In this document: positions 1 through 64,000 of the stretch, in pieces | How the letters are laid out: each line of letters opens with the position of its first letter | Position numbering within the stretch: the stretch's first letter is position 1 | From: Branchiostoma floridae | Lineage: Eukaryota > Chordata > Leptocardii > Amphioxiformes > Branchiostomatidae | Assembly (NCBI RefSeq): GCF_000003815.2 | Contig: NC_049984.1 | Location: 27,472,008-27,536,007, forward strand | Length of the DNA: 64,000 nucleotides | Direction of reading: 5' to 3' | Made by a program: the position numbers and the translations under genes | Notes under the pieces: generated by a model | Seen by the model: only the letters and a program-made list of their open reading frames with translations | What the model was told of the DNA's origin: nothing | Databases searched by the model: none

Positions 1-48
1 TTTTGACAAAACAAGTTATTTCTCTTAAAGATAACGGGGAAAGAAAAA

Positions 49-110
49 CCAAGGAGCTTTTATATCAGATGGCCATCTGATATAAAAGCTCTGATATAAA
101 AGCTCCTTGG
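49..110. repeat. Perfect palindrome with an added arm copy
   Basis: Bases 54-91 form a perfect 38-bp palindrome centred at 72/73. The outer sequence 49-69 is also an exact 21-bp inverted match of 90-110, so the left arm can pair with either of two right arms. It could be a hairpin-type MITE remnant or an inverted duplication. No gene is attached to it. Confidence 0.85.
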
Positions 111-567
111 AAAAACAAAAGTCATTGTATGTGAATGTTGAACATCAAAATCATATCATGACACTGATTGTGTACGACCTTTCGAACATGAGACTTGCAT
201 GGCACAAAAATTTATCAATATTCAAGAAGAGCATAATAATATTTCAAACAAGAAAAATGCAAATGCCCTACACTTCCACATGATTCTGCTAGATGGCGCA
301 GTTGCACATCCAACAAAGGCAACTAATGATTAATAATCCTGGCAGTAGATATTTTAAGCATAATAATTATTTTGCTTAAATAAAATGTCAGTCTTTGTTA
401 GTCCTTATCAAGTTTCAGTTCCTTCAACAACCCTGTCTGTCCTGGTTACGCATGGCGTCCACCTGCAAGACATTCTTTAATCTTCACATTCAGAATCTTT
501 TGTGTTGTGCAAACTTCAGATCCTCTTGCCCCTCTTGCTTGTTCCTTGTAATTTTGCCCATGGCAGA

Positions 568-1245
568 CACCTCAAATGACACTTCAGTGAGCTGTCATTT
601 GAGATTGACTTGTGAAACTGACTTTTCATGTACATGGAAAAGCATCAACTTTGCAAAGTCCTTTCTCTACTGTAACTTTGTCTGGTGTTTCCTTCTCTTT
701 CTGTTTTTTGTCAAGTCCTTTTCTCAAGCACCTTCTGAGTTAATACCATCTTTAGATCTCGGAGTGTTGCTGTCCATAACTCACGAAGGAGAGCTCAAAG
801 ACAAGGCGTCCATCCTGTAGCTGCAGCTGCCCTCCATGTGTACGTATGCATTCGCATCCAAGGCAGCGGCTGCCATGTATGGACACATCACAGCAGGGTA
901 CGGACTTGCACATGTTACGGGAATGACCAGTTCGACGTAATGCTCATGTTAGCTTTCCACACGATGTCCAGGTGATCTCGACTAGCCTGGGCTGGAACTG
1001 CCTAGCGGACATGACCATATATATGCTGTGGCTGAGTCTTGTGATGCTGTCATCTCACGTGACACTTCAGTAAGCTGTCCTTTGCGACTTTTGAGCTGTG
1101 CCTTGTGAAACTTAACATGCTTTTTGTCTACAACAAAAGCATCAAGACCTTTCTTTACTGCAACTTTGTCTGGTGGTTCCCTCTCTTTCTGGTTTTTGTC
1201 GAGTCCCTTTCTCCAGCATCTTCTGAGTCGATATCCGTCTTGAAG
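568..1245. repeat. Local duplication of a coding-like segment (two diverged copies)
   Basis: The segments at about 568-752 and 1050-1240 are clearly related, roughly 75% identical by eye, and in the same orientation. On the minus strand the right copy is open from 1287 to 982 and encodes a lysine-rich stretch (WRKGLDKNQKEREPPDKV). In the left copy the same frame has stops. They look like duplicated exons or element pieces, one of them decayed. I do not recognise the protein. The rest of 120-2000 shows no gene I can support. Confidence 0.5.
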
Positions 1246-2493
1246 GTGGTTCACAACAGAACAGACACACCTAAGGTTTTCAAGCACATGTGTGACAGTT
1301 TTGACGTACTTTCTTTTTCGTTAGTTCCTGGCGATTTCTTGATTTGTGGCAACTAGCTTCCTGTCATGCCCATCTGTCTAGAGAGGCATAATTCCTTTTT
1401 CCTTCCAGAGATGCACCAATTCTCTCATTCTCACTCTTACCCAGCTAAACCAATGCGACAGTGTGATACTCTCCACCAGATGTCAACACACACTTCTGCT
1501 TTCAAATACAACAGCTTTGAATAGGTATTCCAACGCTACCGCGAAAACCCTCTGCCGTACGGCGATCCGTAAATTTGCTACCATCTTCCCACACCCGCGG
1601 TACAAAAACTATCCGGTTCTAGAGGCAAATTTACCCATCAAAATAAAGGATATAAGTTTCTCTTTCCTGTGATGTGTTTATTTTGCTTGTAAATTGTTTA
1701 AAACGCCAGAAATTCGTCGGTGAAAACGGCGCGCCGTAAGCGGGGAGGCCTGGGTTTCAGATCGTGGTTTCAAAACTTCCGGATGCAGCCGCCGTGACCC
1801 CTGACTTTACCGCGCTTGCGCTTCGCCGTCTTAGACCGCAGCAGAATGAAAGTTGTACCATTTGAAAGAGCACATTTCAAGCTTTAAAATGATGCCTGGA
1901 ACATGAGGAAAAATTAATTTTTCGGGGGACAAAAGTCAATTTGAAAGGAATCGTCGATCTTTAATGATAAAAATCACCGAACGAACTTTATTTTTTCTTC
2001 TTGTTCCTGGTGCCAAACTGACGACAAAAAACAGGGCTACGTTTTGATGTAATCAGCATGTTTACAGCATGCACACCAGCGAAGCGGCGAGCTGTTTTCC
2101 CCGACGATCGCCCCGATTTGGCCGGCCGGCGGCGCCGCGCGATCCTAACGCGCCAAATTTTGGGCTCCGCGCCCCTCAGAAACGGAGGATGAGTGACTGA
2201 AGCGGCACAAATAGAACATTTTTCGACGCTATGGATGAAGAATTTCAAGGTAAAATACTTGATACAACTTGTAGTGTTTGGGGGAGGGGGGCATGTTGAA
2301 GAAAATGTGCTTTTGAACAATTTTTTCTCAAGTCAATCCCAGCAATATAATTTCTATGCAGTGTTTTTTTATCCATGTTTTAGTCATGAAACTTACATGT
2401 AATGTAAAATGTTTCTTAGTAATTATTTCTTATTAATTATTCTTAGTTTATTGCTTTCTTTAGTATATTTTACATATGGATAATTTTTTTCAC

Positions 2494-2730
2494 TTTTGTT
2501 GAACTTGAGGCACCGTGGCCCGGTTAGGTGTCAGCCGGGGAACCTATGCCCAATTTTTTTTAGAAAATATCAATTGTATATTTTCAATGTCATCGTTACT
2601 GTTCGTGTGAATCATTTCTTGCCTCGTTCCAAGTCTAAAATACCACTGTGTATTTTTTTCACTTGTTGAACTTGAGGCACCGCGGGCCCCCGGTTAGGGG
2701 TGAGCCGGGGAACCTATGCCCAAATTTTTC
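2494..2730. repeat. Short direct repeat
   Basis: A block of about 60 bp beginning TTGAACTTGAGGCACCG and ending GGGGAACCTATGCCCAA occurs at about 2499-2556 and again at about 2665-2722, in the same orientation and about 165 bp apart. GC-rich cores sit in AT-rich sequence. Bases 2740-4830 hold no coding exon I can support. Confidence 0.7.
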
Positions 2731-4835
2731 AAAACACGAATGGCATTTTCATTGTCAACGTGAAAAAATTGTGCAACCAGATTGTGTATTCTTTGTCAGA
2801 TTTTGCCAAGTGATTTTTTGCTCGACTTTTCTGGTGTAGCAAAAATCATAAATCTGTACTTACCTGCAATATCATATTCTTGTCTCTACTATCAGCCAGG
2901 TTCCTACTGACCGGGCGAGGTTGACGCAGTTGGTACTGAGGTTCAGTCGCAGAAGATGGCTCAGAAACAGTGACACTTACCTCCTTCCATCTTGTTGCAG
3001 GTATTTATCTACTTAATGATAATAAGTTAATCTATTCCTTACCCCAACTTGCCTGTCTTTCTTTATTGAATTCTTTATTTCATTATTGGATCATTCTGAT
3101 CCTTTCGTCACAAGAAAGAAAGAAGTCATAAGTCATAAGAAAGATGATGATGTAGATGAACATCAGACGTGGTACTGGAGTAGGTCGTCATCCCCTCAGA
3201 TGTAAGAACATTATCACCATGGTAGACATGTTAATCATAAAACTCAAATAATTTTGTTTTCCAGGTGGAATGTAGATTGTACCAACTCCCAGATGTAGCT
3301 GATATAAGACCGGAGAGCGGAGCGGAGATATTGAATGGTAGAGGTCAAACATAATGTTGACAAGTTGTGCAGCCAGTTCCATTATCAGCATTAAGTTTGT
3401 TTAAAGAATACTGTTGCTACCACAGAGAATGATAAGTAAGCTGTGAAAAGTTGTTTACCTTGAATTATTATGTACTAGTATAGTATTGATTAAATAAGGA
3501 GAAGTACATGTACCGGTACCTGCAAGTACATCAAAGAAATCTGTATCGATTGTATGTATTCTGAAGACAGCCTTTGACCTTGAAAAATGTTGAACTTATC
3601 CTAATAATTTAGTGTTTTCACAATGTCTACATATTGATATTTTATCTCTTATTAGTACTAACATCTGTCTTCTATATTTTATTATACAATTACAAGTGTA
3701 AAGTTGTACTGTTGATGCTGTGTAACATCATGACTTAACATGAAAATAATGCGACATATTCACACACTTACCTTTCACCTTGACCAAGTTGACCTTGTTA
3801 TAAGGCAATTAATATTGCTGATATTCTATGGATGTGACATTGTTGGTATATTTGTTGTGTACATTGCAAAAGTATATGAAGCATGATATTTAATCTTCTG
3901 CAATGCGACTCAACTGGTGCAAAAAACACCATTGACCGTAACCCAAAATGTGAACTTTTAAACCCAAATTTACTTATTTTTTAAAGAATTACAGGTAAGA
4001 TGACAATTATTGTGTGAAAGGACACCAGTGGGTGCTGTTATGTGTAAAATATTGAAGGAGAGGGTTGTTCCTGTCAAGAGATACAAGTGTGTGATCTTTG
4101 GAGGATTTTTCCTTCTCCAGGGGTCAAAGGTCACGGTGCCACCTGTGTAATTTGTTGTGAAATGCATACTTCGACCCTGTGTAAAAACATAATAAAATGA
4201 CATGAATGTTCAGAACTCTGTGGAGTGATTCTATGTAGTACATATTACAGGGAAATAAGATAAAACAAGCTTTGCAGCCTTTACTTACCTTTTCATCAAC
4301 CCTCAAAAAAGGTATTTTGTTAATTTTCATAGTTTATCGCGCAGCCGGCCATATCTGAGGGTAGGTTTTGGCAACTTTGTGGAGCCATATCTCAGCAACC
4401 CTTCAAGATATTTGCTTCATTTAAAAAGCATTTTACTCCTCTTGGTTAGCTCTTTCAGAAACAGTAAAAACAGTCATTGTATTGTGTTTTTGAAATTTTG
4501 GTTGGAATACCTAGTATTAGTGTCACTTCTTTAGGTATGAGTTCCTGTGTTAGGGTACTGTAAGTCTTGAAACTTCTGCTGTAGTTTATTTCCAGTATTG
4601 CTGTGACCTCTCCACTGCAAATTCATGGCACCATCAAAATATCCTTTGTATGGCTGCTGTACTACAGAATTAACTTTTAAACCATTAGTTTAAAACATTA
4701 CAAAAACATCCTTTTCCCTCCTACCAAGAAAGTTGATGAATTACATTAAATTACGTAATATTTGAGTATCGTATCATGTAATACCCACACAGTATACATA
4801 CATGACTTAGAATAACACTGTTTGTATTTAACCAG

Positions 4836-5705
4836 TATTGCAGACAACCTCCCCTCTGCTACAAGGTTTGAGATGCTGGACACAGGACAAGTCATGTATG
4901 AGCACGGCTACAGAATCGGATATGTGGTGGACAATGTGGTACGTTCTGCTCTCACCCAGGATTTTGAACTTCTTACCAACTTCTATTATTCATCTGTTCA
5001 AGTGCTACATGGAATTCAAGTAGAATCTTACAAGTAGTTGATAATAGTGCTTATGACATGACCATTATTGTGATGTGAAAAAAAAGTGGCCAAAAAAGTA
5101 TTTACAGGTGACCGTAGGTGTGCTGGAACCCAGCATGCTGGAATCAATGTAGATTTCAAAGGGCAGGATTTGACATGGCAAGTTATCATTAAAATCAAAT
5201 GTTTGAATTTTTCTGTTTTCAGCCATACATCAACAACCACTTGAAGCTTGTGTTGCACTACCACACAGAAGATGAGTAAGTAATTCCCAATGCTTCTTTT
5301 TATTAGATTTTTTCATCTGTTCATGTTTTCCAGAGAAGAGTACTGTACATTTGCATGCAAAAAGTGATGAAATTGTACCAATTACAAAGTTGTGTGCAGT
5401 ACATGGATGACATGCATAGAACAACTGCATACCTCAGCTTTTGTATACATTTCTATACACGTTGAATTGATGTTATGACAAATGTTGTTCATTAGAAATT
5501 TGTATCAAAGTTAAGCAATAAAATCGCTCTGTATATGTAAGCATGGCAATGTATTCAAACTGTCACATGCACTTTTACAGAATGGAGAAAAGACACTGAC
5601 TAATAATAATTTGTTCCTTTTTTTGCTTGACGTTGTTATCTGACTTTTTTTTCTTTCTCACAGGGAAACCTTCCGAGTAGTTGGCTTTGAAGTGGAGCCA
5701 AGGAG
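4836..5705 (+). CDS. TM9SF (nonaspanin) family protein, three internal exons only
   Basis: Three plus-strand exons, 4836-4938, 5223-5275 and 5664-5705, have AG acceptors, GT donors and compatible phases. They encode IADNLPSATRFE...YEHGYRIGY, then PYINNHLKLVLHYHTEDE, then ETFRVVGFEVEPR. This matches the lumenal N-terminal domain of transmembrane 9 superfamily proteins, closest to the TM9SF4-like subgroup (SIADNLP, FEHGYRLG, HNHLSFILYYH, YRVVRFEV). These Golgi/endosomal proteins help sort membrane proteins and have nine transmembrane segments. Neither the upstream signal-peptide exons nor the downstream membrane exons are visible. The window runs into a 100-N gap at 6193, and nothing from the family appears after it. 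It is either a real gene broken by the assembly or a partial copy. Confidence 0.75.
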
Positions 5706-6192
5706 GTGGGTAGCGACTTTGTTCCTTAAGGCTACAGTCACTGTTTTTGAAAATAACTACTTTGAATAACTCTAGCTATAGGAATGAAAGGCACTTCTTC
5801 ACTCTATCATATTTGGTCACAATCCCTCCATCATGCCCCTGTTACACAGCAGGGAAATTGATCAGCGGACAAATCTGCAAGCTCTAAATGACATTTTTAG
5901 CAGCAATGCACCCATTACCCAATGTTCTCTTGATCTTTGCACAATTGCTCCATCCACAGTGATATGCTAAATTTTCATTTGAAAATTTGATTTGAGTCTC
6001 TGTTGATTTTGAATTCAGTATCTGTACTGCAATATCAACAGAAAAAGCGAAAGCTAGTTAACTGTGCTACAGGGGCTTTAAACTGCACTGCAAAAATGTA
6101 CTCCTAACACACGTAGACTTTTGTCCAGTATGTAGAGAAGTCCACCAGTGAAATACTTTGAGATGACTTTGATATTTTTCTCCCCTCAGTAT

Positions 6193-6292
6193 NNNNNNNN
6201 NNNNNNNNNNNNNNNNNNNNNNNNNNNNNNNNNNNNNNNNNNNNNNNNNNNNNNNNNNNNNNNNNNNNNNNNNNNNNNNNNNNNNNNNNNNN
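6193..6292. other. Assembly gap (100 N)
   Basis: Exactly 100 N, probably a placeholder of unknown true size. It follows a CAG splice-like site (CCCTCAGTAT) and lies downstream of the TM9SF exons. Confidence 0.95.
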
Positions 6293-6654
6293 CTGACATC
6301 TGTGATGGATTATCTTGTTTACGTGTTGGCGGACCGGATCGGTCTACTTTGCAGTATTTTCGAACTCGTTGAACATATCATACAACTTATTTGTATTTTA
6401 CATTGTTTTAATGTGTTTCAATCCAAGAAGACGTGTTTATGATTTTTTAGTGTTAATCGACCGTGTGTATCAACTGCCCCACTCTCCACTTCTCTGTTGG
6501 CTAAAACAAATACCAGCTATTGCCAGACCTACTTGAGTTGAAGACATATCTATCGTATCAACTGGCAAAAGTAAAATTGTTACAGAACTAATCTTGGTTC
6601 TTAATGTTTCATTTCCTTTACAGAAGCTCGTGAGATGAGGCGAACATCAATCAA

Positions 6655-7019
6655 CACAATATACTGGTGCAGACCATATCAACAGATGGACACCTCCGAT
6701 AGAGAAGTGTCATACTCTGGTCGACAAAGCCAATATCTTTCTGAAATGAAGTCAGCACAGCTTACAAAATTTGATCATTTATTAAAAGGAGGTTCCCAAA
6801 TTTTTGACTACATTGAAACGTTGCCATTGGTGGCAGATAAAATCGTGACACATAACTGATGATGTCGATATTTGGCTTGTTGCAGAACATCCAACTTACT
6901 CAGGGTTTGTTAGTTAGGTCTATTGTTACAGCTGTCCAGCCTCTTGGAAACCCAGACTTCGGGGACTGTGCCTCTGGCTCAGTGGGGGCTGGTTCAGCTT
7001 AGATGGGTATGTTGGATGT
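6655..7019. repeat. Dispersed repeat pieces shared with 8.7 kb and 14.4 kb
   Basis: A block of about 38 bp (ATACTGGTGCAGA...CAACAGATGGACACCTCC) at about 6660-6698 recurs at about 8706-8744. A second block at about 6955-7019 (GGGGACTGTGCCTCTGGCTC...GGTTCAGCTT...TGTTGGATGTT) recurs at about 14395-14462. Both pairs are in the same orientation. They mark members of interspersed repeat families. I see no gene between 6300 and 8060 apart from short open frames without recognisable features. Confidence 0.6.
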
Positions 7020-8065
7020 TTGGACAATTGAAAGTTCACTTTACTACAAAAAGTTATAGATTACAGCATTGACGATTTTGTCAAACGCCAAGTACACTGC
7101 CATCACCTGAACAACAGAAGCTAGTAACATCCTGGATTTGGTCCACAGTATATACAATGTCATAACTTTTCCGTCCCTTTTCAAGTCGATCATCTCCCAA
7201 CTTAACAGGTCTGTTTTTCTTGTAAGCAACAAAAAGAGCTTCCTGCTCGAGGTCTTCAAGCTGTACTGATCTGACTCTGAGGTGTGTTAGAATTCTGCAT
7301 TTCGACCCCTGCTTTCTTTATCAGAGGGTAGGTTATTAGCATTTGAGTGTTAAAAAGATCAACATGTCGCAACATCTTTTCAAGTCATATCTGGCAACTA
7401 ATGGGGTTATCTGCATTTAGCTCAAAACTTTCATTTAGAGCCATAATAGATACAACACAACAATTTAGGTATAAGTTTATATTAAAACAAAGAAAACAAT
7501 ACAATGTGGCGTACCAGAAGGCTGTAGGACAAGTAACAACAAATGATAACAACCAGAATTCTGATGGTAATAGCCTTGTCTTGTCAAATCAGTTTCCTAA
7601 AAGATTGTCAGCCAACGTATTTAGAACTGGAGGCTGGGATGAAGCTTGGTGGAAAATTATACGCAAATACACCACACAGTAGTTGACTTACTACATGGCT
7701 ATATATAGGTGATTTCATGCACATCTGTATTTTCTTCCGGTATGAACGTTGACCATCAATTTTTATATTGGTCAATCCGTCTGAAGATTATATGACTATC
7801 GTACACATACCCTCTGTTCCGCTTCTTGGTTTCATAATATCTTCGGCGTCTACCATTCAGTGTGATTTTCTTGCATGCCAGTTGCCTTGCACGGTGGTCA
7901 TCTATCACTGGCAACAGCGGTAATACTCTTCTGACAGTTTCTTTGATCAGCAAGCGGTCAGCGATCGCTCCGGTGAGCAGTTTTTTGTTGGAGACGACAT
8001 CCCATGCTTCACGAGCGAATTTCTTTAAATGAGAAAACATTGATGTTGTAAAACGGGTATGAATT

Positions 8066-8470
8066 TCAATTACATCTGAAGGTTTTATTACTGGTAATTG
8101 GATGATAGATATCGGCAGTAACTACTACTAGTACTACAAAGGTATCGAAGGTTGATTGGGATAATTGATGCCTCGCGTACGCCTTCAGCTGCTGCGTGAG
8201 TGCCCTTTCACGCAAGCCGTTAATGAACCGGTCGCGCATAGCCCGGTCCCGGTCCTGGTCCTGCACACTACCTGGTCATCACCTCTCGACCCGCCTCAGC
8301 AGCTCCTGCAAGGCAAGACCGTATCCTCGGTAGGTCTCGTCCGGCCTCTTCTCCCGTCTATAGAATTTAGCCAGCAAGGTGGTACTAGCCGCGGGGTCCC
8401 AATATGCCACCCACAACACGCGGATGAGGGAATCCACGTCCGTTTTCTCACTCGGTGTGACGCAGGCCAC
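8066..8470 (-). pseudogene. Ty3/gypsy-like Gag fragment
   Basis: Two overlapping minus-strand frames give a Gag-like reading. From 8470 comes LLAKFYRREKRPDETYRGYG...LQELLRRVE, and in another frame from 8266 comes DRDRAMRDRFINGLRERAL. This follows the retrotransposon Gag domain pattern (F..R.Q...E....Y...L..L....; ....D..F..GL....L...L). The order is right but a frame change is needed, so the copy is broken. No LTR pair was found around it. It is probably part of the same relic as the reverse-transcriptase piece at 8.65 kb. Confidence 0.55.
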
Positions 8471-8639
8471 CTCTCGTTTTGCATCCCCCTCTTAGTGACA
8501 CAAAATCAAGTTAGCCCTCTGGCTTGATGGCGTGCGCCACGAATTGAGTGTACGCTCGACGTCCTCCCACCATTCTTCGAAAAGGTATGCTGGGTCCTTT
8601 CCCGAAGACTGACTCTGAAACGCTTATTTAGTTCCTCAA

Positions 8640-8707
8640 CTGTGGGTCCGTGCACTAATATGTAATCTATGATGACTTCGACTCCCTCGAGACCTCCAAC
8701 AAGGGTA
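8640..8707 (-). pseudogene. Ty3/gypsy reverse transcriptase fragment, mutated active site
   Basis: The minus strand reads GLEGVEVIIDYILVHGPTVE followed by ELNKRF. This fits the gypsy RT block that normally carries the DD catalytic pair (..GVE.I.DDILVHG...EEH..RL). Here the second Asp is Tyr, which would inactivate the enzyme. Only this short piece is visible. Confidence 0.55.
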
Positions 8708-8755
8708 TACTGGTGCAGAAAATATCAACAGATGGACACCTCCATTCCTCATCTC

Positions 8756-9914
8756 CTAAGTGGCATTTCCACCCTTGAAGACATCCAGGTCCAGATTGAA
8801 GACGAGCTTGCGGTGATTCCGCTTGTTGTGTTGGACACAGTCCTGTTTATTCACCGGTGGATGGCCAGCCTGGCGCAGGGCTTCGTTTGTGCCGTTCACA
8901 TTTCCACTGTCGTTGTCTGCACACAGTGTGTCTGGTACCAATCCATTGTGCAAAAGAGCCTCTGTGTTTTCCTTTGCCAACTTGTGCTCACTGGCTCCCA
9001 TTTTCTCGATCGGAGTGAACGTTTGTGAGCATTTGGCATGAAACGCCGGCCTTGTCCTCGGTCGATTTTTCGCAGATTTTGCAATGCTGTTGTGCGGTAC
9101 ACAGTCCCAAAATCATGCTCATGTTTTGGTTCAGCCTCAAACAGAGCGCATTCTTACTGAGTACCGCCGATACCTAGCTTTGTAAGAGCCACAGCAAACT
9201 TAACATTCGTTTTTGCCGGCTTCCTCTTCCTCTTCCGGTTGAAGCGACCGCAATCATCTCGTTGATTATTCTGTCGCTTATGGGTGGTCAAGGGTCGAGG
9301 CCACCGGCCAAGGTTTTAGGTTGTCACATACGCTCGGAGACGATTGAGATGGTAGAGGCTTCGACAGCCACTTGTGGTAGCAGGTTCCAATCACTTATAG
9401 TGCGCGGCAAGAAAGAGGCCTTACGGTACAATGTCTTACAAACAGGTCGAACCAACTGCCTGTCATGAGAACGGCTTTCGCCCCCTCTTCCTGCCAGGAA
9501 AACTCGGCCTCTTCATACAGCTTAACCGGACCAAACACGAACCCGCACTTGGTACATGTCAAGCTCTCCTCGCAATCGAACCCGCGCCGGGTCTCGCCCG
9601 AGGTCGGAAAGGCGCACAGACGGCTGCATCGAGGATGCTCCTCAATTTCGCCAGGAGAGAACCAACCTTAGCCCCTGAACATTACCGTCGTCTTCGATTT
9701 TCTTAGCCTCAACTAACTTCTCGATGTCGGTCGGTTCCGTGGGTAAGGGACGGAGCCTACCTGGTGTCGGATTGGCACCAGGATTGTCAGACGCCAAGGT
9801 CCACACGTCTCTCTTGTGGCGACGAATTTCTTTGACGTTGCTGTTGAGCTCTTCTTCAGTCAGGGTCTGCTTCTTTTGGTAGAGGACTGCCGTTTGGTCC
9901 AAACTGCCCGGCAT
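8756..9914 (-). pseudogene. Decayed Mutator-like transposase relic
   Basis: Several minus-strand frames give parts of one metazoan transposase type. From 9914 there is a Glu/Lys-rich stretch. At about 9610-9440 there is GFDCEESLTCTKCGFVFGP, with a CxxC pair, then KLYEEAEFSW. At about 9035-8760 there is LVPDTLCADNDSGNVNGTNE followed by ALRQAG and KQDCVQHNKRNHRK, the D.DS...C..H type of motif in Mutator-like DDE proteins. A second copy of this last block lies at about 26885-27045. Frame changes separate the parts. The family name comes from remembered motifs and is uncertain. Confidence 0.45.
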
Positions 9915-10859
9915 TATTCTATTATCATTGATGAACCAGTCTTGTTACTTCTAACATGCAAGTGCAAGGATCGGTTTGGCAGACAACCCTTTTGTCTTGT
10001 AGAATAGGACTGGCAGACAGGGAATTAACACAAGAACCAGAGACTACACACCAAAGACTGCTACATGCATGCATGATATGCAAGGTGTGAACGCGAGTCG
10101 TAATAAGACAAACATCACTGTTGCTAAGGGCACTTGCTATACATACATAGTAGTAAAGATGATATTCAATATTCTCCTAAAATTCCAAATATACCATTGT
10201 TACATCCGCTACAGAGTGCTGACCTGCAGCAGCTGATCAACTGCAGCAGCTGGGTAGCCTGGCTCTCCTACTTTGATTCCATGTTTGTCATCAGGGAAGA
10301 CGAGTGCAGTATGTTGTCTGAACATTAATGCCAATTCTTTCATGCAGTGAAAGATCGCAGCAGCATAGTGGCAGTCTCCGTGGTCGTGATTCAACTGCCG
10401 ACATTGTTTTGTGGTCATGAATTGCAGCCAGCGCAGAATGTTTGAAGTTTGTGGAGAGTTTCGCCTTGTGATGAGGCTTCTAAACTTGCTGAGGGTGTCG
10501 ACAATTCTACGCAAGAAAGTTCTTCTGCCGTTGAAAACCCACATGCTCAATTAAGCTTCCCTGTGAGGTGCTGCAGTAGCGCGAGTTCTTTTTAGGTACC
10601 CGCGGTGGTGTTGCTACCGACCCTATGTACATTCCAGAAGCCAAAGGAAATAGCATGGCTTTTGGAGGCAGTTCTAGAGTTCCTGTTTCTCTTGTTGTAT
10701 GTCATGTTTTCTGGGCGACAATGTGTAGAGAGGATACTCTGTCCAATTTGCCACGCTTTAACCTTATCAGATTGAGACATTCGCCCTATATATGATCTCA
10801 CCCCTCGTCATACCCTTGAGAAACTTCGATACAGCTTAACTTAACTAAACTACGAAAGG

Positions 10860-11290
10860 TTTAAACAAGCAAACACACAAACCAACACAAACATGTTCTT
10901 GGAAAACAACACAACATCATCATATCATGCATATACGTCACATGTCCGTATATCTCACGCCAATAAAAAAAAAACACAACAGAATACTGTAACTCTGTCT
11001 AAAACCAACATAGCACACTCGTCACGGCCCCTTCCTCATACTCAACATCAACATCAAATTCAAAAGAAACTCAACAACAAACCTGACAAGCTCATCAAAT
11101 CAAATCAACGAAAACATTAAACATCGCAATAACAGGACAAGGTCTCATCCACTTCTAATACCTTCCAAATGCACATCCTCAGCTAAAGACATCATACTTT
11201 TGCCCAACTACGTTCTCTATAACATTTCAACTTCGTTGTACTAGGCGAGCCTACACGCATTCACAACCACAAAAGTCCGCCCTGCTCTAC
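10860..11290. repeat. Strand-asymmetric A/C-rich low-complexity DNA
   Basis: The plus strand is rich in A and C with very few G (many CACAAC/CAACA words) from about 10860 to 11290. Open frames here reflect composition, not genes. Bases 9915-10860 hold only short open frames without recognised motifs, including a minus-strand frame at 10550-10209. Confidence 0.55.
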
Positions 11291-11319
11291 AATAGAAAAT
11301 ATTGTCCTGTCGTCAAAGA

Positions 11320-11580
11320 CTACCTCGTCAACGCAATGATGAACACCATTACGCCTACCTTCTTCTCCTCCACTCCCAACATCTCCTGCAAGACCTTGTG
11401 ATACATGATAGCACCCCGCAAAGTGGAGATCTTCGTCACTTTGTGAGGAGTGTCGAAAGCCTCATCAGGCAATATACCCCTCAAACGCTGCATAGCACTT
11501 CTAATCTCCGACGAATAGCGTAACTGCCGACGGTTAATCTTCACCCTGTCCTCAGGCAAAATCTTCCGGCCTGGCGGCAT
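11320..11580 (-). CDS. Small bHLH-like protein or first exon of one
   Basis: Starts at ATG 11580 and reads 86 residues. Residues about 12-60 look like a basic helix-loop-helix domain: a basic start (DRVKINRRQLRYSSE), helix 1 (IRSAMQRLRGILP), a loop with Pro and Lys, and helix 2 (VTKISTLRGAIMYHKVLQEML). The K[IL]S.[LV].TLR.AI spacing at the start of helix 2 is characteristic. Such proteins dimerise and bind E-box DNA, but the usual basic-region Glu-Arg contacts are not clear, so DNA binding is doubtful. After EEKK there is a possible donor (AAG|GTAGGC near 11360), so the last residues may be intron and the gene may continue. I cannot assign a named family. Confidence 0.55.
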   Translation of the reverse strand: MPPGRKILPEDRVKINRRQLRYSSEIRSAMQRLRGILPDEAFDTPHKVTKISTLRGAIMYHKVLQEMLGVEEKKVGVMVFIIALTR

Positions 11581-12091
11581 CGTGACATTTGCAGTGAATG
11601 GGACATGTCAAACCCAAAGACCTCGTCACGCTTAATGTGGATCAGGTTGTAACCTTATCTCTTAATTAATAGACCCAAGACACTTTACTCATTACACACT
11701 ACTGCAAATGTTAGCTCATGGTGAGGTTCAAATAGCACAGTTGGGTCCTGCTGTTTGTGGTTGATAGATTTATGAACATCATCCGGATATAGATATATTC
11801 AGCATGCGAAGCATTCTATAATTGTCATTGGACAGGAAATTAAGATCAACTCCTCTCTTTAGTTTGACAAAAGAGCTTCATCCTCCTCTGTTGTTGCTTT
11901 GCGTTTCCTCCCCCTTCGTTTCTTTGATGACACTACGTGTTTAAAGACACCAGACCGTAAGTTCCCTTCATGATTTTTATCTTATGGTGAACCTATGGGT
12001 GAAATACACAGAAATGAATAATCGATTTTGTTTTGATACGTAGATGATATTAAATGTAGAACAGTTTGTATATATTAGAATTTATCCTTAC

Positions 12092-12830
12092 TGTAACGGA
12101 TAGAAAATAGTGAATTATACTTTATGTTGAAATATAGTGTAACTTTGGTTTAGCTGTAGGTAACAGGAAGTGAGTAGAGGACATTGTAGTCATGGTCAGT
12201 TCCTGGAACAGGACAGGCCGGTTTGCCTCAGTAATAGGTCACCTATCTGGGTCAAATCCCAGTAGGGAAGGGTATTCCCAGTGTTCGGTTGTGACGTAGG
12301 ACAAGATAGATCATGCCCATATTTGGTACAGAGGAGCCCTGGGTTCCTTTTATGGACATGGAAGAACCTGGAAATCTTGGAAACCGTCTTATGACAAGAA
12401 ACTTAGGAATGTTGTGACTAATATTGTGTAGGAAGACTTCCTGTCTTCCTTGGTATATAAGGAGACAGAAACTCTCAGTCAGGGAGTTGCTGGAGGTAGT
12501 GGCTGGAGTCAGTTGACCAAAGATGTAGTCGGTTTGTGCAATGAGGTCAGTCCGTGTTGGTGACCGGTGACATTTGTCTGAAGTAAGTCTGTTCTGTAGT
12601 TAACACAACGCAATGTCCTAACGTAATAATGTTCTGAAGTAGTAATGTCCCAGTAACTTGTCATTATCTTTGTATTATCTGTGTCATATAGTCTGTGATA
12701 GCTCTGTTTGTGTTTAATATTATCTGTGTGAATAATCTGTATACAAGAACAAAGGACCCAGTGATCGAACATTATTTCTGCTTGATTATAGATATTTAAG
12801 GACGTTAAAGCAGAACTGGGTGTCGTTACA
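12092..12830. mobile_element. Solo LTR
   Basis: The 739-bp block begins TGTAACG and ends CGTTACA, a 7-bp terminal inversion of the TG...CA type. It carries a TATA-like TATATAAGGAG at about 12460 in plus orientation. Flanks on the minus strand read CAAAGGTAG before and GTAAGGAT after, which fits an imperfect 4-bp target duplication (GTAG/GTAA). No internal retroelement genes are next to it. The superfamily is not clear. Confidence 0.6.
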
Positions 12831-12834
12831 CTAC

Positions 12835-13009
12835 CTTTGAAAACTATTTCTTTACATTCAAATCTTACACCTTGTACTTCTGCTTCACAAAGAAGGTTCA
12901 ATGTATTATGCAATTGTGATGAAATAGGCAATCTGTGCCTCACATTTGGGGAAATGTCACCGTCAGTACAAACGTTTGTCTTCCCACTGATTAATTGATA
13001 CTTAGACAT
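12835..13009 (-). CDS. Unrecognised exon ending at an LTR-disrupted splice donor
   Basis: An open minus-strand stretch from ATG 13009 (MSKYQLISGKTNV...) to 12835 ends FECKEIVFK and then G. At the end the DNA reads TTCAAAG|GTAG and then the LTR begins. On the far side of the LTR it reads GTAAGG, a consensus donor. The exon therefore probably once ended TTCAAAG|GTAAGG. The continuing open frame into the LTR (to 12509) is likely chance. I do not recognise the protein. Confidence 0.4.
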
Positions 13010-13374
13010 GTTATTCTTTTCCCTTGTTATTACATACAGGTAACTTGTAAAAATGAGTCAAATGAATCAGGTTCCACTGCATTTGTAACTGTCAGTCATT
13101 TTCATTTATTCTTTCTTGAATTACGCCTTTACAGTATGTTGCTAGTGAAAGTCTGTTTAAGTCTGATGAAAATGGGACCTTAGCTTTACATGAAGCCTAC
13201 TTTGCCCGTATTTTCTCATCTAAAGACTTAAGAAATGTGTCTCAATATTCTTAATGTTTCAGGTTTAGGCTATGGCGCTTTGGTTTCCTCGGCTTTTTGT
13301 TTCGTCGCCTTCATTTGTACCTTGGTGTGTTATCTGTTGTTGCGTTGCCAGTTCAAATTTAGTTCGGTTCTATA

Positions 13375-13750
13375 TTAATTGTATATTACTTCATCTAGAT
13401 CGGTGACACCCTCTCTGTCAGAATATAAATTGTCATGGCACCCTTCTTGCTCCACCGCATGTTTTTCTCGATTGAGTCTTTGATATGCTCTATACCAAGA
13501 GACTTCATAGACTGCATTAATCTCAAGGAGAGGTCTGTCATACTTAGTACCCTTGGATTGTTGAAGAGATAATTCCGTATGAATTGGAATACGCAGTATC
13601 CAAAGCAGACTCAAATGGATGTTGCCTTATATCCCCTTCATTGTCACATGGTCCCGTACTTCTAGAGTATGCTCGGTAGCATGATCTGTGGTATTGGCCT
13701 TCTGCTGTTATAAGGTCTCTGGGAGCCAGACTTATCATTCTGAAATCCAT
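13375..13750 (-). pseudogene. Fragment with RYH..CYR-type motif
   Basis: The minus strand from 13750 reads MISLAPRDLITAEGQYHRSC then YRAYSR. This resembles the L..RDL.AAE..YH..CYR..TR block seen in many uncharacterised invertebrate proteins linked to repeats. A second frame (13614 to 13375) carries the likely continuation, ending EGCHDNLYSDREGVTDLDE. A frame change joins the two. It has no assigned function. Confidence 0.35.
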
Positions 13751-13981
13751 TTTTGTTTCTGTGGCCTGTCGTATCTTCTTATCGGATGGTGGAACTTGTG
13801 GGGTGGCGTAATTAAGCAGAAGACAATCAGTCAGACTTCTAGGACATGGGTACTTCTCTGCATAGGTGAATGCATAAAGGTCCTGGCCTAGATTGAATAG
13901 ATTACAAAGCTTCGTTAGTACATAAGGTACAAAGGGCTCTGACCATTCGTCTCGTACAAACTGTATTAGATTATAACTTAC

Positions 13982-15215
13982 ATTTAGGATTGAGGTTCAC
14001 TGGTTTGTCTCCACCTGCGCTGCCGTACTTAGCCTTACGATTAAACAGAGACGCCAGAACTTCCGTGTGTTTTCTGGCCTTTGTGGTGCTGGGCTTCATG
14101 GGCTTCCGGGATTTTTCTGTAGTGTAATACATAAAAATGGGATTGCTTTAACAAGATGCTGAGATCAGACACTGCATGTCCTCTCCATCTACTATATTAT
14201 CTAATCTATCTATACTGAGACTATACTATAAAGGGTGGTTTTAACAGATACAGAGGTGTGAAACATTAATATGTCATCCTGATAATGATATGCTGGGAGT
14301 GTTGTTATTCATGCAAGGTGTATGAAAAATTGTTGGCATGGTGCGAAAAGTTGGAACAATATTTTCACACTGACAGAAAGAAAGTGGGGACTTTGGGGAC
14401 TGTGCCTCTGGCTCAGTGGGGGCTGGTTCAGCTTTGTTAGTTAGTTGGGTGTGTTGGATGTTCTTAGTTATCAGTTGCTGACGTAAGGAATGGCACTAAC
14501 AAAGCCAGGTAGGTTTTGAGGTCGCAGACTTGCACAAAGCAGATGTTTCTGAAAAGTGTATAAAAGTTGTAAGGATTTGTCAAAACAAGCACTATGCCAA
14601 TTTTACATATATTGAAATATGTTACATTTCTCTAGCCTCTTATTGCATAAAAAAAAGGGGCGCGGCCACCGCCTGGTCCCCATCGCCCACGGCCTGGCGC
14701 ACTGCCTGGTCCCCAGCGTCCACCTGGTCCGTGTCCACCTGGCCCCCCGCATCCATGTGCACCTGGCACACAGAGTCCCCTTGAATATTCAATAAATACT
14801 TAAAGAGTAGAATGAGCGCAAGGTGTTCTGAGATTGACCACATAAAAAGAAAAATCAGTGAGTAATTTTAACTTACGTGAGTCAGCAAGTGTGTTTGTAT
14901 CTACATAGCGGGTAGACTGCCGCCCTTCTACTGAACAAATCAGTATGCGAGTAAGGATATCAGCATCTAAATGTGGAAAACCAAAATTCCAGAACGAAAA
15001 AAGGCAGTAAACCGAATTGTCATTCAGAAAACATTCTAGTAGTCAACCAATGACACATGACCAGAAAACTGAGAATTGATTGTTTTAGTTCTTACCAGGT
15101 GGTGTTGGACTGTGGTGTTTTTCATCCTGTCCAGGTTGTTGTAGGATAGATGTTCTGGTGAGGTGATGTGGCTCCTCAAACCAAACATACAACCAGAATG
15201 GCTCTCCGCGCTTTG
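13982..15215 (-). CDS. Three linked exons of an unrecognised multi-exon gene
   Basis: Exons 15215-15096 (GEPFWLYVWFEEPHHLTRTS...), 14966-14877 (ADILTRILICSVEGRQSTRY...) and 14116-13982 (SRKPMKPSTTKARKHTEVLA...) all have AG acceptors and GTAAG-type donors, and the two joins keep phase 1. The protein is not recognised. The third exon is basic and ends with an open donor, so the gene goes on to the left. An upstream exon pair at 15850-15755 and 16306-16194 is on the same strand, but its end phase does not fit the 15215 start directly, so a small exon may be missing. A GC-rich minisatellite lies in the intron. Confidence 0.5.
14655..14775. repeat. GC-rich minisatellite with CACCTGGTCC-type units
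   Basis: Imperfect repeats of about 15-18 bp around (C)GCCTGGTCCCC / CCACCTGGTCC run through 14660-14770, inside an AT-rich intron. The minus strand reads open as DQVDAGDQAV-like repeats, but this follows from the repeat unit. Confidence 0.6.
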
Positions 15216-15754
15216 CTAAGAAATAAAGATCAATAGATATCAATAATATAATATAATATTATGATATGGCAAATGTAGTTAGACACAACGTCATTGTTGT
15301 AAATTTGCATATACTTACTGAAGCCTGCTGGTCGACCTCGCAATCATAAAGATGGACTGGGTTATCAGAGAAACGCGCATATCAGTCAACGTATTTGAGC
15401 ATGAGCACTGTTTGACATTAGTGATTGATCTCCAAACAAACAAGGCGGTGCTTGTGGTAAGAGTAGAAGGCGGAAAAAAGGAGAGAATTATGTGCCTGTT
15501 CATTTTATATTACTTTTTTGTTTTGTTTTGTTATTTTATCAAGCAGCTACCGACGCACTGGAAGCAGCAACCTCACTCCTCACTGTGGAAAGAAATGAAG
15601 GAAATTGACAGATTTTACAGTATATGTAAACTGCAGTATTGACTAGATGATGATGATGATTGACCAGCAATGTGACACTTGCAGGGAGTAGAAATGTCTC
15701 TTCAATTATTCAACAATTAAACATCTTGGCGGAAAAGTGTGATAAAATTCTTAC

Positions 15755-16306
15755 CACATATAGACAGCAATGTCCGCACCAAACAGGTGCCAGGACTCGA
15801 CAACGAACAAGTCTGATGAAGCGAACAGGTTGAAGTCAGCAGCCGTTGCGCTACAAGCAAAAGGTTTAAAAAAAAACAAAGAATACTAAAATACCGTAAA
15901 TGCAGAAACTTTCGCGGTGGTTTAATGTTCGCGGCTTGGACGGTGGCCGCTTCACCGCGAACTTAAAACCACCGGGAACATTTTCCATGGCAATAAGATA
16001 CTACATGGTACCGTGTGATGGGGCTAACACAAACCGAGCAAAATCCGTTTTACCTTGAAATTAAATCCCCAAGAACTTCAATGCATCAACAGTAATAAAT
16101 GTCTCATCTGAGCAACACCCCTAATTAAGAAAAATCAAGGCAAAAAATTCCTAAACAAACTATAGACTCAATTTATCATCACAATTTACTTACGAAGCGT
16201 TGAGCTGTGAGGCAAACTCATAGCTGACCTCCTGGACCTGGCTAAAGCGGTAAATCAGGTCCTTCACGTCCTTGGGATTGTCCACGAAGTTGTGGTGATC
16301 AACAAA
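15755..16306 (-). CDS. Two linked exons of an unrecognised gene
   Basis: Exon 16306-16194 reads FVDHHNFVDNPKDVKDLIYR...SYEFASQLNA and ends in phase 2 at GTAAGT. Exon 15850-15755 completes the serine and reads ATAADFNLFASSDLFVVESW...LFGADIAVYM before GTAAGA. Acceptors are TACAG and TGTAG. The sequence has a clean, soluble-protein character but matches no family I know. Same strand as the exons at 13.98-15.2 kb and 17.6-19.1 kb, so probably one gene. Confidence 0.5.
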
Positions 16307-17130
16307 CTGTATGATGTGCATAGAAAAATAGCATGTGAATTTGTCATTCCCTTGTTCAGTTACAAGCATTTGCCACCAAAAAGATACAAAAATAGAATTT
16401 ATGCAGCAGTATCAAGATCACAAAATGGTCACAAGGGCTCCAAATTGCCTATCTAATAAAGGATAAAAATATCCACAGATTAAAGAAAAAGACGACATGC
16501 ATCTGCACTAGTGAAATGCTTCACCTTCTTATGCTGCCTCCTTGATGTTAACAAACCCAATACTAAGTTTTGATTACCAACTATAACATAGAATGTCAGT
16601 ATAGTAACATGCATGTGACAACTAGAATGACTGATGATGCATTGTGAAATACAGTATGGACTCAGAAAGCCAAAATCAAGGAAATGTTTCCTCAACGAAA
16701 ACAAATAAAGGTGGCTTTTGCTCTGTTCCTTATGAACGATCCAAATTGTTATTTTAATAATAAACGTAATACTGAATTCTGAGTGTTTCTAAAGCTACTG
16801 GTATGTAAGGCAGATGCCGTTACCGAAACCCCAGTATACATCTATTGTTTGTAACTCAATAATGAACCCTGGCTTAACTTGTTTACATTTGTATACATTG
16901 AAGAAAATTTTGATATCGTTCACATGATCGCATGTGTGTTGTTTTTGCATCACTCCTTGTTCTTTATATCTTACAATGTATTTCGAAGTCGGCCGTGAAA
17001 ATTACAAGTATGCATTTGGGGAGGGGGGCACATTTGTAACATACACATCCGCGGAGCAGTAGATTCGCGGCACAATGGTCTCCGCAAATACCGCGAAACT
17101 AAAAGCACCCCGGAAATCACAGTATGGAGA
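15890..17130. repeat. Related GC-patterned repeat ends (15.9 and 17.1 kb)
   Basis: The block ATACCGTAAATGCAGAAACT then TTCGCGGTGG at 15892-15925 and the reverse complement of 17075-17126 (ATACTGTGATTTCCGGGGTG...TTTCGCGG) are similar and lie in opposite orientation. Both contain repeated CCGCGAA words. They may be ends of the same DNA-transposon family, but the interval between them holds apparent exons, so I do not call it one element. Confidence 0.4.
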
Positions 17131-17599
17131 GCAGTGACCAAGCCGACATACTTTTAAAAAAGAGAAGGTGTCCTTCACAGTTTGAGTGGTTCAAAACTAC
17201 ATCTATTTTCGCCATACCTGGGGCAATTGCTATAAATTGAGGCCCTGTCTGGAATTATGAAGATTGTCCATGTTTGGTTACAGACCTCGTTGGAGATAAA
17301 GGTTGTGGCTTTTCCATATTTCCACCATATCATAACGTAATGCTTATCAATGGAAAGACAAAGGTACAGGTCAAATTTGGGCCCCTTGTATGAGACCTAG
17401 GTACTGTAGCAGACATACTCTTTTTTGATCTTAAGAACTACATGTGCTATAATCTTGACATTTAGATAGAAGATAGCGGGTAACATAAGGGGAGAATCTT
17501 ATTTGGATTGAGATCATGTCATGGTCAGCGCTGTAGTTATATCTGCTTGGATGGACTGTTATGGTTGACAGTGACCTTGAGATAGCATACCACAACTTT

Positions 17600-17919
17600 G
17601 TACCCACCCGTAGCCTCCATGCATCCATTTGCTGTGTATAACTTGTTGGCGACGGTCGGATGGTTGTTAATGTCTTCCAGCAGGTCTGTCTGTAACATAA
17701 TTATTAATGGACATATTTAATTCTATTGACATTGATATAACAAATGTCATGTAACAATATGGTTATAATTGGATGTATATTTTGTTATACATGCTTAAAC
17801 ATGGTTTTATTTGTGGTTTTTATAAAATGATAATCGGTTGCATGTACCATGAGTTTGTTTCCTCGGGCTTTGTGCAGGCTTATTCTTGGAAACTCTTGTC
17901 CGTCGTTGGTATCATTTAG
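17600..17919 (-). CDS. Two linked exons of an unrecognised gene
   Basis: Exon 17919-17848 is exactly 24 codons (LNDTNDGQEFPRISLHKARG..LM) between TTTCAG and GTACAT. It joins in phase 0 to an exon starting at 17689 (TDLLEDINNHPTVANKLYTA then NGCMEA), whose donor is near 17600 (GTGGGT or GTACAA). Same strand as neighbouring exons. Function unknown. Confidence 0.45.
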
Positions 17920-18459
17920 CTGAAATAAAGCATATGTACTGTAAGATCATTTTGATGGTAATTGGATCAGAAGGTTTTTGCACCCGTTGATATAGTGTTA
18001 TTTTCGACAGATAGGAGTTTTTAGCTAAGACCTACCCCCATGTTGATATTTTTATAGTCCTTCCTTCCTCAGCTAGGTAAAAATGTTCAAGAGTGCAAGA
18101 AGACACTTCCCTTCCGTTCGGATATTATCTTTGTGTTATACTTTTTCAGGATTTTCGTTTCGAAGCAGATCTGTCTCTCCAAGTAGAAGAGATTTTAAAG
18201 GTTGACAATGCTGCACAATACAGGCTGAATGTTTGTTAATAGACCAAAGCTATGTTATTCTTATGATAAACAAACAACACCTATCATCATTTATAGATTT
18301 GCGCCACGAAACTGAGAGCGCCACGCCCCCTTATTCTACTCATTGCTTGTGGAGTGTGAACGGATTGACGGAAGCTAAGTTCAGTAGTACATATATTTTG
18401 GTCTTTTTATTGGCCCTGAGGTGGTAATAACTGAGATATAATTGTCTAGAAATAGGTAG

Positions 18460-19151
18460 AACATGGCAACAAGATCGACAGCACGATTCGAGTAACCAAT
18501 CCGGAGTAAGGATAGAGCGCCAACGAGAGGCAGAGTCCACCTGTCGCCTCTCTCTAGCAAACTGAACTACTTCCAACTCTGATGGTCCTACTGACAACTG
18601 TGGGGGTGGAGGTGGACTCCTCATAAAACATATTACTTTACACTTGGATACACATTACTTTACAATGTGATGTGCAATTCAATTGATAGCTAAGATGCAG
18701 AAAAAAATAATTAGACTGCTGTTATCTGTGCAACCCCTTATCAAAGTTACCATCAGATCAATGCAACTGTAATACATTTAACGCATCGGCCGGTTTGCGC
18801 CATAGAATAAATTGTAATAACTGAAGTCAGAGATCATCAATCATCAAGACTAAACCTAAAGTGGATCTTTAGATATCAGAATGATACAGTAACTTACGTT
18901 TGTGTAGGTTGCAGACGTAAAATTGTTAGCTGATAGCTGGTTTCCTTGATGTTGTCTGGTGCAATTCGTTGACTATGTACGAACATGCTAATCGATTCTG
19001 CCTCAGTGCAGTTCTCCAAGTGCTGTCTCATTTGCCTTTGGTTGAACTGTACTATGAATGGATCGGTTTCCTTTACAGTAACAGGGATTACTCCATCTTG
19101 CTCTTCAGTAAAACTGTCAAACATTAGTGAGTTGCTGTCGCAGCTCAGCAT
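18460..19151 (-). CDS. Exons of an unrecognised gene, one proline-rich
   Basis: An open stretch from 19151 to 18898 (TEEQDGVIPVTVKETDPFIV...IKETSYQLTILRLQPTQT) ends in phase 2 at GTAAGT. An exon beginning near 18603 continues in phase as SPPPPPQLSVGPSELEVVQF then ARERRQVDS. The split (mixed beta-like segment, then poly-Pro, then charged helix) looks like real protein. Exact ends are not fixed. A separate coiled-coil-like open frame (19608 to 19282) lies just upstream. Confidence 0.4.
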
Positions 19152-20552
19152 TTATAGATGGACTTGTTGCTGATCTGCCTGGAGTACCACTGTATCTCGT
19201 AACCCATCAATGCATGTGCTTGGCATTGCAACAATAAGTTCAGCCATTGCTCTAGCTGTATGAGCACTCTGTCCTCTCGTGTCAAACCGATGTTGTTGAT
19301 CGTAACCCATTTACCATTCTCCTACATCTATTCAGTTGTTTCAGCATCCAAGTCTCGATGTGTGTCACTGTTGTCTCCAGCTCTTTCTTTTGCTCCACAG
19401 TAGTATCCAGGCTCACATTGACCTGAAAGGTAGACCTCATCATTTCCGCATGATGGCCAACCAACCCTCCTTGATCCTCCGCCTTCCACTTTCGGCGCTT
19501 GGCCAGCCGCCCAATTTGCAACAGCCATGAGTCGTAGTGGGCACTTCGCCCTGAGTTGGCCAAGAGGGAATCACACTTTGCCTCCATTTTTCTCTCGTCC
19601 TTGATCACATCAACACAGCTTCCCTTCCGTCAAATCCGCTGTGACCCACTTCCGACACCAGTGTAACAACGGCAACCGTTTATACCCCAGGCCCTAGGCT
19701 CCCTCTCGACTGTCTCCGTACTCTTGTCTCAATGCGAACCTAAAGCGAGGAGTAAATTTCTGTTTGCTTTTCTAAGATTTCTGTAGGGTAATACGTGAAA
19801 GGATTGTCGGTAATTTGTAATGTTTTTATAGTATAATTTCTGCGCACTAAGTTATCCCCTAACTCTATCCATCTTGCTCTCAACTTGTCAAACCAATTTG
19901 CATGTATTTTAGAAAACTTGTCCTACGCTGACATGCCTGGCTCACTGAGATTCAGCGATACGTCCAGCACATGCATTACAGATATAGGAGCCACGTGGCT
20001 TCTTGTTTGTTGGGATCAGAGGCTTATCCAACAACAGGTCTCCTCGGTACTCGAGACCTTCCCTGGCCTTCTGGCATACCTTTTCAAACAAGGGGCATCG
20101 AAAATGCTATACTATAGTTTCGTAATCCCCTTTTAAAGCAGCCACTATAACAACACTAACCTGTAGAATAGAAGAGAGTAATAATTTTCAGGTTTCATTC
20201 AACTGATATAGCTGAGTATGCCCATTGTCGTCAATTCACCGTATTGGTGTGGTGGATCTGTATACGTAGGTCAACAGTAGGTGTGGATGGATCTTGGTGA
20301 CATTTTGCAGCAACCTGTTTGCTTTGCCGTAGAATGTGTCCAGTTTGTCCAAATGCCTCTGGGACTTTGCGCCTCAGCTCGACTTGGTTTTTTATTCTCA
20401 GTACACAGATATTAACCACCCGTCCGTCCGCTTCCACCCAAGTCCTTCTAACAGTAATTCATGATAAAATATCAAGACACGGAACTGTAATGTTTCAGCT
20501 GCCTTAGAATGCATCCAGTTTGCTATCTGTTTAACATCGAACTTTGCTAACA

Positions 20553-21565
20553 GATCTCGCTTGAACCAGGGAAACGACCATACTGCCTGCCTGCCTGATA
20601 GTCAAGGACTGGTCGTATTGCTGAACAAGCTTCAATATGTACTGAGTGGGGTACAAATTCAAATTTTCCTACTTTGACTCTTTTCTTGTCATCCAAAAAT
20701 GCAACCATGTCATTCTTTTTTGGTTTACTGTTGCCTCCTCTTCTCTTCTTCTGTGCTACACAGGGCTGCTGACTCTGTTCTCTCTTTTTTCCTTTGTTAG
20801 TTACCTATTGAAAAGATACATTTGAAAAACTATAAGGACAAACTATGGAACCACTGTGGCATTGCTACGTTGAAGTTCGTATCACAGAGAATCAAGATGC
20901 AACTTTGCCTTTTTCTATGAATAAAAGATTATAGGAGGATTTGCTTTACAATTATGATTAAAAAAAAATAAATGACCTATTGGCAAAGAAGGTTCTCTGA
21001 ACATTTTTGCTTCACAAAAAGTATCATCATCATGTCATGTTCATCTGCTATTTAGGTAGAGGATATGAGGTGATTGATTCACTGGGGTACTACAGTGTAT
21101 TTGAAATATTATGCATAAGATATATAGGATAAATACAGATATAACAGTAATGTAATTACTCACAGGAGGACAGTTGAGCTCCTTGTTTAGCAGCCTCTGC
21201 AGTGCTGTCCTCTGCCCTTCATCTGATGTTGGTGGAACAGGTGGCAAAGGCTGGAGGTTGTGGAGAAACCAGGATGGAGGTGGAGGATTGGTGGTGGATG
21301 GCTGTTGGATTATCTAAAAATGTCTGCCACTGCTGGTAGTTGAGATGGTCCCTCATTTTTTCGATTGATGATCTTAATTTCTTCAGGTCTTCTTCCTCGA
21401 AGTGTTGGCTCCACAAAGGATGGCTGTCCGGTTGGTATCTGCTGCTTGCCATCAACTTCCTTGAATAGTTGGAGATCTGGGTCCGTTGAGGATGGTCGCC
21501 ACACAGTGTCGGTTGACCACATCTTGTGCTGGATGTTGACGTGTTCACTCCTATCTTTAGTAAAC
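20553..21565 (-). CDS. Candidate exons of an unrecognised gene, probably frameshifted
   Basis: An exon from about 21565 begins FTKDRSEHVNIQHKMWSTDT. It reads either to PAVADIFR or, after a frame change near 21420, as HFEEEDLKKLRSSIEKMRDH then LNYQQW. A piece ending at 21164 (TSDEGQRTALQRLLNKELNC then PP) has a GTGAGT donor. An exon from about 20803 (VTNKGKKREQ...KRVKVGKFEFVPHS) runs to a stop near 20553. All are on the minus strand. The lysine-rich middle suggests a nuclear protein. No family is recognised and the need for a frame change suggests decay. Confidence 0.35.
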
Positions 21566-21686
21566 CTGAAAAAGAGGTAATCTTTTTGTGGGCTTGTTTG
21601 TCATCATGGAAATGATGTCATTAAGAAGCTGAAGTTTAGCATCATTTTTTTAGACTGGGGCAGCCGCTCACTATAAATGCTGTTAA

Positions 21687-22054
21687 GGCCACACCAATTT
21701 AATTTCTTGGTTCACGGATTCGCTCGCTCCGATTTTTTGGGAAAAAAAATAAAAATAAAAATTATCATTCAGCAAATTTTCACCATTAATGAAACCATTC
21801 ACCAAATTTCTGGTGTAGCAAATTGGCCTTTATATCATAAGCTCCTTAAAATCAACAAACAGGTGCTGTTACTGTACAGTAATAGTGGTTTTGTACTTTT
21901 TTTAAGCTGAAAACTTTTTATTCTTTATATTTTGGATTAGCCCTTACCTTTACCCCAACCATTTAACAATTTTTATTTTTATTTTTATTTCGCCCTTTCG
22001 CTCCATATTTCTTATGAAAAAATCCGTGAACCAAGGAATTAAATTGGTGTGGCC
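21687..22054. mobile_element. Non-autonomous DNA transposon (MITE), TAA target duplication
   Basis: The ends are 34-bp terminal inverted repeats (GGCCACACCAATTTAATTTC... and its complement) that match at 33 of 34 positions. TAA lies directly outside both ends. The interior is AT-rich with AAAAATAAAAAT tracts and no gene. A 3-bp TWA-type duplication with GG-starting ends suggests PIF/Harbinger; this is an inference. A further right-end copy lies at 52.01-52.08 kb. Confidence 0.8.
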
Positions 22055-23339
22055 TAACCATTGTTTGCCATTATTTGTCCCAATGAGCTCTCGTGCAAGC
22101 ACTTGCAATAAACGTGTTATTCTAGTAATATCCTAATCAACATATCCACGTACATCTCCCTGCCCCACCCTTCATTCAATATTTGATGATAGTTGAGGAA
22201 ATGAGCACACATTATATGTTCCTAAAGCCAGACAGAAGTGTAGCCAGTTCATATACCTGTACATATGAGGCTTGGAATGGCCTTCAATCGGGGCCAAATA
22301 ATCTGCGAAATCTAGTAAGAACAGGGCATAAAGAAAGGACTCTGTATACTGTATAACTACCATACTGACCCACTAAACCCTGAGCCTCAACAGCAGTGTT
22401 GGCTGTTACATGATAAGTTACGGAACCTTAAGAGTTTGTCTCTCCGATTGCCAACCAGACACTACAGTTGCATGTAACTGTAATTGTTGCAATATTTTCG
22501 ATTGACATTTTTTTTCTTTGTTTTATTACGATCTCCATTAGTGTACATTATCATGACACTACTCTTCCTGGAGTCATACATATATAATAAGATATAAATG
22601 AAATGCATGAAATGAAAAACAGCTTAACAACAAATGCGGATAAGTTAGCGTAAAATGATAAGCAGATGAAAGAAATTTCAAACTGGACATTAGGGCTTTA
22701 AGTTTTAAGGAGCGCTTTAGTCAAGAAGGGGGTATTATTTCCCTACAAATGGCAATTCCAAACCTTATAATACAAGTGAAAACTTCAACTTCTATATAAA
22801 GAACTCCAGAGGGTTGTTTGCGGTCATCAAAAAACGCATCTTGCGGATCGACTCCCATCCTCTGGAAAGGGTGAAGAATCTGCCCATGCCATAGAAATCT
22901 ACTACTGCCTCTTTTCTTGATTCAAGCGTGTTGTGATCATCAAGGAAACAGCCAAGTGTTGTTCTGCTGGCCAGTGACACTACTGCCTAGGCCGTCTGAC
23001 TCGGAACCATCGGTGTTGTTGTGTATCATCTTGTCTGATGTGAACAGCGCATCCATCAGGGCTCAGACTTTCGATGCTCTGTACTTGTCTGAAGGATTGG
23101 ACTCGAAGGAAGCGACCTGTGCGATGACAGGTGCTGGCACTGCCGCCAGGGTGCACCGATCAGAACTGTAATTGTAAGAAATCTAACAACATTCAAGAAT
23201 CATGTTTTGCACTGGCACTCACAACAGGGAAGTAATTTTATGAAATCATCGCATAGCAGCATTTCAGTATCTACTTCTTGTCATGGCTGGACATGTGAAC
23301 TATGTAACCAGCTTAAGTTTTATCAGTCAACTCAAGTTC

Positions 23340-23996
23340 TCATAACATTCTCAGACTGGAAGTCCCGATAGGATGTGGCGTTGGAAGGCTGGAAGCCCAG
23401 ACTTCTTCTGGTGTTTGAGTTTTGAATCTTGAGTCAAACGCAATTGCCTCCTCGAAGAAGTTTGTTACTTCTAGATCTTGGTAGCGTGTTTTCAGATCCT
23501 CCCAGATCACTCTCTTTATCTTCTTAGTGAACTCAGTGTCAATTGCATCATGGGTGCACAGGTGGTTTCTCAGCTTGTCCATCATTGGTTGAACTTGGCC
23601 AGATGTTGGCTGCGACAACCGCAGGATATTGTTCAAGAAAGCGAGCAACCATGGCATACGAACTGTTCCAGCGCGTGTTACAGTCAAGCAGCAAACTTTG
23701 GCGAGGGCGATCCAGGGCTTCCTGACCGCGCCCCTCCCGGATTCCTTGGCCACTGCCGCACTTGGCTTGTAGCTGTCGTTATCATCCTTGTCTTGACTTA
23801 TGGTGCTTGATTTGCCAGCTATCTCATCGTTGGCCACTGTCGCACTTGGCGTGTAGCTGTCTTTATCATCCTTGTCTTGACTTATGATGAATGATGTGTC
23901 AGCTATCTCATCATTGGGTATCTGGCAAGCAGGGTGTTCTTTGACCTGGTCAATGTTTACTCTTTGCAGTTTTGATGTTTTATTGTTCATCAACAC
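23340..23996 (-). pseudogene. hAT-type transposase fragment with an internal tandem repeat
   Basis: A 218-residue open frame. The C-terminal half (SGQVQPMMDKLRNHLCTHDA...TEFTKKIK...DLEVTNFFEEAIAFDSRFK) resembles the region after the RW motif in hAT/ZBED-like transposases. The N-terminal part contains two copies of a segment of about 27 residues, NDEIA..S..ISQDKDD.DSY.PSA.VA, directly repeated. The central RW region looks frameshifted (VCCLTVTRAGTVRMPWLLAF). Probably not an active gene. Bases 22060-23300 show only short unassignable frames. Confidence 0.5.
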
Positions 23997-25211
23997 AACT
24001 GTCTTCCCCTTGACTTCCTGAACCGAAGCTCTTTTGGGGCATCTCTGCGACTTTGACTCTTTATATTTAAGGACTTTGATGCTTCACTCATTTCTCCGAC
24101 ATGTTTTGCACCTTGTGTGCAGCACATGTGAATGCGTAAACCGTCTTCTTTCTTGCGTTTTCCTTATTGGACAGGGTATCCCAGTCTGGAATCATGGATT
24201 CAAGCTTTTCCTCTTTCATTTTAAGAACAGTCTTGTAACTTTGGTTTCTATAGCAGCTCTATGCTTCATATGTGTCAGGATTTGACGTACATGTGCAAAA
24301 CTTGTATCCACCCCAGTCTTCAAATCCTCTTGGCGCCTATTTTGTAGTCAGTGTTAGTAATAGAAATGGGTCTCCACATATGTGATGATCATCATTTCCT
24401 TAAAATTGAGATAACATCCTACCTTTTGAATTTGTCCTTTTACAAAGCTTTCGTTGAGGGAACCTAGGAGTCCTTTTCTGTTCTTGACCCCATTAAGACA
24501 ACAAGGTACCTTGAGACCAGAATTCAGGCAACAATCGGTGCAATTTGGTAGATATGGGACTTTCTATATCCCATGGGCATTAACGCTACCGTGTTATCTC
24601 CACCGAGGAGCGATTCCAGATCCATATACTGCTCATGTCAGTTTACAACTTCGAGAGGTGTTGGCATGGACAGGAAAAAATAATTTAGGTTAAAGTCTGA
24701 CGGGGATTTTAGTTCAGAGACTTGAGACCACATATTTAGGAGTACCATTATCAATTAGACAGATGGTGGTTTCAAGTTTGAATACAAGTTATATCCTTGG
24801 ATGCCCTTAGTTTAAGCTTATGTACAACAGAAATACGCTACTTTGCGCATAAAGGTGAACTGGCATTAGATCTTTTTCTTCAACTTACCATCAGGACAAA
24901 TCATTGATTAATAATAAATTAATGATAAACATACAGAATTCAGGTCTGTCGCTCAGGATGTCGAAAACATGGTCGGTCTCCATGAACCCACCCGGGAAGG
25001 GAAAATCATGTCCACCATCAGCTGGAACAGGGACAGATGGCATCATGTCCAAATCAGTTTCGTTACACTCCACACCCTACTCCACATCCCATGCTGACTG
25101 GTGGATCGTATGGAGGGCTGTCCAATCTGCGGAATGGGTGTGCCTGGTTATTCTTCTACACCTGTCTCTTCTGCCATGTTAGCTTGACGTGGACTCTCCG
25201 GCGATGAGACC

Positions 25212-25520
25212 TCACAAGATGATGTGGGTCATCCAGGTGAGTGTTCTGGGGATGACTAAACCGATAAACTCAATAGTTGTAGTATTAGAGGGAAGATGTT
25301 GAGGGAACAAGGTAACAAAGTGGTCAGGGTTAAAGTCTCTCAGGATTACGTCCGCAACAAATGGTACACATGTCCTTGACTCGGTGTCAGCATTGAGTAC
25401 AGCTACGTTACGCCCCAAAATGTCACGGGTAAAGCGATTCCTGTGCAACCGTCTGATGGATTGGAATGTTAAGGGCAACACCGACAGCAATGATCTGAAA
25501 GGTCGCACTCCAGTCCCCAT
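25212..25520 (-). other. Unrecognised open frame
   Basis: A 102-codon minus-strand frame: MGTGVRPFRSLLSVLPLTFQ...FTRDILGRNVAVLNADTESR...LRDFNPDHFVTLFPQHLP. It looks more protein-like than neighbouring frames but has no motif I know and no clear splice sites. It lies among element relics. Bases 24000-25200 hold no gene I can support. Confidence 0.25.
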
Positions 25521-25609
25521 CTTTCAACGTAGATTTTAGGAACTCCCCTAATAGAATGTAAAACAAAGAGTCGCTCACCACAATAGTCGGGGCAAAGCTT
25601 TTGTAGTAT

Positions 25610-26003
25610 TCATAAGTAGTTAATGAACGTGATCAAGTTCTTTGACACACTAATTTCCGTGCTCTCGTCTATCATAAGGGAGACTGCTTTGCAGTTCCGG
25701 ATTTCATGTAGCATGGCCTCATCTATGATCGCTGACATGAACTTCGCAAAGTAGTTGACCATACCAAGAAAACGTTGCACTGCTTGCACATCTTCTGGTT
25801 GCGGCATCTCTTGTATGGCTCGTACCTTCTCTGGGTCGGAATCCGTTCGCTGTCAGTAGCTGTCCCATATAAGGTACTTCTTTCAGCTTGAGTCGCATTT
25901 TCTTCTTGTTCAGGTTTCTCTCTGTTGCTCTTACTAGGAGCTTGTATAGATTCTCGTCATGATCTTGGATGGCGTCTGCTTCCGTGTCGCCACATCCAAA
26001 CAC
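25610..26003 (-). pseudogene. Gypsy reverse transcriptase relic joined to a hAT-like fragment
   Basis: From 26003 the minus strand reads FGCGDTEADAIQDHDENLYK...LKLKEVPYMGQLLTANGFRP, and in a second frame MPQPEDVQAVQRFLGMVNYF then AKFM. This is the Ty3/gypsy RT thumb/connection pattern (...EV.YMGH.L...G..PDPEKV.AI..MP.P.....VQRFLGMVNY..KF). Without a break in frame it runs on at about 25737 into EAMLHEIRNCKAVSLMIDES then TEISVSKNLI, which is the start of the catalytic region of ZNF862-like hAT proteins (MIDES.D). Two unrelated elements therefore meet inside one open frame. Confidence 0.6.
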
Positions 26004-26386
26004 GAGGATGTGCTAGAGGGACGTCAACACCTTAAAGTCCCTCTAGCACTTCGTGTTGTCTCCTCTGATATTCCTCTGGGGCCGTGGAAATCCAGATTTG
26101 ACGGGAGAAAAATGGTGGACGGCCGTGGGCACATAAGTGTATTTGTTGGGTGGCATCGCCTTGTCCATGACTTTGCCTGCTGTGCGATGGAGTCCAAAAT
26201 ATTGTGCACATGATACACCGTTGGTGTTAGTGCTTCAGCTACGCGATACATCTCGGTATGTCGGACACATCTCGGTATGTCGGACACCCCTCGCCTCCTG
26301 TCTTCTGCTGGTTTTGGCTGTCGCGCTGTCTGTCACAGGCCTTCCTTTTCTGGTGAGGTTTGCTATGCCAATCACCTCCGCGGCTG

Positions 26387-26536
26387 TCATTGCGCGACCT
26401 CGTGTACGTGTTGACGCCGGTAGCTCACAACTTGTAGGCAGCCGTCACATCCGCACTTCTCCCATGGACACTTTCCTTGTGGCACCTTTACGCCGTGTAC
26501 CCTACACTTCTTACAGTGGTACTCCTTCCTCTCCAT
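26387..26536 (-). other. DM-domain-like zinc motif in a relic open frame
   Basis: From codon 26536 the minus strand reads MERKEYHCKKCRVHGVKVPQ then GKCPWEKCGCDGC. The order C-x2-C-x2-HG...C-x4-C-x-C-x2-C and the CPW..C.C..C tail match the first zinc module of DM (doublesex/mab-3) DNA-binding domains (C..CRNHG......C....C.C..C). The usual KGH histidine between the halves is missing. It sits among transposon fragments, and the frame continues upstream through a CA repeat, so it may be a fossil or chance. Confidence 0.35.
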
Positions 26537-26674
26537 GATGTTGGCAAGTCTGGGTTGACGGGTGCATCGGTCCTCATTTATATGCCCTTCGTACCCCTCG
26601 GTACCCCGCCCTCGTCGGGACCACCGACGTCGTTGGTTGTTTTTTCCCTTCACTTCAGAGCACAGGAGCACGCA

Positions 26675-26676
<2 letters not shown>

Positions 26677-26717
<41 letters not shown>
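26677..26717. repeat. (CA)n microsatellite
   Basis: About 40 bp of uninterrupted CA dinucleotides. Confidence 0.95.
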
Positions 26718-26719
<2 letters not shown>

Positions 26720-26884
26720 TGGGATGGGAAATATGGTGTGTGACTTTTTTCCTGGCATCAGTTTTTGTTCTGTTTCCACTAGTCAAAGCAGAGCCAATCA
26801 ACCTCCACCAACTCAACAGCCTGATTGCAGATCCACCACATTTATTCAGGATAATTTTCCAGAAATCCATTATCCGCCGTCTTG

Positions 26885-27050
26885 CCTCGCGGCTTTGGTA
26901 TTGTTCCCTCCCGCAAATACATCCAGGCACAGGTTGAACACTTTATTCCTGTGATTTCTACTGATGTGTTGGAGACAGTCTTGCTTTTCGGCAGGAGGCA
27001 AACCGGCTTCACGTAGGGCCGTGTTGGTGCCGTTGAAAATTTTAGAATCA
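26885..27050 (-). pseudogene. Second copy of the Mutator-like transposase block
   Basis: The minus strand reads NGTNTALREAGLPPAEKQDC then LQHISRNHRNKVFNLCLDVF and AGGNNTKA. It aligns residue by residue with the 8.76-8.90 kb copy (NGTNEALRQAGHPP..KQDCVQH..RNHRKLVFN). Both are short relics. Downstream LNKCGGSAIRLL may be a tail of the same element. Confidence 0.55.
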
Positions 27051-27282
27051 TTTTACAATGATGATTTGATCAGCTGACGTGTTGCGTGCTGCCAAACAAA
27101 GAATTTGCACGGAATTGTGTCAACGTGGATTTGCAAGTTGGAAGTAATTAAGTGCAATGAGTACTGTGGCAGATTCATTTCCACAATTGGTTTGCAATGG
27201 TGAAAATTTGATCAACTGAAGGGCGAAGAAGTTACACCAAATTATATCTATCGATGTCTTTTTGTGATTTTGAAGTTAACAA

Positions 27283-27830
27283 CTATGACAACATCAGCCA
27301 AGATGTTGGTTTTTGATGGTGGCTTCCTGTTCCCCATGTTTGAGTTCCGCCGGGCCGTCCATCATCAATGTGTACCAGTGAACCTTCATCCGATCCTTCA
27401 ACGCTTTGTTCACGCCTACATCCAAGGGCTGGAGGACACTGGTGAGCCCGTGTGTCGACCTTGCGTTCTGTCAGCAGCTGTTTTATTTCACCGCATAAGT
27501 GGAACTGGCGGAATCCCACACGAGCAGCCGGCGTGCCGTCTTGGCGGACGGGGAAGATGTCGATGTGTCCCGAGCCAACTTCATGCAACCATCCTCATCA
27601 TTCCACGCGCTAGGCATGACCCACACCGGGAACTTGCAGCCAGGAGGGAGGACGCCGGCCCCTTGCTTCCTCTTCCCACGGAAGATCACTGACAGCGGGT
27701 ACTTCCCGCCGTCAGCGGTCACGGTGCACACAACGGTGCATCGCTTCTTACCGGCCCCGGTCGTCTTCATCTTGCAGTCTTTCTTCCCGGTGTAGTCGAT
27801 GGTTGTGTCCGATGGAAGGTTGAAAGTCAT
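27283..27830 (-). pseudogene. Tigger/pogo-type DDE transposase fragment
   Basis: From 27830: GKKDCKMKTTGAGKKRCTVV...TADGGKYPLSVIFRGK...VWVMPSAWNDEDG, then LLVWDSA. Further on, in a shifted frame, comes GLTSVLQPLDVGVNKALKDR. This is the DDE_1 order of pogo/Tigger transposases: K..TTG..K...TV....ADG.K.PP..IFKGK; W....G(W)MDE; D in VWDS; D in LQPLDV. The N-terminal helix-turn-helix domains and the first catalytic Asp are not seen, and there is at least one frame change near 27490. Confidence 0.75.
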
Positions 27831-27848
27831 GAGTGTTTAGTTGGCAAA

Positions 27849-28040
27849 CTAGATTGATTGTATTCTTCTGTTTGCTATTTGCTGATTTCCCTTTTCTATT
27901 TGCTGATTAAGATGTATCAGGACACTAGGCAGTGATTTGTAAAGGGCATCCGTTGCATCGTCATGCGACAACCACCTGACCTCCTTTGGCTGCTTCAGTT
28001 TCAGCTCCATCTCATGGAGGATTTTCTGTAGGAAAAGATG
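27849..28040 (-). pseudogene. hAT-like fragment with the RWLS motif
   Basis: The minus strand reads ILHEMELKLKQPKEVRWLSH then DDATDALYKSLPSVLIHLNQ. The RWLS block after a K.....V motif is typical of ZNF862/KIAA1586-type domesticated or mobile hAT transposases. It belongs downstream of the MIDES.D motif, but here the two pieces at 25.7 and 28.0 kb are in the wrong order, so they come from different copies or a rearranged one. Confidence 0.55.
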
Positions 28041-29004
28041 CATTGTAATGATGAACAAATGCTTTAGAATATTGCAGAAAGAGAATTGTTCAGTTGATGT
28101 CTTACAAGTTTTATGGCTCTTTTAGAAATTATTAACGTAAATTTGAATGACTTCATTTTACACAGGTACCGGGAGCGGCTGATTTAAATTCTACATTTGT
28201 TCAAAAAGTGATTTATATTGTGGCACTTATATGTGTAGCATATGTTTCCAACCCCAGAAGGTCCGTAACGTTTGCTAATGATTAATTAGTTATGAATACG
28301 CGAAAATGTTTATCTTTGGGCTCTCCGGAGGGGCGCAGTCGGCTCTGTGGGAATGGCGAAGTAATCCCCGGGTAGCTTTGCGCATGCGCTCTGTTAACCG
28401 GGGAAAGAAAAATGGCCGCCATGTTTTCTCCCGATTCCCCCAAGTTATAATTACGGCCCGACTCGACGCGATTTTGCTCGAAACAAACTGAGTTTGTAGC
28501 GTTGGTACTATGTATAAACATCTACAGGGGATTGTCATTTTGGACGATTATTTTTGCTCTAGTATCTCACCAAGTCAGCCGATTTCGACCGTGTGTTGGG
28601 CCTCTGTCTGCACACTTCTCATTTGTTTTGACTAGAAGATGGCGACGGAACTACGTGTACATAAGATCACATAGCGATGTGTCCTCTGCTGATATTTTCC
28701 TACTTGCTATAACTTACCCGGAAATTGTAGCGTTTATGCGTTTGTGATAACATCTAAGAGTTTATATTGGCATTTCGAAAACTGTATCTGAAAACTGTTG
28801 TTTGTAAAACGGCGACGGACATCTTACATAGCTACATACCGATGTGTTCTCTGCAAGAATTTTTCTTACTTACCATTCAAAATATTCCAAATACTTTCAT
28901 ATTGACGAAGTTTGGGTTTGGTAAGTCTGATCCTACTGTGGTGTTCATGCAACTAAATAGCAATTTTGACAATGTTGCAGTCAAGGCAACACTGACAAAG
29001 TTAC

Positions 29005-29290
29005 ATGTTACATATAAACACACCAGCCGGTGAAAGACTGTGTCCAACATGCCATGATAATATTGAAAATGAATCCCACTTTATAAAGGATTGTCCAACT
29101 TATAGATTATGATATAGAGAGACAAAAAATATTACAGTCTATTAAATGCAAATCTGATACAATGTTACCACCTTCCAAGACAGAAATGTTAAATATGTTA
29201 CTATCATGTTACTGATATATCTGCCTATGTCGGTCAATTTATATTTAACTCATTTAAAAAACGAGACAATATTATACTATCATGAACCAG
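29005..29290 (+). pseudogene. 3' end of a LINE (non-LTR retrotransposon)
   Basis: The plus strand reads TPAGERLCPTCHDNIENESH then FIKDCPTY, the C-x2-C-x8-H-x4-C knuckle found after the RT domain in many LINE ORF2 proteins. In another frame it ends YVGQFIFNSFKKRDNIIL and a stop at about 29285. Stops and a frame change in between show decay. Confidence 0.55.
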
Positions 29291-29369
29291 CACATAGGGC
29301 TAGCCTGATTGTAAATATTATATACCACGTAATTGTATAAAATAGATTAGTCTCTTAGATTTTTAGATA

Positions 29370-30211
29370 CAGTCAAACCTGCCCGAGCGACCACCTCTTC
29401 TCAGCGACCACCTGGGCATTTCGACCGCTTTTTCTCGGTCCCGATTTTTTTTCCTATTGACGTAAGCATTAAGCGACCTTTTCTCAGCGACCACCTGGCC
29501 AACGCGACCGCGACCGGCCCAAATTGGGCCCCTTAACGACCGCATCATTTTCAAAATTGAGGTTTTCATCGATTTTTGATGATAACTAGTGCGATTTTGT
29601 GCCGAAATCGACCAGTTTGCGTCGGATTTTGACTGTCATTACGATGTTATGTTTAGAATAAAGATTGCGGCGGTCAATGGGTGGGTCAATGGGGCTGTCT
29701 ACCGTAATATGGGAGGAAATTTCTAAGAAAGATCTGTGTAGCTCAAACCTTTTAAAGAAAGATCTGTGTGAGTGCTTTTGTCCAACTGTACTGTACATTC
29801 ACCCTTGGGTAAGTACGCTATTTGGACGTACCGGGCATAGAATTCGAAAGGTGCACCGTAGTTATTTCGGATACGACGATCAAGAACACAGCGACGCATA
29901 AAGGCTTGTATGGTAACTGACAGCATCAAAGTTTCCTTACTGTCTAAAACGTTAGTGTACAAATATTAAACTGTATCGTATAAAAGCTGGGGTTAAATTT
30001 ACAATTTACAGTGTGCGTGTTGTATTTGACATTAAATACCTCGCTTCTTTGCGTGCGTGCAGTGTGCTTGCTATTTGCCATTAAACACAACGGAAACCGT
30101 TATACTTTGCATAGGGCATGTTTTGAGTCGATACTCTTCTCAGCGACCACCTGTCCAAATCGACCGTTTTTGTCCGGTCCCCCGGGTGGTCGTCTTGGGC
30201 AGGTTTGACTG
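29370..30211. mobile_element. Non-autonomous Tigger/pogo-like DNA transposon
   Basis: It starts CAGTCAAACCTGCCCGAGCG and ends with the inverse (GGGCAGGTTTGACTG), with TA directly outside both ends. CAGTCAAACCTG.. termini with a TA target duplication are typical of pogo/Tigger. Subterminal copies of CTCAGCGACCACCTG...CGACCG occur twice near the left end and once near the right end, possibly transposase binding sites. The 842-bp interior has no transposase frame, so movement would need an outside source such as the Tigger type seen at 27.3-27.8 kb. Confidence 0.85.
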
Positions 30212-31288
30212 TACTAGTAACTCATGTAGTTAAACTGTTCTGTATGTATTGTATGTACAAGTTGCCAAACACTGTATCCTCTACAGTTGTCGTGCAATAA
30301 AGTTCTATCTATAAAAGTTACCAACGTCAGTAACGTCTGTAGTAATACCTCATACCTCCCCAGTGCAGTGCACATACACCTTCGTACGCAGGACTTGTTC
30401 GCATAGCTGATATGGCACACAAAGAAACCCGTTCTGAACTACCAAGAAGATTTTGAAGGCATTTTCGAACATGCTACAGCGCTGACGTCAGCTACATAAT
30501 CAATGATCTCTAAGTATCTACTGTCTAAGCAGATTTATTTATTTATTTATTAGGATTCTCCACACTGGAGGGTATGTTGGGAAGGAAGATCGTAATTTTT
30601 CGTGACTTCTTCCAGATTGATTGACACATTGGATATCGATATCACGGAGTGGACTTTTATGGTTGTAACATTATCTATTATGTTTGCCCTATATGAAGGC
30701 ATATGTGTAGGCGAAATGTTTGAAGGAAATTCATGACTGACAAATAGTAATTTGCTTTTCTTTAAACTTCAGTCAGCCAATGTTGTTTCAAGTCCCTGAC
30801 ACTTTCCGCGAGAGAAGGCTGGCCGGTGATTCTCATGTCACTGACTATTTTCTGCTATCTGGTGTCTGTTTACAGAGAGACATCAGATCAGTGAACAGAG
30901 ATAGTGATCATCCGACCCACAGTCGTGTTTTGAAAGCCTGGCTATACAGTCCTAATAGTGTTTTATGTTATAGAAAGTCACCTACAATATTAAAACAAAA
31001 AGGGTGACAAGGAACGCTAAGCTAAATTGAATATCACTGAGACTCTATAAGAAAACACACACACAAGAGCATATCAAATTTAGTTACCTTTACTTGAACA
31101 TAGAAGTTATATTTACAGTTTTTTACAAGCAAAGTGAGGATGAGGAGAAGGTACAAAATATGTTTTGTGATTACATGAAGTGGTATATGTTGTAAAGTTT
31201 TTTGTTTTTGCCTTTCCATTGTGATGCATTATAATGTTAACCCTTGCAAGAACTTTTTCCAAAAACAAAACAAAAATACAATAGTTGT

Positions 31289-31660
31289 CAACAGAATATA
31301 ATACTAAGTTATGTACCTTCCAGGTCTTCTTTGATGTGTCTCCATGTTGCAAACGAACTGTGTCCTGAAGTACCACAGAAGCTACTGTACTATTGTGCCT
31401 TCCAGGTTGACAAGAGGTTTCATCTGTATCACTTAAACTGCATTACATGTCGGAGAACACATAAGCCCTAACTAAGTTTCTAAGGCTATGTCAAGAAATA
31501 AACGATTATAATGTTTATCCTTGCAAGAACGTTTCCAAAAATATATTTGTCAACAGAATATAATACAAAGTTATGTGCCTTCCAGGTCTTCTTTGATGTC
31601 TCCATGTTGCAAACGAACTGTGTCCTGAAGTACAACAGAAGCTACTATACTATTGTGCTG
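31289..31660. repeat. Direct duplication of about 110 bp
   Basis: Bases 31289-31398 and 31553-31660 are about 93% identical in direct orientation. On the minus strand both read HNSIVASVVLQDTVRLQHGD, so a small coding-like piece may have been duplicated. Bases 30215-31250 contain no gene I can support. Confidence 0.75.
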
Positions 31661-31978
31661 AAGTGGTATATATTGTAAAGTTACGTTTATGAAAACAAAG
31701 GAAAGTAAATTGAAAAAAAAATGCTGCGGTTGTTTCAAAACGTTAAAGCCATGATAGGAAGACAGTGTGTACAGTGTCTGGTTGACCAAACCGACTGTCC
31801 ACCTACCATGGCTTTACTTTTCTAAAAAACATGGAAAGTCAACCTTGCAAAAAAAAAAACTTAGAAATGTGGCTTAAAGCCACTGTCCCCGCTTGCTGTT
31901 CTTGTAGGGCGTGGTGCGGGAGGTCTGGCGGGCAGGGCCCCCAGAGGTTCCGCTTCTGGTCCCGCAGCGGCAGACGGG

Positions 31979-32296
31979 CTAGGTGGTAGTGGCCAGGTCC
32001 ACAACATCGACGTGGTACACCTGTACAGGAAAAGAACAGAAAAAAGCAGATCAGTGTTTGCATTACTACAAATGTATATCAAATGCACTTAGTCAAAAAG
32101 TCCTTTTAGAAAGGTTATATATACTTACTTCTCCATGCCTCTGGTCGGCAACCCTGCCGTCATGTAGGCGGATTGGATCTGAAGGGTCAGCGAACCGGGC
32201 CCGCATCACCCAGCGCACCTCCTCTGGGTACACGTAGGTGGGCGTGTCCCGCCCTGGCGCCCGGGAACTCGCCCCAATCCTCCCGTTGGAGCCATG
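31979..32296 (-). CDS. Last two exons of an unrecognised gene
   Basis: Exon 32296-32129 (56 codons) reads HGSNGRIGASSRAPGRDTPT...VYPEEVRWVMRARFADPSDP and ends at GAA|GTAAGT. Exon 32020-31979 follows in phase after TACAG and reads VYHVDVVDLATTT then stop. Upstream exons would lie towards the 762-N gap. The GC content is higher than around it. The product is unknown. Confidence 0.45.
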
Positions 32297-32890
32297 CTAA
32301 CAAGGGATAAACCAACATAGACCAGGTTCACTCAACAATTTATGCATTACTGCAAGATTTTATATAGTGAACGATTATACCCATTTCAGGATTTCATGCA
32401 TAACACATTATGATAAAACTGCACTTCATTTATTGTTATTTTTTCAACAACAATGGAATTTTGTAGCTCACGTCTGAATCTTACCAGCAGCTTAGTCTGC
32501 GCATCCTAGACTGCGCAGGTGACGTATTGGATATTTAATGAGGTCAGTTGGCCATGCACCACCATGCGACATCTGGCAACATTGCAGGTCTAGAACTGCT
32601 ACCATCACTTCTAACCAATGATATACCAGGATTTCGATCACGTGGTTCCTTCATTTTGGAGAAGACGGCAGCTATTGTTCCTGGCTTTCTCGCGTTTCGG
32701 CCGAAATTTAGCGTTCATCGGGCCGCTGGAAGTGCCGCGTCAGCACAACTACGTGCAAGATCATGTGTAGAAGTAAAATCGAGATTTTTACATCAAACGG
32801 AGTTTTGATGCCGCTAAAAAGCACGGATATAGTTCGTCAAAGCTACCAAACGTCATCCTGTGGACAGCTCTGCAGCGTATGTTTTTTTTA

Positions 32891-33652
32891 NNNNNNNNNN
32901 NNNNNNNNNNNNNNNNNNNNNNNNNNNNNNNNNNNNNNNNNNNNNNNNNNNNNNNNNNNNNNNNNNNNNNNNNNNNNNNNNNNNNNNNNNNNNNNNNNNN
33001 NNNNNNNNNNNNNNNNNNNNNNNNNNNNNNNNNNNNNNNNNNNNNNNNNNNNNNNNNNNNNNNNNNNNNNNNNNNNNNNNNNNNNNNNNNNNNNNNNNNN
33101 NNNNNNNNNNNNNNNNNNNNNNNNNNNNNNNNNNNNNNNNNNNNNNNNNNNNNNNNNNNNNNNNNNNNNNNNNNNNNNNNNNNNNNNNNNNNNNNNNNNN
33201 NNNNNNNNNNNNNNNNNNNNNNNNNNNNNNNNNNNNNNNNNNNNNNNNNNNNNNNNNNNNNNNNNNNNNNNNNNNNNNNNNNNNNNNNNNNNNNNNNNNN
33301 NNNNNNNNNNNNNNNNNNNNNNNNNNNNNNNNNNNNNNNNNNNNNNNNNNNNNNNNNNNNNNNNNNNNNNNNNNNNNNNNNNNNNNNNNNNNNNNNNNNN
33401 NNNNNNNNNNNNNNNNNNNNNNNNNNNNNNNNNNNNNNNNNNNNNNNNNNNNNNNNNNNNNNNNNNNNNNNNNNNNNNNNNNNNNNNNNNNNNNNNNNNN
33501 NNNNNNNNNNNNNNNNNNNNNNNNNNNNNNNNNNNNNNNNNNNNNNNNNNNNNNNNNNNNNNNNNNNNNNNNNNNNNNNNNNNNNNNNNNNNNNNNNNNN
33601 NNNNNNNNNNNNNNNNNNNNNNNNNNNNNNNNNNNNNNNNNNNNNNNNNNNN
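32891..33652. other. Assembly gap (762 N)
   Basis: Run of 762 N, probably a sized gap. It lies just downstream of the 3' end of the RAG1-like gene, where a partner gene or terminal repeat could be hidden. Bases 33653-34140 show no gene. Confidence 0.95.
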
Positions 33653-34144
33653 ACCTATTGGTTCTCTGTTTTCTATATTTCCAAACAGATTACTCACTCC
33701 TGTGATTTCTCCCACAATATTGACATAATTTGTAACTTGTATACAGTCGTACTGATTGGCACTACATAATTTTTGTATACAGTAATGATGACCTGAAGTG
33801 ACAAGATCAGTCCATGACAGAAGACGACTCCTTCCTTGACTGAAGATGGTATGCAGGTAATACTGATTCACACTACATGCCGATTGACATTATACAGTAC
33901 ATAGTATACAGTAAATCACTGAATGAGTAATACTAATTCTAACTAACTAGTAATAACTAGTCTACATGCTGTCTGACATTGTATTGGTAGTAATTTGCAG
34001 TTCATGCAACATTTTTTCACGTGACTACAGGCAGGGGAGTTGACATTACATGTAGAACACTCCGAAGTACCTGCACTGTTTTTGTATCTTACTTTTTACT
34101 TGTGCATTTCTTGTGTATCATTGAAATGTAAGATCATGGGAAGC

Positions 34145-37100
34145 CTAGCCTATGGTGTTGGTTGGGCAGACCCCGATCAGATGGCTTGTGAGTGTTGACT
34201 TGAGTCGTGCCACAGGGTCGGGAATGGTACAGGTGGGTCTTGCCAGGGAGTTAAACAGTGCATGGACATGCTCAACTCCCTGCTCTGCCATGAACCCCAG
34301 CCCGAACCCCCACCTCCTGATGCAGGGAACCACATGATCTTCTAGCATGTGCATCTTTATTGGTACGGTGCCATTGGGGACATTGCTTCTGTAGTATGAC
34401 ATGAAGTCTTTGATGGCTTTGTCTGGAAAAGCAAATAAGAGTAAGCATAAATGAGTGTACGTTAAGAAGCGGGTTGTATTGACAACGTTGGTTAAGTAGA
34501 AGAATGTACTTAATATTCTAAGAAAATAGTTTGTACATGTACATACCTAGCTCACATACTGCAGTCTCCTCCATGGGACCTCCATGGGAGTAGAGCTTGT
34601 GACATCTTGCAAAACGACTGAACAGCTCCTTGTATGTCCCCGCCGTTGACGTCGCTCTGGGCACAAGGGATAGCGGCAGATCTGGAAACTTGTCCATGAT
34701 CTTGGTCACTGTACGTTCCACCATCCCTGTTAGTTCATCTATGGCATCATCCTGTGTATAAAAAAAGGAATAAGTCACAATAGACTCAATATTATACAAG
34801 GCACAAAGTCTGTGTGACCGACATAAACTCCCAAACTAAAAATAATAACTAGCTTAGTACTTGCCTGCAACATTCTGTTAACGTGGTTTCCATTGAAGGA
34901 GTTGCTGTGGAAGGCCTGCCTCTTCACACGGAGGGTCTGCAGGAGGTCATCCAGTTGGCTCGTTAAGGGTCCATCCCCCTTCTTTATGGACGCCTTCAGT
35001 CGCATTTCTTCTGCCTTAGACCTCTGCATGAATAAGTAGATGTATACAATGTAAGACATATCCCAATTATATAATCAAGTCACATTCATCCATATATATT
35101 GATCTTTAATAAATCTTGTTAAGAATATGTATGTGCCAACTTTGTACATGGTGAATTTACCAGTGAATCTTTCTGACGCACAAGCTCCTCTACCATGGAG
35201 CAAGCTTCTGCAAAGACAGCTTCATCTAACTTCTCTGTTGTTCCGTTGCAGCAGGCGAGCCAAGCCAGCTCATTTTCCTGGTCATGGAGCTCCTCCTCCA
35301 CGAGGTCAGCCTCGTCGTCCAGACCCCGGGCCTGTTCGATGGCCTGTACGTAGCACCTGAACTTTCCGAGGTGGACGTCGGCCAGCAGGGCCTCCTTGGA
35401 CACCTCCCCCTCGTGTAGCACTCCACACAGGTACGACTGCAGCTTTAGGTCAAGCTCATGCATATCTGTCTCCATTAGCTTGAAGGCACGAAGGTATAGC
35501 CCCAAGCTTATATGTAGACCAGGTATGATGACCTGTGAACAAATAGACAGATTTTGCCATAAGTTTAAACAATTATGTGGTGTTCCGCAAGTAAGCAATG
35601 GTCCATTTAGCAGTATTGTCAAATTGATACTTTTTTAATTAGTTTACCTGGTCTACTGGCAATGCGAACATCACGGGGGCGATCACATTGTGATGTTTTT
35701 TGGCTAATGACAACTTGCCATTAGCCTGCTCCATGAAGTCATGGTAGTGCTGCTGCAGGGTTGCCAAGGTTCTTGGTGGGATGCTTAGCCTCCGATCTTC
35801 TGACTCCGGGTTGTTCATTTCCATTTTGGTGATGTCACACCACAGGCATGGGTGGACAGCTGTGGTAAAAGTGTTAAAACAATTATTACATAGTATAACT
35901 ATATATCTTTATGAGAAATAAGTCATTAACATTTTTGAAGGCTCTGTTTTCAAGAAAGAAAGTGGAAAGGGCCCTTACCACTTGCTCCGGACAGCCCGTA
36001 CCAAAGGCACAGGAAGGCATAGTCTCCTGTGCCAAACACACGCATCGTATGCTCCTTGCCATCCTTGGCCCTGCAATGTGAATTTGAATCAGGTTCATTG
36101 GGAGGTGACATAAGAAAATGGTACAAAGTTAACACAGGTTTAGCTACTTGTCAAAGTAAGTACTAACTGGAAGCTCACCTCCACTTTGACCCTTGCAGAT
36201 CGCCCAGTTCCTGGGCATACCGGCCGATGGCAAGCATCAGATTTTCCCGGCTGTCCTTTGCCTCAAAAATGCTGAACACAGCGGTGTTCTGCCGGGAGTT
36301 TGGATGGTCCCTGTTGAGCAGCTGGAAGGTCAGTTTGAAGGAGCCTCCCCCGTGGTCTCCCCCGACCTTTACCCAGATCTCATCTTGGGGGATTTTCCCC
36401 CCATGCCATGTAAGGCACCTGTAGAAGATAGATAATTTCCTGTAAATCACTTTTACTTTTCAACCTAGACATATATAAGCAATAACATTCTTTTTATGTA
36501 CACAGGGTGACACCATAGCTGGTTGCCAGATCTTCTGTGTTGCACCAACTGTCAAATAGACTAAGGGTTAGATGAGATGAGACAAACATGCAAGCTGAGA
36601 AAATTAATGCTTTCTTACTCTGACTCCTGACACTTCTCCAGGTAGTCAAAGATGGCAGCGCCGACTGGGGAGATGTACGCACACGGAAGCAGTTGCACCT
36701 TCGTGGGGTCCGACCCATCTTTCTTCGCTCCCTTAACACAGAAAGGTAGGGTTTCGGCGTGCATGTCATATGCAGTAAGGCGCTCCCTGGCGGCCCTTCT
36801 CGTCAGTCGCTCACTCTCCATTGAGATGTTGTACATCTTAAGCCAGCTATAACAGAACAGACAACTCTGTTTAGACTATGTATACCAGTAAGGTTCTTTG
36901 TACAAGAATGTTGTAAATGTAACTTATGTTGTCTACAGAAAATGGTTTTCAATTTTACCTTCTGAGTTTCCCAAGTTGATTGTAGTTCAGTCCTATCTTT
37001 ACTTTTGCCTCCAGCTGGTGACCAGAAGGGATGACAACTTGATCGAACTTCAGCTGGTGCAGCATGCTCCTCAGCTCGTCCCGTGGCACCCTCCGCAGTT

Positions 37101-38684
37101 CCTCCCGGAGCAGCACTCCAGGATCCCCACCACTCACCCTGTCTCTCACCTCCTCCATAACCCTAGCCTTCTTTCGAACGGTAGAACGGGCTGCCTCTGC
37201 TGAGGACTTTCTGGGCTTGGGGACATGCATGAGACGTAGGGGCTAAAATTGAAAAAAGAGACACACATTTCATTATCTGTGGGAGGGGGGAAGGTGGGAG
37301 GGAAAGAGAGTTTTTGCAAACCAAGACAAAGAGGTAGGGCGGGTGGAGACAGAATCTATAGCTGCTCTTACCATAAATTCTTATTGTCATATTGTCTATC
37401 CGACTGCTGCCTACCCCTGTGACAGGGGTCCCAGCAGCAAAAATGGATACGACGATAAATGTAAAATGTCAATTAGAGAAAACTTATGATACATACCTGT
37501 CCTGGTGTTTTTGCCTCAACAATCCTCGGGTCACGGGAGAGAGATCTCATCCGACAATACATCGAATAAAAGGCATCCTGCTGGTCAGGTGTCAGGGGAC
37601 CTTTCTCACTTAGACCAACTGTTACCTTATCACTGGTAACAGATGTGGAAGGTTGGGCATCACGGGAGGAAGGAGGAGGACAGGTAGCAGGGGCAGGTGT
37701 AGTAGTCATGGTAGTGGAGGGAGGGGTTAACACTGTGCTAGGAGTGGAAGGAGGTACAGGTACATGTACGGGTGGTGGGATCACCTGAGTGTTAGTGTGA
37801 GGCACCATAAGGAGATATCTCCTTCCAGGTAGCAGAGGCGGTGTTGTGGTGTGAGAAGGAGCAGGCATTTGTGTTGTGTTTGTAGGACATTCATTATGAT
37901 ACTTAAGTTCATCCAGCCTCAGCTGTGCACAACAGTTTCTACAGTTAAAAATTAATTGAGCATAGCAGGACCTCCAGGTCCTGTGAACAGATGTCAGGTC
38001 ACTTGCTTTTATTTGTGCTTTGCATATAGCACAGTCAGCATTGTTATTTCCAGCTATCTGGAACAACTTATGTAAGCATTCAAAGCAAAACACATGAGCA
38101 CATAGTGCTTGCACGGGTAGGTATACAAAACACTGGCAAATACCACATTTGTATGCCTCCAAACTACAGATTGGTTTGAATCGATCCTCATCAAGAGGGA
38201 AGTCATCTAATGTGCTTAAGAGTTCAGAGAAAGTCTCTTCACTCATAGTTTTGGCACACTCTTCCACCTTTTCACCTTTCTCATTTTTGCCTTTCTCAGT
38301 TTTCTGAGTTTTTGGCCTACCTGGAGACTTCTTTTTTACTGGTCTCCCCCCTTTTGTCAGTGTTGCTACCTTCTCACAAGGAATGCAGGTTTTTCCATAC
38401 CAGTGAGGATACCATGACACTCGTGTTGGTAGCGTGTCAGATTTCCTGTACAGTTTGCACCTACACCTATGGCAAAAGGGTGGGGGATGTAGGTAAGACC
38501 TGTCCTTTTGGACATCTACCAACCACACTTCTTTAATCTTATCGGCAAACTCAACACATGAAAGCAGTTTGACTTGTTTTGCCCTGTCTTGGTTTGTCTG
38601 CACAAACTCGCCACAAAACCGGCAAAGCTTTGCAAGGTTTTTGATGTGTTCTTGTAGTTGTGAATCAGTGCTGCAGGCAGACAT
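34145..38684 (-). CDS. RAG1-like protein (N-terminal RING region plus RAG1-like DDE core), ten exons
   Basis: Exons: 38684-37497, 37242-36959, 36846-36619, 36418-36179, 36070-35979, 35859-35648, 35532-35161, 35023-34865, 34751-34547, 34422-34145. All phases agree and sum to 1,085 codons plus stop (human RAG1 has 1,043 residues). Every intron is GT-AG except intron 8 (CAG|GCAAGT, GC-AG). Exon 1 has the RAG1 N-terminal order: CRFCG near residue 20, HPPPFCHRC, WYPH...CIPC, basic GRPVKKK, a C3HC4 RING (CGICQCF...CAHVFCFECL...CAIC), then CRNCCAQLRLDELKYHNEC. A Pro/Thr-rich linker follows. The core shows IWVKVGGDHGGGSFKLTFQL, FEAKDSRENL (RAG1 LADESDHETL), CLWCDITK (RAG1 CTLCDATR), LPVDQVIIPGLHISLG, and HMLEDHVVP...GFMAEQGVEH (RAG1 HKTLAHVPE...WASEGNESGN), which keeps the CxxC/HxxxxH zinc site and terminal acidic motif. 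I infer a RAG1-superfamily transposase or domesticated relative. RSS binding, activity and expression are not shown. Confidence 0.85.
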
Positions 38685-40579
38685 TTTGTACAGTTGAGAA
38701 AAAAACTAGCAAGGTTCATGGACATCTACATCTGAAAATTGCAATACAGGTATATATTCACTATATGAATAGACAATATGAATTGTTTATCCAATGTACT
38801 ACTAGTATTGTTGTTTTGACAACATAATTTTAGTAGTGCAGCAAAGAGATGTCTCCTATTTTTCTCATCTATAAAGTATTCACATTATCAATTCTAGGAG
38901 ACAGTCTGTATTTTGTATCTATTGTATTATTGTTGTCACAAGAAAAGTTTAATAAGCATCAAAGAAATGTCTCCCTGTTGTTTTTTCTCTCAGCTCTTTG
39001 TAACATTCATTACATAAAGAACTCTGATGGTGGGGAGGGGGGCACATTCAGCGATATTTATCTACTTCAATACAACAACAATTTGATATGATCAGTCTCC
39101 TGAGTATTTTATTCAGGTAGAACAATTTTCTTAGGGATACAATTTAATTTAGAACAGTATAGAACGAAATACAAGACTCTACAGTAACTGATATTGTTCT
39201 AAATATGACCTACAGGTCGTGCACTCTTTGTCATTTTATCCGCTCGTAACACAAAGGAAAGAAAGCAAATGAAGAAAAGAAGCACGGATATTAGTAGTGG
39301 TAAGTATGAGATTGACAACAGATACAAAGATTACCGGTGGATAACTCCGGGAGAGGAGCAGTGCTCAGATGAAGAAGAGCAAAGTCAAGGGTATGATAAA
39401 AGTTTGCCCGGTGAAGCCCTATACCCGGAAGTGCGTGTCATGTCCCCGTATGTTTGTGATTAGAAATTATATATCCCCACAGGTCTCCTTTCATCAATGA
39501 GACCTTACAGGGCAGGATATAAACTCAAGTAAGACAACTTCTTTGAGGTTGATATGTGGTTTATTTGCTCAAAAACACCTTAGTTACGGCAAGTAAATAT
39601 TCAGTTGCTATGCCGGCACGTGGGCTGCCCGTGCCGGCGTAACACGATATGACCATATTTGGGAGTGCCTCGCGATGCCGCGCAGGCGCACACTAAGGGA
39701 GCAGGATGAGAACTTTAGGCGGTGACGTGAGCTGAACTTGGGATAATTTTTTCCTGTTTTTATGGGATCATTTTTTTCCTTTGTTTTTATCGTGGCAACT
39801 ATCATTGCTTGAGCTGAAATGAATTGTCTGATTCATGAATGAACAAAAACAGGTTAATCATGTGTGTCAAGTTGAAAGGCAATTAGAGAGAAACGGCGTC
39901 AATGCCAACATAACTGACCCACAATCCCCGGAAAAGTGCGGCTGCCAGCCGGCGACGGGGCCCCCAGTCCGGCCGGGTGGTGTTCGCCGAAGCTTCGTGG
40001 GCCATGTGCAGCAGCACGTGCCTGAGGCCAGCTGGCATTGTGAGTAACGTACGATTTGCTCTAAGGACACTGACGAAATATGGCAAAGCTCGTGCATGCT
40101 ATAGAAAATATTCAGATCTGCTTTACTTACTATCACTATCAGTTCTCTTAGCGTTCAGTATGACTAGAACCTACACTCTCTAGCCTCCTTCTCACACCAG
40201 CATTTACGTGGCGGTGGTGGTGGGTGTTGAGCGTTGATTCGCGATTTTCAAGACGACCGAAGAATCTCTTGCCATGGGAAATCGTTTTGCTGCCACTATC
40301 TCCCATGACCAAAGATTCTTCGCCCGTGTTGAATATAGCGAACCAGCGCCCCCTAAAAAATATTAAACGCCGGCGCTACAATAACAAGTCTGTGGAGGAC
40401 TACTACTTGAATACGTAAAAATACTACTACTTATTTTGCATCTTTTCACACACTAGATTTTTACCAGCACTATTCTGAGCGAGAACAGGGCAAACTTTTT
40501 TTTTTTTCAATTACAGATTGCACTGTCTTCAAACCAAATATGACACGTTCTGGTCGTCAAAATTGTACAATTTACATAC

Positions 40580-40722
40580 CCGCTCTGCTCGAAAAGCTGC
40601 TCGAGGGCGGTCACAGCATTGTAGAGGTCCGTCATAATCGAGATGAAGTCAGGGATCGGAGAAGTCGGACATACAAAATGTACGTGCTTTCGCTGGCGAA
40701 GTAACTGGCGATATGATTCCAA
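40580..40722 (-). CDS. Possible first exon of unknown gene
   Basis: An open stretch from ATG 40722 (MESYRQLLRQRKHVHFVCPT...IPDFISIMTDLYNAVTALEQ then LFEQS) ends at a consensus donor GG|GTATGT. It lies upstream of the RAG1-like ATG on the same strand but has no evident link to it. Bases 38700-40500 otherwise have no gene I can support; the GC-rich stretch at 39.6-40.05 kb could be promoter-like. Confidence 0.35.
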
Positions 40723-40838
40723 ACATCCCCATAAAAATAGCCATGCGCAGTCAGATACCCAGTCAGATTACGTTCTGTGATCAAAATTCCGATAACGAAA
40801 GGCCTGACACAACATTTCCCACATGGTCTCTCTTAAAA

Positions 40839-41000
40839 CATCAAGTACTTTTTACTTCAGCTATTTTGCCTTCTCACATGGCTAGCACAACATGTCATAG
40901 AAAAACAGAATTGTGTCAACATCAAGTACTTTTTACTTCAGCTAGTTTGCCTTCTCACATGGCTAGCACAACATGTCATAGAAAAACAGAACTGTGTTAA
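40839..41000. repeat. Tandem duplication of 81 bp
   Basis: Two adjacent copies of about 81 bp (ACATCAAGTACTTTTTACTT...CATAGAAAAACAGAA.TGTGT) differ at only a few positions, so the duplication is recent. It lies just past the stop codon of the 41-51 kb transposase-like gene, in its likely 3' UTR. Confidence 0.9.
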
Positions 41001-41060
41001 TAACATCAAATGAAGAGATAATAAAGTTGAAACAGGGAAAATATCATTTAGATCTGGTGT

Positions 41061-44000
41061 CTAATACCCTTTAAGGACTTCATGAACTTTAAACTCTCCT
41101 TGTCTTCTTTCTCGCATTTTGTGCCCCCCAAGTTTTGACCCTTTTTCCATCATTGAAGCAAGACAAACATATGGGTCTAATGACACTGTACTGCTGTCTG
41201 AGGGTAGCCATTGTTGGATGCTCTGGACCAAGCAAGTCGTCCTGCCTGCCACAATGGTAACAGACATCTTCGAATGAAATGAGCTTACTACTGTAATACT
41301 GTGCTTCAATGGGGGAAGCACAGTTCACAGCTCGTCTTACCACAATGCTGTCATGGTACCTACAGAAAAAAGAACACAAACGGTAAGCAGGCTACAGGAA
41401 CATCTTTTTTAATGAAAACAATGGTTTTACTCATTAAAGAAAAAAATGAAAGCAGTAGCAATAGAAACTGGTGAAAAATGACAAAAGGAGCTTTATTTCT
41501 TACCTGCCACCTTCTTCAAACAAGTTGCTTCCACATGTGAAGACCATGCTGTCCCTGACTCTTCCCACAGCTTCCTCCTCCTGCCTCTTCAGTTTAGAGT
41601 GACTGAATACACATCTCGGCTTCAGACACACTGCACACCTGTAGATTAAAAGACCAAAAAAGAACTTTGCTTTACAATATATCAACCAAGAATGTCATAG
41701 ACTTAATCACCAGGCAGCCCAGTGACTTGCTAAACTAAGGTGAAACACTGAGTAATGGGTACCCTGTCATGCCCAATTAGAAGGTCAATTAAAGCCTTTC
41801 ACTATCACATCTACCTGATAGCCATCCGGACCTTCCCAGCTACTAGTAGACCCCTCCTTTTCTTTTTTTTCCAATCATTCTTTATTACTTTTTGCAAAAC
41901 AAACAACAAAAAGAAAGCATGGCAGCTACAGATACGTTAAACAAAGCACATGTAAAACCACAAAATAAAAGCAAAAACCAGTAACAACAGTTAACGTTAG
42001 TCCTAAACCCCTTTGCCCATATTCATTCAACAATATCACTATACATTTGTTTAAGATATGGTGCTGACAGAAAATAAGTTATTTAAGTTTCCCCACTTCC
42101 CCCTGTGTTTAAGCAGTTTGCCTTGCCGAATTGCTATGTTTTTTTCTAATTTATAAAAGTATGAAACAAAGGATATGAAAGCAGACAGATTCAAAGAATG
42201 CTTACGATTTTTAAAAACAAATATTTTGCCTAAAAGGAGGATAAGATTCGACAGAACCGGGCAACGATCACTAGAAATACCGAACATTATACTGAGAGCA
42301 TTAATATGCAAATGAGTACCATTTATATTGAAAAACCATTCGTCCACCTGACGCCAAAAATTTGAAGTTACACAACAGTCCCCAAAAAGGTGGACGACTG
42401 TTTCTTCTTCCTCGTTACAGAGGTTACATAGTGGGGAGTCTATCAAACCCCGTAAATATAATATTTTATTGCAAGGTAAAAATTTGAATAATAGTTTATA
42501 TTGAAATATTCGAGTATATGAATCAATCGAAAGTTTATAAGGTAAACTATATATATTTTGCCATGGTAGTGGGGTGTCAAAATATTCTTCCCATGAAAGT
42601 TTAATTCTTTCAGATGAGCCCCATAGACTGGCTTCGTTCATGAAGAATTGATACAGACACTTATTAATATTACAGTTACGAAGCCAGCCTATGTTTCTAC
42701 ATACAGGAAGACAGACACCCAAACTTGGAGAATTCAATTTCAGCTTAGCCTTCCAAAAAGGGGGAATAGCAGACATAAGTTGATTATATTTGAATTCAGG
42801 ACACACTACTCCAAATTTTGTAACAAAATCAACATATGATAAGAAGCTGTTTTCTGCGTCTAACATGTCGTTTACAAATATGACCCCCCTACTTAGAAAT
42901 ACCTGTGAAAAGAAAGGCTTACCACTGATAGTTATATTTGAATTTAGATGCAGAAGCTGCTGCTTCACCTCAACCGCCTCCTCAGGTGGCCTAAGTTGGT
43001 ACTTCAACCATGCCTGTATAACATGGGTAAAGAATGTACTTAAAGGGGATATTTTACCTAAAAGAGATTCAAAATCCTTTTTGTTAAGTTGCGCAAAGGG
43101 AAACAAGTCAGTACGAAAGATGGAATTTGATAAAAGAATTAGCTTTGAGCAAAACCATTCCTTATTTAAATATAGTTTGGGTAGCCAAGAAGCTTTTAAA
43201 GTAAAATCTACGGCCCGCAAGTTTCTTAATTTCAGGCCTCCCTGATCAAGAACGGCGTACAAAGTTTTTCTTTTAACCCTCTCAGGTCCATCTCCCCATA
43301 GAAATTTACATATTTTTTTCTCATATCGATCAAAGAAGTCAGAGGGAGGTGTCGGGAGGGAAGTTAATAGAAAAATAAATTGTGGGACGATTAAAGTATT
43401 AACCAAGATAATTTTTCCCATAAGGGTTAAGGATTTAGATTTCCATAACATTAGAATCTTGTCTATTTTTTCGAATTTTCTATCAAAATTACTATGAACA
43501 ATGTCGGACATATGTCTCGGAATATGAATTCCAAGAATGTCAACGGGGCCATCTGTCCAAAGTATTGGGAAAGAACAAGGTAAGTAGAAGTTTGTACCGC
43601 TTAAAGATCCAATCCGTAATATTCTACATTTATCAAAATTTGAGCGTAAACCAGATAGAAGGTTAAAAATCTCCAAATACTTAACCAACGCGTATAGAGA
43701 GCCAAGTTGAGATGTAATTCCAAAAGTGTCTAAACCTTTGATTTCTATATTATTTCTAATTTTACTAGCAAGCAATTCAACTCCTAATATAAAAAGATAC
43801 GGAGATAAAGGACAACCTTGTCGGACCCCACGGGACAGGTTAAAGGGCTTGGAAATATAACCATAATTAATAATTTTACTAGAGATGTCACTATAAAGAA
43901 TTTTAATCCATGTTATAAAAGAGTCTCCAAAACCAAAATATCTAAGTGCTTTAACAATAAATTCTACTCTGATGGTGTCGAAGGCTTTTTCGAAGTCTGC

Positions 44001-47000
44001 CAGGAAAATTAAACCAGGTAATTTGTTTTTCTCATAATATTCCATAATTTCTAAAATTCTCCGTATGTTATCGCTAATACATCGCCCCTGCAGGAAACCA
44101 GTTTGATCATAAGATATTAAATTTGAGATAACATTTTTTATGCGAAGGGCGAGGCATTTGGATAACACACGTGTATCACAGTTAAGGAGGGTAATAGGGC
44201 GCCAATTCTTTATATATGAAGGGTCTTTGTCCTGTCCCGATGGGTCTTGTTTAAGTAACAAAGAGATCAAACCTTCTTTTTGAGTACCAGTTAACTGTTT
44301 TTCACTGAAAGAAAAATTAAAACACTCAAGCATAGGCTGCTTTAAACAATTAAAGAAAACTTTATAAAATTCTACTGAAAGGCCGTCAAGACCAGGACCT
44401 TTCCCCCAGGGGAAAGAGTTAATTGCATCCTTCAGTTCCCCCTCAGTAATCAGACCCTCACACCCCCCACGCTGCTCAGGAGACAAAGACACACGATTAG
44501 ATGTCGGGAAAAAGGGTTCAAAAACATCGTCGTCCACCGACATGGGCGGCTCCTCAAATGAATAAAGGTTTTGATAGAAATTAGCTTGCTCCTCAAGAAC
44601 ATGCAGCGGATTAGTTTTAACCTGACCATCTGTCGTTACAAATCTAAACATATTCTTCCTGGCCTTATCCCTAGTAACTAAATTCATAAAAAATTTCTCC
44701 CCTTGCTCCATCCACTTGGCTCTCCTACTGGCAATCATATTATTAGATTTTATTTGATACAAAATTTCTAAATCATGTTTCTTTTCTTGTAACTTATCAA
44801 AAGTTGTTGAATTTGGAACAGAGTCTAACTCTACTTGTAGTCTACAGATTTCATTAACTAGAGAATTTTCCGCTTTTTTACGTTGTTTGTATTTCCAAGA
44901 AGAGTATTTAATGATGTGTCCACGAACACAACATTTAAAAGAGTCCCAGACAATATGAGGATTTGCAGAACCCTTATTACAAAGGAAAAAATATTTTATG
45001 AAGTCTGAGGTTTCTCTAACAAATACTGGATCACTTAACAAATCTTGGTTAAGTCGCCAGAAACCTTGACCCCTGGGTATTGGTGAGGTGATAAGTGAAA
45101 TTCCAATAAGGGAATGATCAGATCTAAAACTATCTTCTATCTTAACGTATTGTACGGAAGACACTAGAGAGAAAGATATTAAAAAGTAATCAATGCGGCT
45201 GGCCTGAAAACGACGTCTCCAAGTGTATCTCCTTTCGTTAGCATTCTTATGTCTATAAATGTCTATTAAATCAAGATTTGCACAAAAAGAGTTAATTGCC
45301 TGAAGACATTTAGGATGGTAGCTAGAAAATCGATGCCCGGTTCTGTCCATGTCTGAATTTAAAACAGTATTAAAGTCTCCTACAGCAATAAAGGATGATC
45401 CAGGATCTATGCAACTTTGTAAAGTAGTTTCCAAATTTGTAAAAATAGAAGGGTCGTCCGAATTAGGGCCATAAATATTGATTATGCAGAAACGTGTAGA
45501 CTCTAACGAAACATCCAACAAAATCCACCGACCGGAGTTGTCACTCAAGGTCTGATGGACAGTATAGGAAATATTTGCCTTAAATAAGATCATTACACCT
45601 CTGCTGTTGCTTAAACCATGATTGAAGAAAATGTCTCCCCCCCATTCGGACCGCCATTCTGTTTCCACTGCTTGTGTGGAGTGGGTCTCTTGTAAACAAT
45701 ACATTTTGTAAGATTTGTCTTTTAACCAAGTAAAAACTTCATTTCGCTTCCTGCGGTCTCCCAGTCCATTGCAATTGTAACTACAGATTTCTACCTTAGG
45801 CTGTGTCATGAAATAGGTACATGAATAGTAAATGTTTTATAAAGATCAAAAAAGGAGTGGAGTCCGCAGGAAGCAAGAATTAAAGTTTGACAACAATGCG
45901 AAATATTTATATTGTATCTACTGGGCAATGAGGGTTTTTCATAGTTAACAGTACTGTAAAGAACACATTTGCATTTGAGAAAACAGGAACATAGAAAAAC
46001 ATGCCATGCACATAACCAAACATGCTCTAAAAAAGCACGCATATTTCTACTACAAAGCAACTCAAACAATGGTCGACTAATCCTTAAATAGTTTCACAAA
46101 CATCAAAATTTACTTTACTGTACCAGTGTTTATTTGTTGGTATGCAGAAAAAAAAAGACGATACTATCTCAGCAAAAAGATCCTACAAAAAGAAAAAATA
46201 AGCTGGCATTTCCTCTCAACATAAAATAAGAATAATAAAAATAAAAATAAAAATAAAACATGTCTAAGGAGTTGCCATTAATAACACATCTGTTTTTGCC
46301 ATACTACGAATGAGAAATACACAACTGACTTTTCATTCAGAGGAAAAAGCAACTACCTGGTACTTTTGAAACTACATTGTATATTATATACATACATTTT
46401 TTAAACTTTAGCATATCAATGACTTTAGTCTTACACTATTTAAACATTTCCGCATACAAAACAATCCAATAACAGCAACAAGAGAGAAAAGAAAATAGGA
46501 ACTAAGGTATAATTAATCAAGTCATCTATCTTGTTGCTAAAATGCGGAAAAAGAAGGAGAGCAAAAAAAAGGAACAAAAACTAAGGGAGAAGTCATGCGG
46601 ATTCAGCCTCCATCCTACTCGGAGGAAACAACAACAGCAACCAAAGGTCTCAACATTTTCTCCCATGTGAAAAAACACCGGATTAATTACAAACTGATTA
46701 CATTCACCCGTGTCTATCAGACTCAGAACGCAAAGCGGGGAAAAATCAACCGGAGATAGAACAAAAATCAGGGACAGTCCATCTCTTGAGCCAAAGGTCC
46801 GAAAACATTAGTTTTTTTCACGTCCGGCTGTTGTTCTGGAGACCTGGAAGCTTGGCGTTTAGCGAAGGTCTTCCTTCGCTGTACCACAAACTCCCCCGTT
46901 GTGTCGCCTGCCACGCCCTGCTGCAGGTCCTCCTGGCATGTCAACAACACCCGGCGATCCCCACGTGTCGCCCAGATTCTTCCCTCGATCGTTACCCAAA

Positions 47001-50000
47001 CAGCTGACAGGGGATTGTTATCACCTCCATTAGTAATCAGCTGTTTTGCTTGGTGGAAAAGCGCCCTACTAGCTGGTGACAAATCGGGACGAATAGAGAT
47101 GAAAGAACCTTCGCCGTTCTTCTTCCCTTTGAGAGCCTTTCTTTCCTCATAGACCTTCCTTTTGGCTAAGAAAGTTGCGAACTTAACTATGAGGTGTCGG
47201 TTTTTCCCTTTTCCGCCCAAATAGTGGATGTTGTCAATTTCCCCCGGCAAAATGTTCACCTGTAGATACTCCTTGACAAATTCAACGAATTTGTTTGGGA
47301 GGTCTTTCTGATCGTAAGTGTCTGGGAAGCCCCAAACACGTAAACAGTTCTTCCTAGAATACTGCTCGCTATGGAACTGGCGTGCTTCCAGTGATTCGAT
47401 CTTCCCCTGGAGATTCTTTATCAGTTCATCTTGAGATTTGATTTTTTCTTCGTGACAACAGAGAATATCCCCCATCTTTTTCATGTCGTTTTTCATTTCG
47501 TCGAAATTCCCGTTCAGTTTGGTGAAGTTTGTTGCGTTTTCAGCTTTGAGTTCATCTAATTTTATCAATAGAGCCTCCATGTTTACTATCGTTCAGTTTA
47601 TAGAGGAGTGAGAATAATAAATCAAGTACTCACGACCATTGACGTTGCACTGTACTACTGGTTTAGAACATGTTTTAAACAATTAGTTGTCCGGTCACGG
47701 CAAACCTAGATCTTGAATGTTGATGCGCCAAAACTTAAATGTTGTCTCGTGCGCCACCTGGTCAGCCACAGTAATTGCGAGAGGGTGGGGGGTCGCTCTG
47801 AAACAGACAAATAGCAAACCCGGCAGCAAAACTGTGTCCAAAAAGGAATGGACAAGAGATGATGTAGTGGTAATATAACTGTAACAGGTCCAAAATCTGA
47901 AAAGAAACTTACCGGCGGGGGCTCCAAAAATGGAGCCCGCTGCGGTCAAATCGCTTGCTAGGACCTAGTCTGGAGTAGTCTGCACAATGGCCCTCCCCAT
48001 TCGATCCTTCGAGGGCAAATTTTGTCAGCAAAATGAGTTCTTCTCTGGCAAAAAAGGGTCGTAGAAGATGGAATAGACACTCATCTGCAACACTTCACCT
48101 CGATTGACGATCGATGGCAAACAAAAAGTACTTAAAAACTGAAGTTTGCAACCCCCAATATGGGAGAGCCTTTCAACCGTGACCGGACCTGGAAGCGCCC
48201 TCTTGCGTTCTCCTTTTCTTGTCAGTCTCATCCTTTTCACTTAGGACTTTTTAGTGATGGCCTGTCCTCTTCAGTTGTGCAGCTCCCATACACTTCAGCA
48301 AACTTCCTGTGTAAAAACAAAACAAAAATACTGTTTATGTTTTCCCCCTCATTTTAGATTATCTTCCTGAATTTGAAAATTTGAACACATGCAAATATTC
48401 TAATCTATCAAAAAGACCAAAATTACCAACAGGGTACAACACCTGACTTTTTGTTAAGGTCACTGTGACATGGGAGACAAAATTCAAGTTACTCACTTGT
48501 AATGCTCTCTGGAAACATCCAAGGTTGGATCTGGTAGGAAGGAGACGGTCTCAAATACATCCGCTGGAAGTCGTGGTGGACATAGGTTGCAGACAAAGCA
48601 GCCTGGCTCAGTGCACTTCTTGACTTGAAATGTGTAGTGTGTTTGCTTTGTATGATTCTTCAGAAAGTCAGACAACTTTGCATACTTTGCCAAGTCCTTT
48701 GCTTGCATTGACATTGCACTGTTGGCTGTCAGATCACTGTCAATGATAGACAGGACATTCATGATTTCTTCAATCTGTTCATCTGATGCTGCTTCATGTG
48801 TCTCAATCCTCTCTCCCTTCAACTGCATTCTTCTGAATCTTTCATTGACTAGCTCTTTCACGGGTTGTAGTGAAGTGTTGAAAGCTTGCTGGAAACCAGG
48901 GCACGTCTGAGCTTCCTGTCGTACACTTGTCAGATTAGACTTTCCCTTCACCCTTGCCTCAAACTGATTGTCCATCTTCTCCCTTGCAAGGGAAACATTC
49001 TGAAGGGCAAGATTGAGGACTGACATGACTCTTTCCGCTGGGTTTAACCAGCTCCCATTTGGTGCACATCTAGCAGCGATCAACACATCAAGGTCCAAAG
49101 CGATAAACAGTGCAATGTATGACAGCTTGACGGTTAGATATGTAACTCTATGGTCAGGACCCCCATCTGTGTAAATCAACAGTATTGGACTGTCTAGGTT
49201 GACGTCATCTGAGCTTGCAACTGAGCGCAGTATGTTACATACTTCAGTTGCATGCCTCCCGGGGGTTGAAGGTTGAAACACCTTCTCTTTTGTCGTCACA
49301 AATACCCGTCCCCTGTGGAAGGATCCATCAATTGTTTCAGGGACTTGGTTGAGCAAGACAACTGAAGGGATCAATCCAGCAACATGCCAGTCATGGTCAA
49401 GGGCAACCAATGGAGTTCCCACTGGAACTAATGACTTGTTGTGTCCTCGGACCCCGCTTGATACAGGATGCCCTGGCTCTCCTAACGGAACTATGGCTTT
49501 GTCGTCCAGACAGATCATTTTTGCATGCTCTCTGTACTTGCATGCAAACTCCTTCATGTATTTGAATTGGGTTGAGGCATATTTTGAATCCTCATGTTCC
49601 ACCCTGAGTACTCTTGACTGGACTGCATACTTGACATCAAACCTAAAGGTGTGCCTCACAGCTCTGTTAGTAAAAGGGTTGGTAGGCCAGAACTGTAGCC
49701 TTATCCACTCAACAGAAGGAATGGCTGACCCTGGTGGCATCCTTGCTTCAACTTTCCTTTGCAGGTCTTCAACAGATATCACAAAAGGTAAGTACATGTA
49801 TTCTTGTACATGTCTTCTTGCATCTACTTGACACTCTTCTAGTAGTTTAGCAGTTTCTTGCCAAAACTGTTCGAAGATTGTGCTCCCTGGGTTGCCATTG
49901 CACTTCCGAAGGTCACACAAAATATCAGCTTCCTCTGTCTCCAAGAAGAACTGTTTGACCCTATCATCTATCAGTTCTTGGTCATAGCTTTCTGCTGCTG

Positions 50001-51285
50001 CAGAGTCTTGTGTAAGATTTTTTTAGATTGCCCTGATGAGCATGGGTTGGAGATTAGCTTTATTACTATATCTGGAAATAAAACATCGCCTCATCTCCCT
50101 TGTTGAGTACTGCGGTAATCGTTTCGTTACATTCATAATTACCGCAGCGTTCCGGGATTCGTGGTCATGTCTTTCCCTGTCCACCCTCCACAGAAGGGTC
50201 ACTGTTCCCAGATAATTGCCATATGGCATTGTGTATATTGAAACATCATGAGTCACTTCCAGATGTGTGATAAACTTTCTTCTTTGAAACCTGTCTACTG
50301 GAGCAAATTCTGATATGTTAATGGGATGGTAAGTAGGGCTGTTGTCTAGGCATTCCATCAGAGCCTTGTACTCCCTGTTGCATTTACTGGAGGCAAGCAG
50401 AGTCTTGCCCTCTGCAGCATTCGCAGGATTTCGCACTGGTGTTGTTGAGGCCTTGGTTTGTGAAACCCGCACACAAGACTGTTGTAGGTAAGTCCTATAC
50501 TGCACTATTGCTTCACACAAACTAGACACATCCTTTACAAACTTCTTATTCCTGCTAGACTGAACAACTGGTAGCAAAAGCAAGGTTGAGAGCTTTTCAA
50601 TGTGACTGCTCAGTGTTTCTTTAGTAAGACTGGGCTCCGAATGTCTATTTTCCTTCCATCTGTGACGCCCTTGGAAACCTTGAAATGTCAAGGGGATGGC
50701 AATTCCCCTTGCTTTGAATTTCTCATGGTGGGCATCAAGATACCATAGACAATCCCTTAGTTGACTAGCTACACGTGTGCCTACATGTATGTCATCCTTA
50801 GTGAATCCTGCCTCTACAGTGTCCATATAGTCAATAACATCATTCAATAACTGCTCTGTGGCAATCGACTTTTCTTTATCCTTCTTTGGAGGTAGGTGGG
50901 AGTCATCCCTCCGTGCACTCATTAGAACATCAAAGGCACTTTTCTCGTTTCCACTGCTGGACGACTTCTCTTGTTCTGCTTGTACATTGTATGTTATATG
51001 CCTACAGTTGAAAGTTATGGCAACACTTACTGGATGGTGGAGGTCAACTTTAGTACCACTACAGTCTTTGCTGTCTTGTTGGCTGATATAGACATGGGTG
51101 TTTTGAGATCTGAGTGAGCTGTAGTTGTCATTACTATTAGGATCTGATGATGTAGGCAAACTTTTTGTGAAAATATCTCCAAAAGTTTCATCTCCCTTGA
51201 CCAGCTGTACCACATCAGATATTTTGTTGCTTCCATGGTAAATTTTGACCATTACAAAATGTGTGTGCACGTGTACTGGCTCCAT
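41061..51285 (-). CDS. DDE transposase-like gene with C-terminal zinc region, split by a LINE; one in-frame stop
   Basis: Exon 1, 51285-48497, is 929 codons in one frame, broken by a TAA at 50025-50023 (codon 421). Its C-terminal half has a DDE-like layout: CLDDKAIVPLG near codon 594, LLIYTDGGPDHRVTYL near 707, and GSWLNPAERVMSVLNLALQ near 751. The next exon (from 48306) joins in phase and reads KFAEVYGSCTTEEDRPSLK. After a probable frame break near 48245 it reads RLSHIGGCKLQ to about 48140. After the LINE come exon 41638-41504 (CAVCLKPRCVFSHSKLKRQ...FTCGSNLFEEGG) and last exon 41359-41061 (YHDSIVVRRAVNCASPIEAQ...CYHCG...PICLSCFNDGKRVKTWG). This composite is known to me only as uncharacterised invertebrate proteins. 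DDE assignment is from motif order. Stop plus frame break suggest a pseudogene, unless they are sequence errors. Confidence 0.7.
42051..45809 (-). CDS. LINE ORF2: endonuclease and reverse transcriptase, RT active-site box deleted
   Basis: The protein has 1,252 residues and no stops. The N-terminal APE-type endonuclease shows YNCNGLGD, LQETHS, NIYGPNSDD, VGDFN, DYFLIS and SDHSLIG, the full metal and catalytic set. The RT follows: NWRPITLLNCD, DQTGFLQGRCISDNIR, LADFEKAFDTI (first catalytic Asp) and RGVRQGCPLSPYLFILGVEL. After IKGLDTFGITSQ the sequence jumps straight to LGSLYALVKYLEIFNLLSGL, so the YADD box that should lie between is missing, an in-frame loss of perhaps 12-20 codons near 43705. 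The C-terminus has the LCNLCNEEEETVVHLFGDCC knuckle (C-x2-C-x7-H-x4-C). It nicks DNA and would prime reverse transcription, but RT should be dead here. Confidence 0.9.
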   Translation of the reverse strand: MTQPKVEICSYNCNGLGDRRKRNEVFTWLKDKSYKMYCLQETHSTQAVETEWRSEWGGDIFFNHGLSNSRGVMILFKANISYTVHQTLSDNSGRWILLDVSLESTRFCIINIYGPNSDDPSIFTNLETTLQSCIDPGSSFIAVGDFNTVLNSDMDRTGHRFSSYHPKCLQAINSFCANLDLIDIYRHKNANERRYTWRRRFQASRIDYFLISFSLVSSVQYVKIEDSFRSDHSLIGISLITSPIPRGQGFWRLNQDLLSDPVFVRETSDFIKYFFLCNKGSANPHIVWDSFKCCVRGHIIKYSSWKYKQRKKAENSLVNEICRLQVELDSVPNSTTFDKLQEKKHDLEILYQIKSNNMIASRRAKWMEQGEKFFMNLVTRDKARKNMFRFVTTDGQVKTNPLHVLEEQANFYQNLYSFEEPPMSVDDDVFEPFFPTSNRVSLSPEQRGGCEGLITEGELKDAINSFPWGKGPGLDGLSVEFYKVFFNCLKQPMLECFNFSFSEKQLTGTQKEGLISLLLKQDPSGQDKDPSYIKNWRPITLLNCDTRVLSKCLALRIKNVISNLISYDQTGFLQGRCISDNIRRILEIMEYYEKNKLPGLIFLADFEKAFDTIRVEFIVKALRYFGFGDSFITWIKILYSDISSKIINYGYISKPFNLSRGVRQGCPLSPYLFILGVELLASKIRNNIEIKGLDTFGITSQLGSLYALVKYLEIFNLLSGLRSNFDKCRILRIGSLSGTNFYLPCSFPILWTDGPVDILGIHIPRHMSDIVHSNFDRKFEKIDKILMLWKSKSLTLMGKIILVNTLIVPQFIFLLTSLPTPPSDFFDRYEKKICKFLWGDGPERVKRKTLYAVLDQGGLKLRNLRAVDFTLKASWLPKLYLNKEWFCSKLILLSNSIFRTDLFPFAQLNKKDFESLLGKISPLSTFFTHVIQAWLKYQLRPPEEAVEVKQQLLHLNSNITISGKPFFSQVFLSRGVIFVNDMLDAENSFLSYVDFVTKFGVVCPEFKYNQLMSAIPPFWKAKLKLNSPSLGVCLPVCRNIGWLRNCNINKCLYQFFMNEASLWGSSERIKLSWEEYFDTPLPWQNIYSLPYKLSIDSYTRIFQYKLLFKFLPCNKILYLRGLIDSPLCNLCNEEEETVVHLFGDCCVTSNFWRQVDEWFFNINGTHLHINALSIMFGISSDRCPVLSNLILLLGKIFVFKNRKHSLNLSAFISFVSYFYKLEKNIAIRQGKLLKHRGKWGNLNNLFSVSTIS
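46768..47580 (-). CDS. LINE ORF1 protein (L1 ORF1p-like, coiled coil plus RRM)
   Basis: The protein has 270 residues. Residues about 1-65 form a coiled coil (KLDELKAENATNFTKLNGNF, later LQGKIESLEARQFHSEQYSR). Then comes the RRM/Transposase_22-like region: NCLRVWGFPDTYDQKDLPNK, VNILPGEIDNIHYLGGKGKN, HLIVKFATFLAKRKVYEERK, and a C-terminal domain with ISIRPDLSPASRALFHQAKQ. L1-type ORF1 proteins trimerise and coat the element RNA. It lies upstream of ORF2 on the same strand with about 960 bp between. Confidence 0.85.
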   Translation of the reverse strand: MEALLIKLDELKAENATNFTKLNGNFDEMKNDMKKMGDILCCHEEKIKSQDELIKNLQGKIESLEARQFHSEQYSRKNCLRVWGFPDTYDQKDLPNKFVEFVKEYLQVNILPGEIDNIHYLGGKGKNRHLIVKFATFLAKRKVYEERKALKGKKNGEGSFISIRPDLSPASRALFHQAKQLITNGGDNNPLSAVWVTIEGRIWATRGDRRVLLTCQEDLQQGVAGDTTGEFVVQRRKTFAKRQASRSPEQQPDVKKTNVFGPLAQEMDCP

Positions 51286-52007
51286 GCTTCATCTGTTTGA
51301 AAGAAAAAAAAAATTGATTTAGTATATTGATAATTGATAAAATTTTTTGTACACAGGCAAAGTATGTTGTAAAAATAAACGAGTTCTACTTGGGTTATTT
51401 ACTAATTTACCAATTAAATACACGAAAGTCACATGAAGAGACAGGTTGAATACATCACAGATCGATTACAATCCAGTTTCAGTTTCAGAATCTACTGCCA
51501 TCCTTTGTGATAAAGGCTCAGGGAGGCCTTCTTACGTAGCATCCATGCTGTTGAAAGGGTTGATAGCCTCTTTTGAGTTCCATTTTAGGTTATTTTTGTA
51601 AGTTAGACGAGATTTTAACATCCAAAATCCAGAGTTTCAAATCCGCCCCCCACCCACCTCAGTGCTGTACGGAAGATCTTGGTGACTCCACTTCTACTTC
51701 TACCTATACACAGTTGAAATAGATATTCTTTCCACACAATACAAACTCTCTCAATGATATTCATTGTCACAAATAACTTTTAAGGGACTAAATTTACTTA
51801 CCTAGTACAAAGTTTTTCGGCATCGCAAAAAACTTCTTGTAAACTTGCTTGAATTTGCCTCTGTAGAATAATGGTGTGTGGTTGGCTAACTTGCATCATG
51901 TGACCATTGCATGTAGACGCCACCTGTTAACATTTGCTTGAACTGCAGCAAATTTCACTAAACATTGCCTGCTTTTGAGCCAGCTCTGTTGCGGGTCATT
52001 TTTAAGT

Positions 52008-52083
52008 TGTTTTTATTTTTATTTCCATTCGGCAAAAAACGAAGCGGCGAATCCGTGAACCAAGGAATTAAATTGGTGTGGCC
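52008..52083. mobile_element. Right-end fragment of the 21.7-kb MITE family
   Basis: It ends AATCCGTGAACCAAGGAATT then AAATTGGTGTGGCC, followed by TAA, exactly the right end of the element at 21687-22054, and shares the TTTTTATTTTTATTTC tract. No left end is nearby. Bases 51300-52000 and 52090-52700 hold no gene. Confidence 0.75.
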
Positions 52084-52703
52084 TAAGACAAACAAAGAGT
52101 GTTGACCCCAGCTGCGAAAGTGGTGATATCTACGCCTTTTATGGTCTGAGGTGATAATCTACTCCTGTTCCTTTCTTTCAGATAGAGAGTGAATTACGTT
52201 TATTTACTAGATCAGCTCCAAACGCCCACTGCTCTTCCACCACTCACTGCATTTCGAACAGTTTCCCAATTCATCTAGTGAATATTTGCTAAAACAAAGG
52301 AATGTCCTAAAACGTTGTCTGCTATTTCCATGTGTTTGGGCTCAAGTAAACCCCGTGCCATGAAATTGTGGTGTTTTCCATTTACATTGTATGATAATTT
52401 TTCGAGCCAAACACGTTCTTGTATGTCCACCGGTATATAGTGCAATATACATACCATGAAAACCTGCAACATGAAATATACAGTAAAATGTCGAAGTTAC
52501 AAAAAACACAAACAGTAACGCTGTAGGCATATTATTTCTTCCGTACACCTGCACAATTTGGTACTCAATGGTTGATCACGAAACAAACATCAAAATACAG
52601 AAAATATACACAAATTTGTCAAGTGATAACGGGCTATGCATAGCGTAAGCACGCAAAAAGGTTAACATCAAATACACAGGAGAAGAAAGCTCCTATCCAC
52701 GAC

Positions 52704-55485
52704 TTAGTTCTGTCTTTTTGCTTTTTTACTTTTCATTCTAGATGGTTGCTCTTTCCGTGGTGACTTTCGCTTCCTGCCAATGGTTTGCTTGGGAGCACGC
52801 AACCCTACCACTCTGCCGACGACCTTCGTACTCTTCTTCCCTCTGATTGGCTGGCTGTCACTTGTGAGGACGTTTCTAGCATCATCTTCCCCTGCAACAT
52901 TACATTTCACCATCTTTAGTATGAATAACATGCTTTCATATGGAATGCAAACTGGTTTCAAGAATTTAGATACCAAAATCTCAGCCTCCAAAAGGGAACA
53001 TTTGTCTAAACCGTCTACAGGATACGATATTTATATCTACATGCATGTACATGTAAATGTTACCTGCTGTAGCTTCGTCTTCACTGTCATCTGCTGCTTC
53101 AGCGCTCCCGTAGCTGTGTTGGATATCTCTTTGCTTTATCCCCTTTTTCCGCTCTTCGCTATCCAGGACACGGGCGACCTTTGCGGATGAAACATCACGA
53201 TCATGTTATAACCTACGAAAAAATGTTTCGATAGGCCAAAAATATAACGCAATCGTAATACAGGCAACCTACGCCCCAGTTGTATTGGACACGATCGTCT
53301 ACCATACGACATTTTTGTCAGAATCAGTAACGAAAAAATACCCCGGGTCACGATTTCTGGAACTGATGTAGTATATCAAGTTTGATGACATTATGTCTAC
53401 TTGAAGTGTACTGGAACAACCAATTTGTGGCGGCATGAATACAAGTCATGACTTGAGTGTGCCGTCACCATGTCTTGTAAATATATGTTGCAATGCAAAA
53501 AAAAACAACTACATATATCAGACTCAAAATGTTTCTTACTTTCAAGGCGATGCGCTGGGCCTTCTTCCTGTCTGTCTTTGCCCTCTCTGGGTCCTTGTTC
53601 CGTTCCACCAACGCCTTCTCTACATTTTTAATCATACCGGGCGGGATGGGTAACTTCATCCTTTTGAACAGCTCTACTGTCCAGTGTTTGAAGTCCGGCC
53701 CGATGGGTAGGGAGGCCTGCTCCCAAGAAACACAGCTTTGTAGAAGGCCCATGTCAGTCTTAACGATATAATGCAGGCGACTCAAGAAAACATCTTTAGA
53801 CCGAAGTCTTATCAACAAATTGTGCGATGCTTCGGGCAGATTTGAGTTGCCTCGGCCCAGATCAGGGTGGATGATATCGTGTGTCTGTTCTGTCCGACGT
53901 GCCGTCTCAATCTCATACATCTGGCTGTGTAGTGGACAGGAAATGGACGGCTTTGAAGTGTACGGCTTCCCCCTGCCACAGACCGGCTCCTCACCTTTGC
54001 CTTTCTTCTTACACTTCTCGCAGGTGCATGTTTTTTGCGGATGGAAGTCGCATGTCTGCTTCTTCTTTGTTTTTGGTTCCTTCCACGAGTGGATGTTACG
54101 GCCGTGATACTTTCCCAAAGCTAGCAGCCTGTCCTTCAGTGCGTCTGCTGATCCGGCCTGCACGACTCAGCAGAAGAAGTTTATTCTTGCCTTCCGGATG
54201 AACGCATCTGTGATGCAGCCACATCCTTTCCCGTGCGACTTGCCTTCGCAGACGCACTTTACACTGTTGATTTGTGGGAATTTCTCCTGGTGTTTGGACC
54301 GGTATACTTTGGAGACCGTTTTCTTGGGTTTGAGATCAGACAAAACTTTTTGATGTGAGCGTGCAACGTGTCCAGAACACAGCATCACCTTGTGCTTGTT
54401 TTCGTCAGGGAAATGAGCCCTGAAAGATAGTGCAGACGAACGGTCCCCGTCCTGCCAATGAACTTCGGGGGAAATACCATCACGTACAGCCTGTTCCCAC
54501 AGCATTTCTAGGCCTACTCCTTCTCCGCTCTTGGAAGTGCCCTTATAAAGCGGAAAGTCTTCAGACGCTACAGTGTCATTACCTTTCATACAAAGATGGG
54601 CAACGTACAGCAAATAATTGTTCATTGCATTACGAACAGTGACCGTGCAGTTCTTACTATGGAATCCACGTGTGCCCCACGTTCCATCTGCTTGTGTCAC
54701 AGCTCGCTTGGCGCTTCCAAGCTCCTCTGCAGGCAACTTTCTCATCTCTGTTTTGGCGGCTTCACAGTGCTCGTGAACGAGTTTTCTGGTGATTGGGTAA
54801 ACGGCATGGATCACTGTTTGGATTTTTTTTGTTTAGTGTTTCTAGTGCTAAGGCTTGTCCAAGGATCCTGTTGTAACCGGCGTAAGTGTTTCCAGAAACC
54901 AGCATCGCAAGGCACAGGGCGAGGGAAACTTGGTGCCGGCGTGAGGACTCCACATATGTAGAGGAGTCAAAGTTTATACCAGGCATCGAACACCCACTAC
55001 AGCTGTAGACAATACGCAGACCACCGCCAAGGCCTACCTTCACGCACTGTCGGGGAATCAACATTCCGTTGCAACCCTTTGTGCGGCATCTCACAATACC
55101 AGTGACATCGTTCACGAACTTCTGTACCTGACATATCTGCCCAACATAATAACCATCTTCACATACAATAGACTCCGTCTCTTGTGTATTATTCTGGACG
55201 TTTGGAAAGGCTAACCTTCGAGCGGACGTGACAACATTACCTTCCTCCGTTAGGGACTGTGAGGTGGTCGCAGACACCGGTGAGTCGATGTCATCGAGAC
55301 ATGCCCTTGTTTTTCAGTTTTCGCTTCAAGGTGTCAGTTCTGTAGTTCGATCCACTAGGCAGGACTTGACCAAACTGTTCTCTGCGATGGTCTTGATGGA
55401 TGGTTGTAATCCCTGACGTCTTCCTGAAAACCGACCGATGTGACAGCGATCTCGCCCCCGATTTCTCATTCGAGATTGTGAACAA
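52704..55485 (-). pseudogene. Mutator-like DDE transposase gene, four exons, broken
   Basis: Reading from 55485, a basic N-terminus (NYRTDTLKRKLK) shifts frame at an A5 run near 55313 into a 171-codon stretch with paired cysteines (VRCRTKGCNGMLIP, YSCSGCSMPG). A second shift at an A8 run near 54820 leads to the catalytic-type part: TQADGTWGTRGFHSKNCTVT, LYKGTSKSGEGVGLEMLWEQ, VHWQDGDRSSALSF, VMLCSGHVARSH and CVCEGKSHGKGCGCITDAFI. An in-frame TGA (near 54167) follows NFFC, then QAGSADALKDRLLALGKYHG and CPLHSQMYEIETARRTEQ...NLPEASHNLLIRLRSKD. Exons after 53540 are 53178-53064 and 52891-52704, in phase, ending in a basic tail (KKAKRQN). A DDE fold is inferred from D/D motifs. The superfamily assignment is tentative. 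Confidence 0.6.
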
Positions 55486-55619
55486 TGTGGGTGTTCACAT
55501 ACAGTTACACACAAATATATCTATTGCCTATAATTACATGTATAAAGTGAACAAATAGATGAAATATCGCAATGTTTGAATGGTCTTGTTACATGCCAAC
55601 ATTTACTTTTATCAAACAG

Positions 55620-57734
55620 GAAGACCTCCAGCCTCTTCTTCATCACATTGAGTCCGCACAGACGGTTCAACACATAAAAAAACATATTGTTTACAGCCAA
55701 ACCAAAAACCAGTGCCATGATCTGTGGGAGCTATTGAAGAACAGTTCCAAAAAAGAGAAGGCAGTTAGAATGTTTCATGCTAGCATTTCAGCCAAAGCCA
55801 AGGCAGAAATTTTGGAAGAATTCAGGACCGGATCTGTGCGAATTGTGGTGTCAACTATTGCTTTTGGCATGGTTGGAAAATGTCAAGTTATTGTCTTTCC
55901 TCGTAATATAAATTTCATGAGGTTAAATGAACACTGGTCAACAATACAAACATTGCCTTTTCCATTTGCCAATTGTACTACTCTAAGAATCTCCTGATTC
56001 ACACCAAGCTTTTGTATATAATTCTTTATCTGTATTATGTAGCTAATAAGTAGTAGCTAATGGAGGAAGAGTCAGGTCCATCCGTGCAACCAGCACACCC
56101 GGATGATGATGATGAGTAGCTAATAGCAGTTTCCCTTTGACACAAAATGTCAATTTCACAGCCAAAAGTCAGACCATGTTTTCTTAAATGAAATTGGGTC
56201 CATGTGAAGCTTCAAAACCCAGTCATATATAATACTTTGTTGGCAGTACTGACAAAGATGTTAGATTTTCATATATGACACTAACTGTGGCCTGAAAGGG
56301 TGTTGTTCATTGGATTGAAACATGTAAACCATACAGTAAGGTAAAATAGTGGTTATACATGGAACTTTTGCTAATACATTTATGTATGTCACGCAGGGCA
56401 TCGACATTCCAGACGTTCATGGTGTGGTGGTTTACCATGTCCCAACAACCATCGGGCAGCTGTATCAGGTATACAATCATAGATGTATACATGTCACATG
56501 GGAGATTGGAATCCAGGAATCTCCTAGGGGAGATTGGAATTCCCATCTTCCCTATGGGAGATGAGAATTCTGTTAGCACAATCTTTGATTCTACCTGGAG
56601 AAATCCAGATTAGGTGAAATTGTTTTGGACAGACAACTTTTAATCAATTCTACCATAGGAAGTAAGCATACTCTACAAACTATTCTAGGTGATTCACTTC
56701 ATTTTTTAGACAGAACCTTTTGTCGTTCCACTTGCTACATTGTAAGTATACTTAATGCTGTCAGATTCTTCAATTTTGGAACTGGCTTTGGAGAGGGAAA
56801 TGAGCTCTTATGCATCCAGTGAATAACTTACAATGGTTGTTTGCAAATGTCACTGATTTGCATGTTTGTGACATTTGCATACAACCTTTATTAGTTAGTT
56901 GCTCAGTATTCTCAACCAGTTTTATATAAATCGATCTAACATTTCTTCAAAATATGAAGTGAGTCACCAAGACAGATAAATAGATAGCTAGATAGATATC
57001 GGAATACATGGAATTGCGACATTTTCGTTTCCCCCGAGGCAGCCTATTTGTTTTTGGCGATTTTTTATCTAAGAAGTCGGACGGGCTGGACGGAGCGGGG
57101 AACAGGCCAGTGCTGCCATATTTCATGGCAAAGCTGACGTGAAAAAAGCTGCCAAGTATGTGACAGGTTTCATCCAGACCAAGGGATGTCTTCGAGAAGA
57201 GTTACTGCAGTGCCTTAGCCAGGAAATGCAAGGCCAGCGCGAGCAATGTTGCAATACCGAGGAAGATGAAATCGACCCTGACGACCCCTCCTACTCCACT
57301 TTTATCTTTCTGAGTTACACTGGTCCTCAACCTGACGGCAACCAACGATCCAGGCCCATCTACCAGAAACGGCGCCAGGACACACATATGGGGAATGCGT
57401 TGAAGAACTTAGAGAATTGCGGGACGAGTGGTACGTTGAGAGGCCAGAACTGCTCCTCTTTGGACCAGAAGCAATCATGGCTGAGGAAACAATCACCAGC
57501 ATCGAAAGCAAGTGTCGGTCAATACATAGTTTGGACGACCTGAACAAGATAAAGGGTATACAAGGGAGAGGACAAGGGAGAGGAAATTCTGGGAGCAATC
57601 AACCAGTTGTTCCCAGAAGATCACCCAAGGCAACGCAGGACAGCAAGAGCAAGAAGGCGTCCCAGTGTCAGAGGAGCCCTCCAAGACATCACCAACATAC
57701 AGTAGTAGAAAACAGAATATTGCAGACCTTATAA
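55620..57734 (+). pseudogene. RecQ-like helicase remnant (second RecA domain and C-terminal pieces)
   Basis: Exon 55620-55871 reads IVYSQTKNQCHDLWELLKNS, MFHASISAKAKAEILEEFRT and VRIVVSTIAFGM. Exon 56397-56468 follows in phase with GIDIPDVHGVVVYHVPTTIG and QLYQ. These are RecQ motifs IV and V. Next expected is the motif VI exon (QEAGRAGRDG), which I do not find. From about 57137 comes KKAAKYVTGFIQTKGCLREE then LLQCL, and after a frame change near 57380 YGECVEELRELRDEWYVERP then ELLLFGPEAIMAEETI, which fits the tail of RecQ-like proteins expanded in some invertebrates. The ATP-binding N-terminal domain is absent upstream, where the Mutator-like gene lies. I call it a truncated, frameshifted copy. 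Confidence 0.6.
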
Positions 57735-57745
57735 CGGGGCTGCCC

Positions 57746-57963
57746 TTACTCGTCCATGAGGTCTACATCCAGGTCGTTTTCTTCCTCCTCCTCTGTATCC
57801 CCCTTGTGAAGGTAGTTGTCCAGCCATTTGTCGAATGTGATTCGCTTCATTCCCTTGACGACAACACCAGCAAACTCTTTTCCGAACATCAAGCGCCTGC
57901 CTGGAGTCGGTAGGTACACTCGCTCTTCGCTGATTTTCTGCCGCATTGAGTGTATGTCTGCCT
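57746..57963 (-). CDS. Last exon of an unrecognised gene, acidic tail
   Basis: After an AG acceptor at 57965/57964 the minus strand reads ADIHSMRQKISEERVYLPTP, RRLMFGKEFAGVVVKGMKRI and TFDKWLDNYLHKG, ending TEEEEENDLDVDLMDE and a stop. It looks like genuine protein. It lies tail to tail with the helicase remnant. The upstream exon is not identified. Bases 57970-59130 hold no gene I can support. Confidence 0.45.
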
Positions 57964-58434
57964 CTGAGGATTTGATTCTGAGGTGTCATTTCCCAAGTAC
58001 AGTCCCATGACGTTATCACACAACACCTCGCCCAGTCAAATGGGTATCGCACCACAGTTTAAAGGTCCCACTACAACCACTCCAGTTGCCACGTCCCCAG
58101 GAGCCATACCAAAGTCATCACAAGCTACAGTAATACAGATAGATACAGTCAATACTCAGCCATGGCTCCGACACAATATGCACAGTACCCATCAGATCTA
58201 GTGCTACTGCTGGCCCTCGAAGCCTTCCACAGCCGTGCGCAGGCTTAGGCCTGGATGGCTGCCCAGGAGGTGAAGTTGTCCCACTTTCCAGAGGATGTCA
58301 ACGACGCGATTACTGAAGAGGAAGAAAAGATCTGGAGATCGAGGAGATTGCTGACTGCTGACCACCCAGATTAGATGCTCCGGCTATTCCACCCATGGAG
58401 ACCAATCCACTTCGCTGCGCTCCCTAAACATTCC

Positions 58435-58534
58435 NNNNNNNNNNNNNNNNNNNNNNNNNNNNNNNNNNNNNNNNNNNNNNNNNNNNNNNNNNNNNNNNNN
58501 NNNNNNNNNNNNNNNNNNNNNNNNNNNNNNNNNN
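58435..58534. other. Assembly gap (100 N)
   Basis: Exactly 100 N, a likely placeholder gap. Confidence 0.95.
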
Positions 58535-59139
58535 ACGATGATTCAGAAGAAAGGATGCCCCAGAAGAAGACCACTGATAAACGGTCGCGATCGGGGTTAC
58601 TCCACGTAATGTATGCATCATGTATGCGCTGGAGAAGCTTTAATTCTAATGGACTGGGAGATGCACAGGTGGAATCATTGGCAACCAGAGCTCAGTGGAG
58701 GCGAGGCCAGCAAAAGCCGTGCCACTGATGTTAATATGTCTCCACACGTCAGCTGCATGACTGGAAGAACAGAAGCCTGTCCTGGAAGAAGTACGAGAGG
58801 AGAAGAACTACTAAGGGGCCGTACAATCTCCGAACCAAGAAATAAAGATGAAATAAACACTAGAAACACCCGGTGGTTTGTGGCCAGATGATTTTTTGTA
58901 GGTGACGGGCTCTACCATTGGAAGATAAACCATACCAAATATATTGCATACAATCAACTCACACAACAGTATTAGGCGAAGTAAAACGGCAGAATGACTG
59001 CTGGGTGTTAAAAAAAATTTCACATGGTTCTATACAAAATATTTCACATAGTTCTAGAGAGAGAGGTACCAATTAAAAAAAAGTACCGTCCAGGTTCAGC
59101 AGATTTTAACTGATGACAGTCGAAGGTGCATTATTTTAG

Positions 59140-59900
59140 ACCTTGTAGGAGATAATCTTTTTTTTTTGTCAATACGCACCAAATCATTTTTTTAAAGATT
59201 TGAAAGAAGAAATATCTTCTTTTGATATAAGCAATGAGTCTCATGCTCATCCTAATTAGTGATTTCAACACAGTTCAAAATGCTCCTGTGGATAGATGGT
59301 GCACAATAACATAATTATCACCCTCAGGCACTTGGACATGTTGGATGCAATATTGGAACTAAAATGGAAATTAGATCTGCATGATGCTTGGCGATTTAGG
59401 AATCCAAAGTCTGTAAGGTACACCTGGCGTCGTGGGATTTAAGCTAGTAGGTTTGATTATTTTCTAATTTTATTTTCGTTGCATAACAGCGTAAATGTTG
59501 TATAGCCGACGAATTCCTGTCAGATTACAATTTAATCTCACTGTCCTTCGTGACTGCAGACTTTTCCCGTGGGCCAGGGTATTGGCGATCAAACCAATCC
59601 GTTCAGGCGTTCTCATCGACAAATTTTCTGCTTTCTTTTCGAAAACAATGTCGGCACTGCAAACCCACAAATACTTTGGGATGCCGCTAAATGCATCTTT
59701 CGAGGATCGATGTTGCATCGAATTCTCCAGTTACAAAAATATACTACGAAACTGAAATTAATACTGTTATATGTTTGGGTTTGCAGCTTACAGCACTGGA
59801 AGTTAAGGAGAATGCAAAACTCCCGTATACGAGTAGGAAAGCGGAGTCTGGTGAAAAAACATATAAGATACTTCATTGACTTGACTATTCTGTGAAAGGT
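59140..59900 (+). pseudogene. Decayed Tx1/L1-like LINE endonuclease region
   Basis: In shifting plus-strand frames one can read KLDLHDAWRFRNPKSVRYTW then RRG and SRFDYF (the LINE endonuclease D.WR..NP....YTW......S.IDYF block), and later PQILWDAAKCIFRGSMLHR (the linker block DP..LWDAAK...RG). The order matches ORF2 of the intact LINE at 42-46 kb (IDIYRHKNANERRYTWRRRF, RIDYFLIS, PHIVWDSFKCCVRGHI). Many stops and shifts show it is old. Bases 59900-61100 hold only short unassignable frames. Confidence 0.6.
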
Positions 59901-61109
59901 ACGATAGTAAGGGCAGTTAGCGACACCCTACCAGATGTCGTCGTCGCAATACCCTACTTCATAAACAAGGCAATGATGAAGTTCATAAGCGTCGCCAGGC
60001 TGAGCTCAGATCTGTCCCGACACCCTGGAGCTGAAACTCGTGAACACTGTCCTTGCGTCAAATATGGACACAAATGGAAAAATGGAGATGGTAGAGAAGA
60101 TCCTTCGCCGTTTGCTGACAACAGTCCAGTGTAAGTTAAATCATGTGTTGATACTTGATGGATGCTATAATTATTGCAAATCACGAGTAAGTAACTGGTG
60201 CTGACTGTTACATTTTACTATTTGTGTATTCATTTGAAACTCGATACATATTGCTATACTGCGAATCGTGATGTGCTGGCCTTATTTCCATGTGTACATT
60301 TTGTACAAGGTCAGCACAGCCAGGAAAATATGTTTTTCCTTCTGCTGCACTCCTTTTGATCACCTATCTCTCGGGAACTGAATAAATACACCACGAACTC
60401 TTGAATTTCATGTTACGGTGAATGTATTTACACTAAATGTGGTTGGTTGATGGGTTGGTTGGTTGTTGACAAACCGTCTCATAGAATTGTGTTTTGTTAC
60501 GTCTTTTCTACTTTCCCAAACTCTTTTCATATTTTTTTTTCAGAATGCAGAGCCATGCGCTGTACAACATAAAGGCGGGAGGGGAGACTGTTCGACCAGC
60601 GGCAAGAATACGAGTTGCTAGCAGTTGACATCCTGGATGCTGCTGAGAGAAGACCGAAGATAGTCCCTGACATACTTTTGACTTTGTATACCTGTCAACA
60701 CCATTCAGCCAATTTTCTCAATTTCTGTGCGTCTGTCAAGCTGGTACTTTTAATAAAGAATTGAGAATTGACAGTTTCATTCCTGTTTGAATATTAGGCT
60801 AGTGTAATATCAGATCTGCGACCCTACGTGTTTTAAACGGGAAATTGTCAAGACTTATGTTGTTGTGTCAGGAAGCCCATATATTTTACCAATTTTTTTT
60901 TTCCTGTAAAACATGCGGCGGTTGGTAACACCGAGCTCGAGTAGTTTTTCAAAAGTTTTTTTTGTTTCTGTAAAGCATTGTGGCGGTACGAAGTACGTTT
61001 TTGAGAGGGCATATCGTGACCCCGCGCGGGAATACAGTAGGCAAAACGTCAGAGGCATGTTTTGGCGCCGGGGACAAACCAGGCATTGCACTTCCGGACT
61101 GGTTTTACA

Positions 61110-61134
61110 GCCCCCCCCCCCCCCCCCTTTTTTT
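61110..61134. repeat. Poly-C / poly-T tract
   Basis: A run of about 18 C directly followed by a run of T. It creates spurious proline and glycine frames on both strands. Bases 61140-62530 hold no gene I can support. Confidence 0.9.
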
Positions 61135-62539
61135 AAGAAAGGCCGACAATCCCAGTGTGTCGCAGTAATCCTGTTTTCTCTTTTCAAAACTGTATTGGAC
61201 GACCATGGAATACCCAACTAGTCTGGTATCCAGACGTAGAATACTTTAGCATGCAATTGTTTATCCATAATTTTATTTTAATATACTGGCAGTGTACAAT
61301 TTTAAGGGGCAAAAACATAAATATGGAGTATTTGTCTTTATAATCATAGGCAAAGGGGATCATCAAGACTGATCATCATCCCATTTAAGGATGTGGTCAG
61401 TCTTACAACTAATGACAAACAAGAAATCTGCAGGCTGCAAGCGGAGGCATCACAAGCTGTAGGTAGTCTGATTGGTCTGGGAAACAGTTAACCCAAAAAG
61501 ACACCTTCATCACTGAAGTGCGCAACATCATAACAGAGGAGATGAAGATGGATTCCCAAACAACAACGTAGGAAAGGCTGGCATCGACATACGCAATTGA
61601 TGCATCGTGAACAAAAGTGGTAAGATTTTATTAAGACAATGACGTACATGACCGTCCTATCTTCCTGACGAGTTCAAAGTGATTGCCAGTACAATGATTG
61701 CAAAAGATACGAAAATGTCCAATGTACAGTGTAGTGGAACATGAAAAGTAGTAATGTAGTAGTATCCAGTATTTGATCATACTGCTGCTGGGGTCAAATT
61801 TCAAATACTAAATATCATATGTTGTATGCATTTGGAAACTGCATGTCACACAATATTATCATTACACGTTTTGCAGGGCCTACACACTGGTCAGCTCTCC
61901 AGCTCTAGGGCCAACATACTTCGAATAAGATTTTATTACTGTTGAAAAATTGTATTTGTTACATCTATCTTAGGAGATAGCCTGTGTAGTCCCTTGCAAA
62001 CAAGTCTAGTCTAGATTATTATTATCTTCATAAAACTTATATTTTCTTGCGGTATGTCGAATGGCTAGGAATACCGGGCATTACTATTAGGAAGACTTGA
62101 AACAGTTTTATCATGAGATAACAAGAGATGTCATCATACCGTACCAGCTGGAGATGACAGTGACATTGATACTGCCATAGACACAATTCTCCATGCCATC
62201 ACGGAGTTGCCACACAACCAGGTATACATGTTCCTGTTTGATCTTACATATATTACGTGATCTTGTGTATTTTAAAATTGTATATCACATTTTAATGTTG
62301 ATCAATGTTTATCTGTTTTCATGATAAAAATACCGCTGAATCGCTGATGCTGAAAATGTCAAAAGTTAATTGATTGTCCCTTACAGAATTAACATGTTTT
62401 ATGGAAAAAAATATTGGAGTTACTTCAAAGTAGAAATGCTGCATAGCAAGATATCTTTCCTTGCAAACATAACGATATTGTGTAGAGTCCTGTAATATAA
62501 TAAACAACTAGAGTTCAACGAACCCATCTCTTCGCCAAA

Positions 62540-62637
62540 TAATCATGCCTTTATTCAAGACTTTAAGGTCTTATTCATGTATTACTAAATCATGCCTTTA
62601 TTTAAGACTTTAAGGTCTTATTCATGTATTACTAAAT
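62540..62637. repeat. Two tandem 48-bp units
   Basis: AATCATGCCTTTATTCAAGA...CATGTATTACTAA is repeated twice in direct succession with one or two changes. Each unit contains the near-palindrome AAGACTTTAAGGTCTT. Confidence 0.9.
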
Positions 62638-62934
62638 AGTACCTACCCCCAAACCCCACAAATGCTACCAAAACAAGACCTGATTGTACAAGATGACCTG
62701 ATAGCACCCCTGGTCAATCAGAATTTCAAGCTTTTCAGTGTCCAGCTCACGGCTTGTCAGTGTTTCCTCCAGCAAAAACATCTGTCAAACAGATGTGTCC
62801 ATAGATATAGGTCAAGTGAGATACATGTATATACAAAACAGTTTATTTCTGTTAATTGGCCACTGATTACAATTAAATGCATCTTTCCATGTAGATTATT
62901 ATTTTAAGTACTCATTCTATCTACATACCAAAAA

Positions 62935-63560
62935 ATCCTGATGATCCGTCAACACGTTCTCGAGTTATTCTCGTTCAAAGTTTGAAAGGAAATCGGTGCC
63001 TGCAGTTCCCAAAAAGCCGCTAGGGGGTCCAAACTCACAGCACTTACTCTCTGCCCCAAGGGCTATCTACCACTCAAAAATCATGACCACAGCATATCCA
63101 AAACACGAAGTGTCAAAAATAAAAGTTTTGCTGCAGTACCTTAGGCAGTCACTAGGGGGCCCATTATCGAACTTGACCTTCGTTTTCTTGACCCCCACCC
63201 ACCTACCAAATATCATCAGGATCCATTCAAGGGTTCTCGAGTTATCTTGCATACAGACAAACGCACTTACATACAAATCCCGCTACAGCGCCGTAGGTAA
63301 GAGCCAGGTAAACCATTTTCGCACTTGACCTTCCTCTCCAAAACCGCTACACACCTACCAAGTTTCTTGAAAATCGCCCAGCTAGATTTTGACTTATGCT
63401 GCCCAAAACAAACTGCAAAAAACATACCAAGCTCGCTGCAGTACCGTAGGAAAACGCCAGGTAAACTGTTTTCGAACTTGGCATTCCTTTCGACAACCGC
63501 TACACACCTACCAAAAATCACAAAGTTCCATCCACAATTTCTCGAGTTATATGCTGTTGA
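62935..63560. repeat. Degenerate tandem repeat with a period of about 160 bp
   Basis: At least three or four units share the order GCAGTACC(G/T)TAGG...CCAGGTAAAC, TTTTCG(A/C)ACTTG.CCTT, CCGCTACACACCTACCAA and TCTCGAGTTAT. Copies start near 63000, 63125, 63290 and 63435. The minus strand can be read as a repetitive frame, but this follows from the unit. Confidence 0.7.
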
Positions 63561-63748
63561 CCTACATACAGACCCAAGTCGAGCAAAAACATACTCTTCT
63601 TGGCGAAGAGAAAAATTCTATACACTTCACAGGCTATACAGGTTAACAGGAATGTGCAACATCCATTTGTGAAAGGAGAGGGACACGTCGAGGCCGTTGC
63701 GATATTTGTATGACAACTATACAGCTTTTGCAAGCAGCGTGGCCATTA

Positions 63749-64000
63749 CATACGGCAAGAGAAGTTAAAGCTCATGAAAAGCTTGAAAGCAACCTTTGCA
63801 GACTCGTACGATCATGGAGTGAACAGGATTCCAGCTGAGGACCCTACAGAACCCTTCACCGTTCGTGCCTGTGCCTTCGTCAGATACGAGGAGCTGTCTG
63901 AAGCACACAGAGACAAACTATCAAGCATTGGATCAATGTCTGGTTTCACGGAAACACATAAGAAGGGTTCCTTACCATCCAAGACATCCAGCCAGCCACT
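63749..64000 (+). CDS. Open frame running off the right edge, unrecognised
   Basis: From about 63749 the plus strand is open to the window end: KLKLMKSLKATFADSYDHGV, IPAEDPTEPFTVRACAFVRY then EELSEAHRDKLSSIG. It has the look of coding sequence. Upstream this frame is closed near 63713, while another frame is open there (RRGRCDICMTTIQLLQAAWP), so there may be a splice or a frame change. Family unknown. Confidence 0.4.

Follow-up and report, generated by a model that had tools for sequence, protein, structure and literature searches.

Chapaev transposons with Chapa and RING regions were reportedly described by Kapitonov and Jurka in 2007. The group has been identified in the lancelet and the sea anemone, Chapa is followed by RING in two of its subgroups, and both parts are stated to have been fused to the core before Chapaev, Transib and the RAG line diverged (PMC4411706, 2015). 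Hallmarks given for Chapaev are CAC/GTG ends with 3- to 4-bp target duplications (PMC4079192) and a DDE triad with C(2)C and H(3-4)H between the second D and the E (PMC12730594), and the domain DUF1280 is equated with the group (PMC3985635). ProtoRAG and other RAG-like elements combine a RAG1-type N-terminus and core with bipartite asymmetric ends (PMC7204232, PMC8289069). ProtoRAG has 5-bp target duplications and a RAG2-like partner, and its C-terminal motif reads Cx2Cx3GHx4C (PMC7204232). The signal spacers are 23 and 12 in vertebrates and 27/31 in ProtoRAG, and most Transibs are symmetric (PMC8289069). Transib (HzTransib) has 5-bp duplications and, as far as it is described there, no RAG1 N-terminus (PMC8289069, PMC4411706). 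N-RAG-TP of Aplysia is a transposable element with a RAG1-type N-terminal region, described as the N-terminal part alone (PMC8355894).

The locus compared with these systems lies in a window of 64,000 nucleotides of Branchiostoma floridae DNA, which is the whole stretch analysed. Its gene very probably encodes the transposase of a lancelet Chapaev, a DNA transposon that looks autonomous. Counted against this reading were the weak sequence homology between the core and RAG1, the lack of a PF12940 match, a missing basic tail, the absence of the RING from public models, and a 762-base run of N at 32891-33652 inside the element.

Gene model and protein regions

The gene runs on the minus strand from 38684 down to 34145 in ten exons that encode 1,085 residues with 0 internal stops (Table 1). 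The exon phases (0,0,2,2,2,1,0,0,0,1) are mutually consistent, AG acceptors are present at 9/9 introns and GT donors at 8/9, and intron 8 is GC-AG with a donor in good context (CAG/gcaagt). The ten exons, agreeing phases and lack of stops reported in the first-pass annotation were therefore all borne out on re-reading of the splice sites and frame. The model was deemed more than chance because a second copy, on contig C9, shares these splice sites and stays open over 1,087 residues, and because DUF1280 was found in 21 of the 22 core relatives among the matches listed. The motifs quoted earlier as standing in RAG1 order are present, but the terminal acidic box is not, the last 60 residues holding 3 D/E against 8 K/R/H; in this the protein differs from vertebrate RAG1, which has an acidic tail. 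The stop codon lies about 9-14 residues before that of the lancelet relatives P0002-P0006 and P0009-P0011, which finish in a basic tail that the window protein lacks, and coincides with that of P0001.

Table 1. Coordinates of the features within the window
Feature	Position	Strand	Remarks
Whole Chapaev element	32469..39729	- (gene strand)	7,261 bp; ends common to window, C9 and C10 copies
Target duplication AGCT, low side	32465..32468	.	single AGCT in paralogous empty site
Target duplication AGCT, high side	39730..39733	.	
Terminal CACGTC, gene-3' end	32469..32474	+	
Terminal CACGTC, gene-5' end	39724..39729	-	
Subterminal box CTTAGTCTGCGC, gene-3' end	32491..32502	+	offset 22, spacer 16
Subterminal box CTTAGTGTGCGC, gene-5' end	39686..39697	-	offset 32, spacer 26
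RAG1-type N-terminal zinc (Chapa) region	38262..38663	-	residues 8-141, PF12560 E 1.4e-6; profile match to RAG1
RING finger C3HC4	38022..38147	-	residues 180-221; PF00097 19 bits, below cut-off 21
C2HC finger	37887..37943	-	residues 248-266
Exon 1	37497..38684	-	residues 1-396: Chapa region, RING, C2HC finger, proline-rich linker
Exon 2	36959..37242	-	core begins; suggestive alignment with RAG1 nonamer-binding domain
Exon 3	36619..36846	-	
Exon 4	36179..36418	-	first predicted catalytic Asp, D588 (VGGDHGG)
Exon 5	35979..36070	-	second predicted catalytic Asp, D663 (GTGDYAF)
Exon 6	35648..35859	-	predicted zinc ligands C682 and C685 (PCLWC)
Exon 7	35161..35532	-	H755 (GLHISLG)
Exon 8	34865..35023	-	adjoining intron has GC donor
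Exon 9	34547..34751	-	
Exon 10	34145..34422	-	predicted zinc ligands H1018 and H1023, catalytic E1044 (AEQGVE); runs to stop codon

All six aligned sequences conserve eight Cys/His in the Chapa region. The window, L017 (C15 family), L020 (C19 family) and P0064 of B. lanceolatum have the full set of eight RING and four C2HC ligands; P0066 lacks one ligand of each finger, and in P0009 nearly all are gone. An N-terminal query matched 22 places in the genome, those on C15 and C19 being open frames with 54% and 53% identity. When a profile was built from three RING-bearing sequences with no RAG1 row included, RAG1 was the best match (1.1e-11), which was attributed to the match extending across Chapa, RING and finger. 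With the RING alone, UHRF1, BRCA1, RNF168 and TRAF6 scored about equal to RAG1 or better, and in a fold search with the predicted N-terminus (low confidence, pLDDT 57.0) the TRAF and RNF125 RINGs came ahead of the RAG1 dimerisation domain (rank 11). By these models the RING in isolation is not RAG1-specific, and the N-terminus is tied to RAG1 by the order of its parts rather than by the RING itself. The claim that a RAG1-type N-terminus including the RING is kept agrees with the PF12560 match and the N-terminal profile. The Chapa region would bind zinc, and the RING may, as in RAG1, have E3 ligase activity or mediate dimerisation.

Chapa-like sequences were also seen elsewhere. PF12560 is the sole domain of P0065 (LOC118415185), a Chapa without a Chapaev core, and G000:C5:7237784-7238206 holds a Chapa region with 51% identity and no core match on C5 among the matches listed; these two, not shown to be one gene, possibly represent a captured or domesticated Chapa domain. 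A further Chapa-like stretch (G000:C3:33690647-33691024, 44% identical) lies inside a 2,713-codon open frame.

The core gave a DUF1280 match of 46.4 bits against a cut-off of 25, while the Pfam domain search of the window protein gave no match to PF12940. By sequence alone the core is barely alignable with vertebrate RAG1 (hhalign probability 3.6%, E 0.012). RAG1 was nevertheless the only significant match of the family profile against the PDB and the best fold match of the predicted core structure, which has a RAG1-type core fold. The structural prediction shows a RAG1-like core with a putative DDE triad and C2/H2 zinc ligands (D588, D663, C682-x2-C685, H1018-x4-H1023, E1044), and the lining up of the exon 2 region with the RAG1 nonamer-binding domain is suggestive. 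The first-pass annotation had taken the gene for a RAG1-superfamily protein with a diverged core and had named profile search and structure prediction as checks. Both returned RAG1, the profile result was thus not that of a purely unrelated DDE family, and the triad and zinc ligands could be mapped; the RAG1 relationship stands, but not the unplaced separate branch, since DUF1280 marks a Chapaev transposase. Alignment A1 held the window protein and 21 of the 22 core relatives, A2 held 19 of 22 (P0008, P0012 and P0022 omitted), A4 12 of 22, A3 nine of 40 RAG1 relatives and A6 three sequences.

Another possibility raised at the outset was that exon 1 belongs to a different gene. Public models omit most of it: P0067 (LOC118418271, 445 residues) retains 28 residues of exon 1 and P0001 (lancelet hybrid, 685 residues) retains 0, both without the RING, and in B. 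lanceolatum the exon-1 protein appears as a stand-alone model, P0064, named 'RAG1-like'. That possibility is spoken against by P0008, in which the same exon-1 tail as in P0064 is joined to the core, and by P0009, P0013, P0016 and P0019, which have PF12560 and DUF1280 within a single model. These relatives, joining both parts, speak for exon 1 and the core being one gene.

Borders, copies and families of the element

The borders were deduced from three copies: the window, C9 (L015 2241-9203) and C10 (L016 4076-9445). The window copy has stretches 95-99% identical to C9 and is 76-88% identical to C10, which is decayed. Beyond the gene start, similarity to the two other contigs ends at a common point, to within one base. 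All three copies have CAC...GTG termini (CACGTC / GACGTG) and perfect 4-bp target duplications (AGCT, TTTT and ATTA), and a repeat at C6:26.89 Mb joins both flanks of the window insertion at one AGCT. The borders, CAC...GTG ends and 4-bp duplications, like the empty site and the second intact copy, are shown by comparison of the assembled copies. The gene had been read as a stand-alone RAG1-like branch; it is instead the cargo of a transposon with defined ends and target duplications. A second family (L018/L019) has CACGGC ends and duplications TAAC and GTTA; the site of the L018 insertion occurs empty in L016. Two further families were obtained by scanning for 4-bp duplications beside matching CAC ends: L017, with duplication GGGG, and L020, with duplication TCGT and one mismatch in the terminal hexamer.

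It is very unlikely that the gene is an immobile host gene domesticated from a Chapaev element. The window and C9 coding sequences differ by 18 synonymous and 15 non-synonymous codons (dN 0.006, dS 0.025), and the resulting dN/dS of about 0.24, together with the loss of the C-terminal tail of the relatives and the finding of just two intact copies of the family, one being the window, would fit domestication. The intact ends, perfect duplications and empty site argue against it, as does a further full-length copy at another place, flanked by a duplication of its own. Divergence from C9 is similar in coding (33/3,258) and non-coding (25/2,783) positions.

A placement within Transib or among the RAG-like elements (ProtoRAG/TransibSU) themselves, as supposed earlier, agrees with the fold, the N-terminus and the order of parts. 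It is nonetheless highly improbable, because the duplications are 4 bp and not 5 bp, DUF1280 is present and PF12940 absent, and the Cys-Cys-Gly-His-Cys motif (Cx2Cx3GHx4C) of ProtoRAG does not occur in the 1,085 residues of the window protein. Nor was a partner seen by open-frame scanning, which short exons would escape: in the C9 copy, which is free of gaps, the part on the gene-3' side of the transposase had no frame over 90 residues, and none exceeded 84 residues in window 38707-39729.

The Chapaev transposon remains the favored interpretation. The window element has a DUF1280 transposase, Chapa, RING, CAC ends and a 4-bp duplication, which, with the lancelet as host, it shares with Chapaevs bearing Chapa and RING as far as these are described in the sources available (3-4 bp duplications), and it further has the DDE triad with zinc ligands. 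Judged from its sequence, the element is a complete, ordinary Chapaev that was once recently mobile, and copies bearing their own duplications show past movement only. Transposase molecules would bind both element ends and cut next to CAC at each, and the excised element would be joined to a staggered 4-bp target, giving the 4-bp duplication. Core exons were found in at least 29 separate places in the genome (hand count over 79 rows), a lower bound because scoring covered 65 of 114 candidates. Contig C6 has 12 of these places, mostly in its last 8 Mb (about 19.8-28.0 Mb).

In the available description, N-RAG-TP corresponds to an N-terminal part alone, whereas in the window a complete Chapaev has that part as its exon 1. 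P0021 of the sea slug Elysia marginata is annotated as an amine oxidase, yet its DUF1280 domain points to a misnamed Chapaev transposase. Prompted by this sequence, we suspect that N-RAG-TP may be a piece of a Chapaev element.

Two neighbors lie on the minus strand of the window. A 1,261-codon open frame at 42054-45836 belongs to a non-LTR retrotransposon (endonuclease, reverse transcriptase and zf-RVT domains). Two adjoining open frames of 509 and 421 codons at 48496-51288, with no Pfam match above cut-off, are probably another mobile element.

Subterminal boxes

In the window family the distance from the element end to the start of the box CTTAGTSTGCGC is 32 bases on the gene-5' side and 22 on the gene-3' side, and the spacers are therefore 26 and 16. 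The consensus was defined on this family, and the other three served as the test. At offset 32 of the gene-5' end, matches were 11/12 in L018 (P 5e-5), 10/12 in L017 (P 3.5e-4) and 11/12 in L020 (P 1e-4); at offset 22 of the gene-3' end they were 7/12 (P 0.059), 8/12 (P 0.016) and 11/12 (P 1e-4), respectively. The gene-5' box at offset 32 is present in four of four families, and the paired spacings are clear in two. CACTA elements, which are related to Chapaev, have subterminal repeats, and we consider it rather likely that the boxes are likewise ordinary subterminal repeats, or reflect shared ancestry, with a 26/16 spacing of no mechanistic meaning. The four families are related, so the box offsets are not independent, although the recurrence of the offset-32 box in all of them, with P 5e-5 to 3.5e-4 in the three test families, argues against ordinary repeats.

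The two ends of each element were also compared without a consensus. The best shared 12-mers were shifted by exactly 10 between the ends in the window element and L020 (P 0.003 each), which again disfavors ordinary repeats, and the C10 copy gave P 0.007. In L018 (P 0.39) and L017 (P 0.64) this comparison found no box shared by the two ends, and no box of ≥9/12 lies within 400 bases of their gene-3' termini, both in line with ordinary repeats. When 400 bases were scanned at every end, direct boxes of ≥10/12 lay at 32 or 22; the exception is a second, partial box (10/12) found once per window-family copy, at offset 36 on the gene-3' side, which likewise favors ordinary repeats. When 168,053 bases (12 stretches) were scanned for CACNNC followed by a box of ≥10/12, offset 32 was found seven times (four families) and offset 22 four times (two families), and of ten matches at other offsets nine were in these element ends and one was elsewhere, a result counted against ordinary repeats. 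In the genome, CACGTC followed by TTAGTSTGCGC within 10-30 bases occurred six times, at both ends of three copies (control 0). A longer box followed by GNNGTG within 8-38 bases occurred four times, all at element ends (reversed control 0), and in two of these GNNGTG sits 5 bases inside the true end.

A tentative and somewhat doubtful proposal is that Chapaev ends have a 12/23-like arrangement, in which a CAC hexamer and a conserved box, at spacers of 26 (gene-5') and 16 (gene-3'), would be read by a RAG1-type core with a nonamer-binding-domain-like region. By base count, the difference between the spacings is about one DNA helical turn. The box at offset 22 or 32 would probably be a second transposase contact on each end, possibly made by the region corresponding to the RAG1 nonamer-binding domain. 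The parallel with RAG signals is our own and putative in function; vertebrate RAG1 signals have 12/23 spacers and a sequence other than that of the Chapaev boxes. The window locus, its exact borders and the 26/16 box were absent from the accessible parts of the Chapaev descriptions compared, a set without Repbase entries. No spaced boxes were described in the literature on Chapaev ends as far as searched, Repbase reports and most subscription papers being outside its scope; such coverage makes the absence of a prior report no proof of novelty, and the spaced box may be new. At about base 68-80 of the gene-5' end of L018 (from 1538), CCAAGATGGCGGC contains the ProtoRAG TR5 box GCCATCTTG in reverse-complement orientation, a motif that is also common in promoters (YY1 site).

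Bearing on RAG1 and its signals

The question addressed here is the origin of the RAG1 N-terminus and of the 12/23 rule of V(D)J recombination. The first-pass annotation held that the gene bears on whether the N-terminus was captured late or is ancestral, and that such elements show it to be ancestral has been argued in print since 2015 (PMC4411706). Lancelet Chapaevs that are complete, a single gene encoding Chapa, RING and core, offer ready test material, and it is the spaced box that most merits follow-up. If the 12/23-like reading is true, paired asymmetric signals and the RAG1 N-terminus would be older than the split between Chapaev and Transib/RAG, or would have arisen twice. If the 26/16 ends act as a pair, the logic of antibody-gene assembly would already be found in an enzyme outside the Transib/RAG branch.
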